In this document: piece after piece, positions 1-60,118 of the stretch
Layout of the letters: every line of letters starts with the position of its first letter
Position numbering within the stretch: position 1 is the stretch's first letter
Source: Chloroflexota bacterium
GTDB taxonomy: Bacteria > Chloroflexota > JAJPGV01
DNA: 60,118 bases
Assembly (NCBI GenBank): GCA_021325635.1
Contig: JAJPGV010000058.1
Coordinates: 1-60,118 of the forward strand
Direction of reading: 5' to 3'
Notes under the pieces: model-generated
Told to the model about the DNA's origin: nothing
The model's input: only the letters and a program-made list of their open reading frames with translations
The model's database searches: none
Translations under genes and position numbers: made by a program

Positions 1-156
1 CTAACGCCTCGCGACCAGCGCCTGACGCCTCCTGCCTGCCGACTAACGCCTCGCGCCCGCCGACTAACGCCTTGCGCCTTGCGCCTTGCGCCTTGCGCCT
101 TGCGCCTTGCGCCTTGCGCCTTGCGCCTTGCGCCTAACGCCTAACGCCTAACGCCT
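1..156. repeat. Heptamer microsatellite array upstream of ftsY
   Basis: Tandem 7-bp units of the form NNRCGCC fill this stretch. The first 70 bp are degenerate (TAACGCC, TCGCGCC, CAGCGCC, TGACGCC mixed with variants). Nine identical TTGCGCC units follow at 72-134, then three TAACGCC units at 135-155, ending one base before the ftsY start codon. The unit length of 7 means any ORF through it changes frame from unit to unit, so it is not coding. It leaves no room for a recognisable Shine-Dalgarno sequence before ftsY. The array at 33869-34008 is built from the same unit in the opposite orientation. Confidence 0.9.
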
Positions 157-1245
157 ATGTTCAACTGGCTGCGTAGGAAAGATCGCGAGCCCGAGCTCGT
201 CGAGGCCGATGAGGCCAGCGGCGAGGGCACCGAGCTGTCCGGCGCCGCCGCGGAGGCAGGACTATCCGAGGAGGAGCTGGCCGAAGAAGCGCTCACGGCC
301 GTTCCCGAAGACGAGCTGGTGCTCGAGGAGCAGGAAGAGGAGCGCGAAGCCAGCCTCGAGGAGAGCCTGGCCAAGACGCGTGGCGGCTTCTTCTCGCGCA
401 TCAAGGGGCTGTTCAACCGCAAGACGGAGATCACTGAGGAGTTCTACGAAGAGCTGGAGGAGCTGCTCATCCAGGCCGACGTGGGCGTCATGACCACGCA
501 GCGCCTCATCGAAGCTCTTCGCGAGCGGGTTGAAGACGACAACATCCGCGCCATCGACGGAGCCCGCGAAGCCTTTCGCGACGAGATGGCCGGCTTTCTC
601 GAAGATGAGAGCGAGGGTCTGCGCCTGGCCCAGCCGGTCTCACTGCTCTTGATCGTTGGGGTCAACGGTGTGGGCAAGACCACCACCATCGGCAAGCTGG
701 CAACCTACCTGAAAGGCGCTGGCCACAGCGTGCTGCTGGCCGCGGGCGACACTTTCCGAGCTGCCGCTATCGAGCAGCTGCAGGCCTGGGGCTCCCGGGC
801 CGGTGTGCCGGTCATCGCCCACCAGCCCGGCTCGGATCCGAGCGCCGTCATCTTCGACGCCATCGCCGCTGCCGAAGCTCGCGGCGTGGACGTCGTGCTG
901 GCCGACACCGCGGGCCGGCTGCACACTAAGTTCAACCTCATGGAAGAGCTGCGCAAGGTTTCCAGCGTGGCCGGCAAGCGCCTTCCCGGCGCCCCGCATG
1001 AGGTCCTGCTGATCGTGGATGCGACGAGCGGCCAGAACGCGCTCATCCAGGCCAAGCAGTTCACCGAAGTCAGTCCGGTAACGGGCCTTATCGTGACAAA
1101 GCTCGACAGCACCGCCAAGGGCGGCATCGTCTTCGCCATTCGCGACGAGCTCGGCCTGCCAATCAAGTTCGTGGGCACCGGGGAGAAGATCTCCGACCTC
1201 GCCCCATTCGACGCCGGCCGCTTCGTCGGGGGCTTATTCGATTAG
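157..1245 (+). CDS. ftsY: Signal recognition particle receptor FtsY
   Basis: FtsY is the membrane-associated SRP receptor GTPase that docks SRP-ribosome complexes at the translocon. The 362-aa protein has an acidic, Glu-rich N-terminal A-region (about residues 10-75), then the helical N domain and the GTPase G domain. G-domain motifs are all visible: P-loop GVNGVGKTTTIGKLA (about 170), DTFRAAAIEQL, DTAGRLHTKFNLMEEL, TKLDSTAKGG, and the closing GTGEKISDLAPFD. The ATG at 157 directly follows the heptamer array and has no obvious ribosome-binding site. MFNWLRRK is a plausible basic amphipathic N-terminus. The 3' end overlaps the convergent membrane gene by 12 bp. Confidence 0.97.
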   Translation: MFNWLRRKDREPELVEADEASGEGTELSGAAAEAGLSEEELAEEALTAVPEDELVLEEQEEEREASLEESLAKTRGGFFSRIKGLFNRKTEITEEFYEELEELLIQADVGVMTTQRLIEALRERVEDDNIRAIDGAREAFRDEMAGFLEDESEGLRLAQPVSLLLIVGVNGVGKTTTIGKLATYLKGAGHSVLLAAGDTFRAAAIEQLQAWGSRAGVPVIAHQPGSDPSAVIFDAIAAAEARGVDVVLADTAGRLHTKFNLMEELRKVSSVAGKRLPGAPHEVLLIVDATSGQNALIQAKQFTEVSPVTGLIVTKLDSTAKGGIVFAIRDELGLPIKFVGTGEKISDLAPFDAGRFVGGLFD

Positions 1246-2733
1246 AGGGGAGCTGCTCTTCCTCGACAAGCGAGCCGAAATGGCCAGGATCGCAAGCAGC
1301 GACCAGAACAGCGCCACCATGTGCGGAAAGCGGAAGAAGTAGTGGTCGGCGATTCCGGCCACGCCAGCGGCGAACAGCGCGGCTGAGGCCGTCGCCATCC
1401 AAGCCTGGCCGTCCGCGTCGGCCTCCCTGTAGCGGCGCCGTACCCACAGCGCCAGCGTCGTGACCACCACGGCAAAAGCCGTCACGCCCACCAGACCGAT
1501 TTCCAGCGCCATGAGCAGATAGATGTTGGAGACGCCGACGTAGATGTCGATCTGCGGCGTAATGGCCGAGGTCCCGGTCGGCGTGGTGCCAAAACCCACC
1601 CCGAACAGCGGGTAGGCGGCGATGAAGCTCAGGGCATCCTTGTACTCGCCAATGCGCATGGCCGAAGCCTTGTCCTCGATCAGGAATCCCGAAACCAGGT
1701 GCTGGCCAAAATCGGTGTTGCCCAGGGCGATCACGGCCACGACGCCTGCCAGGGCGACAAAGGGAAACGCTCGCCGGTAGCGCATCATGACCAGAAAGGC
1801 CACCCCCGCGGCGAGCCCCACCCAGGCTCCGCGCGAATAGCTGAGCAGCAGGGCCCAGGCCATGACCACCAGCAGCGGCGCAGCCAGCAGCCACGCTCGG
1901 ATGTGCGCTCGGCTTCCCCGACCGGAAGGGAGCGGCTCGGACGACAGCAGGCCCTGTTTGCCCAGCAGGCGGCCCAGGAGCAGCAGCAGACCGATCATCA
2001 GCAGGCCGCCGAAAATGTTCGGGTCCACCGACGTCGAGGTAGCTCGCCAGATGGTCGTGCCGGCGATGAAGCGCAGCGTATCCTCAACTCCGGTGGGATA
2101 GCCCAACGGACCAAGCGCCGACAGCGTCCGGGCGGCCGTCTCCTGGCCCGCGGCGTAGAGCACAACCGCCAGCAGCGCCGAGCCAAAGCTGCCCGCGATG
2201 AGAGCGTTGACGAAGCTCGCCAGCATTCGTCTGCTGGTCAGGCCGTTGGTTAGCGCAAAGAACAGCAGGATGGCCGCCACGAGCTTGAGGAAGTAGCGCA
2301 CCGTCTCCCCGTTCACCCCATAAGCTGCGCCGAAGACGAAGGACACAGTGCACAGAGCCAGGTAGATCACGATTGGCAGATCGAGCGGCGTGGATACCCC
2401 CGGCTGCACCCGGCCCAGGAAGCGCATGAGAGCCACTATCAGGAGCAGAGCCAGGAGCGCGTCGAGCATCGTCGGCTGCACTCCCAGCCGCAGAGGCATG
2501 GTGGCGAAGGGCAGCAGCGTGATCACGGCGGCCAGCAGCCAGAAGCGACCCGTCGGGAGCGCGACCGCGCCGACGCAAACGCCGAGCGCCAGGATACCCA
2601 GCAGCGCATACAGCGGATTGACGGCCGAAACCAGGGCCCCAGCCACGACGCCAGCCAGCACCGCGGTTCCCGCCAAAGCCGCCCACCGCGGCGGTCGCGC
2701 TTCACGCCACTGCAGCGTCCGGATCATGGCCAC
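1234..2733 (-). CDS. Wzy/WaaL-like O-antigen polymerase or ligase family membrane protein
   Basis: This 499-aa polytopic protein has roughly 11-12 hydrophobic segments and a large non-cytoplasmic loop at about residues 320-385. That loop contains the SYSRGAWVGLA and YPLFGVGFGTTPTG patches typical of the Wzy_C (O-antigen ligase/polymerase) family. Such proteins polymerise or transfer lipid-linked glycans on the outer face of the membrane. It is the last gene of the minus-strand glycan locus, 25 bp after the GT4 gene. The start is GTG at 2733, with an ATG two codons later as the alternative. The 3' end overlaps ftsY by 12 bp. Polymerase and ligase cannot be distinguished from sequence alone. 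Confidence 0.85.
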   Translation of the reverse strand: MAMIRTLQWREARPPRWAALAGTAVLAGVVAGALVSAVNPLYALLGILALGVCVGAVALPTGRFWLLAAVITLLPFATMPLRLGVQPTMLDALLALLLIVALMRFLGRVQPGVSTPLDLPIVIYLALCTVSFVFGAAYGVNGETVRYFLKLVAAILLFFALTNGLTSRRMLASFVNALIAGSFGSALLAVVLYAAGQETAARTLSALGPLGYPTGVEDTLRFIAGTTIWRATSTSVDPNIFGGLLMIGLLLLLGRLLGKQGLLSSEPLPSGRGSRAHIRAWLLAAPLLVVMAWALLLSYSRGAWVGLAAGVAFLVMMRYRRAFPFVALAGVVAVIALGNTDFGQHLVSGFLIEDKASAMRIGEYKDALSFIAAYPLFGVGFGTTPTGTSAITPQIDIYVGVSNIYLLMALEIGLVGVTAFAVVVTTLALWVRRRYREADADGQAWMATASAALFAAGVAGIADHYFFRFPHMVALFWSLLAILAISARLSRKSSSPLIE

Positions 2734-2758
2734 GCTCCCGCTCCTGCGCGCACGTCGT

Positions 2759-3946
2759 TCAGCCTACCCGCTCTTCCAGCAGCTCGAGGTACAGGCTCTG
2801 GTGCTTCTCGGCGATGGAGTTCCAGGAAAAGCGCTTGCCCAGCTTGGCCGCTTCCAGCCCCAGCCTGCGGCGTAACACGGCGTCATCGGCCAGGTCGTCC
2901 AGGGCGCGAGCCAGGCCTATCGGATTGGCGGGCTCTGTCAAGCGTACGTTCACACCGTCGATCAAGTCGTCTTCAGCCGGGCGCGTGGTCAGGATCGGCA
3001 GGCCGTGCTCCAAGGCCGCCATCAACGTGCCGCGGCGGAAGGAGGCGCCATCACGATACGGAAGCGCGCACACGTCAGCGGCGAGCAGGTGATCCGAGAC
3101 GTCAGTCGGCTCCAGGAATCCGGTTTCGATCACCTGGTCGCTCAGCCCTAGCTCCTCGACCTTGCGCCGGATCGAATCGGCAAAGGCCAGGTTCGTTTTA
3201 TCGGACGAGCCGGTGGTGCCACCCACCAGCACGAGCCGAACGTCCCGGCCCTGCTCCCTCAGCAGCTTGATCGCCGGCAGCAGGTCTTGCAAGCCCTTGC
3301 TCTGGTTGAGCAAACCGAAATGGCTCACCAGCAGCGTTTGAGGTCCGGCGCCGAGCCGGCGGCGAAGATCCGGGCGGGAGTCGCGCTTGGAGGGGTTCTT
3401 CAGGATATTGGGACCAATCGGGATAAGGTGGTAACGCGCGGCGGGAGGCCCAGGCCGCTGAGCCAGGAGCTGTTTGAAGTCGGCGGCGTTCGTGGCCACG
3501 AAGCCGTCGCAGCGCCGTTCGCCCGCCCGCATGGCGAGCTGCCGCAGCGGCCCACGCAGCCACGGCTGGTAGGGCGCGTCCAGGTCGTGAAACGTAAACA
3601 CGACGCGGGCGGGATTGCCAGCCAGGCGCAGGGCCAGCGGCAGCAGGTTGATGGCGGGATGCAGTCCGTAAGCGGCGGTCTGGTACTGCACGTGGACGAC
3701 GTTGGCGCGCATCGTCCGGATGCGCTTGCCCAGGTCCGGCCAGGAGAGAAAATCCCAACGACCGACGGCCGGCGCCACCGGAAAGCCCTTGCCGCGGGCA
3801 GTTTCGCCTGCGGCACTGCTGGTCACGACGCCCACTTCGATACCGAGGGGCACGAGATGCTGGCAGAGCAGGTTGGTGTAGTCACCCAGCCCGCCGTGCT
3901 GGGGCGGGAACTCCCCGCTCACCATCAGGACGCGGATAGGTACCAA
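2759..3946 (-). CDS. Family 4 glycosyltransferase (GT-B fold)
   Basis: This is a retaining, nucleotide-sugar dependent glycosyltransferase acting in the cytoplasm on a lipid-linked glycan. The protein begins with the Rossmann strand RVLMVSGEFPPQHGGLGDYT and has an NQSKGLQDLLPAIKLL motif mid-protein. Near residue 310 the donor-site segment reads ALEHGLPILTT, typical of GT4. The open frame extends 132 codons further upstream but only as antisense-like, composition-biased sequence inside the previous gene. I place the start at the TTG at 3946, giving 395 aa and a 22-bp overlap with the upstream GT2 gene. The in-frame ATG at 3925 would cut into the first beta strand. The overlap suggests translational coupling. 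Confidence 0.85.
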   Translation of the reverse strand: MVPIRVLMVSGEFPPQHGGLGDYTNLLCQHLVPLGIEVGVVTSSAAGETARGKGFPVAPAVGRWDFLSWPDLGKRIRTMRANVVHVQYQTAAYGLHPAINLLPLALRLAGNPARVVFTFHDLDAPYQPWLRGPLRQLAMRAGERRCDGFVATNAADFKQLLAQRPGPPAARYHLIPIGPNILKNPSKRDSRPDLRRRLGAGPQTLLVSHFGLLNQSKGLQDLLPAIKLLREQGRDVRLVLVGGTTGSSDKTNLAFADSIRRKVEELGLSDQVIETGFLEPTDVSDHLLAADVCALPYRDGASFRRGTLMAALEHGLPILTTRPAEDDLIDGVNVRLTEPANPIGLARALDDLADDAVLRRRLGLEAAKLGKRFSWNSIAEKHQSLYLELLEERVG

Positions 3947-4875
3947 CCCAGGATTCTCCGGTACAAGCTGACGCGCTCGCGCCGCATCTGCCGCTTCGAC
4001 GGCTGCAGCACGAATTTGGCCGCCTCCTCGGCCAGCTGGAACAGAAAGGTGGCGAACACAAACCAACGCAGCGCAATCGCGGCCGGCGCCCCATGATGCT
4101 TGCGGAAGAAGCGGTAGCGGCTCTCGTGAAAGTTGATGTTCCGCCTGAACAGATCCTGGGCGCTGCTGGCACCCTCGTGGTGCACCACGGCGGCGTCGGG
4201 CACGAACCAGACCTCGAACCCCGCCTGGCGCAGGCGGTAGCAGAGGTCCATCTCCTCCGAGTACATGAAGAAGCGCTCGTCGAAGCCGCCCACCTGGTCC
4301 AGCGCCGAGCGCCGCACGAGCATGCAGGCGCCCACGATCCAATCGACCTGCTGCGGCTGGTCCTCCGAAGTGTCAGCCCGGTAGAAGGAGCGGAGCAGCG
4401 GGAGGCCGCCGAGATACCGTTGCAGGACTGTGCTCTCCACAAAGGCTGTGCTGACCCGGGGAAAGCTGCGCCTGGACGGCTGCACGCTGCCGTCGGGGTT
4501 GAGCAGCAGAGGGCCGACGCAGCCGGCCTGTTCCCGCTGGTCCATGAAAGCCAGCAGCCGCGCAATGGCGCCAGGCCGAAGCTCGGTATCCGGATTCAGG
4601 AACATGGCCAGGCGGCCGCCGGACAGGTCCAGGCCTTGATTGCTGGCCGCGCCAAAGCCGGTATTGGACGCATTAGCCAGCAGTCGAACCCAGGGAAAGT
4701 CGGTGCGAAGCATCTCGACCGAGCCGTCGGTGGACGCGTTGTCCACCACGATCACCTCGGCGTTCGCGGGAACCCCCAACCCAGCCACCTCGAGCTCGCG
4801 CCGCACCGAGGTCAGGCAGGCCCGCAGCAGCTCGCGCACGTTCCAGTTGACGACGATGACGCTTAGCTGAGGCAT
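3925..4875 (-). CDS. Family 2 glycosyltransferase, rhamnosyltransferase-like
   Basis: This is a GT-A fold glycosyltransferase of about 316 aa. It opens with LSVIVVNWNVRELLRACL and continues with EVIVVDNASTDGSVEML, the nucleotide-binding region of GT2 enzymes. Later come FGAASNQGLDLSGG and the DxD-like FLNPDTELRPG. The acceptor half holds IVGACMLVRRSALDQVGGFDE and FFMYSEEMDLCYRL, hallmarks of the WbbL/rhamnosyltransferase subgroup. The ATG at 4875 overlaps the preceding gene by 13 bp and sits immediately before the catalytic domain, so longer upstream starts are rejected. A hydrophobic segment near residues 275-290 may anchor it to the membrane. Confidence 0.88.
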   Translation of the reverse strand: MPQLSVIVVNWNVRELLRACLTSVRRELEVAGLGVPANAEVIVVDNASTDGSVEMLRTDFPWVRLLANASNTGFGAASNQGLDLSGGRLAMFLNPDTELRPGAIARLLAFMDQREQAGCVGPLLLNPDGSVQPSRRSFPRVSTAFVESTVLQRYLGGLPLLRSFYRADTSEDQPQQVDWIVGACMLVRRSALDQVGGFDERFFMYSEEMDLCYRLRQAGFEVWFVPDAAVVHHEGASSAQDLFRRNINFHESRYRFFRKHHGAPAAIALRWFVFATFLFQLAEEAAKFVLQPSKRQMRRERVSLYRRILGWYLSAS

Positions 4876-5603
4876 TTCCAGTAGCGCCGGAAGGTGAAAT
4901 AGGCCATCAGCGCGCTCAGCAGCAGGCCGTGTCCGCCGTCGCGGTAGCCCTGCAGTGTCCAGTAGCGGCGCACAAACTCCCGCGCCGGCATCGACAGCAG
5001 GCTGCGCCAGCGCACTTTTCCTGCTCGCAGCAGCTGCCGCGCTTCGAAGTCTGTGTAACGCTCCTGCTTCCGGAAAAACTGCGTCAACGTCTGATAGTTG
5101 TAGTGCAGCAGGTGCTCGCGTAAATGGCCAGGCTCGCCGCAATCGAGCTCCGCAATCTCGTGGACGGGCACCGATTCCACGTAGCGGCCGTGGCGCCGAT
5201 CGAGCAGCCGCAGCTGATAGTCGGGATACCAGCCCGTATGGCGCATGACCTTTCCCAGGATGCAGTTGAAACGGGGAACCATGTACCCGTCGCGCTGCGG
5301 GCTCGCCACGACCGCTCGGGCCTCCGCCGCGAGCTCCGGGGTTACCCGCTCATCAGCATCGACGAACAGGATCCAGTCGTTCTCGGCCAGCCCCATCGCG
5401 GCGTTGCGCTGGCAGGCGAAATTGTCGAATTCCCGTTCAGCAACGTGGACGCCGGGCATGGCACGGCACAGAGCCACCGTGCGGTCGACGCTGCCCCCAT
5501 CGAGCACGAGCCGCTCGTCGGCCCAGGCCAGCGTCTGCAGGCATGGCACGATGTTGCGCTCTTCGTCACGAGCAATGATCGCCGCGGTGATCACGCCGGC
5601 CAC
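4863..5603 (-). CDS. Family 2 glycosyltransferase, WaaE/KdtX-like
   Basis: The 246-aa protein matches the short GT2 subgroup of LPS-core glucosyltransferases. It begins ITAAIIARDEERNIVPCL, followed by ADERLVLDGGSVDRTV and the metal-binding DWILFVDADERVTPEL. The characteristic YQLRLLDRRHGRYVE and VHEIAELDCGEPGHL segments come next. The C-terminal 50 residues are hydrophobic and basic, consistent with membrane association. The start is GTG at 5603, and a second GTG at 5594 would remove three residues. It lies 15 bp downstream of the YfhO-type gene in the same transcript. The sugar donor cannot be read from sequence. Confidence 0.87.
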   Translation of the reverse strand: MAGVITAAIIARDEERNIVPCLQTLAWADERLVLDGGSVDRTVALCRAMPGVHVAEREFDNFACQRNAAMGLAENDWILFVDADERVTPELAAEARAVVASPQRDGYMVPRFNCILGKVMRHTGWYPDYQLRLLDRRHGRYVESVPVHEIAELDCGEPGHLREHLLHYNYQTLTQFFRKQERYTDFEARQLLRAGKVRWRSLLSMPAREFVRRYWTLQGYRDGGHGLLLSALMAYFTFRRYWKCLS

Positions 5604-5618
5604 CTACCAGAATGCACG

Positions 5619-7949
5619 TTACGAAGCGCGCCCGCGCGCGACGCCTGCAGCCATCACCGCCAGCGCCGCCAGCCAGCCGGCCAGGCTGATGACCGCGCCC
5701 AGCTTGAACGATCGCGGATCGAAGGTCAGCCGTACCTGGTGCTGGCCGGCAGGCATGACCACGCCCTGGAAGGCGAAGTCGGCACGATAGATAGCGGTGT
5801 CTCTGCCGTCGATGGTGGCCTTCCACCCTGGATAGAAGGGGGTGCTGACCACGAGCGCCGCCTGCTGCGGCGCATCGACCCGCAGCGCCAGATCCTGCTC
5901 GGACTCCGATTCCACGCTGGCGGGCCATGGCCCGCCGTCACCGGAAATGGCCGGGCCGCCCTCGAGAACGGCGACACGCCGCGGGTCGAAGGTGGCTGCT
6001 CGTATGGTTTGCTGCGCCTGGTCGTGCGTGCCCCCGGCGGATTGGCTCACCAGGAACGCTCGCGGCAGCGCAGACTGGTTCTCGTAGACGTTCATGGCCC
6101 TGTCCTCGGTGTATGCCGCCCGGAACTTCGGATCCAGCGGCGTGTCCTTCTTCGCCAGCACGTATTTCACCCCGAGCAGATCGTAAAGGGGCGAGCCACG
6201 GCCCTGGATGTAGCTCTTCCACACGTCGTAGTAGTCGGACAGCTGCACGGGGTTGAACAGGCCCCAGATGCTGTGCACTCGTTCGAGCGCAGGCAGGTCG
6301 GGTGGGAAGAGGTCGTCCACGTTGGTCGCCGTATCGATGCGGTAGTCCGCCCCGTTGGCCCGCAGGAAATCCAGCAGCGGACCCTGACGGAAGGGTGCCA
6401 CCACGTCGTTGTAGCCGGGGTTGAAGCCATAACCGGCGCTGCCCAGGTCGACGGCCACCAGCGCCACGGCCAGCGCAGCGAAAGCCGTGGACCAGCGCCG
6501 CCTGACGTGCAGCAGCCCGTGCGTCGCCAGCAGCAGCAGAGCCAGGACGGCAACGCCGCCGGCGGCGACCTCGAGGCGATGAAAGATCACGGCGTCGTCG
6601 TGCTGGTGCGTCAACAGGATGGTGTAGGCGCCAGGCAAGCAGGCGAGCAGCACGAACAGAGCCGCGACTCCGCTGATACGCCGCAGCCATTCAATGGCGA
6701 AACGGGTACGGGCCCGGCCTTCACGGATGGCGTCGAACCCGAGGGCCGCCAGCATGGCCACGCCGAGGTCAAAGTACACCAGGAAGCGGCCGGGAGCGCG
6801 GACCTTGTCGAAGCCCGGCACGAAACGGTACAGCCAGCCCTGCAGCACCGTGGCCTCGCCCAGCGACAGCAGGACGCCGAGCACGGCCAGCCAGAAGAAG
6901 AACCTGCTCTCGGCCGTTCGACGCAGCCGCACGGCTGCCGCAGCCAGCAGCAGCGGCAGCACACCGGCATATCCGAAGACCTCGGTGGTCGTCCACGATC
7001 CCCAGTAGTTCTGGGAGCTCTCGCCAAAAAAGTGCGGCACCAGCAGCGTCAACAGGCCGGCCGGGGCCAGCGCAAACTTGGTCGATTCCTCGTAGGAGAT
7101 GCCCGCCCGCAGCGACAGTCGCGTAAGCTCCAGGCTCGGCAAGATCTGGACCGCCGAGAGGATCGCGGCACCGGCCAGGATGGCCCCGAGCAGCGGCAGC
7201 GATCGGCGCCAGCTGCCCCACAAGACTGTGAAGAGCAGCACAGCCAGGAGCTCGTACAGGAACAGCTGCGTGTGCCCGGCAAAAAAAGCGACGGCCAGGA
7301 CGACGCTGGTCAGCGGGGCAGTGATCAGCGGACGCACCCCGCGCAGCGCCAGCCGCAGGAGCAGCAGCTCCAGCGGCAGCCACACTGCCACTTCGACCAT
7401 GTTCAGGTGGCCAAGCTGAGCCACCATGAAACCCGACCACATCCACACTACCCCGCCCAGGATGCTGCCCGCCCGGCTGACCCCAAGGGACCTGGCCAAC
7501 AGGTAAGCCAGGCTCCCAGCCAGCGCGTAATGGACCATCGCCAGCGTTTCCATGGCCCCATACGAGAAGGGGCGGGAGAAGCGCTCGATCAGCAGATTGG
7601 CCGGGTAGAACAGACCGCTCTGGATGTCGGCGGCGAAGGGCATGCCCGAGAACAAGTAGGGGTTCCACAGCGGCAGATGGCCGGCGTGCAGCGCCTGCGA
7701 CGCGAAGCCATACATCGGATACAGAAAGGAGGCCAGGTCCCCGCCGCCATTCGGGACCGTCGCCCGATCGAACAGCACCTGCCAGAAGAAGCCGACGTTC
7801 AAGGCCCACAGCAGCGCCAGCGCCAGCATATCGAGGTGGTACGGCCGCTTGGCCTGCCGCGCGCGCCAGCGCCATCTCATCACACCCGCCGCCCCCAGCC
7901 AAACGACCGCAGCCAGGAGCAGCGGCGGCAGTGACTCGGCGCCGGTCAC
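5619..7949 (-). CDS. YfhO-family multipass membrane glycosyltransferase-like protein
   Basis: This 776-aa protein has about 12-13 membrane segments in the first 500 residues and an extracytoplasmic C-terminal domain ending in one more helix. The segment PMYGFASQALHAGHLPLWNPYLFSG near residue 85 and the C-terminal FYPGWKATIDGRDT / MPAGQHQVRLTF patches are typical of bacterial YfhO proteins. YfhO of Gram-positive bacteria is linked to glycosylation of lipoteichoic acid, and the family is GT-C-like. The GTG start at 7949 overlaps the stop of the upstream GT2 gene by 4 bp, implying coupling. Its place among five glycosyltransferases supports a role in transferring sugars outside the membrane. Confidence 0.88.
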   Translation of the reverse strand: MTGAESLPPLLLAAVVWLGAAGVMRWRWRARQAKRPYHLDMLALALLWALNVGFFWQVLFDRATVPNGGGDLASFLYPMYGFASQALHAGHLPLWNPYLFSGMPFAADIQSGLFYPANLLIERFSRPFSYGAMETLAMVHYALAGSLAYLLARSLGVSRAGSILGGVVWMWSGFMVAQLGHLNMVEVAVWLPLELLLLRLALRGVRPLITAPLTSVVLAVAFFAGHTQLFLYELLAVLLFTVLWGSWRRSLPLLGAILAGAAILSAVQILPSLELTRLSLRAGISYEESTKFALAPAGLLTLLVPHFFGESSQNYWGSWTTTEVFGYAGVLPLLLAAAAVRLRRTAESRFFFWLAVLGVLLSLGEATVLQGWLYRFVPGFDKVRAPGRFLVYFDLGVAMLAALGFDAIREGRARTRFAIEWLRRISGVAALFVLLACLPGAYTILLTHQHDDAVIFHRLEVAAGGVAVLALLLLATHGLLHVRRRWSTAFAALAVALVAVDLGSAGYGFNPGYNDVVAPFRQGPLLDFLRANGADYRIDTATNVDDLFPPDLPALERVHSIWGLFNPVQLSDYYDVWKSYIQGRGSPLYDLLGVKYVLAKKDTPLDPKFRAAYTEDRAMNVYENQSALPRAFLVSQSAGGTHDQAQQTIRAATFDPRRVAVLEGGPAISGDGGPWPASVESESEQDLALRVDAPQQAALVVSTPFYPGWKATIDGRDTAIYRADFAFQGVVMPAGQHQVRLTFDPRSFKLGAVISLAGWLAALAVMAAGVARGRAS

Positions 7950-8824
7950 AATGAGATTCTCCGTGGCGCCCTGCTGCCCCAGGCGGCGCCCTCTTTGGCA
8001 CGCCCGACGCGCACGATGGCTTCCCAGGCCACGTTGAAGAGCCAGCTATGAGCGCGCCGGTTGAACTGGCGCCTGCTCCGAAACAGCTGCTCTCGCATCG
8101 GCCTCGGGGTTTGGCGGGTGCTGCCGCCGGCATGGTGGAGCACCGTCAGCTCGGGCAGATAGCGGATCTTCCAGCCGGCCCGGCGCAGCCGCCAGCAGAG
8201 ATCGATCTCCTCCACGTACATGAAGTACGAGGCATCGAATTCGAGACCGGTACGGCGGAGCATGAAGCAGGCGCCGAGGCAGTGATCGATGTCCATCTCG
8301 CGCTCGTAGTCGGTGCGCGGGTAGCGGCCGTTCACCGGGCTGTCGAGCAGCCGCGGATGGATCGGGAACAGGTCGAGAAAGGCCTGCGTCAGACCCGGGA
8401 AGCGAAAACAGGAGTGCTGGAACGAGCCGTCGGGGTACACCAGGCGGCAGCCCAGCACCGCCACGTCGGGATGCCGATCCAGGTAGTCGATCATCCGATC
8501 CAGCGATCCGCCGCGGATCTCGGTATCCGGGTTGAGGATCAACAGGTGCCGCCCCTTCGACGCTCGGATGGCCTGGTTATTGGCAGCGGCGAAGCCGGCG
8601 TTGCGCTCATTGGCCAGCAGCTTGACAGACGGGAAATCCCGGCGCACCATGTCCGCCGAGCCGTCGCTTGAGGCATTGTCCACCACCCACACGTCAAAGG
8701 AGTGCTCCACAGGCTGCGCGAGCACCGACGTCAGGCAGGACCGCAGCAGCTCACGGACGTTGTAGCTCACGACGACCACGGACAGGTCCGTCGGTGGGAC
8801 TTCCTGGGACGGGTTGCGCGGCAA
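7946..8824 (-). CDS. Family 2 glycosyltransferase, rhamnosyltransferase-like (second copy)
   Basis: This is a paralogue of the GT2 at 3925-4875 with the same motif order: LSVVVVSYNVRELLRSCL, DVWVVDNASSDGSADMV, FAAANNQAIRASKG, LILNPDTEIRGGS, LGACFMLRRTGLEFD and YFMYVEEIDLCWRL. The open frame runs back to a TTG at 8926, but that portion lies inside the upstream lipoprotein gene. I chose the TTG at 8824, giving 292 aa, because it clears the overlap and sits 13 codons before the catalytic strand. GGAGG lies just ahead of it, but closer than usual, so the start is not certain. The stop overlaps the YfhO-type start by 4 bp. Confidence 0.85.
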   Translation of the reverse strand: MPRNPSQEVPPTDLSVVVVSYNVRELLRSCLTSVLAQPVEHSFDVWVVDNASSDGSADMVRRDFPSVKLLANERNAGFAAANNQAIRASKGRHLLILNPDTEIRGGSLDRMIDYLDRHPDVAVLGCRLVYPDGSFQHSCFRFPGLTQAFLDLFPIHPRLLDSPVNGRYPRTDYEREMDIDHCLGACFMLRRTGLEFDASYFMYVEEIDLCWRLRRAGWKIRYLPELTVLHHAGGSTRQTPRPMREQLFRSRRQFNRRAHSWLFNVAWEAIVRVGRAKEGAAWGSRAPRRISL

Positions 8825-8849
8825 CTCCTCCGCCGCGACCGATCCCCCG

Positions 8850-10049
8850 CTACTTGGCGACGGTGACGTGTGTGCGGCCGTATTCGTCGCTGAAGCCGAT
8901 TCCACCCATCTCAACGACGGCAACAAAATCGAGCGTCGGCGGCTGGGGAGCCAGAAGCTGAACCTTGCCCTGCACCGTCACCTGCTCCCCCGGCTGCAGC
9001 TCCCGATTGTCATCGGAGAAGAACCCCCAACGTACCGGGTATTGAGCAGCGGAGCTCGTCCAGCGCACGCCGATGCGCCAGCGGCCCGGCTTGTCGACGT
9101 AAGGAGGCTCGGAGTCACCTGGCCGGTTGAAGCTGGGATCGCTGTAGCTCGAGCGGCTGGTGTAGCTCGTCCCAGGCGGCGGCCCCTGGGTCTTGATGGC
9201 CACGTCACCGATGTTCTTGATGGTCACGACCACGTTCACCTCGCCGCCAATGGGCACCACGGTCGGGAAGAACTTGGCAGACAGGATCTGCACCTGCGGT
9301 GTCCCGCTGTCGACGATGGTTACGGTCGTCGTCCGGTCGGTGACGTTGCCCGACTGGTCCTCGGCATGGATGTGCAGGGTGTAGGTGCCGTTCTTGATGG
9401 CCAGCCCGTTGGGCCCCTTGCCATCCCAGGTGAAGCTCTGGAGCCCCTGCTTACTGCTTGGCTGGGTGGTCACGGGCGTGATCTGGCCGTTCTGATCGAC
9501 CACCCAGATAGTGACGTCCGCATCCTTGCTCAAGGAGTAGTTGATGGTCGTCTGATCGAGGTTCTCGATGCGTCCATCGATCTCCCGGATGCCCTGCCCG
9601 TTCGGCGAGAACTGGGGCAGGGAAAGCTGGATGTCGGTGATGTCGAGCGGCACGGGATCGGCGTTCCTGACAATGGCGTCTACCGCCTGCTGTGCCGACT
9701 GGCCGGCGGGCGTCGTGGCCTGGAACAACAGCTTGTAGTCCCCGTCTGACAGCACTCGCTGGTCGTCCGTATCCGGCACCGAGATGACCCCGGTGAACGG
9801 AAAAGCGTAGCTTTCAGCAGCGCGGTCGTTGTCCCGCAGGACCACCCGGGCGCCATCGGGCTGCACGAGCGTGATCGTGACGTGCGCCGGCACGCCCAGG
9901 CTGTAGGGGATGCTCCCGTCCTCGTAGGCTGCCAGGTCGTTAGGCTCGACGGTGATCTGGCCGGTACCGACCGTGAGGAGGCTGGTCTGCCCGCAAGCTG
10001 CCAGAAGCGGTAGAAAGGCCAGGCAAGCGACGGCCAGGCGCCGGAGCAT
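8850..10049 (-). CDS. Ig-like repeat lipoprotein of the glycan locus
   Basis: This 399-aa protein has a lipoprotein signal peptide with lipobox LLAAC (lipidated Cys near residue 19), so it is anchored on the outer face of the membrane. The middle region is FlgD/CARDB-like beta sandwich material: FSPNGQGIREIDGRIENL and FTWDGKGPNGLAIKNGTYTL resemble FlgD-type Ig repeats. The last 140 residues form a separate domain with GPPPGTSY, PGRWRIGVRW, YPVRWGFFSDD and MGGIGFSDEYG. That domain is clearly homologous to the C-terminus of the HTH-membrane protein at 52855-53676. The gene lies between GT39 and GT2 genes in the same transcript, which suggests binding or organising surface glycan. No enzymatic motif is seen. 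Confidence 0.8.
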   Translation of the reverse strand: MLRRLAVACLAFLPLLAACGQTSLLTVGTGQITVEPNDLAAYEDGSIPYSLGVPAHVTITLVQPDGARVVLRDNDRAAESYAFPFTGVISVPDTDDQRVLSDGDYKLLFQATTPAGQSAQQAVDAIVRNADPVPLDITDIQLSLPQFSPNGQGIREIDGRIENLDQTTINYSLSKDADVTIWVVDQNGQITPVTTQPSSKQGLQSFTWDGKGPNGLAIKNGTYTLHIHAEDQSGNVTDRTTTVTIVDSGTPQVQILSAKFFPTVVPIGGEVNVVVTIKNIGDVAIKTQGPPPGTSYTSRSSYSDPSFNRPGDSEPPYVDKPGRWRIGVRWTSSAAQYPVRWGFFSDDNRELQPGEQVTVQGKVQLLAPQPPTLDFVAVVEMGGIGFSDEYGRTHVTVAK

Positions 10050-10084
10050 CGAGCTGAGTCTACCACCTGAGGCCCGCCTCTCGG

Positions 10085-12031
10085 TTACGGTCGCACCTCG
10101 AATGAGCCTACTCCCAGCTCGGTGTCGCCACCGTCGAGCTGCAGGTTGCGAGGACCAGGCAGCTCGTACAGGCCTACCGTGACGTCATAACGGCCGGAGG
10201 GCGCGTTCGCCGGCACGGTAACGGTGTAGCCGTCGAACACCTGCTCTCCCGGAAGCCAGCGACTGGTCGGAAAGCTGCCCAGGCAGGGCGGGTGATCTTG
10301 CTGGGTTCGGAGCCGATTGACGTTGTCGTCGGCGTGGACGTAGGCGGTGTAGTCGGCGGCGGGCTGCGCCAGTGCCTGCCACACCAGCGTCAGGGGCACA
10401 ACCGTTCTCGGCCGCACCGGCACGGTGGGCAGCCCCTCGACGCGCAGCAGGCCAATCTCGTGCCCAAAGCTGCCCAGCACCCGGTTTTCCGACGGCGGCA
10501 AATCCCGGCCGGGCACCCGCACCTCTATTAGCACCGGCTGACGCAAGGTATTGACCACGGGACGCTCGACGGCGCTCGAAGGCAGGCGCGGCAGCAGGAC
10601 CTCCGGTTGGGTGACGTCGTAAGGCGGGAACGCATACAGGGCGTCCCTGCCCCCCGTTGGCACAACCAGGCACTGGGCGGGATTAAAGCTCTGGATGGGC
10701 TGGTTGTGGTCGACCGCCTGAAAGGTCCAGTCCTGGGCATACAGCGGGGCCAAGAAGACCTGCCGGCCTGCGCTCGCTTCCTCTCGCAAGTAGGCGGCCG
10801 CATCCACCTTGTCCTGCATCATCCAGAAGTAGGTGTCGTTCGATGGCCCCCAGACCTGGAAGTAGGAATGGTAGGTGAAGGCCGCGCTGGCGCCCACGAG
10901 CGCCAACGACGGCACGTAGCGCCAGCCTGCCGGCGACTTGGGCGGAAAGCGCTGCCGGCCGATCCGCCTCAGCTTGACCCGCTCCAGCCAGACCGGCAGC
11001 CGTTCCAGCGCCAGCGCGGGCACGAGCACAACGGGCGGGATGAGCGCCGTGAGCCGAATGTAGTACGGTGCATCGGGACTGAAGATCGAGGCGAGGGACA
11101 CCGTCCCCAGCCATAACAGCACGAACGCATACGCCGGCTGGTGCAGCCTCGCCGCCAGGAGCACGACGCCGACCACGAACGCCAGCCTCATGGGCCAATC
11201 GAACAGCGGCATGCCGATGACGTTGTGCGCGCCGTTGAGGCTGCCCTGCAGGACGAACAGCTTCAGCATGGCCACGAGGTTTGCCACAACCGCCTGCCGA
11301 TCGGTGACGGCCACGCCCTCGGTGCGCTGAAAGAAGCTGGAAGCATGCGTGCCGGCATAAACAGCCAGCGGCAGAGAGCCCAGGACGAAGGCGCCAGCCG
11401 AGAGCGCCAGCCCGCGAACGTTCGAGATCCGCCTCCGCAGGGCAACCCAGTACAGCGCAAACAGCGCCAGGGCCAGGATCAGCAGCCGAGCCGCGGTGTA
11501 GGTGTACATCGAGGCAGCCAGAGCCAAGCCGGCAAGCGCGAACAGCGCACTCCTCTGCCGGCGGAAGGCCATCCACAGCAGCCCGAAGGCGAGACACTCG
11601 GCCAGCGGTAAGCTGATCGTCCGCAAACCGATGCGGCTGAAGTTCACGTGCATGAACAGGAAGGCAGCAACCGCGGCGGCCCATACCGCCACCCGGCGTG
11701 CGCGGCGCAGCCCCTCGCTCGGACGCAGCAGCTCCACGACGCAGAAGTAGATCGCCGGCAGCGTAGCCACGCCAAGAAACGCCGACGACAGGCGCAGCGC
11801 CTGAGGGCTGGCGCCAATGCCTCTCACGAACAACGCCGCCCAGTAGAAGTAGAACGGCTCGCGTCCGTTGTTGGCCTCGAAATAGATCGGGTGGAAACCG
11901 GATCCCAGCCGCCAAATGTCCACCAGATCGGCGGCCTCATCGAAATGGAAGCCAACGGGAAAGCGCCACAGCTCGAAGAAGCGAAAGAAGGCGCCTACGA
12001 GCACGATCGCCGCCAGGGCAATCAGCCGCAT
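10085..12031 (-). CDS. Family 39 (PMT/ArnT-like) glycosyltransferase
   Basis: This is a GT-C membrane enzyme that uses polyprenyl-phosphate sugars as donor outside the membrane. The first transmembrane helix is followed by FPVGFHFDEAADLVDIW, carrying the acidic pair characteristic of PMT_2 proteins, and then NGREPFYFYW. About 11-12 hydrophobic segments occupy residues 1-400, and a soluble beta-rich C-terminal domain of about 220 residues follows. The frame extends upstream to 12094 but passes through a strong terminator-like hairpin at 12061-12084. The ATG at 12031 is therefore preferred, giving 648 aa and starting just before the first helix. It is the first gene of the glycan locus. Confidence 0.85.
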   Translation of the reverse strand: MRLIALAAIVLVGAFFRFFELWRFPVGFHFDEAADLVDIWRLGSGFHPIYFEANNGREPFYFYWAALFVRGIGASPQALRLSSAFLGVATLPAIYFCVVELLRPSEGLRRARRVAVWAAAVAAFLFMHVNFSRIGLRTISLPLAECLAFGLLWMAFRRQRSALFALAGLALAASMYTYTAARLLILALALFALYWVALRRRISNVRGLALSAGAFVLGSLPLAVYAGTHASSFFQRTEGVAVTDRQAVVANLVAMLKLFVLQGSLNGAHNVIGMPLFDWPMRLAFVVGVVLLAARLHQPAYAFVLLWLGTVSLASIFSPDAPYYIRLTALIPPVVLVPALALERLPVWLERVKLRRIGRQRFPPKSPAGWRYVPSLALVGASAAFTYHSYFQVWGPSNDTYFWMMQDKVDAAAYLREEASAGRQVFLAPLYAQDWTFQAVDHNQPIQSFNPAQCLVVPTGGRDALYAFPPYDVTQPEVLLPRLPSSAVERPVVNTLRQPVLIEVRVPGRDLPPSENRVLGSFGHEIGLLRVEGLPTVPVRPRTVVPLTLVWQALAQPAADYTAYVHADDNVNRLRTQQDHPPCLGSFPTSRWLPGEQVFDGYTVTVPANAPSGRYDVTVGLYELPGPRNLQLDGGDTELGVGSFEVRP

Positions 12032-12060
12032 CTCCCGGCCCGACACGGCGTACACGAAAG

Positions 12061-12084
12061 AAGCTCCGCCCTTTGGCGGAGCTT
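12061..12084 (-). terminator. Hairpin terminator after the erpA/iscA-type gene
   Basis: Perfect 10-bp stem AAGCTCCGCC / GGCGGAGCTT with a 4-nt loop. On the minus strand it is followed by a short pyrimidine tract (CTTTC). It lies 30 bp past the stop of the iron-sulfur carrier gene and 30 bp before the chosen GT39 start. It therefore separates a housekeeping gene from the glycan locus. Confidence 0.75.
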
Positions 12085-12113
12085 CCAACTTCAATTCGAG
12101 ACGGTTCGAGGGA

Positions 12114-12515
12114 CTAGTGTCCGCAGCCTCCGCCGCAGCCGCCGGAGCTCACGTTCGCGTTCTCGGTGCTGAACGAATGGCCACAGGCGCAGGAACCCCT
12201 GGCGTTGGGGTTGGAGAAGGTGAACCCCTGGCCCATCAAGCCATCCACATAGTCGATCTCGGTGCCATTCAGAACGCTGGCGCTCATCGAGTCCATGATG
12301 ATGCGCACGCCATTGCTCTCGACGATCAGATCGTCGCCGCTGTCGTCAGCCTCATCGAACACCATGCCGTAAGACATTCCGGCACAGCCGCCTCCCTGTA
12401 CGAATACGCGCAGGTTCTTCTGCCCGGCGAGTCCCTCTTTCTCGAGCAGATCGATGACCTTCTCGGCGGCCGTGGGGGTGAGCACCAGGCCCGTATTCGG
12501 CATCACTACCGACAT
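12114..12515 (-). CDS. erpA: Iron-sulfur cluster carrier, ErpA/IscA/HesB family
   Basis: This 133-aa A-type Fe-S carrier passes clusters to apo-proteins. It has the family opening LTPTAAEKVIDLLEKEG and the three conserved cysteines: one in FVQGGGCAGMSYGM and two in the C-x-C of GSCACGHSF. The ATG at 12515 is preceded by AGGAGG at 12 nt, and the longer frame to 12620 lacks such support. Beyond the usual family end there is a 14-residue tail terminating GGCGGGCGH, adding two cysteines and a histidine. The hairpin at 12061-12084 follows the gene. IscA, SufA and ErpA cannot be separated confidently, so the symbol is provisional. Confidence 0.88.
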   Translation of the reverse strand: MSVVMPNTGLVLTPTAAEKVIDLLEKEGLAGQKNLRVFVQGGGCAGMSYGMVFDEADDSGDDLIVESNGVRIIMDSMSASVLNGTEIDYVDGLMGQGFTFSNPNARGSCACGHSFSTENANVSSGGCGGGCGH

Positions 12516-12723
12516 GTCGTTCTTTCCTCCTGCAGTAAACGAGCGGCACCGCCTCTCGCTTTTCAAAACGTAGCAGGTCGGCCCCCCCGCTGTCAATTGC
12601 TTGAGAATCTGTAGCCACATCTGACCCCCAATTCGGACCCGCTCAGGCTATGATGCTGAAAATGATCCCTCCAGCGCCCCTCACGCCAGGCGCGACTCAC
12701 GCTATCCGCGGAGCGCCGGCGGC

Positions 12724-13161
12724 ATGATGGACAACATCCTGGGCTGGAACGTTGGTGCGCTGCTGCGGAACATCGCCGAAGCGGAAGTCGTGAGCCTCTA
12801 TTTCCCGCATCTCGGCCGGGCCCTGGTGGTGGACCTGCGACACGATGAAACCGATCCACCGCTCATCGTGATCGACGGGATGGTGGCCGGCCCCCGCGAG
12901 CGCATGGACAGCCTCAAACATATGCGCCCCCGATTCGAGCCGCCCCAAACGCTCACGGTCGCACCCTGGCTGGCCCCGGTCAAGAGCATGGAGTCGAGCG
13001 GCGCGCTGGCTGCCGTCGGACGCCGGCTGGCCGCGGTGAGCGACGCGGACGAACGGCGACTGGGACGCGCCTACGCCGAGCTGCTGACGATCGAGCGCGA
13101 CGAAGTGTGGGCGTTGATACGAGGGGACGAGCAGCGAACGCGGACGCTGTACCAGCGATAA
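12724..13161 (+). CDS. Conserved-looking hypothetical protein
   Basis: I do not recognise this 145-aa protein. It starts MMDNILGWNVGALLRN, has a beta-rich central part (VSLYFPHLGRALVVDLRHD, PPLIVIDGMV) and ends in a charged helical segment rich in Arg and Glu. There is no signal peptide or membrane segment. The amino-acid composition and codon pattern are protein-like and no good ORF competes on the opposite strand. Two consecutive ATG codons at 12724 and 12727 offer alternative starts. The upstream 200 bp separate it from the divergent erpA-type gene. A small membrane ORF follows within 10 bp. Confidence 0.65.
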   Translation: MMDNILGWNVGALLRNIAEAEVVSLYFPHLGRALVVDLRHDETDPPLIVIDGMVAGPRERMDSLKHMRPRFEPPQTLTVAPWLAPVKSMESSGALAAVGRRLAAVSDADERRLGRAYAELLTIERDEVWALIRGDEQRTRTLYQR

Positions 13162-13168
13162 GGCCTCA

Positions 13169-13279
13169 CTGAACGCGGTCATCTCGATTCTGATTCCGCT
13201 GGCGTTGCTCGCAGCCAGCATCGCCGTGATGATCTGGCTGCTGGTCACCGTGGTGAAACAGTTCCGCAGCCGGCGTTGA
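13169..13279 (+). CDS. Possible 36-aa single-pass membrane peptide
   Basis: The frame from a CTG at 13169 to the TGA at 13279 reads as one long hydrophobic helix (AVISILIPLALLAASIAVMIW) followed by a basic tail KQFRSRR. This is a classical small inner-membrane protein profile. No ATG, GTG or TTG lies between the upstream in-frame stop and the helix, so it would need CTG or another rare start. It may be coupled to the gene ending 8 bp earlier. The start problem keeps confidence low. Confidence 0.35.
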   Translation: MNAVISILIPLALLAASIAVMIWLLVTVVKQFRSRR

Positions 13280-13289
13280 CGATGGGTCG

Positions 13290-13583
13290 CTAGATGGACC
13301 GATCCCGCTTCCAGCCAGCTCGCAGACCGGGCTGGGAGCGCAGGAAGTGCCGCACGTCGGCGAGCTTGTAGGCGTAGCCAAAGACCTTACCGTTGGCGTC
13401 GCGTCCCACGTAGCGGGTGATCCGACCGGCGAGCCGGGCTTCCTCTATCTTCTTCTCGAGCGTGTAGACGCGGTCGAAAGCCACCTGGTTTTGCAGCTCG
13501 TACTCGTGCAGGCCAAGCTCTGCTGCAAATAGCTGATAGAGCTCCCTGGTATCGACCATATCCTCAGGAAAAACGTTCGCCAC
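13290..13583 (-). CDS. Hypothetical protein, 97 aa
   Basis: The family is unrecognised. The GTG start at 13583 is preceded by a G-rich ribosome-binding stretch. The sequence is mixed alpha-beta, with TRELYQLFAAELGLHEYEL, a charged helix TLEKKIEEARLAGR, and a strand pair RYVGRDANGKVFGYAYKLADV, ending in basic residues. It has no membrane segment, signal peptide or Cys motif. Its composition is more balanced than the antisense frames. It is convergent with the small membrane ORF upstream. Confidence 0.6.
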   Translation of the reverse strand: MANVFPEDMVDTRELYQLFAAELGLHEYELQNQVAFDRVYTLEKKIEEARLAGRITRYVGRDANGKVFGYAYKLADVRHFLRSQPGLRAGWKRDRSI

Positions 13584-13642
13584 TCACGGCCCCCCAATTG
13601 GCCTGACCCTAAGCAATGTATGGTAACGCAACCGAACAGGCG

Positions 13643-14086
13643 TCAAGCGGCGAGCGAGCGCAGCCGGTTGTGGAGCTTGGCCGTGAGGAGCTCGCGATCG
13701 CCGGAGTCCAAGCCGGATAGCTTGCCGGCGTTCTCCAGCTCGGCGCTGGCAATGCGCACGCAGGTGCGGCGGTCAGGTATGGGCCAAGCGCCGGCCAGCA
13801 CGCCACTGGCGAGCGCCCACAGCGTGAACGCGCCTGCACCCGCTACGCCCCAGGCGCGGAAGGCAAAGACCACGGCGACCGCCAGCACGATATTGGCCAC
13901 CCAGGTCAAGGAGGTGACGATTGTCGGCGTCATCAAGGCCTGGAGCAGCCGCACCTGCTGGCGGCTGGTCGCCTGCAGCTCACCGGCAACGGTTCGCGCC
14001 ACGCCGAAGGTAAATCGCTGGAAGTGGAAGAGAGAGGCGTTAGCCACGGTGTAGACGGCCAGCGCCACAATGGCCCAGATGTGCAC
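13643..14086 (-). CDS. Hypothetical membrane protein with three predicted helices
   Basis: This 147-aa protein has hydrophobic helices at about residues 3-18 (IWAIVALAVYTVANASLF), 52-78 (PTIVTSLTWVANIVLAVAVVFAF) and 82-100. A soluble C-terminal tail with SGLDSGDRELLTAKLHNRL follows. The GTG start at 14086 has a good AGGAGG ribosome-binding site 12 nt upstream. The family is not recognised. It is followed on the same strand by the 97-aa hypothetical gene. The topology and the tail after the last helix could indicate a small transport or stress-related membrane protein, but nothing specific is supported. Confidence 0.6.
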   Translation of the reverse strand: MHIWAIVALAVYTVANASLFHFQRFTFGVARTVAGELQATSRQQVRLLQALMTPTIVTSLTWVANIVLAVAVVFAFRAWGVAGAGAFTLWALASGVLAGAWPIPDRRTCVRIASAELENAGKLSGLDSGDRELLTAKLHNRLRSLAA

Positions 14087-14168
14087 GCACCTGCACCTCC
14101 TGTATCGCGAATCAGTGGGCGCTGTGAAGTCTAGCCCCAGACCGCGCCGGCAGCAGCCACCTCACGTT

Positions 14169-14489
14169 TCACAGCATTCGGCTGAGGTCGGTGAAGGCGT
14201 CGGCCGCGTGGTCCGGGCAGGCGGTGCTGGATGCCGTGCTTACGGTTTGCAGATCCGAGTCTTTGAGACTCACCTCAACTGTGCGCGAAAGGTCGCGCGC
14301 GCATGCCAAGCGTGCGCAGCGCACTTCGCCCAGCCGCCGTCCGAGCTCGGCAAAGCGCTCCCTGGCATGTCGATCGCAGAACTGGCTTTCCGCGCGAACC
14401 ACGCGGTCGCTGTAGCCAATGTTGTCAAAGACAAAGACCTCCACCGCTCCCGCTTCCGCGGCCGAGCAGTTACCGTGAGCGCAAGCCAT
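14169..14489 (-). CDS. Small Cys/His protein, possible zinc-binding
   Basis: This 106-aa frame starts at an ATG at 14489 (a GTG at 14498 is also in frame). It begins MACAHGNCSAAEAG and later reads ESQFCDRHARERF, giving a C-x4-C ... C-x2-H pattern suggestive of a single zinc site. The remainder has helical RFAELGRRLGEVRCARLACARD and a beta-like SRTVEVSLKDSDLQ. I do not recognise a family. The layout of cysteines resembles the 66-aa protein at 22517-22717. The coding assignment rests on composition only. Confidence 0.45.
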   Translation of the reverse strand: MACAHGNCSAAEAGAVEVFVFDNIGYSDRVVRAESQFCDRHARERFAELGRRLGEVRCARLACARDLSRTVEVSLKDSDLQTVSTASSTACPDHAADAFTDLSRML

Positions 14490-14550
14490 CAGCCACACGA
14501 GCTCGGTCAGGTTCCCTCCGAGACCGTCTATCGGCGTCTAGAGTATCAGG

Positions 14551-14772
14551 CTACGTGCGGGGGCCCCAGCTCAACCTTGCGCCGTGCTCGCGAGCCCCGA
14601 GCTTGCGCCGGCGAAGGGCAGCGGCCTGACGCTTGGCGAAGAGCGGAGGCCAGGCGATCGGCTCGGGCACGGACGCGGCCGCAGATCGTGTCGCCTGTCG
14701 CCGGCTCTTGGATGCCAGGTACGCAGCGGCGGCGACAATCGCGCCTGCTCGAGCCAGTCGGATAAAGTCCAC
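14551..14772 (-). CDS. Possible small membrane protein, 73 aa
   Basis: From the GTG at 14772 the frame encodes one hydrophobic helix (LARAGAIVAAAAYLASKSRR) directly after the start. A basic soluble tail rich in Arg, Lys and Pro follows, ending LGAREHGARLSWGPRT. The longer open frame up to 14985 has unnatural composition. A weak GGGGA lies before the GTG. No family is recognised. Competing frames on both strands make the call uncertain, but this is the only one with a coherent topology between 14500 and 14890. Confidence 0.35.
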   Translation of the reverse strand: MDFIRLARAGAIVAAAAYLASKSRRQATRSAAASVPEPIAWPPLFAKRQAAALRRRKLGAREHGARLSWGPRT

Positions 14773-14897
14773 TTCCCCGCTCGTCCACCACCGTTCGGGG
14801 CGGACATGAAAAGATGGCCTTAGCCTAGCCCCGGCCTGGTTTGAAAAAGCGCCAGCTAGGAACAATTGGGGACGTCGTCGCTTGCTCCCCCAGGCAG

Positions 14898-16496
14898 TTA
14901 GCCCGCGATGCGGTAGACGGCGAGGCGTCCAAACCGTAACGTGGATGCGGCAGCGCTCTTTTCGGGCAACATCCTCAGACGGCACATTCCCCTGGTCAGC
15001 GTGCTGTCCTGCACGTTGAGCACGCCCCTGCCGTCGAGGTACACGTCGATATTTCCCGACTGCGCCACCACCAACAACGTGTGCGTGCTATCAGGCTCGA
15101 GCACCAGGTTCCCCGAGGCCAGCCAGCGTTCGCCTTCCGTTCCGTTGGCCTGAACCAGGCCAACCCCAAGACGGCCGCGCCGTGGATCGACGCGCACACA
15201 GTACGAATGCTGGGAAGCGCCCTCGTGCAGCAGCAGGTCGAACAGGCCCGGCTCGCCCGCGACGGCAAACTGCAGCTCGGCGCAGAAATCTTCCAGCACC
15301 CCAACCGGAAACATGACCTGCGCCTGGTTGGGCTCGGACAGGGTGACCTCGATCAGCTCCCCCTCCACTCGTACCCGGCCCCTGCTCGGCTCGCGCAGTA
15401 CGACGTTTGCCCGGGCCCACTCCTGACTGATTTTGGACTCGAACATAGGCCGTCCAGGCGCGGGCGCCTTACGAATCGGGGCAGCCGGAGATGGGGCAAC
15501 AGAGGCGGCTCGGGCGGGCAGCGTTGGCGGGACGTATTGAGCGCGTGCGCCGGCCGCGGGCGCAGCCACTCGATCGCCGGCAGGCGCCGCCGAACGGCGC
15601 GCGGCCAGCAGCGGATTTGGGCGCTCGGCAGGCCTGCGCTCGAGCGCGGCGAGGCCGGGCGGGACCTCGGAGGCGGGGCGCTGTGCGGGCGCCCGGCGGA
15701 CCGCCTCGTTTACGCTCGCCAGGAGATCGATGGCCCTGGGGAAGCGTTCGCCGGGGCTCTTGGCCAGTCCGCGCCGAACGATGGCGTCGATCTCTTCGCT
15801 CACGCCGGGATTGCCCTGCCTAACGCTCGGCACAGGGTCCTTCAGATGAGCCAGAGCCACAGCCAGCGGGTTCTCCCCCTCATAGGGCACCCGCCCGGCC
15901 AAGAGCTGGTACAGGGTCACCGCGAGGGCATAGACGTCCGATGCCGCTTCGGCCCGCCCGCGCAGCTGCTCGGGCGCCATGTACCACGGCGTGCCGACCA
16001 TCTGCCCCAGCGTGGAGCTGGCTGAGTCCCGGATGAAGGCCAGCCCGAAGTCAGACAAGAACAGCCGCCCAGCGGCATCGAAGAGCATGTTGGCGGGCTT
16101 CACATCCCGGTGGATGACACCGGCCTGATGGGCATAATCGATGGCCTGGGCCGCCGGCTTCAAGATCTGCACCGCCTGGGCAGGAGACATCGGCTGGCCG
16201 AGACGGGCAGCCAATGTCCCTCCGTCGGCCAGCTGCATGGCGATGTAGGCCAGCTCGTCCTGGCGACCAAAGTCGAACACCGGCAGGATGCTCGGGTGCT
16301 TCAGCTGAGCAACCTGGATGGCCTCCACTCGAAAACGTTCGAAAGCCCCGGGCGCATCCGATACGTCCAGCACTTTAAGCGCGACGTCGCGCTCTAACGC
16401 CAGCTGCCTGGCACGGTACACGACGGACATGGCTCCGCGGCCCATCTGCTCGACGATCTCGAAGCCCCCCAGCGTGTAACCGGGCGCTAGACTCAC
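14898..16496 (-). CDS. PknB-type Ser/Thr protein kinase with C-terminal beta-sandwich domain
   Basis: This 532-aa protein has an intact eukaryotic-like kinase domain at about residues 12-270: glycine loop MGRGAMSVVYRAR, lysine in DVALKVLD, helix-C glutamate in FRVEAIQ, catalytic HRDVKPANML, DFG in LSDFGLAF, and APEQ. A Pro/Ala/Arg-rich linker (270-350) follows. The last 170 residues look like a concanavalin/LamG-like sandwich (FDLLLHEGASQHSYCVRVD, NIDVYLDGRGVLNVQD). No transmembrane helix is seen, so unlike PknB it is probably cytoplasmic. The GTG start lies 4 bp after the stop of the cyclase gene, indicating one operon of two signalling enzymes. Confidence 0.9.
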   Translation of the reverse strand: MSLAPGYTLGGFEIVEQMGRGAMSVVYRARQLALERDVALKVLDVSDAPGAFERFRVEAIQVAQLKHPSILPVFDFGRQDELAYIAMQLADGGTLAARLGQPMSPAQAVQILKPAAQAIDYAHQAGVIHRDVKPANMLFDAAGRLFLSDFGLAFIRDSASSTLGQMVGTPWYMAPEQLRGRAEAASDVYALAVTLYQLLAGRVPYEGENPLAVALAHLKDPVPSVRQGNPGVSEEIDAIVRRGLAKSPGERFPRAIDLLASVNEAVRRAPAQRPASEVPPGLAALERRPAERPNPLLAARRSAAPAGDRVAAPAAGARAQYVPPTLPARAASVAPSPAAPIRKAPAPGRPMFESKISQEWARANVVLREPSRGRVRVEGELIEVTLSEPNQAQVMFPVGVLEDFCAELQFAVAGEPGLFDLLLHEGASQHSYCVRVDPRRGRLGVGLVQANGTEGERWLASGNLVLEPDSTHTLLVVAQSGNIDVYLDGRGVLNVQDSTLTRGMCRLRMLPEKSAAASTLRFGRLAVYRIAG

Positions 16497-16500
16497 CTGT

Positions 16501-18060
16501 TCAGCTCACCGCCAGCACTTGGAATGCTTCGACCGCCATCGCCCGGCCCTTCACCACGACGCCGCCCAGAGGCTGAACACGCACGTGCTGGTGGACGCGA
16601 TCGTAGGTCGACCGAGTGATGATGATGTGCCCCCCTTCAGCATGCCCCTGAAGGCGCGAAGCCACGTTCACCACGTCGCCAATGCACGAGTAGTTGCGGA
16701 TCTGATCCGTGCCGATGTTGCCCACAATGGCCGTGCCGGTATTCACCCCCACGCCAAAGGACACGCCTTCCATGAACCTCGCCGCCCGGCGCTGCATAGC
16801 CCAAGCAGCCTTGAGCGCTGCCAGGGGGTGATCGGGCAGGTCCACCGGCGCATTAAACACCGCCATCACGCCGTCGCCCATGAACTTGTCCAGCGTGCCG
16901 TGCTGCTCCATCACGCAATTGGTAGCGACCGTAAGATAGCGGCTCAAGGTCACCAGCAGCCGTTCCGGAGAGGAGCGCTCCGACAGTGTGGTGTAGCCTC
17001 GAATGTCGGCGAACAGCACGCTCACCTCTCGCTGGGCCACGCCTGCCGGGCTTTCATTAGGGTTCTCGACCAGCTTCTTGACCACGGCCTCGGGCACGTA
17101 CTTGCTGAACAGCTCGCGCACGCGACGGTGCTCTGCCTCTTCCGATTCGAGGCTGCGCTCGGCCGTCACCCGCGCGGTTTGGTCATCGATGAGCACGACT
17201 ATTCCCCCAACGTCGCCACCGTCACCAGGCACTGGAGAGACCAGGCAGCGCAGGAAGCGAGGTGCGCCGCACACCGCCGATTCAATCTCGAACGGCGCGG
17301 AGGCTTTCCCGGCCGCAGCGGCCTTGAGCGCCGGCAGCAGGGCATCTCCCAGCGGCTCCCCCGTGAGGGTGCGATAGGCGTGCCCCATCGACTGCTGCGC
17401 GGCAACCTGAAAAAGCTCTTCGGCGGCATGATTGGCGTGCTGCACACGACCATGAGGGTCCAGCGTCACGACAGCGGTGCTGATCGAGCGCAGGATCTCG
17501 TCCTGATACAACGCCAGCTTGTCGATGCGTCCGGTAGTGCTGTGGGCCTGTTCGCGAAGACGAGCGCCGTGGACAGCCACGGCCGCCTGCTGCGCGACCA
17601 CTTCCAGGAGGCGCAGCCCGGTGCGGCCAAAGCGGCCCGTCTCCACCCCGTGGTCGAGGTAAATGACGCCCAACGTCTCGCCCGCGATCTTCAGCGGCAC
17701 GCAAACGATGGAGCGCAGGCGCAGGGCGCCCACGCTTTCCGACGCTGCCGTCCTGTTGTCGGTCAGGGCATCGTCGATGACCTGCGCTTCGCCAGTCTCA
17801 GCAACGAAATCAATAACCGTCCTCGACGGGCCGAATCCGGGGTGACGCAGATCGTCCTGGTGACCATTGCGCGCCACGGCCACGTTCAAGCTGCCGTCCG
17901 GCTCATTCAGCAGCAGGAAGCCCCGTTCTGCCCCGGTAACCGACACGACCGCGTCCATGACGCGCTCCAGCACCAGGGCGGGCTCTTGCGAGCTCGCAAG
18001 CAGCCTCGCCACGTCGTAGATGGCGCTCAGCTGGCCAGGGTCGGTAGCAGTGGATTGCAT
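16501..18060 (-). CDS. GAF-PAS class III adenylate/guanylate cyclase
   Basis: This 519-aa soluble sensor cyclase has a GAF domain at about 10-170 (ERVMDAVVSVTGAERGFLLL). A PAS-like domain follows at about 185-305 (ILRSISTAVVTLDPHGRV). The class III catalytic domain occupies about 335-510. Metal-binding aspartates are in VSVLFADIRGYTTLSE and in DKFMGDGVMAVF. The Lys of the latter and the Asp in CIGDVVNVASRLQ are the positions that favour ATP over GTP. Together these suggest cyclic AMP production in response to a ligand or redox cue. The kinase gene follows 4 bp downstream. The ATG at 18060 is the only reasonable start. Confidence 0.92.
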   Translation of the reverse strand: MQSTATDPGQLSAIYDVARLLASSQEPALVLERVMDAVVSVTGAERGFLLLNEPDGSLNVAVARNGHQDDLRHPGFGPSRTVIDFVAETGEAQVIDDALTDNRTAASESVGALRLRSIVCVPLKIAGETLGVIYLDHGVETGRFGRTGLRLLEVVAQQAAVAVHGARLREQAHSTTGRIDKLALYQDEILRSISTAVVTLDPHGRVQHANHAAEELFQVAAQQSMGHAYRTLTGEPLGDALLPALKAAAAGKASAPFEIESAVCGAPRFLRCLVSPVPGDGGDVGGIVVLIDDQTARVTAERSLESEEAEHRRVRELFSKYVPEAVVKKLVENPNESPAGVAQREVSVLFADIRGYTTLSERSSPERLLVTLSRYLTVATNCVMEQHGTLDKFMGDGVMAVFNAPVDLPDHPLAALKAAWAMQRRAARFMEGVSFGVGVNTGTAIVGNIGTDQIRNYSCIGDVVNVASRLQGHAEGGHIIITRSTYDRVHQHVRVQPLGGVVVKGRAMAVEAFQVLAVS

Positions 18061-18173
18061 GGCTTCGGCGGACCTATGCTAGCAAGCCCTGAGGCTTCAT
18101 GGCCGTTTCGGCAGAGCCGGGAGTACTACCCTGCTATCTAAGCCGCCAAACGAGGCCCACCCTAACGGCCCAT

Positions 18174-19277
18174 TCAGTAGTTCGTGAGCCCGCGGTCGAT
18201 GGCGCTCTGGACGAAGCGATTGTCGACCAGCGCCGCCAGCCGATCGTCGCTGATACGGGGCAGGTCCTTCGGCAGCTCGGCAGCGGCCACCGCCAGGTCC
18301 TCCTTGGCGATCGTCGGCTCCTTGGCCAGCAGCTTGATCTGGCGCTGATACAGCGCTTCCATCTGAGCCTGGTCGTCCATACGGTAGTGCACTCGCATGG
18401 CGGTCACAGCGTCGTTCGGGTGCTCCTTGAAGTAGCGCAGGCCTTCCACCAGGCTGTCGACAATGCGCTGCACGACGTCCGGACGTTGAGCCACGAAGTC
18501 GGCCGGAAAGGTCATGATCTGCGAGGCAATGCGCACATCGGAGTCAGCCAGGTCCACTAAGACGTGGTATCCACCCTGGGCCACCGCCTGGTCGGCAAAG
18601 GTCTGCTGCAGCGCAGAGGCATCCACCTGATGGGTGAGGAGCTGCGCCACGACGCCCGCGCTGCTGCCCTGCGATCCGGTCTGAATCACCTGGTAGTCAC
18701 GGCCCGGCTCCAGCCCTCGCTCGCGCAGGAGGCTGATGGCCGCGGTGCCGTTTTCCGCCGAGAGATCCGGGGTAGCGAGCTTCTTGCCCCGCAGCTGATC
18801 GAGCGAGGTCACGTTGGACGGCACGACGAGCTTCAAGTCATAGACGTGATCGAACGCCGCCACTACCTTCAGCGGCGTGCCGTTCGCGTACGCGGACAGA
18901 ACGAGCTGCGGTCCGGCGTGCACCGCGAAGTCGATATCACCGCTGATCAGGGCATTCATGGCCGGCGTTCCGGCCATGGCGGTCAGGCTGACGTCCAGAC
19001 CGTGCTTGGCGAAGATGCCCGTGTCCTTGGTAACCCATTCGAATACTGTGCTGGGCGACGTGCCATTAATCGACGTGCGGATGCTGACGGGCGCAGCCGC
19101 CGACGAGCCCGCCGACGGGACTGCCGCCGGCGTGCTGGCGCAGCCTGCCAGCAGCGACAGACCAGCAGCCACGGCTGCCATGCGGCGCACAAGCGCCCCG
19201 AGCCGCACGCTTGGCGCGTGCCCCACTCGCCGCGCGATGGTCACTCCCGCCACGCCGGCTGCTTTCGTACCTGTCAT
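18174..19277 (-). CDS. NMT1/SsuA-type ABC transporter substrate-binding lipoprotein
   Basis: This 367-aa exported protein has an unusually long basic N-region before the hydrophobic core AAVAAGLSLLAGC, whose lipobox predicts lipidation. The mature part follows the NitT/TauT binding-protein pattern: FEWVTKDTGIFAKHGLDVSL, ALISGDIDFAVHAGPQLVLSA, and SLDQLRGKKLATPDLSAENG. I take the ATG at 19277, whose ATGA overlaps the stop of the upstream amidohydrolase. An ATG at 19292 with GGAGAGG ahead of it is a strong alternative. No permease or ATPase gene is nearby, so the partner transporter must lie elsewhere. The ligand is unknown, and the two amidohydrolases upstream hint at a cyclic or aromatic carboxylate. 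Confidence 0.85.
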   Translation of the reverse strand: MTGTKAAGVAGVTIARRVGHAPSVRLGALVRRMAAVAAGLSLLAGCASTPAAVPSAGSSAAAPVSIRTSINGTSPSTVFEWVTKDTGIFAKHGLDVSLTAMAGTPAMNALISGDIDFAVHAGPQLVLSAYANGTPLKVVAAFDHVYDLKLVVPSNVTSLDQLRGKKLATPDLSAENGTAAISLLRERGLEPGRDYQVIQTGSQGSSAGVVAQLLTHQVDASALQQTFADQAVAQGGYHVLVDLADSDVRIASQIMTFPADFVAQRPDVVQRIVDSLVEGLRYFKEHPNDAVTAMRVHYRMDDQAQMEALYQRQIKLLAKEPTIAKEDLAVAAAELPKDLPRISDDRLAALVDNRFVQSAIDRGLTNY

Positions 19278-20383
19278 GCGGTTTTGATCCATGGCCTCTC
19301 CCATAAGTGCTCCCTGTCCGTGACCTCGGTGCGCGGCATCGGCTGCGGCACGGGCATACCGTACAGCTTGGCCACGTTCTCACACAGCACCTGAGCTTGA
19401 ACGGCCGTGGGAAGGTGGCTCAGCGTCAGCTCGATGACCTCATCCGAGTAAGGCCAGATGCAGCCTTCATGCGGATAGTCGTTCGACCACATGAAGTTCT
19501 GGGCGCCGTGCCTCGATAGCAGGTAGCCGCCAACCTCATCCTGAGTAAAGGTGGCGTACACCTGCCGCTGGAAGTATTCGCTTGGCAGCAGCGAGAAGTG
19601 GCGCTGGCCGGTGCCCTTGATGAAGCGCCGATCCAGATCTTCCAGCCAGAAGGGAATCCAGCCAACCTCCAGCTCGGCGATAACGATCGCGAGCTGGGGA
19701 TAGCGTTCGAACACGCCGGAGCAGATCATCTCGGTCAGCGCGCGCATGGCGATCGCCTTGTGGCCGCCACAGGTGAACGCCACCGACTCGACGAAGTCGC
19801 CGCGGTGGCTGTCACGCTCGCTGCCGTAGGGCCCGAAGCCGGTATTGATGTGCATGCTGACCGGCATCTCCAGCTCCTGAGCCGCGGCCCAGAAAGGCTC
19901 GTAGTGATCGGAGGTGAAGGGCAGATCCGATGGCGGGATCATCCAGATCGTGGCGCCCTTCAGTCCGGCCTTCTTCGTCCGCTCCAGCTCAGCCAGGGCA
20001 TAGCTCATGTCCCACAAGGGGATTTCGGCCTGGCCCCACAACCGGTCCGGCGCCTCCCGGCAGAAGTCGATCATCCAATCGTTGTAGACCCGGGCCGACG
20101 CCTCAGCCAGCTCCGATCCTCCATCCTGCCGGTACATGTCCTTGCCGCGCGTGGGATACAGCACCTCGGCGCAGATGCCGTCGGCAGCCATGTCCTTCAG
20201 ACGAGCCCGAGGGTCCCATCCCCCGGCCCGAACGTGGCCGGGCTGATGGGCCGAGGCCGAGTAACGCTGGGCATGCGGCCTGAAGCGCTCGGGCATGCCC
20301 TTCTCCCACAGGTCGAGCGGCTCCGTCATGTGCGAATCGGCCGAAATGCGAGGCTGGCGCACCGGCGCGCCGTCGTTGCTCAA
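19274..20383 (-). CDS. Amidohydrolase-2 family (ACMSD-like) metal-dependent hydrolase
   Basis: This 369-aa TIM-barrel enzyme is related to the ACMSD/amidohydrolase_2 family, which decarboxylates or hydrolyses aromatic and cyclic acids. The N-terminal metal motif is in ISADSHMTEPLDLW. A mid-barrel histidine lies in PVSMHINTGFGPYG, and the C-terminal metal aspartate region reads MWSNDYPHEGCIWPYS. The ATG start lies 13 bp after the stop of a paralogue. The stop overlaps the binding-protein gene by 4 bp. The three genes look like one operon. The substrate is unknown. Confidence 0.88.
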   Translation of the reverse strand: MSNDGAPVRQPRISADSHMTEPLDLWEKGMPERFRPHAQRYSASAHQPGHVRAGGWDPRARLKDMAADGICAEVLYPTRGKDMYRQDGGSELAEASARVYNDWMIDFCREAPDRLWGQAEIPLWDMSYALAELERTKKAGLKGATIWMIPPSDLPFTSDHYEPFWAAAQELEMPVSMHINTGFGPYGSERDSHRGDFVESVAFTCGGHKAIAMRALTEMICSGVFERYPQLAIVIAELEVGWIPFWLEDLDRRFIKGTGQRHFSLLPSEYFQRQVYATFTQDEVGGYLLSRHGAQNFMWSNDYPHEGCIWPYSDEVIELTLSHLPTAVQAQVLCENVAKLYGMPVPQPMPRTEVTDREHLWERPWIKTA

Positions 20384-20396
20384 CGCGGCTCCCGTT

Positions 20397-21605
20397 CTAG
20401 GCCACCTGGCTGCGGGCAGAGGCAGGAGGGACGCCGGGCACGACAGCCGCCAGGTCGGGCAGGAAGCGCTTGGCGTTCTCGCCGAGCATCTTGACCTTGG
20501 CGCTGTCGGTCATCTTTCGCTCGTCAATCATCTGCACGCCGTCCGGCCAGCAGCTGCCGCTATGCGGGTAATCGGTGGACAGCAGCCACACGTCCTCACC
20601 GAGCGCCTCGACGGCGTAGTCGATGTGCTCCTCGTCGGCCTCGATGGAGCAGAACAGCTGCCCGCCGGCAACGATATCGGAAGCGCTGCGCTTCATCAGC
20701 GGATTCTGGCTGGATCCGGGCTGGAAGCCATCATCCAGCTTCTCCACCAGCCACGGCATCCAACCACCACCGCTCTCGAAGATGCCGATGCGCAGGCGCG
20801 GGAAGAGATCGAACACGCCGCCGCCGATGAGCGCCGTCATGGCGTACTGCCCGCCCAGGCCGTGATACAGGCCGTTGGGTGCGTGGACCCAGGGGGTGAG
20901 CGGTGGCCGGTTGGCGCCGCCGTGGATCCAGATGGGCATGTCGAGCTCCTGCGAGGCTTCGAAGATAGGCCGCAGCTTGGGGTTGTCCAGCATCGTCCCA
21001 TCGGGGCAGGCCCGAGGGACGAACATGCCGGCAAAGCTGGGGTCCTGCTTCTTCCAGTGCCGCAGCTGGCTGATAGTTTCGGGAATGTCCCGCAGGTTGG
21101 AGTTGCCCAGCCAGCGCAGGCGGCCCTTGGCCCCGGAGCAGTAGGCGCTCATGAAGCGGTGGTAGGCCCGCTGCAGCGCGCTCTCGAAGCCCACGTCGTT
21201 CAGCATGCAGAAGCCGTCTGACTGGCTCGCAAACATGACGCTGACGTCGATACCGGCAGTATCCATGTCCTGCAGGCGGATAGCCGGATCCCAGTTGCAG
21301 GCGGGGTCGATTCGCTGGCCTGCGCTGCTGGTGGCCCGGTCGGGCGCGGCGCCGTTACCGCCCGGCTGAGCAATCGGCTGGAAAGAGTCGTACACGCCCA
21401 TAGGGTGCGACGGAGGCCGGGGCCACAGGAGATCGCCCAAACCCACGTCTCCGGCCCAGCGCTGCCGCGACCTGACCGCCTTGCTGAACTGCTCGTACGT
21501 GGCTCGGTACTCGGGATCGATGTTGTCCTTGTAGGTCCGGTCCATCTCCCAGTACTCGCGCAGATGGCAATCGGCGTCGACCACGATGTGGCCCTTGTAG
21601 CTCAT
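20397..21605 (-). CDS. Amidohydrolase-2 family (ACMSD-like) metal-dependent hydrolase, first gene of operon
   Basis: This 402-aa protein is a paralogue of the downstream gene. It has the metal motif GHIVVDADCHLREYWEMDR, a mid-barrel DMPIWIHGGANRPP, and the C-terminal LLSTDYPHSGSCWPDG. The DxH motif is DCH rather than the DSH of its neighbour. Close tandem amidohydrolase_2 pairs often handle the same ring-cleavage product, but no oxygenase or CoA ligase is present here to define a pathway. The ATG at 21605 is the start. About 160 bp upstream separate it from a divergent small membrane protein and would hold the operon promoter. Confidence 0.88.
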   Translation of the reverse strand: MSYKGHIVVDADCHLREYWEMDRTYKDNIDPEYRATYEQFSKAVRSRQRWAGDVGLGDLLWPRPPSHPMGVYDSFQPIAQPGGNGAAPDRATSSAGQRIDPACNWDPAIRLQDMDTAGIDVSVMFASQSDGFCMLNDVGFESALQRAYHRFMSAYCSGAKGRLRWLGNSNLRDIPETISQLRHWKKQDPSFAGMFVPRACPDGTMLDNPKLRPIFEASQELDMPIWIHGGANRPPLTPWVHAPNGLYHGLGGQYAMTALIGGGVFDLFPRLRIGIFESGGGWMPWLVEKLDDGFQPGSSQNPLMKRSASDIVAGGQLFCSIEADEEHIDYAVEALGEDVWLLSTDYPHSGSCWPDGVQMIDERKMTDSAKVKMLGENAKRFLPDLAAVVPGVPPASARSQVA

Positions 21606-21765
21606 GGCATATCTCCTGATGACGTTCCGGCGCCCACTCTAACACCTGACCGGGAAATGAGCATCGAGGCCGCCGGCCGGGCAGGTTGCAGGCTCGACCT
21701 AGCAGGAAATGGCCAGGCCGGACGCGATACGTGATGGTCGCTCGAGTCCGTTCGTTGCCGGAGAA

Positions 21766-21942
21766 ATGACGCTCCTTCACGACGTGTTCAGCGCGGCCTC
21801 GGTCTACCTGGCGGCAATGCTGACCATCGGTGGAGTATGCGCAGGGCTGGTCAGCATAGCGAACCGCGCAAATCCTCGTTTTAGAACGCAACAGCGTCGT
21901 TGGGCTGCCTGGAAAGCCGGGCGACACGATCTGACATCTTGA
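21766..21942 (+). CDS. Small single-pass membrane protein, 58 aa
   Basis: From the ATG at 21766 the frame encodes a helix VYLAAMLTIGGVCAGLVSIA at residues 13-32. A short basic tail follows (NPRFRTQQRRWAAWKAGRHD). GCCGGAG lies just before the ATG. The Trp/Arg-rich tail predicts an N-out/C-in topology. No family is recognised. It is followed after 18 bp by a secreted protein on the same strand. Confidence 0.5.
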   Translation: MTLLHDVFSAASVYLAAMLTIGGVCAGLVSIANRANPRFRTQQRRWAAWKAGRHDLTS

Positions 21943-21960
21943 CTCGACTGGAAGCGCGTA

Positions 21961-22452
21961 ATGAAGCGAACAATCCTGACCGCGGCCATCCTCTGTCTGA
22001 GCACCCTGCCCCTGGGTCAGAGCGTCACCGCCGCCGCCCAAGACGTACCATCCTGCAGCTTCCAGCTGGGGTTCGCGGCTCTGCACGATGCTGCACCGCG
22101 GCTGATTGGCGACTGCCTGGCCGACGAACAGTACGACGCGAGTGGATCCGTCGTTTCGTTTCAACCGACGACCAGAGGGCTGCTGGTGTGGCGCAAGGCC
22201 GACAACTGGACCGGCTTCACCGACGGCTATAGGACCTGGATCAGCACCGAAGACGGGCTGCAGCGGCGGCTGAACACCGACCGCTACGTTTGGGAGTCCG
22301 ACGCCGGAGCGCCGGGCACCTCGCTGATCGCCCAGGTCTCCGTAGCGGGAACCGGACGAGGACAGTCGCGCCGCCATCATCGGCCACCGGTGAGCGGCCC
22401 AGACGCCACTGAGCAGCTGGCGACACGTACGCTGGCCAGCACCGGACACTAG
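21961..22452 (+). CDS. Secreted hypothetical protein with Chloroflexota-type C-terminal domain
   Basis: This 163-aa protein has a clear signal peptide (MKRTILTAAILCLSTLPL, cleavage near AAAQD). The mature domain contains LGFAALHDAAPRLIGDCLAD, TTRGLLVWRKADNWTGF and TDGYRTWISTEDGL, then LQRRLNTDRYVWE. From memory, this short GLLVWRKADN...FTDG...TWI module recurs at the ends of many exported Chloroflexota proteins, where it is unnamed or of unknown function. Here it stands almost alone, followed by a low-complexity Arg/His/Pro tail. There is no catalytic motif. Function unknown, probably extracellular or envelope. Confidence 0.75.
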   Translation: MKRTILTAAILCLSTLPLGQSVTAAAQDVPSCSFQLGFAALHDAAPRLIGDCLADEQYDASGSVVSFQPTTRGLLVWRKADNWTGFTDGYRTWISTEDGLQRRLNTDRYVWESDAGAPGTSLIAQVSVAGTGRGQSRRHHRPPVSGPDATEQLATRTLASTGH

Positions 22453-22516
22453 CGCTGTTGAGTGAGCGCCCGCTTGGCGTACAATCAGCCCACCAAGGAG
22501 CGGCCTTGGTTGGGGG

Positions 22517-22717
22517 GTGACTTTGGAAGCTGGGCAAAAGTGTGAGATACCGCGCTGTTCGAGCGCAGCCGCGGCCAGTGTGGGCCGCCTGGGCATCCGG
22601 TTGTGCGCCAAGCACTTCGTCAGCCTCACCGCGCTGGCCGATCGCGAAGGCCAAAGCCTCTACGACTACAACGGCAGCCTCACCGATCTGCTGCGCAGAG
22701 TTGGATCGCTGGAGTAG
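22517..22717 (+). CDS. Small Cys/His (putative zinc-binding) protein
   Basis: This 66-aa protein starts at a GTG at 22517 with a G-rich stretch just upstream. It has KCEIPRCSSA near the N-terminus and RLCAKHF near residue 30, giving C-x4-C ... C-x2-H, a likely zinc site. A helical, acidic C-terminal half follows (LYDYNGSLTDLLRRVGSLE). It resembles small recruitment-type zinc proteins, but I cannot name the family. The spacing of metal ligands parallels the frame at 14169-14489. Confidence 0.6.
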   Translation: MTLEAGQKCEIPRCSSAAAASVGRLGIRLCAKHFVSLTALADREGQSLYDYNGSLTDLLRRVGSLE

Positions 22718-22785
22718 CCTCGCCTTTGGCCCTCCCGAGCGCGGCCCGTGGGCTCAACGTGGGGCCGATACCTCACCCAATGTGG

Positions 22786-22860
22786 CTAACGGACGGCGGC
22801 CTCGAACTCTTGGACACTTATCCCCAGCAGGTCAAGCGCACCGCTGCTGTACCGCCTCAC
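22786..22860 (-). CDS. Possible 24-aa ORF after the HicB-like gene
   Basis: GTG at 22860 begins six bases after the stop of the HicB-like gene and encodes a protein-like sequence ending in ALDLLGISVQEFEAAVR. It could be a remnant of a longer downstream partner, or chance. It does not resemble HicA toxin. Listed only because composition and spacing look non-random. Confidence 0.2.
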   Translation of the reverse strand: MRRYSSGALDLLGISVQEFEAAVR

Positions 22861-22866
22861 CTGGCG

Positions 22867-23214
22867 CTAAGCAGCGCGGTCGATTGGGAACGCTTCCGCC
22901 AGAATGCTGCCGCCACCTTGGGCTGGCAGCTTGAAAGCCATGTGAGCGTCGGCCGCCACAGAAATGCGGAGGCCCTTCTCGTTGAACACCCGATCGAGCT
23001 CGCCATCCTCATCGATGGCCGTCAGGTACAGGGACACTGCCTCTCGGATATTGTTCTCGGCTTCCTCGAGAGAGTCCCCCTGGCTTGTGACGCCGAGCGC
23101 TGGGCAAGTCGCCACGTACACGCCTGCCAGCTCTGAAGACGGTTCGACGTTGCAGGTCAAGACCACGAATCGGCCAGTGGCCACGTGGACGTAGGGATCC
23201 GCACTGACTGTCAT
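22867..23214 (-). CDS. HicB-like antitoxin-family protein without a HicA partner
   Basis: The 115-aa protein carries the HicB/UPF0150 pattern: a strand pair FVVLTCNVEPSSELAGVYVA, then CPALGVTSQGDSLEEAENNI with the helix REAVSLYLTAI. It lacks the C-terminal ribbon-helix-helix or HTH that full antitoxins carry. The ATG at 23214 has AGGAGG at a 7-nt spacing. The longer frame upstream to 23634 is antisense noise inside the methyltransferase gene. No HicA-type toxin is seen on either side. It follows the RNA methyltransferase by 76 bp and may be the end of the gat-gdh transcript. Confidence 0.75.
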   Translation of the reverse strand: MTVSADPYVHVATGRFVVLTCNVEPSSELAGVYVATCPALGVTSQGDSLEEAENNIREAVSLYLTAIDEDGELDRVFNEKGLRISVAADAHMAFKLPAQGGGSILAEAFPIDRAA

Positions 23215-23290
23215 TCGTCGCCTCCTGGGCATCCTCCTGTCAGTATATGCAGTGCAAGCAGGTGCACCGGTACGGCCGTTCAGGCCCGGA

Positions 23291-24541
23291 TCACCTCGCC
23301 AGCACCGCCAGCGCTTCCAGGTGATAGGTCTGGGGGAACATGTCGAGGAGCTGGAGGCTGCTGAGGGAGTAGCCGCGCGCGGCGAGGACGGCCACGTCGC
23401 GAGCCAGGGTGCTGGGGTCGCACGAGACGTAGACGATTCGATTGCTGTTGAGCGCCTCCAGGACGGGGCGGGCGCAGCCGGCGCGAGGCGGATCGAGGAT
23501 GGTGAGATCCCAGCGTTCGGCCGCCAGGTCGACGGCCGAAGCGACGTCCGCCTGCCGGAACTGAACGTTGCCGGCGGCGAACTCCGCGGCGTTGGCATGA
23601 GCGTCGCCGGTGGCCGAGGGATGCTCCTCCACACCCACCACTTCGCGCGCCCGCTCCGAGGCGAGCAGGGCGAACGTGCCTACGCCTGAGAAGAGATCGA
23701 GCACTCGTTCGCCGCCCCCAACCTCCGCAGTCACCAGGCCAGCCAGCTTCTCGGCTACCTGAGAATTGACCTGGAAGAACGACTGCGCCGACACGCGAAA
23801 GCGCTTACCCGCCAGCTGCATGTGCACGAACGGCTGGCCGTGGAGTCCCCTCGTGCGGTCCGATCCGATGCGCACGCCAGCCACACGGCAATCACCGCCC
23901 AGCCGCTCGGCCAGGCCCGCGGCCAGCAGCTTGTGAGCGCGGGGGTCGGTCTGCCCGAGCAGGGTCACCAGCAATCCGTCCGCGCCATTCCTCACATCGA
24001 CCTGCTCGATCGCTGCCTGCCCAGCCAGCGCTTCTCGAACCGCCGGCAGCGCCCGGTTGATCGAATCCTCCACGATGGGGCAGCTGTCCACGTCCACGAG
24101 CTGATGCGACGACGCACGATGAAAGCCCAGCGCGCCGCCTTGCAGGTGGAACTCGGCCACGTTTCGGTAGCGGAACTCCAGCGGTGACGGCACCGGCGGC
24201 AGCAGCGGCAGGTTGGGCAGCTTCCCCAAGCGTTCGAGCTGGTCCACCAGGATTCGCTGCTTGTATCCCAGCTGGGCGTCGTAGGCGGCATGCTGCCACT
24301 CGCAGCCACCGCAGCCGGCCATGAAGTGCGGACAGGGGGGATCGATGCGCGCGGGCGCCGGCTCCAGCACCTGCAGCAACCCGGCTCGGGCAAAGTTCCG
24401 CTTGCGCTCGATGACCTGCGCCTCCACCAGCTCGCCGGGCAAACCGCCGGGCACGAATACCGCCGCTCCGCTGTCGAGCCGGCCTACGGCGGCCCCCCCA
24501 TACGCCATCCCGTGCAGCCGCACCTTCTCAGTGACAGTCAC
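23291..24541 (-). CDS. TrmA-family 23S rRNA (uracil-5-)-methyltransferase, RumA/RlmCD-like
   Basis: This 416-aa SAM-dependent enzyme forms 5-methyluridine in RNA. An N-terminal TRAM/OB domain (EKVRLHGMAYGGAAVGRL) comes first. The Fe-S cysteine motif CPHFMAGCGGCEWQH is next. The Rossmann methyltransferase domain has VLDLFSGVGTFALLAS, the DPPRAGC motif, and the catalytic cysteine in YVSCDPSTLARD. The GTG at 24541 directly precedes the TRAM domain, whereas the longer frame overlaps gdhA. It lies 37 bp after gdhA. The target uridine cannot be assigned. The presence of the Fe-S motif argues for an rRNA rather than a tRNA (TrmFO-type) role. Confidence 0.9.
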   Translation of the reverse strand: MTVTEKVRLHGMAYGGAAVGRLDSGAAVFVPGGLPGELVEAQVIERKRNFARAGLLQVLEPAPARIDPPCPHFMAGCGGCEWQHAAYDAQLGYKQRILVDQLERLGKLPNLPLLPPVPSPLEFRYRNVAEFHLQGGALGFHRASSHQLVDVDSCPIVEDSINRALPAVREALAGQAAIEQVDVRNGADGLLVTLLGQTDPRAHKLLAAGLAERLGGDCRVAGVRIGSDRTRGLHGQPFVHMQLAGKRFRVSAQSFFQVNSQVAEKLAGLVTAEVGGGERVLDLFSGVGTFALLASERAREVVGVEEHPSATGDAHANAAEFAAGNVQFRQADVASAVDLAAERWDLTILDPPRAGCARPVLEALNSNRIVYVSCDPSTLARDVAVLAARGYSLSSLQLLDMFPQTYHLEALAVLAR

Positions 24542-24578
24542 CAGTTGCCTGCCACCAGCCCCACGCCCCGAGACCGGC

Positions 24579-25910
24579 TCAGGGATAGATGCCGCGCGTC
24601 TTGATGGCTTCCGCGACCCGCTGCACACCCACGACGTAGGCGGCAGTACGCATGTCCGCCTGGTGGTTCTCCTGAGCCTGCTCCACGGCATCGAACGCGC
24701 GCACCATCACGCGCTTCAGCTTGGCGTTGATTTCGGCCTCTTCCCAAAAGAACTCCTGCAGGTCCTGGACCCACTCGAAGTAGGAAACCGTCACCCCGCC
24801 GGCGTTGCACAGGATATCGGGCAGAACGGTGATGCCGCGGTCGAACAGGATCCGGTCCGCCTCGGGAGTGGTTGGGCCATTGGCCCCCTCGGCCACCAGC
24901 TGAGCTTTGATGCGTGGCGCGTTCACCGCCGTGATCTGGTTCTCGTAAGCCGCGGGAACCAGGATGTCTACCGGCAGCTCCAGCAGCTCGGCGTTGGTCA
25001 CCACCTCCGTCCCGCGGAAGCCGCGCACGGTTCCCTGCTCTTCGCGATGGCGCACGAGCTGCTTTATGTCGAGTCCGGCGGGGTTGTAGATCCCACCTTT
25101 GCTGTCCGAAACGGCAACCACCTTAGCGCCCGCTTCATCCAGTAGCTTGGCGCTCACGGAGCCGACGTTCCCGAAGCCCTGCACGGCCACGCTCATGCCC
25201 TGCAGCGAATTGCCGCGGCGGCGGATTGCTTCCTCGATGGTGTACAGCACGCCTCGGCCCGTCGCCTCCGCGCGGCCTTCCGAGCCGCCGACCGACAGGG
25301 GCTTTCCCGTGACCACGCCCGTCACCGAATGGCCCGCGTGCATCGAATAGGTATCCATGATCCAGGCCATGATCTGCGGGTTGGTGTTGACGTCCGGCGC
25401 AGGGATGTCGCGGTCCGGTGACATCAGGATGCTGATCTCCGTCGCGAAGCGGCGCGTCAGCCGCTCGAGCTCGCCCAGGGATAGCGACTTCGGGTCGCAG
25501 GCCACACCACCCTTGGCCCCACCGAAGGGAATCGACACCACCGCGCACTTCCAGGTCATCCACATCGCCAGAGCGCGCACTTCGTCGATGTCCACGGCGC
25601 TGGCGAAGCGCAGCCCCCCCTTGGCCGGGCCGCGGGCAATGCTGTGATGCACGCGGTAGCCGGTGAAGATATGCACGCTGCCGTCGTCCATGCGTACCGG
25701 GAAGTTGACCGTGAGCTCGCGTTGGGGATGCCTGAGGATTTCGGCAATGCCCGAGTCCAGCTTGATGAGATCCACCACGCGGTCGAATTGCTGAACCGCC
25801 ATCTCATACGGATTCACGTGCCCCTGGGTCACCGCCGGCGCGCCCGGCTTAGCCGCGTCCGACTTGGTCCAGGTCGAGGCCGGCTGCTTCCGGCCGCTGT
25901 CCAACGCCAT
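24579..25910 (-). CDS. gdhA: Glutamate dehydrogenase (Glu/Leu/Phe/Val family)
   Basis: This 443-aa enzyme interconverts glutamate and 2-oxoglutarate plus ammonium with NAD(P). The substrate region has ARGPAKGGLRFASAVDIDE and the catalytic lysine segment WKCAVVSIPFGGAKGG. Downstream are the loop GPTTPEADRIL and the Rossmann motif VAVQGFGNVGSVSAKLLDEA. The final helical segment SYFEWVQDLQEFFWEE is typical of bacterial catabolic or hexameric GDH. The N-terminal 28 residues are an unusual Pro/Gln/Lys-rich extension, so the true start could be the later in-frame ATG (NPYEMAVQQF). It starts 4 bp after gatB, implying one transcript. Confidence 0.95.
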   Translation of the reverse strand: MALDSGRKQPASTWTKSDAAKPGAPAVTQGHVNPYEMAVQQFDRVVDLIKLDSGIAEILRHPQRELTVNFPVRMDDGSVHIFTGYRVHHSIARGPAKGGLRFASAVDIDEVRALAMWMTWKCAVVSIPFGGAKGGVACDPKSLSLGELERLTRRFATEISILMSPDRDIPAPDVNTNPQIMAWIMDTYSMHAGHSVTGVVTGKPLSVGGSEGRAEATGRGVLYTIEEAIRRRGNSLQGMSVAVQGFGNVGSVSAKLLDEAGAKVVAVSDSKGGIYNPAGLDIKQLVRHREEQGTVRGFRGTEVVTNAELLELPVDILVPAAYENQITAVNAPRIKAQLVAEGANGPTTPEADRILFDRGITVLPDILCNAGGVTVSYFEWVQDLQEFFWEEAEINAKLKRVMVRAFDAVEQAQENHQADMRTAAYVVGVQRVAEAIKTRGIYP

Positions 25911-25914
25911 ATCG

Positions 25915-27417
<1,503 letters not shown>

Positions 27418-27486
27418 GCTTAGAGGCTACCGCTAGAAACCGTAACTCAAGCAAGCTGAGGGGATTCTGGCCAGGCTCCGCAGCCG

Positions 27487-28686
27487 CTACGAGGCGAGCG
27501 AGGTGTGCGTGTGGCGCTTGACGAAGCGGCGCATGCGCTCCAGCGCTTCCTGGATCTGCTCGTAGGCGGTGGCGTAGCACATGCGCACGTAGCCTTCCCC
27601 GGCGTCGCCGAAGGCCGTCCCGGACACCACCGCGACGTGCTCCTCCTCGAGCAGCCGGAACGAAAACTCCTCCGAGCTCATGCCGGTGATGGCGATGGAC
27701 GGGAAGGCGTAAAAGGCCCCCCGCGGCTCGAAGCAGGTGAGCCCCACGTCGTTCAGGCCGGTGACCAGCAGCTTGCGGCGGCGGTCGTACTCGGCCAGCA
27801 TGCTCTGCACGTCGGCCTCGCCATGGTCGAGCGCTTCGATGCCGGCCCACTGCGCCGCCGTGGGCGCGCTCATGATCACGTACTGATGGATCTTCATCAT
27901 GGCTTCCAGCACCTCGGCCGGCGCGCAGGTGTAGCCCAGCCGCCAGCCGGTCATGGCGTACGCCTTGGAGAAGCCGTTGATGAGGATGGTCCGATCCCAA
28001 GCGCCCTTCAAAGCCGCGATGCAGACGTGGTCGCCCCCATAAATGAGGCGGTGATAGATCTCGTCGGAGATGATGACGAGATCGTGCTCCACGGCCAGGT
28101 CCACGATGGCCTGCGCCTCCTGGGGATCCAGGACGGCGCCGGTCGGATTGTTGGGGAAGCCCATGACGATGGCCCGGCTCTGGGGCGTGATCGCCTGCTC
28201 GACGGCCCGCGCCGTCAATGAAAAGCCGTTCTCAGCATAGGTCGGCACCGGCTGGACGTTGCCGCCGGCCAGCACCACCGAAGCCTCGTAGGACACGTAG
28301 CCCGGCTCGGGAAGCAGCACGCCGTCGCCGTGGTTGACCACCGCCCGCACCGCGATGTCGATGCCTTCGCTGGCCCCCACGGTCACCAGAATCTCGTGCT
28401 CGGGGTCGTAACGCACACCGTACAGGCGCTGCATCTCCACGGCGATACGCTGCCGCAGGGGCAGCAGACCGTAGTTCGAGGTGTAGTGCGTCCGGCCGGC
28501 CTGGATCGATTCGATGCCCGCCTCGCGGATGTGGTCCGGAGTCACGAAGTCGGGCTCGCCCACACCCAATGAGATCACGTGCTCCATCGAGGCCAGCACG
28601 TCGAAGAACTTGCGGATACCCGAGGGACGGACGCGATGCACGATGGACGACGTCATCGGCCGTCGAGGCCGCGGCGAACCAGGCAT
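27487..28686 (-). CDS. Class I/II aminotransferase (aspartate aminotransferase-like)
   Basis: This 399-aa PLP enzyme of fold type I has DFVTPDHIREAGIESI, the cofactor loop ILVTVGASEGIDIAV, and PNNPTGAV. The Schiff-base lysine lies in INGFSKAYAMTGWRLGY. Closest families are aspartate/aromatic aminotransferases of the PatA/AspC subgroup. Its start overlaps the gatA stop (TGATG), implying translational coupling. An internal ATG at 28656 would remove a basic ten-residue lead. It sits between gatA and gatB in the amidotransferase run, where it could supply aspartate or glutamate chemistry. The substrate is not determined. Confidence 0.92.
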   Translation of the reverse strand: MPGSPRPRRPMTSSIVHRVRPSGIRKFFDVLASMEHVISLGVGEPDFVTPDHIREAGIESIQAGRTHYTSNYGLLPLRQRIAVEMQRLYGVRYDPEHEILVTVGASEGIDIAVRAVVNHGDGVLLPEPGYVSYEASVVLAGGNVQPVPTYAENGFSLTARAVEQAITPQSRAIVMGFPNNPTGAVLDPQEAQAIVDLAVEHDLVIISDEIYHRLIYGGDHVCIAALKGAWDRTILINGFSKAYAMTGWRLGYTCAPAEVLEAMMKIHQYVIMSAPTAAQWAGIEALDHGEADVQSMLAEYDRRRKLLVTGLNDVGLTCFEPRGAFYAFPSIAITGMSSEEFSFRLLEEEHVAVVSGTAFGDAGEGYVRMCYATAYEQIQEALERMRRFVKRHTHTSLAS

Positions 28687-30143
28687 CAGAGAGCCGGCCG
28701 CTGCCTGTGGAAATCCGTCTGCTGCTGATAGCAGTGGCCGACACGCAGCACTGTCTCCTCATCGAATGCCCGGCCGATGATCTGCAAGCCCACGGGCAGG
28801 CCATCGGACAGGCCGCAGGGGATGGACATGCCCGGCAAGCCGGCCATGTTTACCGGAATCGTCAGCACGTCGGATAGGTACATGGCCAGCGGATCGTTCG
28901 TCTTCTCACCGATCCTGAAGGCCACCGAGGGCGACGTGGGCGCCACCAATACGTCGAATCGCTCGAACGCCGCGTCGAACTCCTGCTTGATCAACGTTCG
29001 CACTTTCTGCGCCTTGAGGTAGTAGGCGTCGTAGTAGCCGGCGCTGAGGACATACGTGCCGAGGATGATGCGGCGCTTCACCTCGGCGCCGAAGCCGGCC
29101 TCGCGGGTGGCGTTGTATTCGCCCCACACGTCGCTGGCTTCCTTCGAGAAGCCGTAGCGCACGCCGTCGAAGCGCGCCAGATTGGCCGACGCTTCGGCCG
29201 GAGCAATGATGTAGTACGTGTCCAGCGCATAGTCGGTGGATGGCAGCGAGCACTCGTCCACCACTGCCCCCGCCCGTTCCAGCACCTTCAGCGCTTCGCG
29301 CACCGCCGCCTCCACCCCAGGCTCGAGGCCCGCGGCGAAGTACTCGGATGGCACGCCCACCCGTACCCCGGCCAGGTCGCCGGTCAGCGCGGCCGCAAAG
29401 TCGGGCACGGGGCGCCCGACCGAGGTGGAGTCCATGACGTCGCGACCGCACAGCGCATTGAGGACCAGCGCCGCGTCTTCGGCGTCTTTGGTGAAGGGCC
29501 CGATCTGATCGAGTGAGGAGGCAAACGCCACCAGGCCGAAGCGCGAGATCCGGCCGTAGGTCGGCTTGATGCCGGTGACCCCACACAGAGCGGCTGGCTG
29601 GCGTATGGAGCCGCCGGTGTCGGTGCCGAGCGAGTAGATGCACTCATCCGCGGCTACCGCGGCCGCCGATCCGCCGCTCGAGCCGCCAGGCACTGTGTCC
29701 AGGTCCCAGGGGTTGTGCGTCGGGAAGAAGCCCGAATTCTCGGTGGACGATCCCATGGCGAACTCGTCGCAGTTCGTCTTGCCCAGGAAGACGGCGCCAC
29801 GCGAGCGCAGCCGCGCCACCGCCGTGCCGTCGTACACCGGCACGTAGCTCTCCAGGATCCTGGAGGAGCAGGTCGTGCGCACGCCCTCCGTGACCAGCAC
29901 GTCTTTCAATGCCACCGGCACGCCCAGCAGCGGCTGCCCGGCTCCTTCGCCTCCGGCGCGGGCCGCGTCCGCGGCGCGGGCCTGTTCCAGCGCCAGCTCG
30001 GGAGTCAGCGTCACGTAGGCCTTAACGCGCGCATCCAGCTGTTCGATACGCTCCAGCGCCGCCGTCGTGAGCTCGACGGACGAGATCTCACCGCCGGCGA
30101 GCAGCTTGGCCGCCTCGTGCACGGTCAACGCGGCCAGGCTCAC
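28686..30143 (-). CDS. gatA: Asp/Glu-tRNA amidotransferase subunit A (glutaminase subunit)
   Basis: GatA is an amidase-signature enzyme that releases ammonia from glutamine for GatB. The 485-aa protein holds the full catalytic triad. The lysine is in LGVPVALKDVLVTEGVRTT, the cis-serine in GTDTGGSIRQPAAL, and the nucleophile region in PGGSSGGSAAAVAADE. The C-terminal PVNMAGLPGMSIPCG and GLPVGLQIIG segments are typical. The ATG at 30143 lies 43 bp after gatC. The stop overlaps the aminotransferase start. Confidence 0.97.
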   Translation of the reverse strand: MSLAALTVHEAAKLLAGGEISSVELTTAALERIEQLDARVKAYVTLTPELALEQARAADAARAGGEGAGQPLLGVPVALKDVLVTEGVRTTCSSRILESYVPVYDGTAVARLRSRGAVFLGKTNCDEFAMGSSTENSGFFPTHNPWDLDTVPGGSSGGSAAAVAADECIYSLGTDTGGSIRQPAALCGVTGIKPTYGRISRFGLVAFASSLDQIGPFTKDAEDAALVLNALCGRDVMDSTSVGRPVPDFAAALTGDLAGVRVGVPSEYFAAGLEPGVEAAVREALKVLERAGAVVDECSLPSTDYALDTYYIIAPAEASANLARFDGVRYGFSKEASDVWGEYNATREAGFGAEVKRRIILGTYVLSAGYYDAYYLKAQKVRTLIKQEFDAAFERFDVLVAPTSPSVAFRIGEKTNDPLAMYLSDVLTIPVNMAGLPGMSIPCGLSDGLPVGLQIIGRAFDEETVLRVGHCYQQQTDFHRQRPAL

Positions 30144-30186
30144 GACTCACCTCCGGCCATCTTCCCGTACGCGGGGGAAGCGGCCC

Positions 30187-30474
30187 TCACTCGAGGATCG
30201 GCAGGACTCGGATGAAGGGATCCTCCGCGCGCGGCGCGTTGGACAGAACCTGCTCGCGGGTGAGGCCAGAGCGCACTTCATCCTCGCGCAGGACGTTCGT
30301 GGCTTCGATGACCTGGGCCGTGGGTGGGATGTGCTCGGTGCTCAGCTGGTTCAGCCGCTCCATGTGCTGGAGGATGTCGCCCAGCTGACTGGCCATCCGG
30401 TCCTTCTCCTCGTCGGTGAGACCGATTCGCGCCAAAAGGGCCAGATGATCCATCTCCGCCCGGGTCAGCGCCAT
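30187..30474 (-). CDS. gatC: Asp/Glu-tRNA amidotransferase subunit C
   Basis: GatC is the short belt subunit that wraps GatA and GatB together. The 95-aa protein reads MALTRAEMDHLALLARIGLT, then LGDILQHMERLNQLSTE, and the conserved end LREDEVRSGLTREQVLSNAP. The frame is open far upstream to 31137 but that portion is antisense to the SDR gene. The ATG at 30474 gives the standard length. It is the first gene of the minus-strand gat run. The 90 bp between it and the divergent SDR gene should carry both promoters. Confidence 0.95.
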   Translation of the reverse strand: MALTRAEMDHLALLARIGLTDEEKDRMASQLGDILQHMERLNQLSTEHIPPTAQVIEATNVLREDEVRSGLTREQVLSNAPRAEDPFIRVLPILE

Positions 30475-30567
30475 GCGCCTAAGTATAGGGCGGCCTGTTC
30501 CCCCTCCCGCTTCGCTCCCGGCCTGATCCCGGCAATTGGCGTACACTCGGCCAGGGATCGATGACGC

Positions 30568-31323
30568 ATGCCTGATACAAGCCTCCAAGGCCGAGCAGCC
30601 ATCGTAACCGGCGGTGCCGGCGGGGATGCCGGCCTGGGCCTGACCACCACCGAGGCGCTGCTCAGGGCCGGCGCCCGTGTGGCCGTGTGGGACCGCAGTC
30701 CGGAAGCGGCAGCCCGAGCTCGACACGAGCTGGCGCGGCAAGGATTCGAGCCGCTGTTCCAGGAAGTGGACGTGACGGACCAGGCCGCCATCGAGCGCGC
30801 CTACCAGCAGGTTCGGGATTCCCTGGGGCCGGTCGACGTGCTGGTGAACAACGCTGCGGTCAAGATGGACTTCATGCTCGGCCCGAAGAGCGCTCGCCCG
30901 GCTGGCACCCTGCCCTTCTGGCAGCTGGACCCGGCGCGCTTCCTGCGGCTCCTGGAGATCAACGTCTACGGTCCATTCCTCACCAGCCGGCTGGTGGTGC
31001 CGGACATGGCGGCCGGCGGCCGGGGCAGCGTCATCAACGTGGTCACCAGCCCACATACCCAACGCTCGCCCAAGCACATCCCCTACGGCCCGAGCAAAGC
31101 CGCGCTTCAAGCCATGACCCAGGCCATGGCGGCTCAATTGGAGGGTACCGGCGTGCGGGTGAACGCGGTTCTGCCGGGAGGCAGCGCCAACCGCCGCGGC
31201 GAGAGCGATCCATCGCTGTCGGCGTACGACTGCATGGTCAGTCCCATCCTCTGGCTGGCAAGCGACCAGTCGGCAACGGTTACCGGCCAGGTGTTCACCG
31301 GCGAGGGCTTCGTCCGCCCCTGA
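30568..31323 (+). CDS. Short-chain dehydrogenase/reductase
   Basis: This 251-aa Rossmann-fold NAD(P)-dependent oxidoreductase has a variant cofactor loop VTGGAGGDAGLGLTTTEALL and the NNAA motif in VDVLVNNAAVK. The catalytic serine region is VVTSPHTQR and the active-site YGPSK tetrad motif is intact. The C-terminus TVTGQVFTGEGFVRP is typical. The acidic residue after strand 2 (VAVWDRS) favours NAD. The ATG at 30568 is divergent from gatC. The substrate is unknown. Confidence 0.9.
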   Translation: MPDTSLQGRAAIVTGGAGGDAGLGLTTTEALLRAGARVAVWDRSPEAAARARHELARQGFEPLFQEVDVTDQAAIERAYQQVRDSLGPVDVLVNNAAVKMDFMLGPKSARPAGTLPFWQLDPARFLRLLEINVYGPFLTSRLVVPDMAAGGRGSVINVVTSPHTQRSPKHIPYGPSKAALQAMTQAMAAQLEGTGVRVNAVLPGGSANRRGESDPSLSAYDCMVSPILWLASDQSATVTGQVFTGEGFVRP

Positions 31324-31407
31324 GACGGCTTAGGTCGCCACGCCCTCAGCCCAGCGCGTTCCCGGGCATCGAGCGACGAATCCCACCGGCGCCGTAGCAT
31401 TGGCTGC

Positions 31408-32571
31408 ATGAAGATCCGTTCGGTGACGTTGGGCAACAACCTCACCTGGCCGCTCAGCGCCGGCGAGTTTGCCAAGGCCGCCCGCTTCTTCGCACGCGCG
31501 CGGCAGGTCTTCGGCGACGCGGGCGTCGAGGTCCAGACCACCCGCCTGGCCACGCAGCCGTTCCGGACCATGCCTGTGGCCACCGTTGAGGTCGCCCGGC
31601 GCATCGAGCAGGCGTGCGCCCAGGACGAGATCGGCTACTGCTCCCTCGGTCCCGCGCCGCTGGATGCCGCGCTGCTGGGCGATGTCATCGCCGGCACGTC
31701 TGTCGTCTTCTGCAGCGTTGAGACGGCGCAGCAGGCCGAGCTCGACATTGCGGCGATCCGCTGCGCCGCCGGCGTCGTCCACCGCGTAGCGGCTGCCACG
31801 CCGCGCGGCTTCGGCAACCTTCGCTTCGCCGCCGTCGCCCACTGCGGGCCGAACATTCCCTTCTTCCCGGCCGCCTACCACGATGGCGGACATCCCAAGT
31901 TCAGCCTGGCGCTGCAGACGGCCGACCTCGCGGTGGAGGCCTTTTCCGCGGCCGGAACCGTGGCCGAGCTGCGGTCCGGCCTGGCCGATCGTCTGAGCGA
32001 GGTAGATCGGACCATCCAGCCGCTGGCCAAACAGCTGGAGCGCGAGTTTGCCATCGAATACCTGGGAGCGGACTTCAGCACGGCCCCCTATCCGAATGAA
32101 GGCGAAAGCATCGGCACGGCCTTCGAGCGCATTGGCCTGGAGAGCTTCGGCGCGGCCGGCAGCGTCTTCGTGGCCATGCTCATCACCCGTGTGCTGAAGA
32201 CGGCGCCGCTCAACCGCTGGGGCTTCAATGGGCTGATGCTGCCGGTCCTGGAAGATGCCAGCCTGGCGGCAGGCACCGCGCTCGGCCACTTCGGCGTCAA
32301 CGATCTGCTGCTCTATTCGGCGGTCTGCGGCACAGGCCTCGATACGCTGCCGCTGCCTGGCGACGTGAGCGAGGATGAGCTGGCGGGCATCATCCTGGAC
32401 CTGTCGTCGCTGTCCGTGGCCCTGGATCGCAAACCGCTCACCGCCCGGCTGCTGCCGGTTCCTGGCAAGAAGGCCGGCGAGCGCACTGATTACGACTTCG
32501 ACTACTTCGCCAACGGCACCATCCTCGCCGTCAAGGGCCTCAGCCCAAGCCGGCTGCTGGAGCGTGCCTGA
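31408..32571 (+). CDS. DUF711 / UPF0210-type protein
   Basis: This 387-aa protein matches the DUF711 family, structurally related to the pyruvate-formate-lyase/ribonucleotide reductase barrel but with no confirmed reaction. Visible segments are MKIRSVTLGNNLTWPLSAGE, NIPFFPAAYHDGGHPKFSLAL, LGADFSTAPYPNEGESIGTA, and the end TDYDFDYFANGTILAVKG. It begins 84 bp after the SDR stop on the same strand. It is followed by tRNA-Gln. No signal peptide or membrane segments. Function should be left open. Confidence 0.85.
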   Translation: MKIRSVTLGNNLTWPLSAGEFAKAARFFARARQVFGDAGVEVQTTRLATQPFRTMPVATVEVARRIEQACAQDEIGYCSLGPAPLDAALLGDVIAGTSVVFCSVETAQQAELDIAAIRCAAGVVHRVAAATPRGFGNLRFAAVAHCGPNIPFFPAAYHDGGHPKFSLALQTADLAVEAFSAAGTVAELRSGLADRLSEVDRTIQPLAKQLEREFAIEYLGADFSTAPYPNEGESIGTAFERIGLESFGAAGSVFVAMLITRVLKTAPLNRWGFNGLMLPVLEDASLAAGTALGHFGVNDLLLYSAVCGTGLDTLPLPGDVSEDELAGIILDLSSLSVALDRKPLTARLLPVPGKKAGERTDYDFDYFANGTILAVKGLSPSRLLERA

Positions 32572-32637
32572 GAGGGGTGTGCCGCTCGCTCGCGAGACGT
32601 CCCGTGCTACGCTGTGAACTGCCCGAGCGGCAGATCT

Positions 32638-32708
32638 TGGCGAGTGGTGTAGTGGTAACACAAAGGACTTTGGATCCTTTGTCCCAGGTTCGAATCCTGG
32701 CTCGCCAG
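32638..32708 (+). tRNA. tRNA-Gln(TTG): tRNA-Gln (anticodon TTG)
   Basis: The cloverleaf folds by eye. The acceptor stem is TGGCGAG / CTCGCCA, and the D arm is GTGT / ACAC. The anticodon stem AAGGA / TCCTT has loop CTTTGGA (anticodon TTG). The T arm CCAGG / CCTGG has loop TTCGAAT. The discriminator base is G and the encoded 3' end is CA rather than CCA. The first pair is U1-A72, the feature by which GatCAB recognises tRNA-Gln, which fits the amidotransferase genes encoded 2-7 kb away. Confidence 0.95.
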
Positions 32709-32722
32709 CAGCCGGCGGACGG

Positions 32723-33883
32723 TTGAACGCGCCGCCACTCCCGCGGTACGGCGAAGCTTCCCTCCCTGATCTAACGCCATCGATGATGGCGGCGCTGGGG
32801 GTGCCGGTATTCCGCAACGTCCTGGGCCTTCCCGCCACGGACCGGCTGTGTCTGCTGGTCGTCGACGGCCTGGGCTGGGAGCAGCTGCGGGACCACGAGC
32901 GGGAAGCACCCTTCCTCAATGAGCTGGCCCGCTCGTGCAGGTCCATCACGACCGGCTTTCCGTCAACGACCGCGGCCAGCGTGGCGTCTCTGGGCACCGG
33001 CCTTCCTCCGGGTGGACATGGGCTGGCCGGCTACACCCTGCTGCTTCCGGGCCACAGCCGGGCCATGAACGTCCTGCGCTGGACCCCGTACGGTGTGGGC
33101 CACGCCGAGACCAACCTGCTGTCCAAGCTCGATCCCGAAGACTTTCAGCCGCGGGCGTGCGTGTTCGAGGTGGCGCATGACCACAAGGTCGACGTGCTGT
33201 TGACCGGGCCGGCTGTGCACGAGCACTCGGGGCTGAGCCGGGCGGTGCTGCGCGGCGGTCGCTTTCGGGTGGCGGTCTCGCCGGGGGACCTCGCCGGCGT
33301 GGCGCTCGGACACCTTGATGGCCCGGGCGTCCGGTTCGTCTACGCCCACTACAACGAGCTCGACACCACCGGCCATGTACGCGGCGTGGACTCGCCCGCC
33401 TGGCGCCTGCAGCTCTCCCTCATCGACCGGATGTGTGAGACGCTGGCAGCCCAGCTGCCCAGCGGCGCCGTGCTGGTGATCACGGGAGACCACGGCATGG
33501 TCGACTTGCGGGCCGATCAGCGCCTGGATCTCGACGACTATCCGGCTCTCTCACACGGGGTGCGGGTCATGGCCGGCGAGGGCCGCGCCCGTTACCTCTA
33601 TACACAGCACGGCCAGGAGCAGCACGTCCTCGACGCCTGGCGTGCGGTCCTCGGCGACAGAATGTGGGTCCTGCCTCGCGACGAAGCCGTCAGCGCCGGC
33701 TGGTTCGGCCCCGACGTCACCGAAGCGGCCCGGTCCCGCCTGGGCGACGTCGTCGCTGCGGCTCGGCCCGGCATCGGCATCTTCCAGCGCTCGGTCGACC
33801 CTGGGCAGGCGTCCCTCGTCGGCCACCACGGATCGCTCACCCCAGCCGAACAGTTAGTGCCGCTGTTAGTCGCTGGGCGCTAG
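32723..33883 (+). CDS. Type I phosphodiesterase / nucleotide pyrophosphatase family protein
   Basis: This 386-aa alkaline-phosphatase-superfamily hydrolase has the first metal aspartate in RLCLLVVDGLGWEQL. The nucleophile threonine region is TTGFPSTTAASVASLGTG, followed by GGHGLAGYT. Further ligands lie in YAHYNELDTTGHVRG and VLVITGDHGMVDL. No signal peptide is present, so it may act in the cytoplasm. A TTG at 32723 begins the PRYGEASLPDL lead that I recall from homologues, and an ATG at 32783 is the fallback. The last codons and the TAG stop lie inside the heptamer array, so the C-terminus AGR is repeat-encoded. Confidence 0.87.
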   Translation: MNAPPLPRYGEASLPDLTPSMMAALGVPVFRNVLGLPATDRLCLLVVDGLGWEQLRDHEREAPFLNELARSCRSITTGFPSTTAASVASLGTGLPPGGHGLAGYTLLLPGHSRAMNVLRWTPYGVGHAETNLLSKLDPEDFQPRACVFEVAHDHKVDVLLTGPAVHEHSGLSRAVLRGGRFRVAVSPGDLAGVALGHLDGPGVRFVYAHYNELDTTGHVRGVDSPAWRLQLSLIDRMCETLAAQLPSGAVLVITGDHGMVDLRADQRLDLDDYPALSHGVRVMAGEGRARYLYTQHGQEQHVLDAWRAVLGDRMWVLPRDEAVSAGWFGPDVTEAARSRLGDVVAAARPGIGIFQRSVDPGQASLVGHHGSLTPAEQLVPLLVAGR

Positions 33884-34008
33884 GCGCGAGGCGCTGGGCG
33901 CTGGGCGCTAGGCGCGAGGCGCTGGGCGCTAGGCGCGAGGCGCTAGGCGCTGGGCGCCAGGCGCTGGGCGCCAGACGCTGGGCGCTGGGCACGGGGCACG
34001 GGGCGCGA
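33869..34008. repeat. Heptamer microsatellite array between phosphodiesterase and Rrf2 genes
   Basis: Nineteen contiguous 7-bp units (33876-34008) follow the pattern GGCGCNN. They are mainly GGCGCTG, GGCGCTA and GGCGCGA, with three diverged units near the end. The array begins inside the last codons of the phosphodiesterase gene, whose stop TAG spans two units, and ends 10 bp before the stop of the convergent Rrf2 gene. It is the reverse complement of the unit family at 1-156. Confidence 0.9.
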
Positions 34009-34018
34009 CTGCGCTCCC

Positions 34019-34510
34019 TTAGACCTGGACGATTTCCCGCAACCAGGCCATGGTCTTCTCGACGGCGCGAGGATCGAGCTTCTGGCTGAGCTCGCGAACG
34101 AGTGTGGCTAGCGTCTTGGAGCGCAGGATGTTAGCCCAGGCTTGCTCGGCTTCCAGCATGCTTACGGTAACCATGCAGGGCAATCGGTAGGCGCCCGGTC
34201 CGAGCCTTGCCGGACCCCTGCCCCGGATCTCAGTACAGCGAAAGGCGGGCTGCGGACCTTCGACGCCGCGCACGACGTCCAGCAACGTGATCTGCTCAGC
34301 GGGCCGGGCCAGGCGGAAGCCACCCTTGGGGCCTGGAGCGGAGGCCAGCACTTTGGCCTTGACCAGCGCTTTCAGCTGCTTGATCAGGTAGCTTTCAGAG
34401 ACGCCATGGAACTCGGCGAGCGCTTTGGCCGGAAGGCCGACCCCAGGAGGTAAAGCCGCCAGCAGCACACAGCAGTGCAGCGCCCACTCTACACCCTCTG
34501 AGAGCTTCAC
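34019..34510 (-). CDS. Rrf2-family transcriptional regulator
   Basis: This 163-aa winged-helix regulator has the N-terminal Rrf2 pattern LSEGVEWALHCCVLLAAL. The recognition helix reads PAKALAEFHGVSESYLIKQL, followed by LASAPGPKGGFRLARPAEQI. A pair of cysteines flanks the sensor loop (FRCTEIRG and RLPCMVT), fewer than the three that hold Fe-S in IscR or NsrR. It may therefore sense thiol state rather than a cluster. The start is GTG at 34510, 6 bp after the stop of the broken epimerase gene, suggesting co-transcription and control of that oxidoreductase. Confidence 0.87.
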   Translation of the reverse strand: MKLSEGVEWALHCCVLLAALPPGVGLPAKALAEFHGVSESYLIKQLKALVKAKVLASAPGPKGGFRLARPAEQITLLDVVRGVEGPQPAFRCTEIRGRGPARLGPGAYRLPCMVTVSMLEAEQAWANILRSKTLATLVRELSQKLDPRAVEKTMAWLREIVQV

Positions 34511-34516
34511 CGCCGA

Positions 34517-35457
34517 TCAGGCCGCCGCATGCGCGAGGGAGAAGACCCGAGTCAGGCCGTCTCGGTACGTGGCCGCTTCGGGCCGCCAGCCGAGCTCTTG
34601 TCGCGCCTTGGCATTGGAGACCCGCATCGAGTTCGTCATGACCGCATGGGCAAACGGCATGACACGCAACACCCAGCCGGGCACCTCCCGCGGCGGGGGC
34701 GCTCCGCAGGTTTCGGCTAAAGCGCGCACGAAGTCAGCCCAAGATACGGGCTGGTCATCGACGATGTTGTAGGCCTCGCCCGGCCTTCCCCGCTCGAGAG
34801 CCGCGACTGTTGCGTCGGCGGCATCCTCAACCCACACCCATGAGGCACGCCACCTCCGCCCCGTGGCACGGGCAGCCGGCGCCGGCGCAGCATTTCGGCC
34901 ATTGCCATGATGCTCGGATCGGCTCCATACAACAGGCCGTAGCGCAGCGAGACGCCATCGATGCCGGCCGCCTCGAGCACCTGATCCTCGGCCCGCCTCA
35001 GCGCCTGCGCATGGCGGTCAAACCTGCCGTGACCGGACGGTCCAAACTCGTCGGCCTCGGTGACGACCTTGTCGACGTGATCGAAGAAGCCGTAGCCGAA
35101 GATCATGGACTGGACCAGGAAGCGGGTAGCGCCAAGCTGACTGGCAGCGGCCAGCAGGTTGGCCGTGCCTTCCTCACGCAGTCGGTTGGTCATCTGCATG
35201 TCGCCATGCCGCCTTGGAGCCTTCTTCAGCGCAGTCAGTTCGTGGATAACCGCGTCGGCGCCCAGGCCGTCGACAGCTGTCAGCAGGTCCAGGCGGTCGA
35301 GAGCATCCGCAACGATCGGCTCCACGCCAGCGGCTTGCAGCTGGGTTCTCTTGGCCGGGTCCCGCGTCAGGCCGAGAACCTCGTGCCCACGCGCCCGCAG
35401 CTTGGGGCTAAGAGACCTGCCCAGCGTCCCTGTCGCACCAGCGAGCAGAACCTTCAT
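34517..35457 (-). pseudogene. NAD-dependent epimerase/dehydratase-like gene split by one frameshift
   Basis: The 5' part (from ATG 35457) encodes MKVLLAGATGTLGRSLSPKL, an NAD(P)-binding loop, and runs to LPVPRGGGGV. The continuation WVEDAADATVAALERG, with AYNIVDDQPVSWADFV and a normal C-terminus, lies in another frame down to 34517. The break is at about 34844-34846: the sequence reads GTG-CC-TCA where GTG-GCC-TCA would restore GGGGVASWVWVED. A single missing G therefore explains it. The two halves together give a normal length of about 313 aa. It may be recent inactivation or a sequencing error. The Rrf2 gene follows. Confidence 0.85.
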
Positions 35458-35475
35458 GGTAAAACCTCTGCCGAA

Positions 35476-35496
35476 TATCCGGGATAAATTCTATCC
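35476..35496. promoter_or_regulatory. Candidate operator with three TATCC half-sites
   Basis: TATCC-G-GGATA is a perfect dyad, followed five bases later by a further TATCC. The cluster lies about 20 bp ahead of the epimerase start at 35457. Rrf2 regulators bind short inverted repeats near the promoter, and the Rrf2 gene is in the same unit, so autoregulation is a reasonable inference. Confidence 0.4.
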
Positions 35497-35599
35497 TCAT
35501 TCATCTCAACAGCAGCCGAATGGTTACCCGGTACGCAGGCGCGACAATTGCCCCGCATTCACCCGGCGTTTACACCCTTGCGATGTGCCATGGCGCACA

Positions 35600-35836
35600 C
35601 TAACGGAGACGACTCGACGAGGAGATCGTGAAATGACGCATGGCCGTTGGCGAACTGGCTGGGGCCGGAAGTCGCTGCAGCGGTTGAGAAAGCTGGCGGC
35701 TTGGATGGGGTGACGCCTGAAGGAGGGGGTCGTCGGCCTCGATGACCGGCTGCCATAGGGGGACTGCCAGCAGGCCCGCGACGGTCGCGGTGATGAACAG
35801 CGCGCCCAGGACGCGCGCCGTGGTCCGGTATGTCAT
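35600..35836 (-). pseudogene. Truncated DUF4386-type membrane protein
   Basis: The frame from ATG 35836 starts MTYRTTARVLGALFITATVA, then GLLAVPLWQPVIEADDPLL, which is the beginning of the DUF4386 family (normally about 220 aa with six or seven helices). After about 45 residues the sequence turns into Ser/Pro/Arg-rich material and stops at 35600, with no further membrane segments. I interpret this as a 5' fragment left by a deletion. It lies 92 bp downstream of the four-helix membrane gene. Confidence 0.55.
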
Positions 35837-35927
35837 AACGGAATCCTCCAAGATCGCCAGGTTAGGGCTGGGGCTGGCACGCATATCCATTCGTCCCGCA
35901 GTCACGGTCTCCTGGTTTGCATTGGTT

Positions 35928-36335
35928 TCACGTGCCGAGCGGGTGTGCAGAGGTTCGCCGCGCCTCGCCGCGCAGCGCGATGCCTGTCCCATAGGTGGAC
36001 AGGAAGATGAGGACGAACGGGAGCCAGGTGCCAAGGATGCTCGCGAACATGTCCAGGCTCCGCTGGATAAGCAGCCCTACGACGCTGAAGTCCATGGCTA
36101 CGACGAGCGCCACGAAGGTGATGGCAGTCCGGAGTGGAGACCATGCCTGCAAGCGATGGAAATACGCTGCCGAGACCGCGGCAAAGATGATGGGCGCGGC
36201 CAGCGCGTGGATGATAAGTGCGTTGTGGAAACTGGTGTAAGCCAATCCTAAGCCCATCACGGCAGCACACAGCGCCCAGCCAAGCAGCCCGTGAGCCAGC
36301 GCAAGGAGCGTTCCTTTGGGCATGTGGATGGGCAT
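35928..36335 (-). CDS. Four-helix membrane protein of unknown function
   Basis: This 135-aa protein has four predicted transmembrane helices: GTLLALAHGLLGWALCAAV, ALIIHALAAPIIFAAVSAAY, AITFVALVVAMDFSVVGLLI and WLPFVLIFLSTYGTGIAL. GGAAG lies 5 nt before the ATG at 36335. A second ATG at 36323 is possible. The family is not recognised with confidence. Its neighbour downstream is the DUF4386 remnant, and the two may once have formed an operon of membrane proteins. Confidence 0.7.
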   Translation of the reverse strand: MPIHMPKGTLLALAHGLLGWALCAAVMGLGLAYTSFHNALIIHALAAPIIFAAVSAAYFHRLQAWSPLRTAITFVALVVAMDFSVVGLLIQRSLDMFASILGTWLPFVLIFLSTYGTGIALRGEARRTSAHPLGT

Positions 36336-36606
36336 GTGGACTTCCCACTCTCAGCGTAGGCAGCCTGGCCTCAAGCGACGGTAAACGGTGCGGGAAAAAA
36401 CCATCGCACGTGCGGCCGGCCTCGGACTCCGCCGCCGGGGGCTCGACTAGATCATTCGCGACGCCGTATTACGCATTGGGCGCAGCTCGCTTGCATACTC
36501 ATGCCATACTGGGGTTGGTACATCGTTTAGTCCTCGTTTTCTGAGCATCTCGCTCTCGTTCGCTGGCCTAGATAAACACCGAATTCCTTGAAAGGAGGCC
36601 AGCAGA

Positions 36607-36933
36607 ATGAGCAATTACGCCGAAAAGACCCTCACCTGTCGCGACTGCGGCCAGCACTTCGCCTTCACCGCGAGTGAGCAGCAGTTCTTCGCTAAGCGTG
36701 GGTTCGAAAATCAGCCATCGCGCTGTCCGGAGTGCCGAGCGGCACGACGGGCATCGGGCGGCGAGCGCAGAGACTTTGGTGCACATGGCCGTCGCGAGAT
36801 GGTCAACGTGACCTGCAGCGGCTGCGGAAAGCCTGCTCAGGTTCCGTTCACGCCCACGAATGGGCGTCCGGTCTACTGCAGCGACTGCTTCGCCAGCCAG
36901 CGCAGAAGCTCGTACTCCCGCAGCTACCGCTAG
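36607..36933 (+). CDS. Double zinc-ribbon protein (CxxC-x-CxxC type)
   Basis: This 108-aa protein has two zinc ribbons. The first is CRDCGQHFAFTASEQQFF with closing RCPECRAARRAS. The second is TCSGCGKPAQVPFTPTNGRP with closing YCSDCFASQR. A basic Ser/Arg/Tyr tail follows. The first ribbon belongs to the small probable-zinc-ribbon family common in Chloroflexota and clostridia, whose role is unknown, perhaps nucleic-acid binding or cold response. The RBS AAAGGAGG is strong, 9-10 nt before the ATG. A terminator follows the stop, so it is a monocistronic and probably well expressed gene. Confidence 0.87.
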   Translation: MSNYAEKTLTCRDCGQHFAFTASEQQFFAKRGFENQPSRCPECRAARRASGGERRDFGAHGRREMVNVTCSGCGKPAQVPFTPTNGRPVYCSDCFASQRRSSYSRSYR

Positions 36934-36944
36934 GGCCGTTCTGA

Positions 36945-36984
36945 CAAGATCCAGCCACGCCTATTGGGTGTGGCTGGATTCTTG
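36945..36984 (+). terminator. Rho-independent-type hairpin after zinc-ribbon gene
   Basis: Stem CAAGATCCAGCCAC pairs with GTGGCTGGATTCTTG, with one bulged base, across an 11-nt loop. It begins 12 bp after the stop codon. The downstream T content is modest. Confidence 0.75.
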
Positions 36985-37046
36985 TGGGTGCGTTAGGCCA
37001 ATTGCCGTCGCATCGGTTGGCGAGTCGTCCCCGGGCGTGATGCTGG

Positions 37047-37065
37047 AAGGGTGCATCGCACCCTT
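37047..37065. other. Compact 8-bp hairpin in intergenic region
   Basis: AAGGGTGC-ATC-GCACCCTT forms a perfect 8-bp stem with a 3-nt loop between the zinc-ribbon and DoxX genes. It lacks a T tract but is positioned 90 bp past the minus-strand DoxX stop, where it could act as a processing or termination hairpin. Confidence 0.45.
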
Positions 37066-37154
37066 GCCTGCGTGGCTGCGCTCAGCAGGTCACACGCAGG
37101 ATGGCCTGGTAGGGACGGAACGTAGGGTGGTGGTATCGATGGGGCGGCTCTTGT

Positions 37155-37598
37155 TCAGACTCGCCGGGAGGCAAGGGGCCGCAGCCTGACGCGGCCGTAG
37201 GCCACGCCGGCGGCCAGCACACCAACGATCAGCGGCATAAGCGCCGTGGCGCCGCCACCCACCACCAAGGTGATGACCGTTGCGCCAGTCATGATCACCA
37301 CCAGGCCGCTCGCTGCCAGCGGCGTGAGGCCCGTCAGGATGCGCAGCAGACCCGGCAGTACCAGGCCGAGGGCCCCCGAGAGCTCGCACAGGCCCAGGAA
37401 GCGCACGAACAGCCCCGGCAGCGGCAGCTGCATCTGCGCCATCAGGACGTCCAGCGGCGTGGCGAGCTTCATGAGTCCCGTCGCCAGGAACAGCACTCCC
37501 AGCAGGCCCTGCAGCGTCCACAGCGCGCGATGAAGCGCGCGCCCCTCCGTCCCGCGGCCGGCGAATGTCCCGGCCCGCATCGTTGTCGTCAGTGCCAT
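37155..37598 (-). CDS. DoxX-family membrane protein
   Basis: The 147-aa protein has four hydrophobic helices with the DoxX pattern LQGLLGVLFLATGLMKLATP, then FVRFLGLCELSGALGLVLPG. DoxX proteins are small membrane proteins associated with redox, thiosulfate or oxidative-stress functions. The N-terminal 25 residues are hydrophilic and basic. The ATG at 37598 follows CAGGAG at a suitable distance. It is divergent from the ankyrin gene across about 205 bp. Confidence 0.85.
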   Translation of the reverse strand: MALTTTMRAGTFAGRGTEGRALHRALWTLQGLLGVLFLATGLMKLATPLDVLMAQMQLPLPGLFVRFLGLCELSGALGLVLPGLLRILTGLTPLAASGLVVIMTGATVITLVVGGGATALMPLIVGVLAAGVAYGRVRLRPLASRRV

Positions 37599-37804
37599 TG
37601 GTTTCTCCTGTCTCGAAAGTTCGCCGCCTCACGGTGGCTTCATACAGACGTCGAACGGCGACAGCGGATTTCGACACGGGCGCCAAAGAGCCTCCGCGTT
37701 GTATCAGCGGTTGAACGAACCGAATCTCAAAGTCGTCGCCCTCCAAGCTTCTCGGGGCGGTTCAGCGCGCGTGCGGCTGCGAGAATTGGGCCAGGAGGAC
37801 GAAA

Positions 37805-38551
37805 ATGGCACCCCTCTTATCACGCGACGATCCCCAGGCGAAAGCGCTCGCGGCAGCCATCCGCGGCGGCGATCTGCAGGCGCTGCGGCAGCTCTTGGAC
37901 GGCAACCCCCAGCTGGCCAACGCGCGCATTCAGGGCCGCGGCGAAGGGCAGCGCACCCCGCTGCACATCGCGGCCGACTGGCCCGGCTACTTTCCTAATG
38001 CGCCGCGCGCGGTCGAGATACTGATCGGCGCGGGCGCGGATCCCAGTCCGCCGTCGATTGTGGGGCGGCCGTCTGAGACGCCGCTGCATTGGGCCGCCAG
38101 CAGCGACGACGTGGACGTCGCCGCGGCGTTGATCGCCGGTGGGGCAGACATCGAGGCGCCGGGCGCATCCATCGCCGGCGGGTCGCCGCTTGACGATGCC
38201 GTGGGCTATGGCTGCTGGCGCGTGGCCCAGCTGCTGCTTCAGCACGGCGCGAAAGTTGAGCGACTGTGGCTGGCCGCGGCACTCGGGCTGCTGGCGCGCA
38301 TGGATGAGCTCTTCGCCGCCGAGCCGCCCACGACCGACGACGTCAACCATGCCTTCTATCAGGCCTGCAGCGGCGGACAGCGGCGCGCGGCGGAGTACCT
38401 CTACGCTCACGGCGCGGACCCCAACTGGATTCCGGACTACGCTAAGGCGACGCCGCTGGAAGCCGCCACCAGCCCCGGAACTGGCCGGAAAGCGCTCGCC
38501 ACCTGGCTGCACGAGCTAGCCGCCAAGCAGGACTCACCCAGTGCTACCTAG
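37805..38551 (+). CDS. Ankyrin-repeat protein
   Basis: This 248-aa protein is made of about five to six ankyrin repeats. Clear examples are GDLQALRQLLDGNPQLANAR, TPLHIAADWPGYF with AVEILIGAGADPS, and TPLHWAASSDDVDVAAALIA. SPLDDAVGYGCWRVAQLLL and RRAAEYLYAHGADPNW follow. No signal peptide or membrane segment is present, so it is probably a cytoplasmic protein-binding scaffold. The RBS AGGAGG is followed by the ATG at 37805. Solitary bacterial ankyrin proteins of this kind occur in stress-response contexts. The partner is unknown. Confidence 0.9.
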   Translation: MAPLLSRDDPQAKALAAAIRGGDLQALRQLLDGNPQLANARIQGRGEGQRTPLHIAADWPGYFPNAPRAVEILIGAGADPSPPSIVGRPSETPLHWAASSDDVDVAAALIAGGADIEAPGASIAGGSPLDDAVGYGCWRVAQLLLQHGAKVERLWLAAALGLLARMDELFAAEPPTTDDVNHAFYQACSGGQRRAAEYLYAHGADPNWIPDYAKATPLEAATSPGTGRKALATWLHELAAKQDSPSAT

Positions 38552-38654
38552 CAGTCAGCTGCGCAGCCGGTAGAGTCTCCGGCTGCCGGCGCAGGGTGCT
38601 CCGGCTGGATCGCGTTGCAGCAGGCCGCACGGGCTCCGGGGACAGGGTCCATCT

Positions 38655-38741
38655 TCAGGTAGCGCCTTCATCCAGCACGCCGCTTTCGGAAACGCGCTTG
38701 CGCTCCGCGCGGCGATTGGTCCGCTTAGGCCGATCCTTCAT
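38655..38741 (-). CDS. Possible 28-aa basic peptide ORF
   Basis: MKDRPKRTNRRAERKRVSES and eight more residues, very basic then acidic. Its ATG overlaps the stop of the upstream 54-aa ORF (ATGA), which makes chance less likely. It has no recognisable family. It may be the second half of a frameshifted single gene. Confidence 0.3.
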   Translation of the reverse strand: MKDRPKRTNRRAERKRVSESGVLDEGAT

Positions 38742-38902
38742 GTCCGCTCTGATCTTCGCGTTCGGGACGCCTGATTGGAGAGAACCATAACGTGACCACA
38801 GGATGACTGGCATTTGGGGCAGCCGTCTGGCGGGATTGCCTTTGGGCTCCAAATAGCCGCGTCATTCATGAGCTGGCCGAGCTCGCCTGACGCGTCCGCC
38901 AT
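38738..38902 (-). CDS. Possible 54-aa protein with CxxC-x3-C zinc-like motif
   Basis: ATG at 38902 (GTG at 38917 also in frame) encodes MADASGELGQLMNDAAIWSP, a linker, then GCPKCQSSCGHVMVLS. The stop overlaps the start of the next 28-aa ORF. It lies 50 bp downstream of the SdpI-like gene on the same strand. The composition is protein-like and the cysteine spacing suggests metal binding. No family is recognised, and degradation from a larger gene is possible. Confidence 0.35.
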   Translation of the reverse strand: MADASGELGQLMNDAAIWSPKAIPPDGCPKCQSSCGHVMVLSNQASRTRRSERT

Positions 38903-38951
38903 CCTACCCGCGAGCACAAACTGCTCGAGGTCACTCGCAAGGATGAGCTAG

Positions 38952-39641
38952 TCACCGCGGGCTCCACGGCTGCCGTCCGGGCTGTCGTTCTCCGTCATCC
39001 GGCCGCCAGATGACGTACGAGTAGGCCGAGAGGCCGAGCGCGACCGCAACGAGACCAGCGAGCAACACCCATAGGGCAATTTGATTGGAAGTAAAAACAG
39101 CCGCCAGGATCACCACCGCACCCAACAGGCCGAACACCGGACCCGCCACTCTGTGGGTCTCCCGCCAGACACGCTCGCTCGCAAGCGTCCAGGGCGTGCG
39201 AACGCCAAACACGAAATTGCTCCGTACTGGTCCCAGGGTCAAGCCGACGACGACAAACAGGGCCCCTGCGCCGGCGAGTGCAATCTCGGCGACGTCGATC
39301 CGCCGGCCCAAAGCAGACAGGACCAGCGCCACCTGCAGCGCTGCGAGAAGGGCCAGCACAGCGATCCACACCGCCGCGTACGACCGGCCAGACTGCTGGA
39401 GATGCGGCCGCCTTGGATCGAGTCTGGGCAGCACCGCGAACAGCGCGGTCACAGCCATCATAGTGAGTGGCAGCAGCGCGACGACCTCAAACCTGTCGCC
39501 ATAGCCGTTTGCCGTGCCGCGAATGCCCCAGTGCACAGGGAAGCGGCCCGACGCGGGCAACACGGTCCACGCCCAGGCGGATACGCCCCAAGTCAGCAGT
39601 AACAGTGCAAGGCTACCGACCAAGCCGATCCGGTTGTTCAT
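38952..39641 (-). CDS. SdpI/DUF1648-family membrane protein
   Basis: This 229-aa protein has six predicted helices. The N-terminal DUF1648 segment reads LPASGRFPVHWGIRGTANGY with the conserved P-x-H-W. The C-terminal SdpI segment reads NFVFGVRTPWTLASERVWRE followed by THRVAGPVFGLLGAVVIL. In Bacillus, SdpI confers immunity to the SdpC toxin and signals to the ArsR-type repressor SdpR. No SdpC or SdpR homologue lies beside it here. GGAGG precedes the ATG at 39641. Confidence 0.88.
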   Translation of the reverse strand: MNNRIGLVGSLALLLLTWGVSAWAWTVLPASGRFPVHWGIRGTANGYGDRFEVVALLPLTMMAVTALFAVLPRLDPRRPHLQQSGRSYAAVWIAVLALLAALQVALVLSALGRRIDVAEIALAGAGALFVVVGLTLGPVRSNFVFGVRTPWTLASERVWRETHRVAGPVFGLLGAVVILAAVFTSNQIALWVLLAGLVAVALGLSAYSYVIWRPDDGERQPGRQPWSPR

Positions 39642-39807
39642 CGTTACCCAACCTCCTAGATTCGGCGGTGTTCGATGAGACCAGGGTATGCCACCTTCCT
39701 GAACGTTCCGTTAATGCGGGGTTGTGGCCCGGTTAAGTTGCCAACAACGATGGCACGCGCGAACGTTGGCGCTTCAGCCCGCCTCTATCCCCAAGCGGCG
39801 CTCGATC

Positions 39808-39917
39808 CTAGGCTTCGTCGGCATTCACGTCCGATCCCGCCAGCGCCTTGATGACTCGCGCCCGCTCCACCAGGAGGTTGCGCATGTAGTGCTCGAGGAA
39901 GAGCGTGTCCAGAAACA
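39808..39917 (-). pseudogene. C-terminal fragment duplicated from the SRPBCC gene
   Basis: The minus strand encodes DTLFLEHYMRNLLVERARVI, then KALAGSDVNADEA and a stop. This is nearly identical to the end of the gene at 40832-41302 (LFLERYMRNLLLERARVIKA). About 100 bp align with few differences. The rest of the gene is absent upstream. It is therefore a partial duplicate, not a gene. Confidence 0.85.
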
Positions 39918-40221
39918 TCTCCCTCTGAGACTGTTGGCTATCGCTTGACCCGCACGTGAGGCGCTCCAACTTGCCTTCGAGCTGCGCCCGCTCATGTGGA
40001 GTTGGCTGTCAGGCGCCGACCGGGACGTCGTCCAGGGAGCAGACCCGTGTGGCTCCTGCAGCTTGCCGCCGGGCATCGTCGCCTGTCAGCGCGCTGCGGC
40101 TGATGGGCAGCCCGCCATCGGTGGGTCATCCCGGCGACCACGACCAAACACCGGGCCGGAGACCGCTGGACAGACGCGCCCGCGGCCAGTGTCATTTTTG
40201 CCCAGGCATACCTCTGCCGCG
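39918..40221. other. Intergenic stretch with no gene seen
   Basis: Short frames on both strands here have Ser/Arg/Pro-biased composition and no start signals or motifs. I see no RNA gene. The 160 bp before the SRPBCC fragment (39642-39807) likewise hold only the presumed promoter of the SdpI-like gene. Confidence 0.6.
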
Positions 40222-40749
40222 CTAGCTGAAGTTGCCGGCAGCAACCATGCTGCTGGCAAGTGCCACGCACTCGTCGCAGATGTAGGAGCCCTTTCTGGCA
40301 CCTCCGGCAATCATGCCGCGGACCTGCCCATGGCCCTTTCCACAAAAAGAACAGCGCCAGCTGGATCTGTCCTGGTCGGTTGCCGCTCGCAGCAAGCCTT
40401 CGACGTAGCGGTTAATGGACGTATTTTCACGACTGGCGGCAAGCTCGACTTGCGCCTGCAACGGCCGCGGCAAGCGGATCGTGAGCTTGTGATCGCCTTC
40501 GGCCTGGAATAGGCGGAAGTCCTTCCGAGGAGAGGCGGTGTGCTCAAAAAGATAGTGCAGCGACGCAGGCCATTCCGGCTCAGGCAACAGCTGGTGGCCA
40601 TTCTCACCTTCAGCACCCAGGCCGAACGGCTCCAACCGTGCCACGAGCTCGCCAGATTGGAGCTGGTCGGGGGCATTAAGGATGAAGAGCTTTGGAACCG
40701 ATGAGCTGGGGTCCCCAGGAGTCAGTTCGTGAACAAGCGCGTAATGCAT
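40222..40749 (-). CDS. Ribbon-helix-helix protein fused to a ClpX-type C4 zinc finger
   Basis: This 175-aa protein has three parts. An N-terminal region of about 80 residues (MHYALVHELTPGDPSSSVPK and on) is unrecognised. Residues about 85-120 read KLTIRLPRPLQAQVELAASR, then ENTSINRYVEGLLRAA, a HicB/Arc-type ribbon-helix-helix. The C-terminus WRCSFCGKGHGQVRGMI, then GSYICDECVALA, is the ClpX zinc-binding domain, with its four cysteines but no AAA+ ATPase. In ClpX this domain dimerises and captures adaptors and substrates. The fusion could link a DNA-bound antitoxin-like module to ClpXP. AGGAGG stands 9 nt before the ATG at 40749. Confidence 0.82.
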   Translation of the reverse strand: MHYALVHELTPGDPSSSVPKLFILNAPDQLQSGELVARLEPFGLGAEGENGHQLLPEPEWPASLHYLFEHTASPRKDFRLFQAEGDHKLTIRLPRPLQAQVELAASRENTSINRYVEGLLRAATDQDRSSWRCSFCGKGHGQVRGMIAGGARKGSYICDECVALASSMVAAGNFS

Positions 40750-40831
40750 GAATAGGTCCTCCTGCCACATTTCAACCTATTCTAGCCGTCATGCCGTCAT
40801 ACCGTCATGCCATCACGGATCTCGGCGCTCC

Positions 40832-41302
40832 CTAGGCTTCGTCGGCATTTACGTCCGATCCCGCCAGCGCCTTGATGACTCGCGCCCGCTCCAGCAGGAG
40901 GTTGCGCATGTAACGTTCGAGGAAGAGCGCGTCGGCTATGCGGCCGAGGATGCCGAGCGGCGAGGCATACGCAAAGTCGTCGATCATCAGCGTCCCGCCC
41001 TGGAATTCTCGGAACTGATGCCGGTGCGTGAAGTACTCGAACGGCCCCTGCGCCTGCTCGTCCACAAACTCATGCGGCCGCTCGCAGACAGTAACCCTCG
41101 TCGTGAGCCTCTGCCTCACGCCGAAGTGCACGGCCTCCCAGGTGACGTACTGCCCGGCTCCAATCAAGCCGCTGGTCACGCCGGCTACCGCGCGCTCTTT
41201 TGTCCGAGCCGTGGATCGCGTATGCACGTCGATATCGCGGTTGAGGTCGAAGCAAACGCTCACCGGCGCCGCGATGAACGTCTCGAGGTGAATGACTGGC
41301 AT
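40832..41302 (-). CDS. SRPBCC (START/Bet v1-like) family protein
   Basis: This 156-aa ligand-binding-fold protein has the opening HLETFIAAPVSVCFDLNRDI, the central QYVTWEAVHFGVRQRLTTRV, and the closing helix LFLERYMRNLLLERARVIKA. SRPBCC proteins bind hydrophobic ligands or act as cyclases. The ATG at 41302 is 8 bp downstream of the DUF2071 gene stop, so the two form an operon controlled from the 42043-42109 interval. A duplicate of its 3' end lies at 39808-39917. Confidence 0.87.
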   Translation of the reverse strand: MPVIHLETFIAAPVSVCFDLNRDIDVHTRSTARTKERAVAGVTSGLIGAGQYVTWEAVHFGVRQRLTTRVTVCERPHEFVDEQAQGPFEYFTHRHQFREFQGGTLMIDDFAYASPLGILGRIADALFLERYMRNLLLERARVIKALAGSDVNADEA

Positions 41303-41310
41303 GGGCAGCC

Positions 41311-42042
41311 TTACGCTGCCGCCCGAAGTGGCGGCTCCGCGCGCCAGCAGCAGGGGACGTTGCGCATAATCAGCGCGGAGTCGAACTCGACCGTACCCGC
41401 CGCAAACAAGCCCCGGTCGCCGAAGAAGCTCGATTCCACGTGCTCGACGGCCAGCGGTTCCACGCTCCAGCGCTCGGTAATAAGCCTCACGCTCTCATGG
41501 CAATCGCAGCGGTCCGTCGCCGAGAAGCCAACACTGCCGCCCCGGAAGAAATCGGAGGCTTCCGCCAGGGACGCGAACACCGAGCCGGGCGACAGCCGGG
41601 CGATGGGATGACCTTCCACCTCGACGCGAGCAACCAGGTCGAGGCTGCGCATGACGATCGTCAGGTGATCTCGGGAGTCCGTGACACTGAACAGCGCGCG
41701 GTGATGAACGCCTGGAAAGGACCGACCGCCCAGGGCGAGGTTCATCGCCGAGCTCGTGTCACGCCGCGGGATGTAGACCCCGCGCCGTTGTCTGTCGTTC
41801 TCGAGCCACGTCACCGCAACGCGGTGAGCGGCGTTCTCCGAGCTGAATCCACACATTGGGGGTAGGCCGCGGGGCCGCACCTGGCCGAGCCGAATGAGAC
41901 AGATGCCGGCCATGCCCCAACCATTGACCAGCTGGGGCGCGAACGGCGGTGGAAGGAAGCGGGCCAAAGCATCGGGCCGAACACGGAAGTTGATCAGCAG
42001 GCGCCGCTCGATAACGCCATCCAACGAACGGATGTGGAACAT
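41311..42042 (-). CDS. DUF2071 (YqjF-like) family protein
   Basis: This 243-aa protein has GVIERRLLINFRVRPDALAR followed by FLPPPFAPQLVNGWGMAGIC, the N-terminal signature of DUF2071. A beta-rich body includes RRGVYIPRRDTSSAMNLALG and FFRGGSVGFSATDRCD. The family fold resembles acetoacetate decarboxylase-like proteins but the function is unknown. Its ATG at 42042 is divergent from a TetR gene, with a palindrome between them, so it is the likely target of that regulator. A mosaic copy of its middle part sits at 45312-45665. Confidence 0.87.
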   Translation of the reverse strand: MFHIRSLDGVIERRLLINFRVRPDALARFLPPPFAPQLVNGWGMAGICLIRLGQVRPRGLPPMCGFSSENAAHRVAVTWLENDRQRRGVYIPRRDTSSAMNLALGGRSFPGVHHRALFSVTDSRDHLTIVMRSLDLVARVEVEGHPIARLSPGSVFASLAEASDFFRGGSVGFSATDRCDCHESVRLITERWSVEPLAVEHVESSFFGDRGLFAAGTVEFDSALIMRNVPCCWRAEPPLRAAA

Positions 42043-42065
42043 GCGATCACTCCTCGCCTTAGTCG

Positions 42066-42083
42066 CATATAGTTAACCATATG
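42066..42083. promoter_or_regulatory. Palindromic candidate operator between DUF2071 and TetR genes
   Basis: CATATAGTTAACCATATG is an 18-bp near-perfect palindrome centred on GTTAAC (16 of 18 positions symmetric). It is AT-rich within a GC-rich context and lies 24 bp before the DUF2071 start and 27 bp before the TetR start. That is the usual place for a TetR operator controlling both. Confidence 0.6.
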
Positions 42084-42109
42084 TTTAGAACGTTTGTTGA
42101 GAGCGACCG

Positions 42110-42742
42110 TTGAGCAGTCCGGCCCGCACCACGATCCGAGCGGCTGCGCGCGCTCGGATCGTGGCGGCGGCGCTGCGAACGCTGGAGGAGAGCGGCTACG
42201 CGGGCGCCACCGCCAGGGCGATCGCCGCGACTGGCGGTTTCAATCAGGCGCTGATCTACTACCACTTCGAGAGCATCGAAGAGCTGCTGCTGGCCGCGCT
42301 GAAAGAGTTCAGTGAGAGGCGGCTGGCGCGCTACCGAAAGGCTCTGGAGGGCGTGACGGAGCTGACGCCGCTCGTCCGGATGATGACCCGGCTGTACGAA
42401 GAGGATGCGAAGTCCGGCGAGCTGGCTGCCGCTCAGGAAGTCGTGACCGGCTCGGTCATCTCACCGGAGCTGCGCCAGCGGGTCATGACCCTCATGGATC
42501 CATGGTTTGCCTTCGCCGAAGAGGTCGTTCGCCGCCTGCTCGTCGGCACGGTGTTCGAGGAGCTGGTTCCGGCCAGGGAGCTGGCTTACGCCTTCGTGGC
42601 GCTGTACTTCGGCGTTGAGACGCTCGCCCGTTTCGATAACGACCGTGCTCGGGCCAACGCGCTCTTCGAGAGCGGTGCCCGCCTCGCGCCATTGGCCGAT
42701 CTGGTCCTGCACTCGGACCTCGAGCTCGTCGACAACCCGTAA
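42110..42742 (+). CDS. TetR/AcrR-family transcriptional regulator
   Basis: This 210-aa regulator has the N-terminal HTH AAALRTLEESGYAGATARAI with the recognition helix GFNQALIYYHFESIEELLLA. A helical ligand-binding domain follows. The only in-frame start near the HTH is the TTG at 42110. It is divergent from the DUF2071-SRPBCC unit. The effector is unknown. The last 16 residues (LADLVLHSDLELVDNP) recur in the degenerate copy at 45665-45718. Confidence 0.9.
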   Translation: MSSPARTTIRAAARARIVAAALRTLEESGYAGATARAIAATGGFNQALIYYHFESIEELLLAALKEFSERRLARYRKALEGVTELTPLVRMMTRLYEEDAKSGELAAAQEVVTGSVISPELRQRVMTLMDPWFAFAEEVVRRLLVGTVFEELVPARELAYAFVALYFGVETLARFDNDRARANALFESGARLAPLADLVLHSDLELVDNP

Positions 42743-42800
42743 CCAAGAAGCTCATGGATGGACATGCTCATCAGCGCTATTACCGGACCCGTTGGCGCAC

Positions 42801-43799
42801 TCACGCGCCGTATGCCGCGGCCACCGCATGAAAGGCCTCCTTGGGCTCGGTCCGTCCGTCGCTCCATGTGCGCACCAGGCAATATGAGGCGGCGTCCAGG
42901 TCCAGTTCCGCGTTTGGGTTCGAGGGGTAGCTCGGCGCCACCAGTGTGTAGATGAAGCCGCCCTCCAGACTGGCCGCGTCGTAGGTGCGCAGCAGATCGG
43001 CCAGCTCACGCACCTGCTCGGCCTCGTCTCGCACCGTCCCTGGCTTCAGCTGTGCCGGCGATGAGCTGCGATCGGCCATGGTCCAGGCCATGCTTCCCAT
43101 ATCCGCCGCACCGCGAAAGGTAGCGCAGCCGAACTCGGTCACCACGACGTGCTTGCCGTGGCTCAGGTAGCCGTCGAGCTTTTCGGAGAAGCCTGCGCGC
43201 GTATGGGCGTCGCGATAGGCGTCGATGCCCACAATGTCGAAAAGGCTCCAGTCGACGTCCTCCCACAGGCCGGCGCCGTACGTCACTGGCCCGCCGAAGC
43301 ACGCTCGCGCCGTGTTGACCGCTTGCTGCAGGAAAGCGGCCATGGTCTCCCGCGGGTCCTTGCCCCCGGCCATCACTGCCGGAATGAGCCGCGCCGGGTC
43401 CGACAGCAGCTCCAAGCGCTCCAGCAGCGTATCGCCGGGCACGATGCCCTTCAAAAAGCCGGACAGCTCCAGACCGACGATCAGCGTCACCGGCGTGCCA
43501 TCCCGCCGCTGCCGCTCGCCCAAGGCCGCCGTCTCGCGCAGCAGCGCCAGCGTGTCGGCAGCGGTGCCGTTGGTCAGGAAGGGCGACAGCCACACCTCCA
43601 GGCCGCGTTCGGCCGCCAGCTTAGCCGCGACGGCCATGCGGCCGGCGTCCTTGCCGCTGATACGGACCGCATTGGCATGCAACTCGCGGGCGATCATGTC
43701 CAGCTCGCAGGCCATCTGCTCGCGTGGCAGTTGCGGCCGTGTGACCTTGCCGTCGACCGTGTCGATGCCCACGTCGTAATGGATGCCCTTGATGCGCAT
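42801..43799 (-). CDS. GH-A-like TIM-barrel protein (often annotated abortive infection protein)
   Basis: This 332-aa barrel protein begins MRIKGIHYDVGIDTVDGK and has LHANAVRISGKDAGRMAVAA. LTNGTAADTLALLRETAAL and VTLIVGLELSGFLKGIVPG follow, then WSLFDIVGIDAYRDAH and VVVTEFGCATFRGA. The two glutamates in GLELSGF and VVTEFGC match the acid/base and nucleophile positions of clan GH-A glycosidases. From memory, databases label close relatives abortive infection protein without evidence. Its ATG at 43799 faces a TetR gene across two perfect dyads, so it is probably repressed by it. Confidence 0.78.
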   Translation of the reverse strand: MRIKGIHYDVGIDTVDGKVTRPQLPREQMACELDMIARELHANAVRISGKDAGRMAVAAKLAAERGLEVWLSPFLTNGTAADTLALLRETAALGERQRRDGTPVTLIVGLELSGFLKGIVPGDTLLERLELLSDPARLIPAVMAGGKDPRETMAAFLQQAVNTARACFGGPVTYGAGLWEDVDWSLFDIVGIDAYRDAHTRAGFSEKLDGYLSHGKHVVVTEFGCATFRGAADMGSMAWTMADRSSSPAQLKPGTVRDEAEQVRELADLLRTYDAASLEGGFIYTLVAPSYPSNPNAELDLDAASYCLVRTWSDGRTEPKEAFHAVAAAYGA

Positions 43800-43823
43800 A
43801 CTGCTGCTCCTTCTTGGGACTAC

Positions 43824-43857
43824 TGAACAGTGTTCAATGTACCTTGAACACTGTTCA
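43824..43857. promoter_or_regulatory. Twin TetR operators, perfect 13-bp dyads
   Basis: TGAACAGTGTTCA at 43824-43836 and TGAACACTGTTCA at 43845-43857 are both perfect inverted repeats around a single central base. Their centres are 21 bp apart, two helical turns, as in tetO1/tetO2 pairs. They lie between the divergent TIM-barrel gene and the TetR start at 43880. Confidence 0.85.
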
Positions 43858-43879
43858 ATTGCAAGCTACGCTTGGTCGC

Positions 43880-44482
43880 ATGGCGCTCACCCGCGAAACG
43901 ATCGTCGATACGGCGCTGCGGCTCCTCGACGACGTTGGCCTGGAGGCGCTGTCTCTGCGTGCAGTCGGCCGGGCGCTCAAGGTCAACGCCTCAGCCCTGT
44001 ACTGGTACTTCCACGACAAGCAGGCTCTGCTGGACGAGATGGCCGCCACCGTCAGCCGCCGGGTCCACGTGGATCCACCCACCACCGGCGAGCCCTGGGA
44101 GCGCGGCCTGCGCGCCCTGGCGGCCGGCCTGCGCGCCTCGATGCTGGCCCAGCGCGACGGCGCCCAACTGCTGACGGCAGCCCGCCCGTCGGCCGATCAC
44201 CTGCAATTCATGAATGAGCTCTTCGAGGCAATGGGCCAGGCGGACTTTTCGCCCACCGCCTCCTCGGCCGCGTTCTTCACCGTCGTCTCCTACGTCGTGG
44301 GCGCGACCCTCGAGCAGCAGCGCTACGTCGGCACCAACGTCTCAGAGGAGCTCCCAGTCGCCACCGACCAGCTAGCGCTGGCCCAAGCCAGAGCCGCACT
44401 CCCCGACTGGGACGCCCTCTACTCCTCCGGCCTGGAGCTCATCCTGACTGGCCTGCGGCCTGGGCCTCCACCGGCGGACTAA
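43880..44482 (+). CDS. TetR-family regulator with TetR_C-type effector domain
   Basis: This 200-aa protein has the HTH TIVDTALRLLDDVGLEALSL with recognition helix ALKVNASALYWYFHDKQALL. The helical C-terminal domain resembles the classical tetracycline-repressor class: FTVVSYVVGATLEQQRYVG and DWDALYSSGLELILTGLR. The ATG at 43880 is chosen because the longer frame to 43814 would run through the operators. Two TGAACAnTGTTCA dyads upstream are the probable binding sites, controlling both itself and the divergent TIM-barrel gene. Confidence 0.9.
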   Translation: MALTRETIVDTALRLLDDVGLEALSLRAVGRALKVNASALYWYFHDKQALLDEMAATVSRRVHVDPPTTGEPWERGLRALAAGLRASMLAQRDGAQLLTAARPSADHLQFMNELFEAMGQADFSPTASSAAFFTVVSYVVGATLEQQRYVGTNVSEELPVATDQLALAQARAALPDWDALYSSGLELILTGLRPGPPPAD

Positions 44483-44560
44483 TCCCGCCCGCTTGCGACG
44501 TTTCGCGAGGCTTTTCACCCACGAACATGGCCAGCGCTCGGAAAATCAGGCATCAGTGGT

Positions 44561-45160
44561 TCAGTGCGATCGCGGGCCAGGGCCGTACTCGTCTCCGAAG
44601 TCGAAGAGTGCGGGGCGCTCCCGCTTCAGCCGCTCGCGTTCATCGGCGCTGAGCATGACGATGAACTCCGTCTGATCGCCGGTGGAGAGCCGAACGACTT
44701 GGTACGGTGTGGACGCCTTGATTAGCGCCGAAAGATATTCCAACACGCCAAGTTCCATGAAGTCAGTAGCCATCTCTCCAAGATCGATCTTGTGCTGCTC
44801 ACCCTGGACGCGGAATCGAATGTGTATTGGACCAAAGTCTCCTTCCCACTCCTCTTCAACGTCGGTTGGTTGAAATGTGCCTCGTGAGATGCGGCCCAAC
44901 CGCTCGATCAACTGGGCATAGACCTTGTCGTCTTTGAAAACACATTCGCTGTCGTACCACCACGCGCGGTCGTCGTCCATCGCGAGAAGCGCAATATCCC
45001 AACCAGGAAAGCTTGTCCGTAGCTCAAATCCGGGCGCGGCGACAGTGCAATACTGGTGACGCAGGTGCTCAGCAAGACCGGCGTCCGTCAGGTCGGAAAG
45101 CCCTGAAAAGAAGCCCAACTCGCGGTACAGCGGCAGCACTTGGAGCAACTCGTCGAGCAT
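44561..45160 (-). CDS. Hypothetical protein, 199 aa
   Basis: No family is recognised. The sequence is well balanced and protein-like: MLDELLQVLPLYRELGFFSG, FELRTSFPGWDIALLAMDDD, IERLGRISRGTFQPTDVEEE and IHIRFRVQGEQHKIDLGEMA. The last part is charged (DERERLKRERPALFDFGDEY). It is acidic, cytoplasmic, and lower in GC than its neighbours. This general character is seen in immunity proteins of polymorphic toxins, though no toxin gene is nearby. The start at ATG 45160 is preferred, and frames to 45166 (GTG) and 45202 are open. Confidence 0.6.
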   Translation of the reverse strand: MLDELLQVLPLYRELGFFSGLSDLTDAGLAEHLRHQYCTVAAPGFELRTSFPGWDIALLAMDDDRAWWYDSECVFKDDKVYAQLIERLGRISRGTFQPTDVEEEWEGDFGPIHIRFRVQGEQHKIDLGEMATDFMELGVLEYLSALIKASTPYQVVRLSTGDQTEFIVMLSADERERLKRERPALFDFGDEYGPGPRSH

Positions 45161-45311
45161 GTTCACACCCGCAGCATATCCAGAGCTGATAAGCGCATCC
45201 AACGAATGTTGCCCCGCTGGCTGAGAGCCCTATCGCTCACGGCTTTGCGAGAACGCGATGCGGTTCAGGGCAACTTGGCAAGGTCGCAGAAGATGGAGAT
45301 TCGGTAGTCAG

Positions 45312-45806
45312 TCAGCAAACACGCCCCGGTCGCCGAAGAAGCTCGATTCCCACGTGCTCGACAGCCAGCGGTTCCACGCTCCAGCGCTCGGTGATAAGCC
45401 TCACGCTCGCATGGCAATCGCAGCGGTCCGTCGCCGAGAAGCCAACACTGCCGCCCCGGAAGAAATCGGAAGCTTCCGCCAGGGACGCGAACACCGAGCC
45501 GGGCGCCAGCCGAGCGATGGGATGACCTTCCACCTCGACGCGAGCAACCAGGTCGAGGCTGCGCATGACGACCGTCACGTGATCTTGGGAGTCCGTGACG
45601 CTGAACAGCGCGCGGTGATGAACGCCTGGAAAGAACCGGCCGCCCAGGGCGCGGTTCATCGCCGGCCATTGGCCGATCTCGTCCTGCACTCGGACGTCGA
45701 GCTCGGAGACAACCCGTAACCAAGTGAGCTCATGGATGGACATGCTCATCAGCGCTATTACCGGACCGGTTGGCGCACTCAGGCGCCGTATGCCGTGGCC
45801 ACCGCC
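45312..45806. pseudogene. Mosaic duplicate: DUF2071 interior joined to TetR 3' end and TIM-barrel 3' tail
   Basis: Bases 45317-45665 repeat 41406-41751 (DUF2071 gene, minus strand) at high identity. Bases 45665-45806 repeat 42688-42828, which covers the TetR C-terminus, the intergenic spacer and the last codons of the TIM-barrel gene. About 936 bp present in the source block are missing at the junction. An extra C near 45352 (GATTCCCACGTG against GATTCCACGTG) shifts the DUF2071 frame. No part can be functional. Orientation is the same as the source. Confidence 0.9.
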
Positions 45807-45831
45807 GCGGGCGGCAGCAACCGGGACCTGC

Positions 45832-47028
45832 TTAGCCTCCGGTACTCCCAGCCTTGAGTGCCTGCTGGTAGGCAGTCTGGAAACCAGAATCCGTCCAGAA
45901 CTGTCCGGCGATCGTCTGCTGGGCAATGGCGGTGGCCTCGATGGCCGCACGATTGGCGGAGCTAACGGCCTTGGCATCACCGGCCTGACCGGCCAATCCG
46001 GCGTACGATTCCAGTGCCTTCTTGGGTGCGGCGTCGGCACCACCCCTGGCCTGCAAGACGGGGGCCGCGGCGCTGAAGCGCTGGCTGGCAGTGCGCGCGG
46101 CTTCCCCGGCAGCCACGTACTGCCCGCCTTGCCACTGAGTCATGCTGGCTTTGAGCGCATCCTGGACCGCGCCGAGCGCGGCCGAAGGTCTGACCTCCTG
46201 GTCGGTAAACGATTTCTTGCCGACGTCGGCGCCTCGAGCGGCCGCGTTGATCAGGTTGACGCCGAAGTTGTAGCGGTCCATCAGCGCGTCCACCAATGGT
46301 CCGGCTTCGGCGGCGTTCACGGTCGCTGCGGACATCGACCTGTCGGCCGCCGCCATGGCCGACTCGACGTCATGATAGGCGTCTGTCGAGCGGGCCTTAA
46401 TCAGGTCCTCGACGTCATCCCACTTTGAGGTGAAGGCGGTGAAACCCTGCTTGGCCTTAGCCGTATTGTTCGCCTTCAGCGCCGGGCTCACCGTTCGCAG
46501 CGGCGCGCGCACGATGCGGACGGCGGCCACATCGTCGAACAGGGGACTAATCGCCGGGCCTGTATCAGAGAGTTTGATGGCCTCGTCGTACTTGTCGATC
46601 ATGGCCCGCAGGTCGGGGATGATGTTGGCCGGGTCGGGCTTCGCGTCCTCCAGCGCCTTAGCGATGTCGGCCTGGTAGTGGGTCTCGATGTCGCCGTACA
46701 GCTGCCGCGAGCGGAAGTTGACATACACTTCGATGCCGTTCCACTCGCTGTCGTAGGCATCGAAAGCGCTCCTGGCAGCGGCTACGTCGCCTTTCTGGAG
46801 GTCGTTCAGAGTCTCGACAAGACGAGCGCGTGGCCCGCTGACCAGCGCGACCTCCTTGCGCCCGCTGGTAGTGGCCGGTGCAGCCGGTACTCCGCTGGCC
46901 GACGCAGTTGGCTTGCCGGCCGTGACTGGGGACCCGTTGCTGGCCGGTACCCCGGTGGTACTGCCGCATGCACTGACGAGGACGCTGACGGCCACCAGCA
47001 ATGTGCCGGCGACTAGCTGAAATCTCAT
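45832..47028 (-). CDS. Exported lipoprotein with helical modules, partner of FTR1 permease
   Basis: This 398-aa lipoprotein has lipobox VLVSAC and a Pro/Ala/Ser/Thr-rich linker to about residue 55. The mature part is all-helical and has two related modules. One is KGDVAAARSAFDAYDSEWNG with the following IEVYVNFRSRQLYGDIE. The other is AKAKQGFTAFTSKWDDVEDL followed by IKARSTDAYHDVES. The same W-x2-(V/I)E pattern appears twice in the N-terminal domain of the adjacent permease. A role as periplasmic iron-handling partner, comparable in position to EfeO, is inferred. Its ATG follows the permease stop with no gap. Confidence 0.78.
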   Translation of the reverse strand: MRFQLVAGTLLVAVSVLVSACGSTTGVPASNGSPVTAGKPTASASGVPAAPATTSGRKEVALVSGPRARLVETLNDLQKGDVAAARSAFDAYDSEWNGIEVYVNFRSRQLYGDIETHYQADIAKALEDAKPDPANIIPDLRAMIDKYDEAIKLSDTGPAISPLFDDVAAVRIVRAPLRTVSPALKANNTAKAKQGFTAFTSKWDDVEDLIKARSTDAYHDVESAMAAADRSMSAATVNAAEAGPLVDALMDRYNFGVNLINAAARGADVGKKSFTDQEVRPSAALGAVQDALKASMTQWQGGQYVAAGEAARTASQRFSAAAPVLQARGGADAAPKKALESYAGLAGQAGDAKAVSSANRAAIEATAIAQQTIAGQFWTDSGFQTAYQQALKAGSTGG

Positions 47029-48546
47029 TTAAGAAGCGCTCCTTACGGTCGTATTCTGCGCGGCCGCCACCGCGGGTGAGGTCTCTGGACTCGACAAGCG
47101 TTCACGAAGCAGCACCAGCAGGGCCGCCGCGACCAGCAGCAGCTGGGCAATCGTGGTGGGCCACGTGGGATACATGCCGAGCGGGTCGATAGAGGGCAGG
47201 AAGGACGAGCTGCCGGCCGGCGCCAGGCCCGACACCTGCAGGCCGTGGACACCGGCACCGATGAACTTGAAGCACAGGTAGAACACCAGCAGGCTAGCAA
47301 CCGTGAAGAAGGGCCGCATGGGTATGCGAACGCCGACCACGATCATCAGAAACCCGATGACCGCCAACGCGGCGAAGCCGAGCGCCAGTCCCATCAGGAG
47401 ATTGCTGGTGCTGATGTTGCCGGCCATGCCGAGGTAGAACAGAGCGGTCTCGGCGCCTTCGCGGAAGATGGCCAGGAACGCCAGTACACCCAGACCAATG
47501 AGACGGCCGCCCTGGAGAGCCGCCGTGGTGCGCTGATTGATGTACTGTTGCCAGCCGGCTGCGCTGGCCTTGCTGTGCAGCCAGTAGCTCACCCAGATCA
47601 GCATGGCCGCGGCGACCAGACCAATGACGCCCTCCATGAGCTCGCGGTTGCTCGAGTTGACGATGGCTCCGAAAAAGGCCTGAATGGCCAACCCCAGCAA
47701 GACGCTCAACGCCAGCCCCACGAAGGAACCACCCCATATCCAGCTCTGGCCTCGTCCCCCGGGCGACCGCTTGACCACGGCGAGCAACGCCGCCGCCACG
47801 AGCAGAGCTTCGAGCCCCTCGCGCAGCAGAATGATGAAGGCATCGAAAATGCTGTACCGGCTGGCCTGACGGTAGGGTGCGAGCCGGGCGGACACGCGGC
47901 TGACAACGGCCGCGGCGTCGGGCGAGCGCTGGCCGGCCAGAGTGGTGGCGAGCGCCATGTCGTTCTCGGTCTGGCGGTAGTCGTCGGCCGAGCGGGTTTT
48001 GACTTCACCCTCGACGTCCAGCCAGCCGCTGTCGAAGGACTGCAGCAGGCTGGTCGCAGTGGCATAGTCCTGGCCGGACAGGGCCGCTTGGGCCTGCTGT
48101 AACAGGTCGAGCTCCGAGGCGATGGTCGGCTTTGTCCCGGCGGGAACGGCGGCAGGCACCGTGCTCGACGCTGGCGACGTTGGGGGCTGGCCATTGACAA
48201 ACGCCTTCTGTTCGCGGTCGAGGTCGCTGAGCGCGGTCACCACTTGATCCCTGTTGGGCGGGGTCGCGCTCAGCGCGTGCGACACATCGGCCATGTATTT
48301 CTCAATCCCGCGGTAGGAGTCACGCGACTTCGTGCGAACACCATCTTCGATGTCGAACCAGGTGTTCTCGTAGGCGTCGTATTGCTGCTTGGCGGTCGCC
48401 AGGTCTCCTGTTTGCGCGGCGGCAAGAGCACGTTGAACGGCGGCATTGGCATCGGCCACATCCTGTTCCGACGCCGCCATCGCGACCCCCGCCCATGCCA
48501 CCATGGCCAGGGCGGTGAGGACGAATGCCCGAAGTACTGTGGCCAA
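47029..48546 (-). CDS. FTR1/EfeU-family iron permease with exported helical N-terminal domain
   Basis: This permease imports oxidised iron across the membrane. The mature form has a signal peptide (LRAFVLTALAMVAWAGVAMA), then about 200 residues of helical domain with two modules: QQYDAYENTWFDIEDGVRTK and LLQSFDSGWLDVEGEVKTRS. Seven helices follow. The REGLE motif in LLREGLEALLVAAALL and REGAE in FREGAETALFYLGMAG are the iron-handling signatures. I choose TTG 48546, one base after the stop of a small membrane ORF, because the open frame further upstream lacks a sensible N-terminus. The lipoprotein gene follows directly. Confidence 0.9.
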   Translation of the reverse strand: MATVLRAFVLTALAMVAWAGVAMAASEQDVADANAAVQRALAAAQTGDLATAKQQYDAYENTWFDIEDGVRTKSRDSYRGIEKYMADVSHALSATPPNRDQVVTALSDLDREQKAFVNGQPPTSPASSTVPAAVPAGTKPTIASELDLLQQAQAALSGQDYATATSLLQSFDSGWLDVEGEVKTRSADDYRQTENDMALATTLAGQRSPDAAAVVSRVSARLAPYRQASRYSIFDAFIILLREGLEALLVAAALLAVVKRSPGGRGQSWIWGGSFVGLALSVLLGLAIQAFFGAIVNSSNRELMEGVIGLVAAAMLIWVSYWLHSKASAAGWQQYINQRTTAALQGGRLIGLGVLAFLAIFREGAETALFYLGMAGNISTSNLLMGLALGFAALAVIGFLMIVVGVRIPMRPFFTVASLLVFYLCFKFIGAGVHGLQVSGLAPAGSSSFLPSIDPLGMYPTWPTTIAQLLLVAAALLVLLRERLSSPETSPAVAAAQNTTVRSAS

Positions 48547-48547
48547 C

Positions 48548-48658
48548 TTAGGGCCGCCGGTCCCTGGACGGTCGCGACATGAACCGCGATCCGGGCAGAG
48601 CCCATGCAAGCATGAGCACGCAGCCCCCAATCACCCCGAGCACCAACCAAGCAATCAC
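48548..48658 (-). CDS. Small single-pass membrane protein leading the FTR1 operon
   Basis: GTG at 48658 encodes 36 residues. An N-terminal helix IAWLVLGVIGGCVLMLAWAL leads to a basic tail MSRPSRDRRP. The TAA is followed after one base by the TTG start of the permease, implying translational coupling. The sequence is compositionally credible and the location is between the presumed iron-responsive operator and the permease. The family is unknown. Confidence 0.55.
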   Translation of the reverse strand: MIAWLVLGVIGGCVLMLAWALPGSRFMSRPSRDRRP

Positions 48659-48701
48659 GATGTCAAAATCCCCTAACTACAAGGTAAACCTGAATTCTGA
48701 A

Positions 48702-48717
48702 GTTAGCCTATGCTAAC
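48702..48717. promoter_or_regulatory. DtxR/IdeR-like palindrome upstream of iron operon
   Basis: GTTAGCCTATGCTAAC has perfect 6-bp arms GTTAGC / GCTAAC around CTAT, and its left part matches the GTTAGCCTA core of the DtxR/IdeR consensus (TTAGGTTAGCCTAACC...). It is about 45 bp upstream of the first ORF of the FTR1 operon. Iron-dependent repression is inferred. Confidence 0.5.
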
Positions 48718-48727
48718 ACAATACGTG

Positions 48728-48934
48728 ATGTCAACCTCAACCCCACCCCTCGAAAGTTCGAGATGGCGCCAGTTGCTGTCGTGGGTGTTGCGCACCATAC
48801 AGGCGGTCCAGTTCGACGCAACTCAGAATGCTTGCAGCAAGGTCTCGTCAGATGCGGGGTCTGAGGGCTCCACCAGCTACGCAGAGGCCCTGCAGAATGC
48901 CCTGAGTGACTACTGGGATAACCGGCGGTGGTAG
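48728..48934 (+). CDS. Possible small hypothetical protein, 68 aa
   Basis: The frame from ATG 48728 (ATG 48710 also possible) encodes SSRWRQLLSWVLRTIQAVQF and the C-terminus YAEALQNALSDYWDNRRW. It is divergent from the iron operon and begins just beyond the DtxR-like palindrome. There is no ribosome-binding site, and the composition is only moderately convincing. Confidence 0.3.
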   Translation: MSTSTPPLESSRWRQLLSWVLRTIQAVQFDATQNACSKVSSDAGSEGSTSYAEALQNALSDYWDNRRW

Positions 48935-49004
48935 TCCGCGCGGGTTACCCGCTGTAACGAGTCCTGAACAGACCGCGGAACTCGGTGAGCCCGAACTAAC
49001 GGTG

Positions 49005-50081
49005 TTAGGAGTGCCCCGAGCCTGTGGCCTCGGGCGAGCGCACCACTGCCGGAGAGAAGGCGTTGTTCAGAACCATCTCCGGCTGCCCGCTGCCGTTAGT
49101 GCTAGTTTCCCAGATGTCCAGGCTGTAGCCAATCGATCCCTGGCCCTGTCGTGACACCGCGTACAGCACGTGACTATCGTCCAGCCACTCGACCTGGTCG
49201 TCCACGCTCCGCGTCTCGCTCAGCTCCACGTCCTGAAGCGTGCTGAGATCAAGGACCGCCAGCCGCCATGTGGCCGGATTCTGGATGCGCTTCTTGAAAG
49301 CAATGTGGCTGCCGTCGGGCGACAGCGATGGGCATTCCACGTTGGTGCGCAAGACCCGCATTTCCCGCTTTGCCAGGTCACCTTCGACGAGGTAAGTGGT
49401 CGCGCCGACACTGCCGACACCCAGGGTGGCGTAAAAACGATTGCCATCGCGGGCAAACGTCGTGCCCCAGAAGTTGAAGTCCGGGGACTGGAAGAGGTTT
49501 CCATCCTTGTAGACCGTGAAGTCCTCCAGGGTTCCTAGTGCCCGGCCAGCCGGCAGATCGAAGATATAGTCTCGCGTGGAAAACGGCGCTCCGTAGGAGT
49601 CGCCGGCAACAAACATCGTGACGGATCCGTAGCGTCCATCGGGCGAAACACGCGCTCGACTCGATAGCCCGGCCGCGTCGTCGTAACGGTGGCCAGGCTG
49701 CAAACCTGCGTCAAAGTCCACAACACCTCGGTTGCCGTAGTAATGCTCGTCAACTCCTGAGCACAGGCCTCGGCCGGCCGCGAAATACACCCGGTCGCAG
49801 GTGAGGTCGGCGGCGAACCTCACCGAGCCGAGCCCGTCGAGCGGGGTGACGGCGAGACGGGTGTGAATCATGTCGCTGGCATCCACGAACAGCAAGTGCG
49901 GCTGAGACAGCAATGTTGCGAGCGAGTCTCTGCTGTCAGCGGTCGGAGCCGGTCCGGCTGTCTGGCGCGCGGCGCTCGATTTGACGAAAACGTACCCGGC
50001 CGTGATCAGGACGGCCGCTATGCAAAACGCCCCAAAGAGCAGTGCGCGCCCGTATGTGCTCGCCAAATGCGACCTAGCCAT
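49005..50081 (-). CDS. Membrane-anchored TolB-like beta-propeller protein
   Basis: The protein (358 aa from ATG 50081) has an N-terminal helix ALLFGAFCIAAVLITAGYVF as membrane anchor. A beta-propeller-like ectodomain with WD40/TolB-style repeats follows: SRARVSPDGRYGSVTMFVAG, NVECPSLSPDGSHIAFKKRI and DDQVEWLDDSHVLYAVS. The start overlaps the MFS stop by 8 bp, so the two are translated together. In actinobacteria and Chloroflexota such propellers are paired with transport genes, but the role is not established. Ligand unknown. Confidence 0.78.
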   Translation of the reverse strand: MARSHLASTYGRALLFGAFCIAAVLITAGYVFVKSSAARQTAGPAPTADSRDSLATLLSQPHLLFVDASDMIHTRLAVTPLDGLGSVRFAADLTCDRVYFAAGRGLCSGVDEHYYGNRGVVDFDAGLQPGHRYDDAAGLSSRARVSPDGRYGSVTMFVAGDSYGAPFSTRDYIFDLPAGRALGTLEDFTVYKDGNLFQSPDFNFWGTTFARDGNRFYATLGVGSVGATTYLVEGDLAKREMRVLRTNVECPSLSPDGSHIAFKKRIQNPATWRLAVLDLSTLQDVELSETRSVDDQVEWLDDSHVLYAVSRQGQGSIGYSLDIWETSTNGSGQPEMVLNNAFSPAVVRSPEATGSGHS

Positions 50082-51252
50082 CGCCACGGAGCGTCCAGAC
50101 GGCAAGGGTCGGCAACAGGACGAAGGCGGCCCCCATCAGGCGAAAGGCAGCTTCCATGCCAGCCGCGGTCCACAGGGCGCCGATCATGATCGACGAAGCG
50201 AAGCTGCCCAAGGACGTGACCGTGGTCAGCAGCGCCAGTCCGCTGGTGCGCAGGGCCTCATCCAATTCGGCGCTGGCTGCCGCCATCAGAACGCCGTCCG
50301 TGCAGGCGTAGTAGGCGCCCAGCAGCGGCAATGCCAGCCCCGACAGCCAACCTCTGCCGGAGGGCAACAGCAGCACGGCGTAGATCCCCACCATGAACAC
50401 CTGCCCGACCAAGTACAAGTTCCGGCGGCCCGTGCGATCCGCGAGCCGGCCCGCGGGCAGTGCGAGCAGCAAGTAGAACAGGGCGGTGCCCACATACAGT
50501 AGCGGGAATAGGCCGATGGCCACCGAGCCACGCCGTTGCAGGCCGATGTAGATGAAGGCGTCGCTGGCGGTGAACAGCGTCAGCAGGCCAGACAGCACCA
50601 CGAGCCCCCGAAATCGCGGCAGGAGCAACAGCCGGGCGCACTCCCTCCACGGCAGGGCGTCCGCGGCGCCGGCCCCCCTGCGGACTTCACGGTTCTTGAC
50701 GAACAGCACAATCACGCCGAGTCCAATCAGAGCAATGGAGAAGCTGGGCAGGAACACCACATCGAATGAGCGCGGCGCCAGCGAAAGTAACGCGAAGGCC
50801 AGTAGAGGTCCGAGTAACGCGCCGCCCGTATCCAGGAAACGGTGGACGCCAAAGGCCATGCCCAGCCGTTCCTGGGGGACGCTCAGCGAGATCAACGCGT
50901 CCCGCGGCGCGGTCCGGATGCCCTTGCCGATCCGGTCCGCCAGGACCGAGCCGGCGATCGGGACCAGGGCTCCCCCCGAGAGCAGCAGGCCAACCCGGCT
51001 CGCGGCGGACAGGGCGTAGCCTCCGGCTGCCACATCCTTCTGCCGGCGCCATCGGTCAGCCATGAAGCCGGCCCCGAGACGGACAAGGCCAGAGCAGCCC
51101 TGGTAAATACCGTCGATAACGCCCAATTGCAGCGCCGACACCTGCAGCTGGTACAGCAAATAGAGCGGTAGCACCGCAGCCACCATCTCAGAGGAGATGT
51201 CGGTCAGCAGGCTGGTAACGCCGAGCAAAATCACGGTCCGTCCTACGGCCAT
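50074..51252 (-). CDS. Major facilitator superfamily transporter
   Basis: This 392-aa transporter has twelve hydrophobic segments. Signatures are LLTDISSEMVAAVLPLYLLY, the helix 2-3 loop GFMADRWRRQKDVAAGGYAL, and the second-half loop LPAGRLADRTGRRNLYLVGQ. The ISSEM motif and DRIGKGIRTAPRDALIS after helix 4 resemble MFS drug/proton antiporters of the type that include phenicol or fosmidomycin exporters. The substrate is not defined. It starts an operon with the TolB-like gene and is preceded by about 247 bp without a gene. Confidence 0.9.
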   Translation of the reverse strand: MAVGRTVILLGVTSLLTDISSEMVAAVLPLYLLYQLQVSALQLGVIDGIYQGCSGLVRLGAGFMADRWRRQKDVAAGGYALSAASRVGLLLSGGALVPIAGSVLADRIGKGIRTAPRDALISLSVPQERLGMAFGVHRFLDTGGALLGPLLAFALLSLAPRSFDVVFLPSFSIALIGLGVIVLFVKNREVRRGAGAADALPWRECARLLLLPRFRGLVVLSGLLTLFTASDAFIYIGLQRRGSVAIGLFPLLYVGTALFYLLLALPAGRLADRTGRRNLYLVGQVFMVGIYAVLLLPSGRGWLSGLALPLLGAYYACTDGVLMAAASAELDEALRTSGLALLTTVTSLGSFASSIMIGALWTAAGMEAAFRLMGAAFVLLPTLAVWTLRGDG

Positions 51253-51499
51253 CCAGCTGAGCCGGCCGGACCCGGCTGCGGGCTGAACGCCAGCCAGCCC
51301 TTGACGAATCAGGCCGTACAGGTGAGCACCGTGGGGTTGACGTTCGTGATTTGCATGCTGAGAAAGCCAGTCGAATGGGCTTCGCCAAACGTACGTCCCG
51401 TGTGTAAACGACGAGTAAGGTACGGGTTAACGTGGCGTCAAAGCGTCCGACTTCTGCGCAAGTCGGCGCTTGTTCGAGATGCCGCACAATGAGTGGGAG

Positions 51500-52411
51500 A
51501 TGGATACCCCCAAGATCACGCCGCACCTGTGGTTCGATGACAACGCCACCGAAGCGGCCCGGTTCTACGTCGCCGCCTTCGCCGATTCGCGCATCACCAG
51601 CACCGGCATGATTCGCGACACGCCGTCTGGCGACTGCGACATCGTGTCGTTTGAGCTGACTGGGCAACCGTTCATGGCCATCAGTGCCGGGCCTCTGTTC
51701 AAGTTCAATCCGTCTGTGTCCTTCATGGTCAACTTCGACCCAGCGACGGACAGCGCCGCGCGTGCCCACCTCGATGCCCTGTGGGACCAGCTATCGAATG
51801 GCGGCACTGTCCTCATGCCGCTGGACGCATATCCGTTCAGCCAGCGGTTCGGCTGGATACAAGATAAGTACGGCGTCTCCTGGCAGCTGATCCTGACTAA
51901 CCCCGAGGGCGAGCCGCGGCCGGCCATCATCCCCGCGTTGATGTTCACTCGCGGCGTCGCGGGACGCGCCGAGGAGTCGATCGACTTCTACTGCTCGGTC
52001 TTCAAGGACTCCAAACGGGGCGCAACGGTTCGCTATCCCGCGGGGATGGAGCCGGAACAGCCAGGCACGCTGATGTTCGCCGACTTCCTCATCGGCAACA
52101 CCTGGCTTGCCGCTATGGACAGCGCCGGTCCCCACGACTTCACCTTCAACGAAGCTATCTCACTGTTGATCCCATGCGACGCTCAAGCCGACATCGATTA
52201 CTACTGGGACAAGCTTTCGGCCGACCCTCAGGCGGAACAGTGCGGGTGGCTGAAGGACAAATTCGGGCTGTCGTGGCAGGTGTGGCCGACAGCTATGGGT
52301 GAGATGATGAGCCAGGGAACGCCGGAGCAGCTCGCTCGCGTGACCAAGGCCTTGCTGCCCATGAAGAAGTGCGACCTGGCAGCCCTGAGGCAAGCATTCG
52401 AGGGCCGGTGA
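51500..52411 (+). CDS. Two-domain VOC / PhnB-like protein
   Basis: This 303-aa protein consists of two tandem PhnB/3-demethylubiquinone-methyltransferase-like VOC folds. The first has HLWFDDNATEAARFYVAAFA and QRFGWIQDKYGVSWQLIL. The second has EESIDFYCSVFKDSKRGATV and EQCGWLKDKFGLSWQVWP. Despite the old family name these are usually small glyoxalase/bleomycin-resistance-fold proteins without methyltransferase activity. I use ATG 51500. ATG 51479 and TTG 51470 are in frame upstream and not excluded. Confidence 0.88.
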   Translation: MDTPKITPHLWFDDNATEAARFYVAAFADSRITSTGMIRDTPSGDCDIVSFELTGQPFMAISAGPLFKFNPSVSFMVNFDPATDSAARAHLDALWDQLSNGGTVLMPLDAYPFSQRFGWIQDKYGVSWQLILTNPEGEPRPAIIPALMFTRGVAGRAEESIDFYCSVFKDSKRGATVRYPAGMEPEQPGTLMFADFLIGNTWLAAMDSAGPHDFTFNEAISLLIPCDAQADIDYYWDKLSADPQAEQCGWLKDKFGLSWQVWPTAMGEMMSQGTPEQLARVTKALLPMKKCDLAALRQAFEGR

Positions 52412-52526
52412 CAGCGGCGTTAGGACGACTCCTCGAAGGATCGAGCCAGAACGTCAGCCTCAGCTCCTAAACGGTCCGCGCGATCCATTCCAGCGCTTCT
52501 AGACCAAGCCTTCACCACTTGCTCTC

Positions 52527-52748
52527 TTACCGGCCACTACTCGTACGGTCGGTAAGACTCTCCGACCAATCGATGAGGTGCCAGGGTTTGATTCGGAGCG
52601 ACTTCGCGAGCTTTTCAATCGTGCCCAAATACGTGTCTTGGCCAGCCTCGATACGTCGGATGGTGGCGATCCCCACCGCGCTGAGCTGGGCCAATTCCAT
52701 CTGAGTCAGCCGGCGTCTCTCGCGCCAATACCGAAGCCTGGTCGCCAT
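52527..52748 (-). CDS. XRE-family HTH regulator, 73 aa
   Basis: This small Cro/cI-type DNA-binding protein has RLRYWRERRRLTQMELAQLS, then VGIATIRRIEAGQDTYLG and EKLAKSLRIKPWHLID, spanning the five-helix HTH. It has no additional domain. ATG at 52748. It is transcribed toward the VOC gene, and the 115 bp between the two stops hold nothing recognisable. Could be autonomous or the antitoxin-like half of a lost pair. Confidence 0.85.
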   Translation of the reverse strand: MATRLRYWRERRRLTQMELAQLSAVGIATIRRIEAGQDTYLGTIEKLAKSLRIKPWHLIDWSESLTDRTSSGR

Positions 52749-52854
52749 GGACCGAAGATATCACATCTGATTTGTATGGTTGGTAGCTAGACGAGCTGCT
52801 TCGAGCGTCTGGCTTCGCGGCACACGAGGTCAGGCGGCCGCCTGTCGAAATGAA

Positions 52855-53676
52855 TCAGCGGATGTGAATCAGGGTGGTGCCAAAGTTGGGTGAGAAGCCG
52901 ACGCCACCCTGTTCCACAGTGGCCCAGAACGTCATGTCGTGGAAGTCGGTCGGGAGCACCTTGATGGAGCCCTTGATCGTTACCTCGGCACCAGGCATCA
53001 GGGTTTGAGTTTGGTCAGGGAAGAAGCCCCAGCGGGCGGGGTAGTTCGGCGGGCTACCGCTCCAGCCGACACCTACCCGCCACACGCCCGGCCGATCGGC
53101 AAATGGTGGTCGGGAATTCCCCGGCTGATTGAAACGGGGATCGAGGTAGTTCGTCCGGGTGGTGTACTCGGTTCCTGGCGGCGGGCCAAAGCTCTTGATC
53201 GGGCTGTCGCCGGTGTTCTTGACGGTCAGCGCAACATCCACCGTTCCCCCTTCATCCAAGGTGGTTGGCGTAAACGTGGCTTTGGTGAGCTTGACGGCGA
53301 ATGGAGGAAAGCCGGCTGGTTGGGAGTCTGCGCTGGCCTGCACAAGCTGGCGCTGGCCAAACGCCAAACCGCCGGCTACCACGAGTGCAAGCAGGGAGGC
53401 AGCCAGCGCGAGGGGACCTCGCCGTGGACGTGGTCGCGTAGCCGAAAGTATTTCGGGGTCCTCCAGGTCGACGTTGAGGGCTTCGGCCAAGCGCCTGACG
53501 GTGAAGGGATGGGGATTCTCGGTCACACCCTGCTCGATGTTCTTGATTTGGCGAAGCGAAATCTGGGAAACCTGAGCAAGGTCGCGCTGAGACATGTTCA
53601 TTCGTGCACGGGCAGCGGCCAGGTCAAACGGGAGAGGCACAACAGGACTGTGGCAGATGATGTGGGCGAAAGACAA
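52855..53676 (-). CDS. Membrane HTH protein with extracytoplasmic Ig-like domain
   Basis: This 273-aa protein has a RodZ-like layout: an N-terminal XRE HTH (ARMNMSQRDLAQVSQISLRQ, TVRRLAEALNVDLEDPE), a basic stretch, and one transmembrane helix (LALAASLLALVVAGGLAFG). A 140-residue outer domain follows. That domain (GPPPGTEY, PGVWRVGVGW, YPARWGFFPDQ, QGGVGFSPNFG) is homologous to the C-terminus of the glycan-locus lipoprotein at 8850-10049. It could couple an envelope signal to DNA or to a cytoskeletal partner. ATG at 53676, with GTG at 53640 as alternative. It is divergent from the rph-like gene. Confidence 0.82.
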   Translation of the reverse strand: MSFAHIICHSPVVPLPFDLAAARARMNMSQRDLAQVSQISLRQIKNIEQGVTENPHPFTVRRLAEALNVDLEDPEILSATRPRPRRGPLALAASLLALVVAGGLAFGQRQLVQASADSQPAGFPPFAVKLTKATFTPTTLDEGGTVDVALTVKNTGDSPIKSFGPPPGTEYTTRTNYLDPRFNQPGNSRPPFADRPGVWRVGVGWSGSPPNYPARWGFFPDQTQTLMPGAEVTIKGSIKVLPTDFHDMTFWATVEQGGVGFSPNFGTTLIHIR

Positions 53677-53829
53677 GACCTGCAGCGGTGCAATTCCGGT
53701 GCATTTTCCACTTCAGCAACCGTGCACCCGCTCAATGGTGCGCAAAGTGTGAGACCGTCGCCGTCTCAACCGCCGGCCTCCGCCTCGCTGGCGCCGGGGG
53801 AAGCACCACCTTGATCATACAGCGCACCG

Positions 53830-53849
53830 GGGGCTTGCATGCAAGCCCG
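53830..53849. promoter_or_regulatory. RAE-like palindrome upstream of rph
   Basis: GGGCTTGCATGCAAGCCC is a perfect 18-bp inverted repeat (53831-53848), preceded by further G residues. Its arms match the rifamycin-associated element (GGGGCTTGCGGCAAGCCCC as I recall) found upstream of rifamycin-inactivating genes, with a two-base rather than one-base centre. It is about 220 bp before the rph start and about 155 bp before the divergent HTH gene. Confidence 0.65.
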
Positions 53850-54070
53850 GATGGTGCCCCAGAATGGACACACGAGAACAGGACGGTCGCGAAGCGCGTG
53901 TGTTGTGGGGGGCACGCGGCCTCGTGAACTGCAGACGACCGGCGCGGTAGCGGCCGGCGGAGGAAGTCGCCGAAATCGAGTTCCCTGGGTGGGATCCATT
54001 CCTTGAGCAGGATGGGGTTGGCCGGGCGAGACGCCGCGACATTCCATGGAGAACCAAAAAGGAGGAGCGG

Positions 54071-56655
54071 ATGAGCCGCTACGTGTTGGCCTTCCAGGAG
54101 ATCGACCAAACCCAGATCGGGCTCGTCGGCGGCAAGGGCGCGCACCTGGGCGAGCTTTCGCGGATCGAGGGTATCCGCGTGCCGCCTGGCTTTTGCGTGA
54201 CCACGGATGCCTTCCAGCGGATCATGGCGGAAGCGCCGGCGATCGACGACCGCCTGTCGCACCTGAAGCCGGACGACCGGGAGGCGATTCGCGCGCTCAG
54301 CGCGGACGTCCGCCGAACAGTCGAGGCGATCTCCATGCCCGACGATCTGGCGGACGCGATCGCCCGCTCGCTCGCCCGGCTCGGCGAGCAAGCCGCCTGC
54401 GCGGTCCGATCCAGCGCCACGGCGGAGGACTTGCCGGCGGCCTCCTTCGCTGGCCAGCAGGACACGTACCTGAACGTCGTGGGGCCGGCGGCCATCCCCC
54501 AGCACGTCAGCCGCTGCTGGGCCTCGCTCTTCACTGAGCGGGCCGTGACCTATCGCCTGCGGAACGGCTTCGATCACGGGAAGGTTCACATGGCCGTGGT
54601 CGTGCAGCAGATGGTCTTCCCGCGGGCCGCCGGCATCCTGTTCACGGCCGACCCCGTTACGGGCAACCGCAAGGTCGCCTCCGTGGAGGCCAGCTTCGGT
54701 CTAGGCGAGGCCCTGGTTTCCGGCTTGGTGAACGCGGACGTCTACAAGGTGCGCGATGGCGAGGTCATCGCCAAGGCCGTTGCCACCAAGCAGCGTGCCA
54801 TCTACGCCTGGCCGGCAGGCGGAACGCGGGAACAGGCGATAGAGCCGGAGCGGCGGCAGCAGCCAGCGCTGACAGACGCACAGGTCGTGCGGCTGGCGCA
54901 GCTTGGCCGGCGGATCGAAGCGCACTTTGGCCGCCCCCAGGACGTCGAATGGTGCCTGGTCGACGACGACTTCCATATCGTCCAGAGCCGGCCGATCACC
55001 ACGCTGTTCCCCATTCCCCCGCCGGCGACCGAGCGAACCACGTCTACGTCTCGGTCGGCCATGGGCAGATGATGACCGACCCCATGAGGCCTCTCGGCAT
55101 CTCCGTGTGGCAGCTGACGGCAGCCCGGCCCATGCACGAGGCCGGCGGCAGGCTGTTCGTCGACGTCACCCGGCAACTGGCTTCGCCAAAGAGCCGCGCC
55201 AGCCTTCTGGAGGTCATGGGGAGAGGCGATCCGCTGATCGGGGACGCCCTGCGGACCATCGTCGAACGCGGAGACTTCATCCCCTCGCTCCCGGACGAGG
55301 TTCTTGGCGGCGCGCCCGCTGGCGGCGCACCAGCCCCGATCGAGACCGATCCGGCCATCGTCGCTGAGCTGATCGGACGCAGCGAGACCTCCATCGCTGC
55401 CCTGAAGCGTGACATCCGGACGAAGTCGGGATCGGCGCTGCTCGACTTCATCCTGGCGGACACCCAGGAGCTGAAGCGGATCCTGTTCGATCCGCTGAGC
55501 CATCAGGCTCTCATGGCCGGAATGGAGGCCACCTGGTGGCTCAACGAGCGGCTGCAGGCGTGGCTGGGTGAGAAGAACGCGGCCGACACGCTCACGCAGT
55601 CCGTCCCCCACAACGTCACGTCGGAGATGGGGCTAGCGCTCCTGGACGTCGCGGACGTGATCCGCCCGCATCCGGAAGTTGTCGCTTTTCTGCAGCACAG
55701 TGATGATGAGGGCTTCCTTGATGAGCTCCCGAAGCTCGCGGGCGGGCAGGAAGCGCGAGAGGCCATACGGGCCTACCTGGACAAGTACGGCATGCGCTGT
55801 GTCGGGGAGATCGACATCACGACGCCGCGTTGGAGCGAACGCCCCGCCACGCTCGTGCCGGTGATCCTCAACAACGTCAAGAACCTCGAGCAGGGCGCCG
55901 GCAAGAGGCGCTTCGAGCAGGGGCGGCAGGAGGCCTGGAGTAAGGAACAGGAGCTGCTGGAGCGCTTGCGGGCCCTGCCGGACGGGGAAGGGAAGAGCGA
56001 AGAGGCCAAGCGCATGATCGACCGGGTCCGGACCTTCATCGGCTACCGGGAATATCCGAAGTACGCCATCGTGAGCCGCTACTTTGTTTACAAGCAGGCC
56101 TTATTGGATGAAGCCCGGCGCCTCGTGCAGGCCCAGACGATTCGTGAGGAAGAAGACATCTTCTACCTCACGTTCGACGAGCTCCACAACGTCGTGCGCA
56201 CGAACCAAGCGCAGGACCAGCTCATCCGCCAGCGTAAGGACGCGTTCGAGTCGTATCGAGCGCTCACGCCACCCCGCGTGATCACGTCGGACGGCGAGGT
56301 CATCGCCGGGGAGTACCGACGCGAGGATGTGCCGGCCGGCGCGCTGGTGGGCCTGCCGGTTTCCGCCGGGACAATCGAGGGGCGAGCGCGCGTCATCCTG
56401 GACATGGCCGAGGCCGATCTCGAAGCGGGCGACATCCTGGTCACCGCATACACGGATCCCAGCTGGACGCCCCTGTTCGTCGCGATCAAGGGCCTGGTGA
56501 CGGAGGTCGGAGGCCTGATGACCCATGGCGCCGTGATCGCACGGGAGTACGGCTTACCCGCGGTCGTGGGCGTGGAGCATGCCACCCGACTGATCCGGGA
56601 TGGGCAGCGCATCCGCGTGCATGGAACGGACGGGTACGTCCAGATCCTGCCCTAG
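54071..56655 (+). pseudogene. rph: Rifampicin phosphotransferase-like (PEP-synthase family) gene, one-base frameshift
   Basis: The combined product of about 860 aa matches the Rph family: N-terminal ATP-grasp (GLVGGKGAHLGELSRIEGIR, AVRSSATAEDLPAASFAGQQ, GILFTADPVTGNRK), the rifampicin-binding middle, and the swivelling His domain. The phosphorylated histidine is in GGLMTHGAVIAREYGLPA. Frame 1 ends at 55072. The continuation GDRANHVYVSVGHGQMMTD lies in another frame. Restoring one C in the C5 run at 55016-55020 rejoins FPIPPAGDRANHVY. Either a real lesion, a phase-variable run, or a sequencing error. AGGAGG precedes ATG 54071. A generic PEP-synthase role is less likely given length and family features. 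Confidence 0.85.
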
Positions 56656-56733
56656 CAGCTCTTCGGCACTGACAACACCACCTTCGGCAGCGACGAGAAC
56701 TTCGAGCCCCGCGAACTGCTTCCTGGTGGTCCA
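56647..56733 (-). pseudogene. Remnant of an OmpR-type response regulator winged helix
   Basis: Minus-strand residues WTTRKQFAGLEVLVAAEGG and then VVSAEELLGQ match the trans_reg_C motif TRKEFxxLEVLLxADGxVVSAEELL of OmpR regulators. The match breaks off exactly at the 3' end of the rph-like gene, and the upstream (receiver) side is unrecognisable. The remaining 270 bp to 57001 show no gene. Confidence 0.4.
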
Positions 56734-57001
56734 CCCCAGTCTTTGCCACTGGAGCCGCTCGGCAAAGACACCCAGCGCCGCTTTAGTCTCCCGGCAGGTG
56801 ACCGATTTGTGTCCCTGAACGGCGTTAGCATAGGCCACGATTGGACGAACAAGCACGTAATCGCTCTGCCGCCGGGTCGACTGTCACGCGTTAGACAGAC
56901 TTGCGTGGCCGCTGCCACGCGACCCGGCCGCTGGCTGCAGCTCCTTCTCCCATCAGCTCAGCACGGCAAGCAGCGCTTGCAGGGCTGCCGCAAAAAGAGG
57001 C

Positions 57002-58342
57002 TCAGTTGGTCGGCCGTAACCGATCACGAGCCCGTCGTATCGGCCGGTCGTGGTACCAATGTGTCTCCAGACCATGGATGGCAAGCCCAATCTCCGCGGC
57101 GCGTGCGAGAACGTCGACCTCTTTCGGTCCATCTTCTGGTAGCGCAAGCAGCAGATGCAGACCCGCTGCGCTGGCCACGATGCGCCCTTCAAGCCCGGCT
57201 GAAGCGAGCGCCGCGACCAAGCGGTCACGACGGCGGCGATAGTGCAATCGCAATCTCCGCACCTGTCGGTCATACACATAGGACTCGATCAGATCCGCCA
57301 GTACCAGCTGATCCAGGGCCGACGCGGCCGAAGCATGCCACTGGGCCCGTGGGACGTCCTCCAGGAGTTCCGGGGGAAGCACCAGCCAACCAAGCCTCAA
57401 TCCCGGCGCCAGGCTCTTGCTGGCCGTACCTCCATAGATCACCCTGGCCGGATCCAGCCCCTGCAGGCTGCCGATGGGCTGCCTGTCGAACCGGAACTCC
57501 CCATCGTAGTCATCCTCAATCACCAGACCGTCCTGCTCGCGAGCCCAGGCCAGCAGCTCCGCTCGGCGGGTCGGGTGTAGGGTCACGCCGGTGGGGTACT
57601 GATGCGCGGGCGTCACTATCACCGCTCTCGCTTCGCTTTGTCGCAGCGCCGCCACATTCAAGCCAAGACCATCCACTTCTATAGGAGTGACGCTGGCCCC
57701 TGCCTGCTCAACAATCTCTCGATGAAGCCCGAAGCAGGGATCCTCCATGGCAATCGTTCGCATACCACGCTGAACGAGCAATCGGCAGATCCAGAAGAGG
57801 CCAGCGCTGTATCCAGATGAGACAACGATGTGAGCGGAGGCGGCCCGCACACCACGAGCGCGAGCCAGATATCCTGCCAACGCCTGGCGCAGTTCAGGAC
57901 GGCCCTGCATGTGAACGTAGCCCAGCCGGCCAGCAGCTTCGCCTAACACCCTTCGCATCGCCGCTAGCCAGGCGGCGCCGGGAAACATCGTGGTGTCGGG
58001 CTCGCCCGGCCGCAGGTCGAACTTCACCCCGGCCGTCACCGGTTGGTCGTCCGCTGACATTGATAACGCCCCGATCTCAGCCACCGTCGTCCGTCCGCGG
58101 GCTCGAGTCCGCAGATAGCCCTCCACCGTCAACTGCTCGAAGGCGGCCAGCACCGTGCCCCGCGCAAAGCCCAGCTGCTGTGCCAGCGTGCGACTGGACG
58201 GCAGACGATCACCGCTCCTCAGCCGTCCGGTCTGGATGGCGTGCCGCAGCGCTCTCTCCAGCCCCTGGCGCCGGCCTTCAAACGAGCCCACCTCCACCAG
58301 CAGGTCCACATCTGGCCCAGGAAACTCGCTGTCCACTGGCAC
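57002..58342 (-). CDS. MocR/PdxR-type GntR regulator with aminotransferase domain
   Basis: This 446-aa protein has an N-terminal GntR winged helix (LERALRHAIQTGRLRSGDRL, SSRTLAQQLGFARGTVLAAF) and a C-terminal fold-type I aminotransferase-like domain. That domain carries the PLP-lysine segment VIYGGTASKSLAPGLRLGW, with PAHQYPTGVTL and LVIEDDYDGEFRFD. MocR proteins sense PLP or related ligands. The GTG at 58342 is chosen because the longer frame overlaps the divergent AhpD-like gene. The two starts are only 36 bp apart with a palindrome between, suggesting direct control of the divergent pair. Confidence 0.88.
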   Translation of the reverse strand: MPVDSEFPGPDVDLLVEVGSFEGRRQGLERALRHAIQTGRLRSGDRLPSSRTLAQQLGFARGTVLAAFEQLTVEGYLRTRARGRTTVAEIGALSMSADDQPVTAGVKFDLRPGEPDTTMFPGAAWLAAMRRVLGEAAGRLGYVHMQGRPELRQALAGYLARARGVRAASAHIVVSSGYSAGLFWICRLLVQRGMRTIAMEDPCFGLHREIVEQAGASVTPIEVDGLGLNVAALRQSEARAVIVTPAHQYPTGVTLHPTRRAELLAWAREQDGLVIEDDYDGEFRFDRQPIGSLQGLDPARVIYGGTASKSLAPGLRLGWLVLPPELLEDVPRAQWHASAASALDQLVLADLIESYVYDRQVRRLRLHYRRRRDRLVAALASAGLEGRIVASAAGLHLLLALPEDGPKEVDVLARAAEIGLAIHGLETHWYHDRPIRRARDRLRPTN

Positions 58343-58359
58343 ATGACAATGATCCACAT

Positions 58360-58374
58360 TCCACCTAGAGTGGA
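58360..58374. promoter_or_regulatory. Candidate MocR operator palindrome
   Basis: TCCACCTAGAGTGGA has 5-bp arms TCCAC / GTGGA around CTAGA. It sits in the 36-bp gap between the MocR and AhpD-like starts, 4 bp before the latter. Additional CCAC half-sites lie at 58333 and 58353. Confidence 0.4.
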
Positions 58375-58378
58375 GAGC

Positions 58379-58855
58379 ATGACAGACGACCGACCCAGAT
58401 TCACGCTCGGAACAGCCTGGCCCGCCGGGTACCAGGCAATGTCCTCCTTCACTCATGCCGTGAACACCTCCGGCCTCGAGGAAAATCTGATCCAGCTCGT
58501 TTACATGCGGGCCTCGCAGATCAATGGCTGTGCCTACTGCCTCGACATGCACTCCAAGGACGCCCGCGCAGCCGGCGAGACCGAACAGCGGCTGTATGCG
58601 TTGGCCGCCTGGCGCGAGACGCCTTTTTTCAGCGTCCGAGAGCGGGCCGCCCTGGCATTCACCGAAGCCTTGACGCTTGTGGCCCGAACCCGCCTGTCGG
58701 AGGACGTCGTCGATCAGGCAACCGACTGCTTCTCCGAAGACGAGCTGGCGAAGCTCGCCTTTGCCATCGCCGAGATCAACGCATGGAACAGGCTGGCAAT
58801 CGCTGCTCGCTTGGAGGTGGGCGGTTACCAGCCCCGAGCGGGTGCTCGCGCCTGA
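58379..58855 (+). CDS. AhpD-like carboxymuconolactone-decarboxylase-family protein
   Basis: This 158-aa helical protein has the redox motif in RASQINGCAYCLDMHSKDAR. The CxxC plus distal His is the AhpD active site, used in peroxide reduction with lipoamide or as a thiol oxidoreductase. The second half has FSVRERAALAFTEALTLVAR and the family's closing WNRLAIAARLEVGGY. The ATG at 58379 gives the standard length, as the frame upstream is antisense to MocR. The PEP-mutase-like gene overlaps its end. Confidence 0.9.
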   Translation: MTDDRPRFTLGTAWPAGYQAMSSFTHAVNTSGLEENLIQLVYMRASQINGCAYCLDMHSKDARAAGETEQRLYALAAWRETPFFSVRERAALAFTEALTLVARTRLSEDVVDQATDCFSEDELAKLAFAIAEINAWNRLAIAARLEVGGYQPRAGARA

Positions 58856-59684
58856 CCTGGCGACCCAGGCGGAATCGCTGCGGTCGCGCCACAGGCCTGG
58901 CCAGCCCCTTCTCCTCGCAAACGCCTGGGACGTGGCGTCGGCTCGGCTGACGCAAGAGCTCGGGTTTGCCGCGGTAGCCACATCGAGCTCGGCAGTAGCC
59001 GACACCCTCGGTCAGGTCGATTCGGATTCAATGCCGCCCCAGATGGCGTTCGAAGTCATCCAGCGCATTGCCGCCAGCGTTGATCTTCCGGTGACGGCCG
59101 ACCTGGAGGCCGGCTACCAGCTGCCCGCAAAGGAGCTTGTGCATCGTCTCATCGAGGCCGGCGCCGTTGGCTGCAACCTTGAAGACACCGACCATCATGG
59201 GTCGGGAACCCTGGTGGAGTTGGAGCGACAGGTCGAGCGCATAGCGCAGATACGCGCCGTGGCATCCGCTACCGGCCTGCACATCGTGTTGAACGCGCGC
59301 ATCGACCTCTTCGTCCACCCAGCGATAGGTTCACCAGAGAAGCTGCTGGACGAGGCCATCGCTCGCGCCCGAGCGTACCTCGCGGCCGGAGCGGATTGCG
59401 TGTACCCTATCCTGCTGGCCGATCCGTCCGCCATCGGCCGAATCGTTCGGGAGACGGGGGCACCCGTGAACGTGATGCTTCGTCCGGATGGACCGAATCT
59501 GCAGGAGCTGACCCGCCTCGGAGTGGCCCGAGTGAGTCTGGGCGGGCGCCTATTCCGTGTGGCCTTGATGGCCGCTCGCCAGGCTGCCCACGCGCTGCTT
59601 TCCGGCGATGTGACCAAGACCGCGGAAGTGCCGACAGGTCGAGCTGACCTGGCACCAGTTCGCGACGTCCAAGAGTGGTGGTGA
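58842..59684 (+). CDS. Isocitrate lyase/PEP mutase superfamily protein
   Basis: This 280-aa TIM-barrel enzyme shows LLLANAWDVASARLTQELGF, VTADLEAGYQLPAKELVHRL, GCNLEDTDHHGSGTL and IVLNARIDLFVHPA. Metal and substrate residues of the PEP mutase/oxaloacetate-hydrolase subgroup are present, while the isocitrate-lyase KKCGH signature is absent. It probably cleaves or rearranges a 2-oxo- or phosphono-carboxylate. The GTG at 58842 lies within the last codons of the AhpD-like gene, so the two are coupled. No ATG is available nearby. Confidence 0.88.
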   Translation: MLAPDLATQAESLRSRHRPGQPLLLANAWDVASARLTQELGFAAVATSSSAVADTLGQVDSDSMPPQMAFEVIQRIAASVDLPVTADLEAGYQLPAKELVHRLIEAGAVGCNLEDTDHHGSGTLVELERQVERIAQIRAVASATGLHIVLNARIDLFVHPAIGSPEKLLDEAIARARAYLAAGADCVYPILLADPSAIGRIVRETGAPVNVMLRPDGPNLQELTRLGVARVSLGGRLFRVALMAARQAAHALLSGDVTKTAEVPTGRADLAPVRDVQEWW

Positions 59685-59764
59685 TCGCGGATACCAGTTA
59701 CCGGGCAAGTCTGTCCTGCGACTACTCTCCGTCCCGACGATACGCCGTGGACCGCAAGGACCAA

Positions 59765-60118
59765 TCAGATCCAGTCACGCTCACCTGGGGAAAGCAGAAT
59801 GAGTCGATCCTCGAGTCCCGCGCGGGCGAACGCGGACCGCAAATCGTCAGCGCCCTCGGTGAAGTGTTGCCAGCTGTTGAAATGCACCGGCACAACCCAC
59901 CGGCAGCTAAGCATGCGAGTCGCCGTGGCGGCCATATCACTGTTGAGGGTGAGGTAGGCATCGCCGAGCAGCGGCGTGCGTGCCCCTCCGGCGAACAGAA
60001 TGGCGACGTCAATCGTCGGAAAACGTTCGACCACGCGGGCGACAACGCGGAGTGAGGCGTTGTCGCCGCTGACGTAGACGTTGGGCAGGCCGGAGCCCGA
60101 GAGAACGAACCCGGTCAC
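59765..60118 (-). CDS. Metallo-beta-lactamase-fold hydrolase, C-terminal part (runs off window)
   Basis: The visible 117 codons are the end of an MBL-fold (UlaG-like) protein. PNVYVSGDNASLRVVARVVE and VAILFAGGARTPLLGDAYLT carry a metal-binding Asp, and WVVPVHFNSWQHFTEG the late histidine. The 5' part lies beyond 60118. The apparent first codon at the edge (GTG) is not the start. It is convergent with the PEP-mutase-like gene, with 80 bp between. Confidence 0.8.
   Translation of the reverse strand: MTGFVLSGSGLPNVYVSGDNASLRVVARVVERFPTIDVAILFAGGARTPLLGDAYLTLNSDMAATATRMLSCRWVVPVHFNSWQHFTEGADDLRSAFARAGLEDRLILLSPGERDWI

Follow-up and report, generated by a model that had tools for sequence, protein, structure and literature searches.

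A ribbon-helix-helix protein fused to a ClpX-type zinc finger, with a candidate operator at its own promoter

A gene joining a ribbon-helix-helix (RHH) domain to a ClpX-type C4 zinc finger was found in a 60,118-nt stretch of DNA, referred to below as the window. The minus-strand ORF 40749-40222 encodes 175 aa and carries, in this order, an N-terminal region, the RHH and the C-terminal finger; the fusion is genuine. With about even confidence, the product is proposed to be an autoregulated RHH repressor whose finger provides a second means of dimerisation or of protein binding. A preliminary description had spoken of a new type of regulator; the domain combination is genuine and new, and it is made of known parts, stands isolated as one gene in one genome and does not amount to a new system.

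Domain architecture of the protein

The start of the ORF (40222-40749, minus strand) was placed at 40749 for the Shine-Dalgarno sequence AGGAGG (40758-40763, minus strand) lying 8 nt before this ATG. Pfam matched zf-C4_ClpX (PF06689) at residues 132-170 with an E-value of 1e-13 (51.3 bits, cut-off 27) and HicB, an RHH family (PF05534), at residues 88-120 with an E-value of 1.7e-5 (25.1 bits, cut-off 21). With both domains above their cut-offs, the fusion given in the preliminary description was confirmed, including the RHH-then-finger order, the finger motifs CSFCGK and YICDECVALA and the absence of an AAA+ module, the ORF stopping 5 residues past the finger match. NCBIfam ClpX models cover the finger alone, and its PDB matches are ClpX N-domain chains (e.g. 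2ds5 and 1ovx). The DNA pattern spanning RHH to finger has a single match in the window and none in 100 shuffles.

The RHH (residues 85-125; 40375-40497, minus strand) was assigned to the HicB/Arc type from Pfam, hhalign and the secondary structure predicted by AlphaFold2. In hhalign, residues 1-130 matched at 90.6% probability across residues 85-124 when compared with 19 HicB-family sequences from phylum genomes plus a seed that was itself one of the 19, and residues 1-86 alone gave 0.2%. Judged from sequence, the RHH is of HicB type and the N-terminal region is not recognisably a HicB N-domain. Residues 1-84 (40498-40749, minus strand), described before as an unrecognised domain, indeed belong to no recognised family, Pfam giving no match for them even at E<=10. 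Third-position G+C of the ORF is 0.688 (0.67-0.87 in the neighbours), the codon signal is weak, and the reading-frame score is barely above that of the antisense frame.

Single-sequence AlphaFold2 prediction of the protein was uninformative (pLDDT 39). An alignment-guided prediction was made with 41 fingers in the alignment, the added rows spanning the finger only; here the finger was modelled confidently (pLDDT 84-96 in blocks spanning residues 131-175) and the RHH region with moderate confidence only (pLDDT 58-74), as a strand at 88-92 and helices at 95-106 and 111-125, the succession typical of an RHH. The pLDDT was below 50 for residues 1-21 and 42-81, and the N-terminal region was modelled as mostly strand-forming. 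A Foldseek search of the PDB with the alignment-guided whole-chain model gave no match at E<=0.001.

Anatomy, origin and distribution of the finger

All four zinc ligands (C133, C136, C158 and C161) are kept in the finger (residues 132-170; 40240-40356, minus strand). The comparison set consisted of 86 fingers from ORFs also carrying AAA+ motifs, taken from fetched loci and biased to one phylum and to phages; numbering is that of the E. coli ClpX finger, assigned on what we take to be its sequence. Relative to this set, the four Cys, F17, V25, I29, A30, G31, Y35, I36, V41 and L43 are kept, and positions 47 and 48 show conservative changes. Position 27 (K/R), basic in 86/86 ClpX fingers and Gly in 0/86, is Gly here; P32 and C44 are replaced by Gly and Ala, respectively; and acidic residues 46, 50 and 51 have become S, A and G, with loss of the ClpX acidic tail. 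All these positions are invariant or near-invariant in the set. The loop between the ligand pairs, a hairpin, is 3 residues longer than in E. coli ClpX. By sequence comparison, the hydrophobic core positions are kept and other ClpX-typical positions have diverged. The finger is of the same family as the N-terminal zinc-binding domain of ClpX and has the cysteines and hydrophobic core positions in common with it; in ClpX, however, an AAA+ module follows the finger, whereas here the finger is C-terminal.

The nearest finger, at 57% identity and with the same insert, stands alone as a 76-aa protein encoded in the same genome. A DNA pattern for the 3-residue insert type matched these two genes only among 400 phylum genomes, with 0 matches in viral contigs. 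As far as sequence tells, the standalone small-finger lineage of the same genome is the probable source of the finger; duplication of the small finger within the lineage, followed by fusion to the RHH, would be the most economical reading. In a 180-aa protein encoded on contig C36 of the genome (L004 1459-2001), C4 finger-like units occur twice, the second exceeding the zf-C4_ClpX cut-off, and no other domain is present.

Searches of phages and plasmids (tblastn), of viral contigs and of 100 relatives returned no full-length relative; the comparison genomes have only the phylum in common with the source genome, which is an isolated lineage among them. In 300 phylum genomes, residues 1-133 gave RHH-level or short matches only. 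One of the few RHH-level matches is an RHH protein (L037 948-1472); the ORF beside it (70-960) apparently specifies a DUF4097-type protein. A pattern scan of 84,980 species, one genome each, gave no other RHH-finger protein; it demanded particular spacings and an Asn codon AAC with C as the next base, and so had partial coverage. It returned 48 stretches in which a finger came after an RHH motif. Where the finger was in frame, the stretch was in nearly every case the start of a ClpX gene; the few others, L156 and L170 among them, lacked a recognisable RHH. In viral pattern scans for such a protein, the AAC version gave 1 stretch without an in-frame finger ORF and the AAT version gave 0, and the viral loci picked up by means of the finger alignment encoded either ClpX or a finger standing alone.

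Standalone ClpX fingers after a short N-terminal extension were observed in viral contigs L089, L091, L093, L107, L109, L111 and L120, and are possible ClpX decoys or adaptors. The order of ClpX finger, then HTH-like C-terminus, recurs in L085 2998-3369 (a Streptomyces zaomyceticus plasmid; WP_327166968.1), L039 823-1329 (same phylum) and L156 5020-5652 (a proteobacterium), with HTH matches below Pfam cut-offs in all of them; the arrangement recurs across distant phyla and is apparently unstudied. These proteins likewise combine a ClpX finger with a probable DNA-binding segment in the absence of AAA+, but their HTH-like part comes after the finger, and the RHH described here before it. Literature searches for the ClpX C4 finger with an RHH, with an antitoxin or alone returned nothing relevant.

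Promoter array and surroundings of the gene

A sigma70-like promoter lies upstream of the ORF at 40779-40808 (minus strand), with -35 ATGACG and -10 TAGAAT separated by an 18-nt spacer (9/12 matches, a level for which 0.3 are expected by chance in 1.8 kb). The -35 element falls within a tandem 8-bp array at 40785-40816 (minus strand; TRF, 3.9 copies at 40785-40815), GTGATGGC-ATGACGGT-ATGACGGC-ATGACGGC, which is a candidate autoregulatory operator. The array gave 2 overlapping pattern matches (0.03 expected), and 20 Markov simulations of the window yielded 0 comparable arrays. Its exact two-copy form is a single site in the 4.64-Mb genome; one-mismatch sites elsewhere in the genome number 12, against 4 for a reversed control, a weak excess. 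The other comparable arrays in the window are two long minisatellites. G+C-rich minisatellites whose units are based on 7 bp lie at 33867-34006 and 1-156.

Contiguous short repeats serve ParB/omega of pSM19035, which needs at least four contiguous 7-bp repeats for full activity (PMC9499535), and MetJ, whose target is given as a tandemly repeated 8-bp palindrome in the title of a paper cited in PMC3274233. Here, such repeats lie at the promoter of an RHH gene, but their sequence differs from both operators and, unlike the MetJ box, the unit is not palindromic. Autoregulation is considered the most likely function because tandem short repeats are a known form of RHH operator. We know of no ClpX-type finger in MetJ or omega.

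The neighbouring genes (DoxX-like, ankyrin, SdpI/DUF1648, SRPBCC, DUF2071 and TetR) are chromosomal in character, and no phage, clp or toxin gene was recognised among them. The ORF is flanked by two copies of a 103-nt SRPBCC 3'-end piece: the copy at 40831-40933, upstream, is the 3' end of the intact SRPBCC gene, and that at 39807-39909, downstream, is a partial copy, 94% identical. The 8-bp array lies outside this duplicated segment. Elsewhere in the window, 41402-41735 and 45315-45649, as well as 42688-42827 and 45665-45805, are duplicated at 93-97% identity and approximately 3-3.9 kb apart; the copies take in portions of the DUF2071 gene, of the TetR 3' end and of the gene that follows, and are probably left over from a local duplication. 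The promoter array, the paralogous finger and the flanking repeats do not appear in the preliminary description.

Proposed function and alternatives

The gene product would bind DNA through its RHH and control its own expression, most likely by repression, with RHH dimers arranged next to one another along the tandem 8-bp array that spans the -35 of its own promoter. For the C-terminal finger, a further role in dimerisation or in binding other proteins is envisaged, probably to steady the complex formed on the array or to accept a partner. That the protein binds DNA, represses and dimerises via its finger is inferred, as is the finger's partner. In the ClpX N-domain homodimer, the hydrophobic core is formed from C-terminal helices and hairpins, and CsfB, which is approximately 20% identical to the ClpX domain, dimerises likewise (PMC5890618). 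CsfB/Gin of Bacillus subtilis is an anti-sigma factor and thus represents a dimeric treble-clef finger outside ClpX that acts as a protein-interaction module (PMC5890618); it has no RHH, and sigma binding is not implied for the protein described here. The finger has more probably been repurposed for dimerisation or protein binding; contact with ClpX is a possibility. Against autoregulated repression, the gene is single and has no homologue of the same layout, so that no conservation stands behind the array or the fusion; the weak codon signal, the non-palindromic array unit and the unexplained residues 1-84 also count against it.

Coupling to ClpXP, as put forward in the preliminary description, fared unevenly: the domains are indeed fused, the operator-like array adds weight to a role in DNA binding, and the ClpX part stands as a possibility, which we rate as a minor one. 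The finger would pair with the N-domain of host ClpX or capture ClpX adaptors, with the outcome that a DNA-bound repressor or partner is passed to ClpXP or that adaptor use by ClpX is blocked. The clearly ClpX-type character of the finger, with its hydrophobic core positions, is consistent with this, as is the presence in the same genome of a ClpX with a standard finger, encoded downstream of ORFs which, by eye from their translations, presumably specify trigger factor and ClpP. Furthermore, the zinc-binding domain of ClpX on its own forms dimers and, in vitro, inhibits delivery mediated by RssB (PMC7226468). The changes at K/R27, P32, C44 and acidic positions 46/50/51 and the hairpin insert speak against ClpX contact in a suggestive way only; the lack of a recognised clp or toxin gene nearby points in the same direction, and the example of CsfB cautions against reading ClpX function from a similar treble-clef dimer (PMC5890618). 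That the RHH repressor docks on host ClpX via its finger and is removed from the array by ClpXP is rather improbable.

A HicB-like antitoxin of a toxin-antitoxin pair that gained a finger at its C-terminus is disfavoured and considered very improbable. The RHH is shared with the HicB family (PF05534), and a domain of approximately 75 aa similarly precedes the RHH in HicB antitoxins; the N-terminal region here, however, is unlike HicB in both hhalign and Pfam. Pairing with HicA is not supported: three HicA-type genes above cut-off are present in the genome, on contigs C15, C50 and C45, and none matched on C59, the contig of the ORF. PADLOC also gave no defence family match for the 175-aa protein. 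A recent chimeric gene produced by local rearrangement, expressed or not and without a selected function, is an unlikely explanation that nevertheless fits several observations, namely the position of the ORF between the two 103-nt SRPBCC pieces in a stretch with other partial duplications, the lack of a relative in anything searched and the weak codon signal. An intact ORF with all zinc ligands and two domains above cut-off argues against such an origin, as do the Shine-Dalgarno sequence, the promoter-like site and the specific array outside the duplicated segment.

ClpX N-domain-type fingers outside ClpX are scattered across bacteria and phages and are seemingly unstudied in the literature searched. 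A ClpX-docking RHH repressor, if true, would be a self-contained proteolysis-coupled switch. With its finger tied to a DNA-binding domain and a candidate operator, the gene provides a small system in which to ask whether such fingers contact ClpX or merely dimerise.
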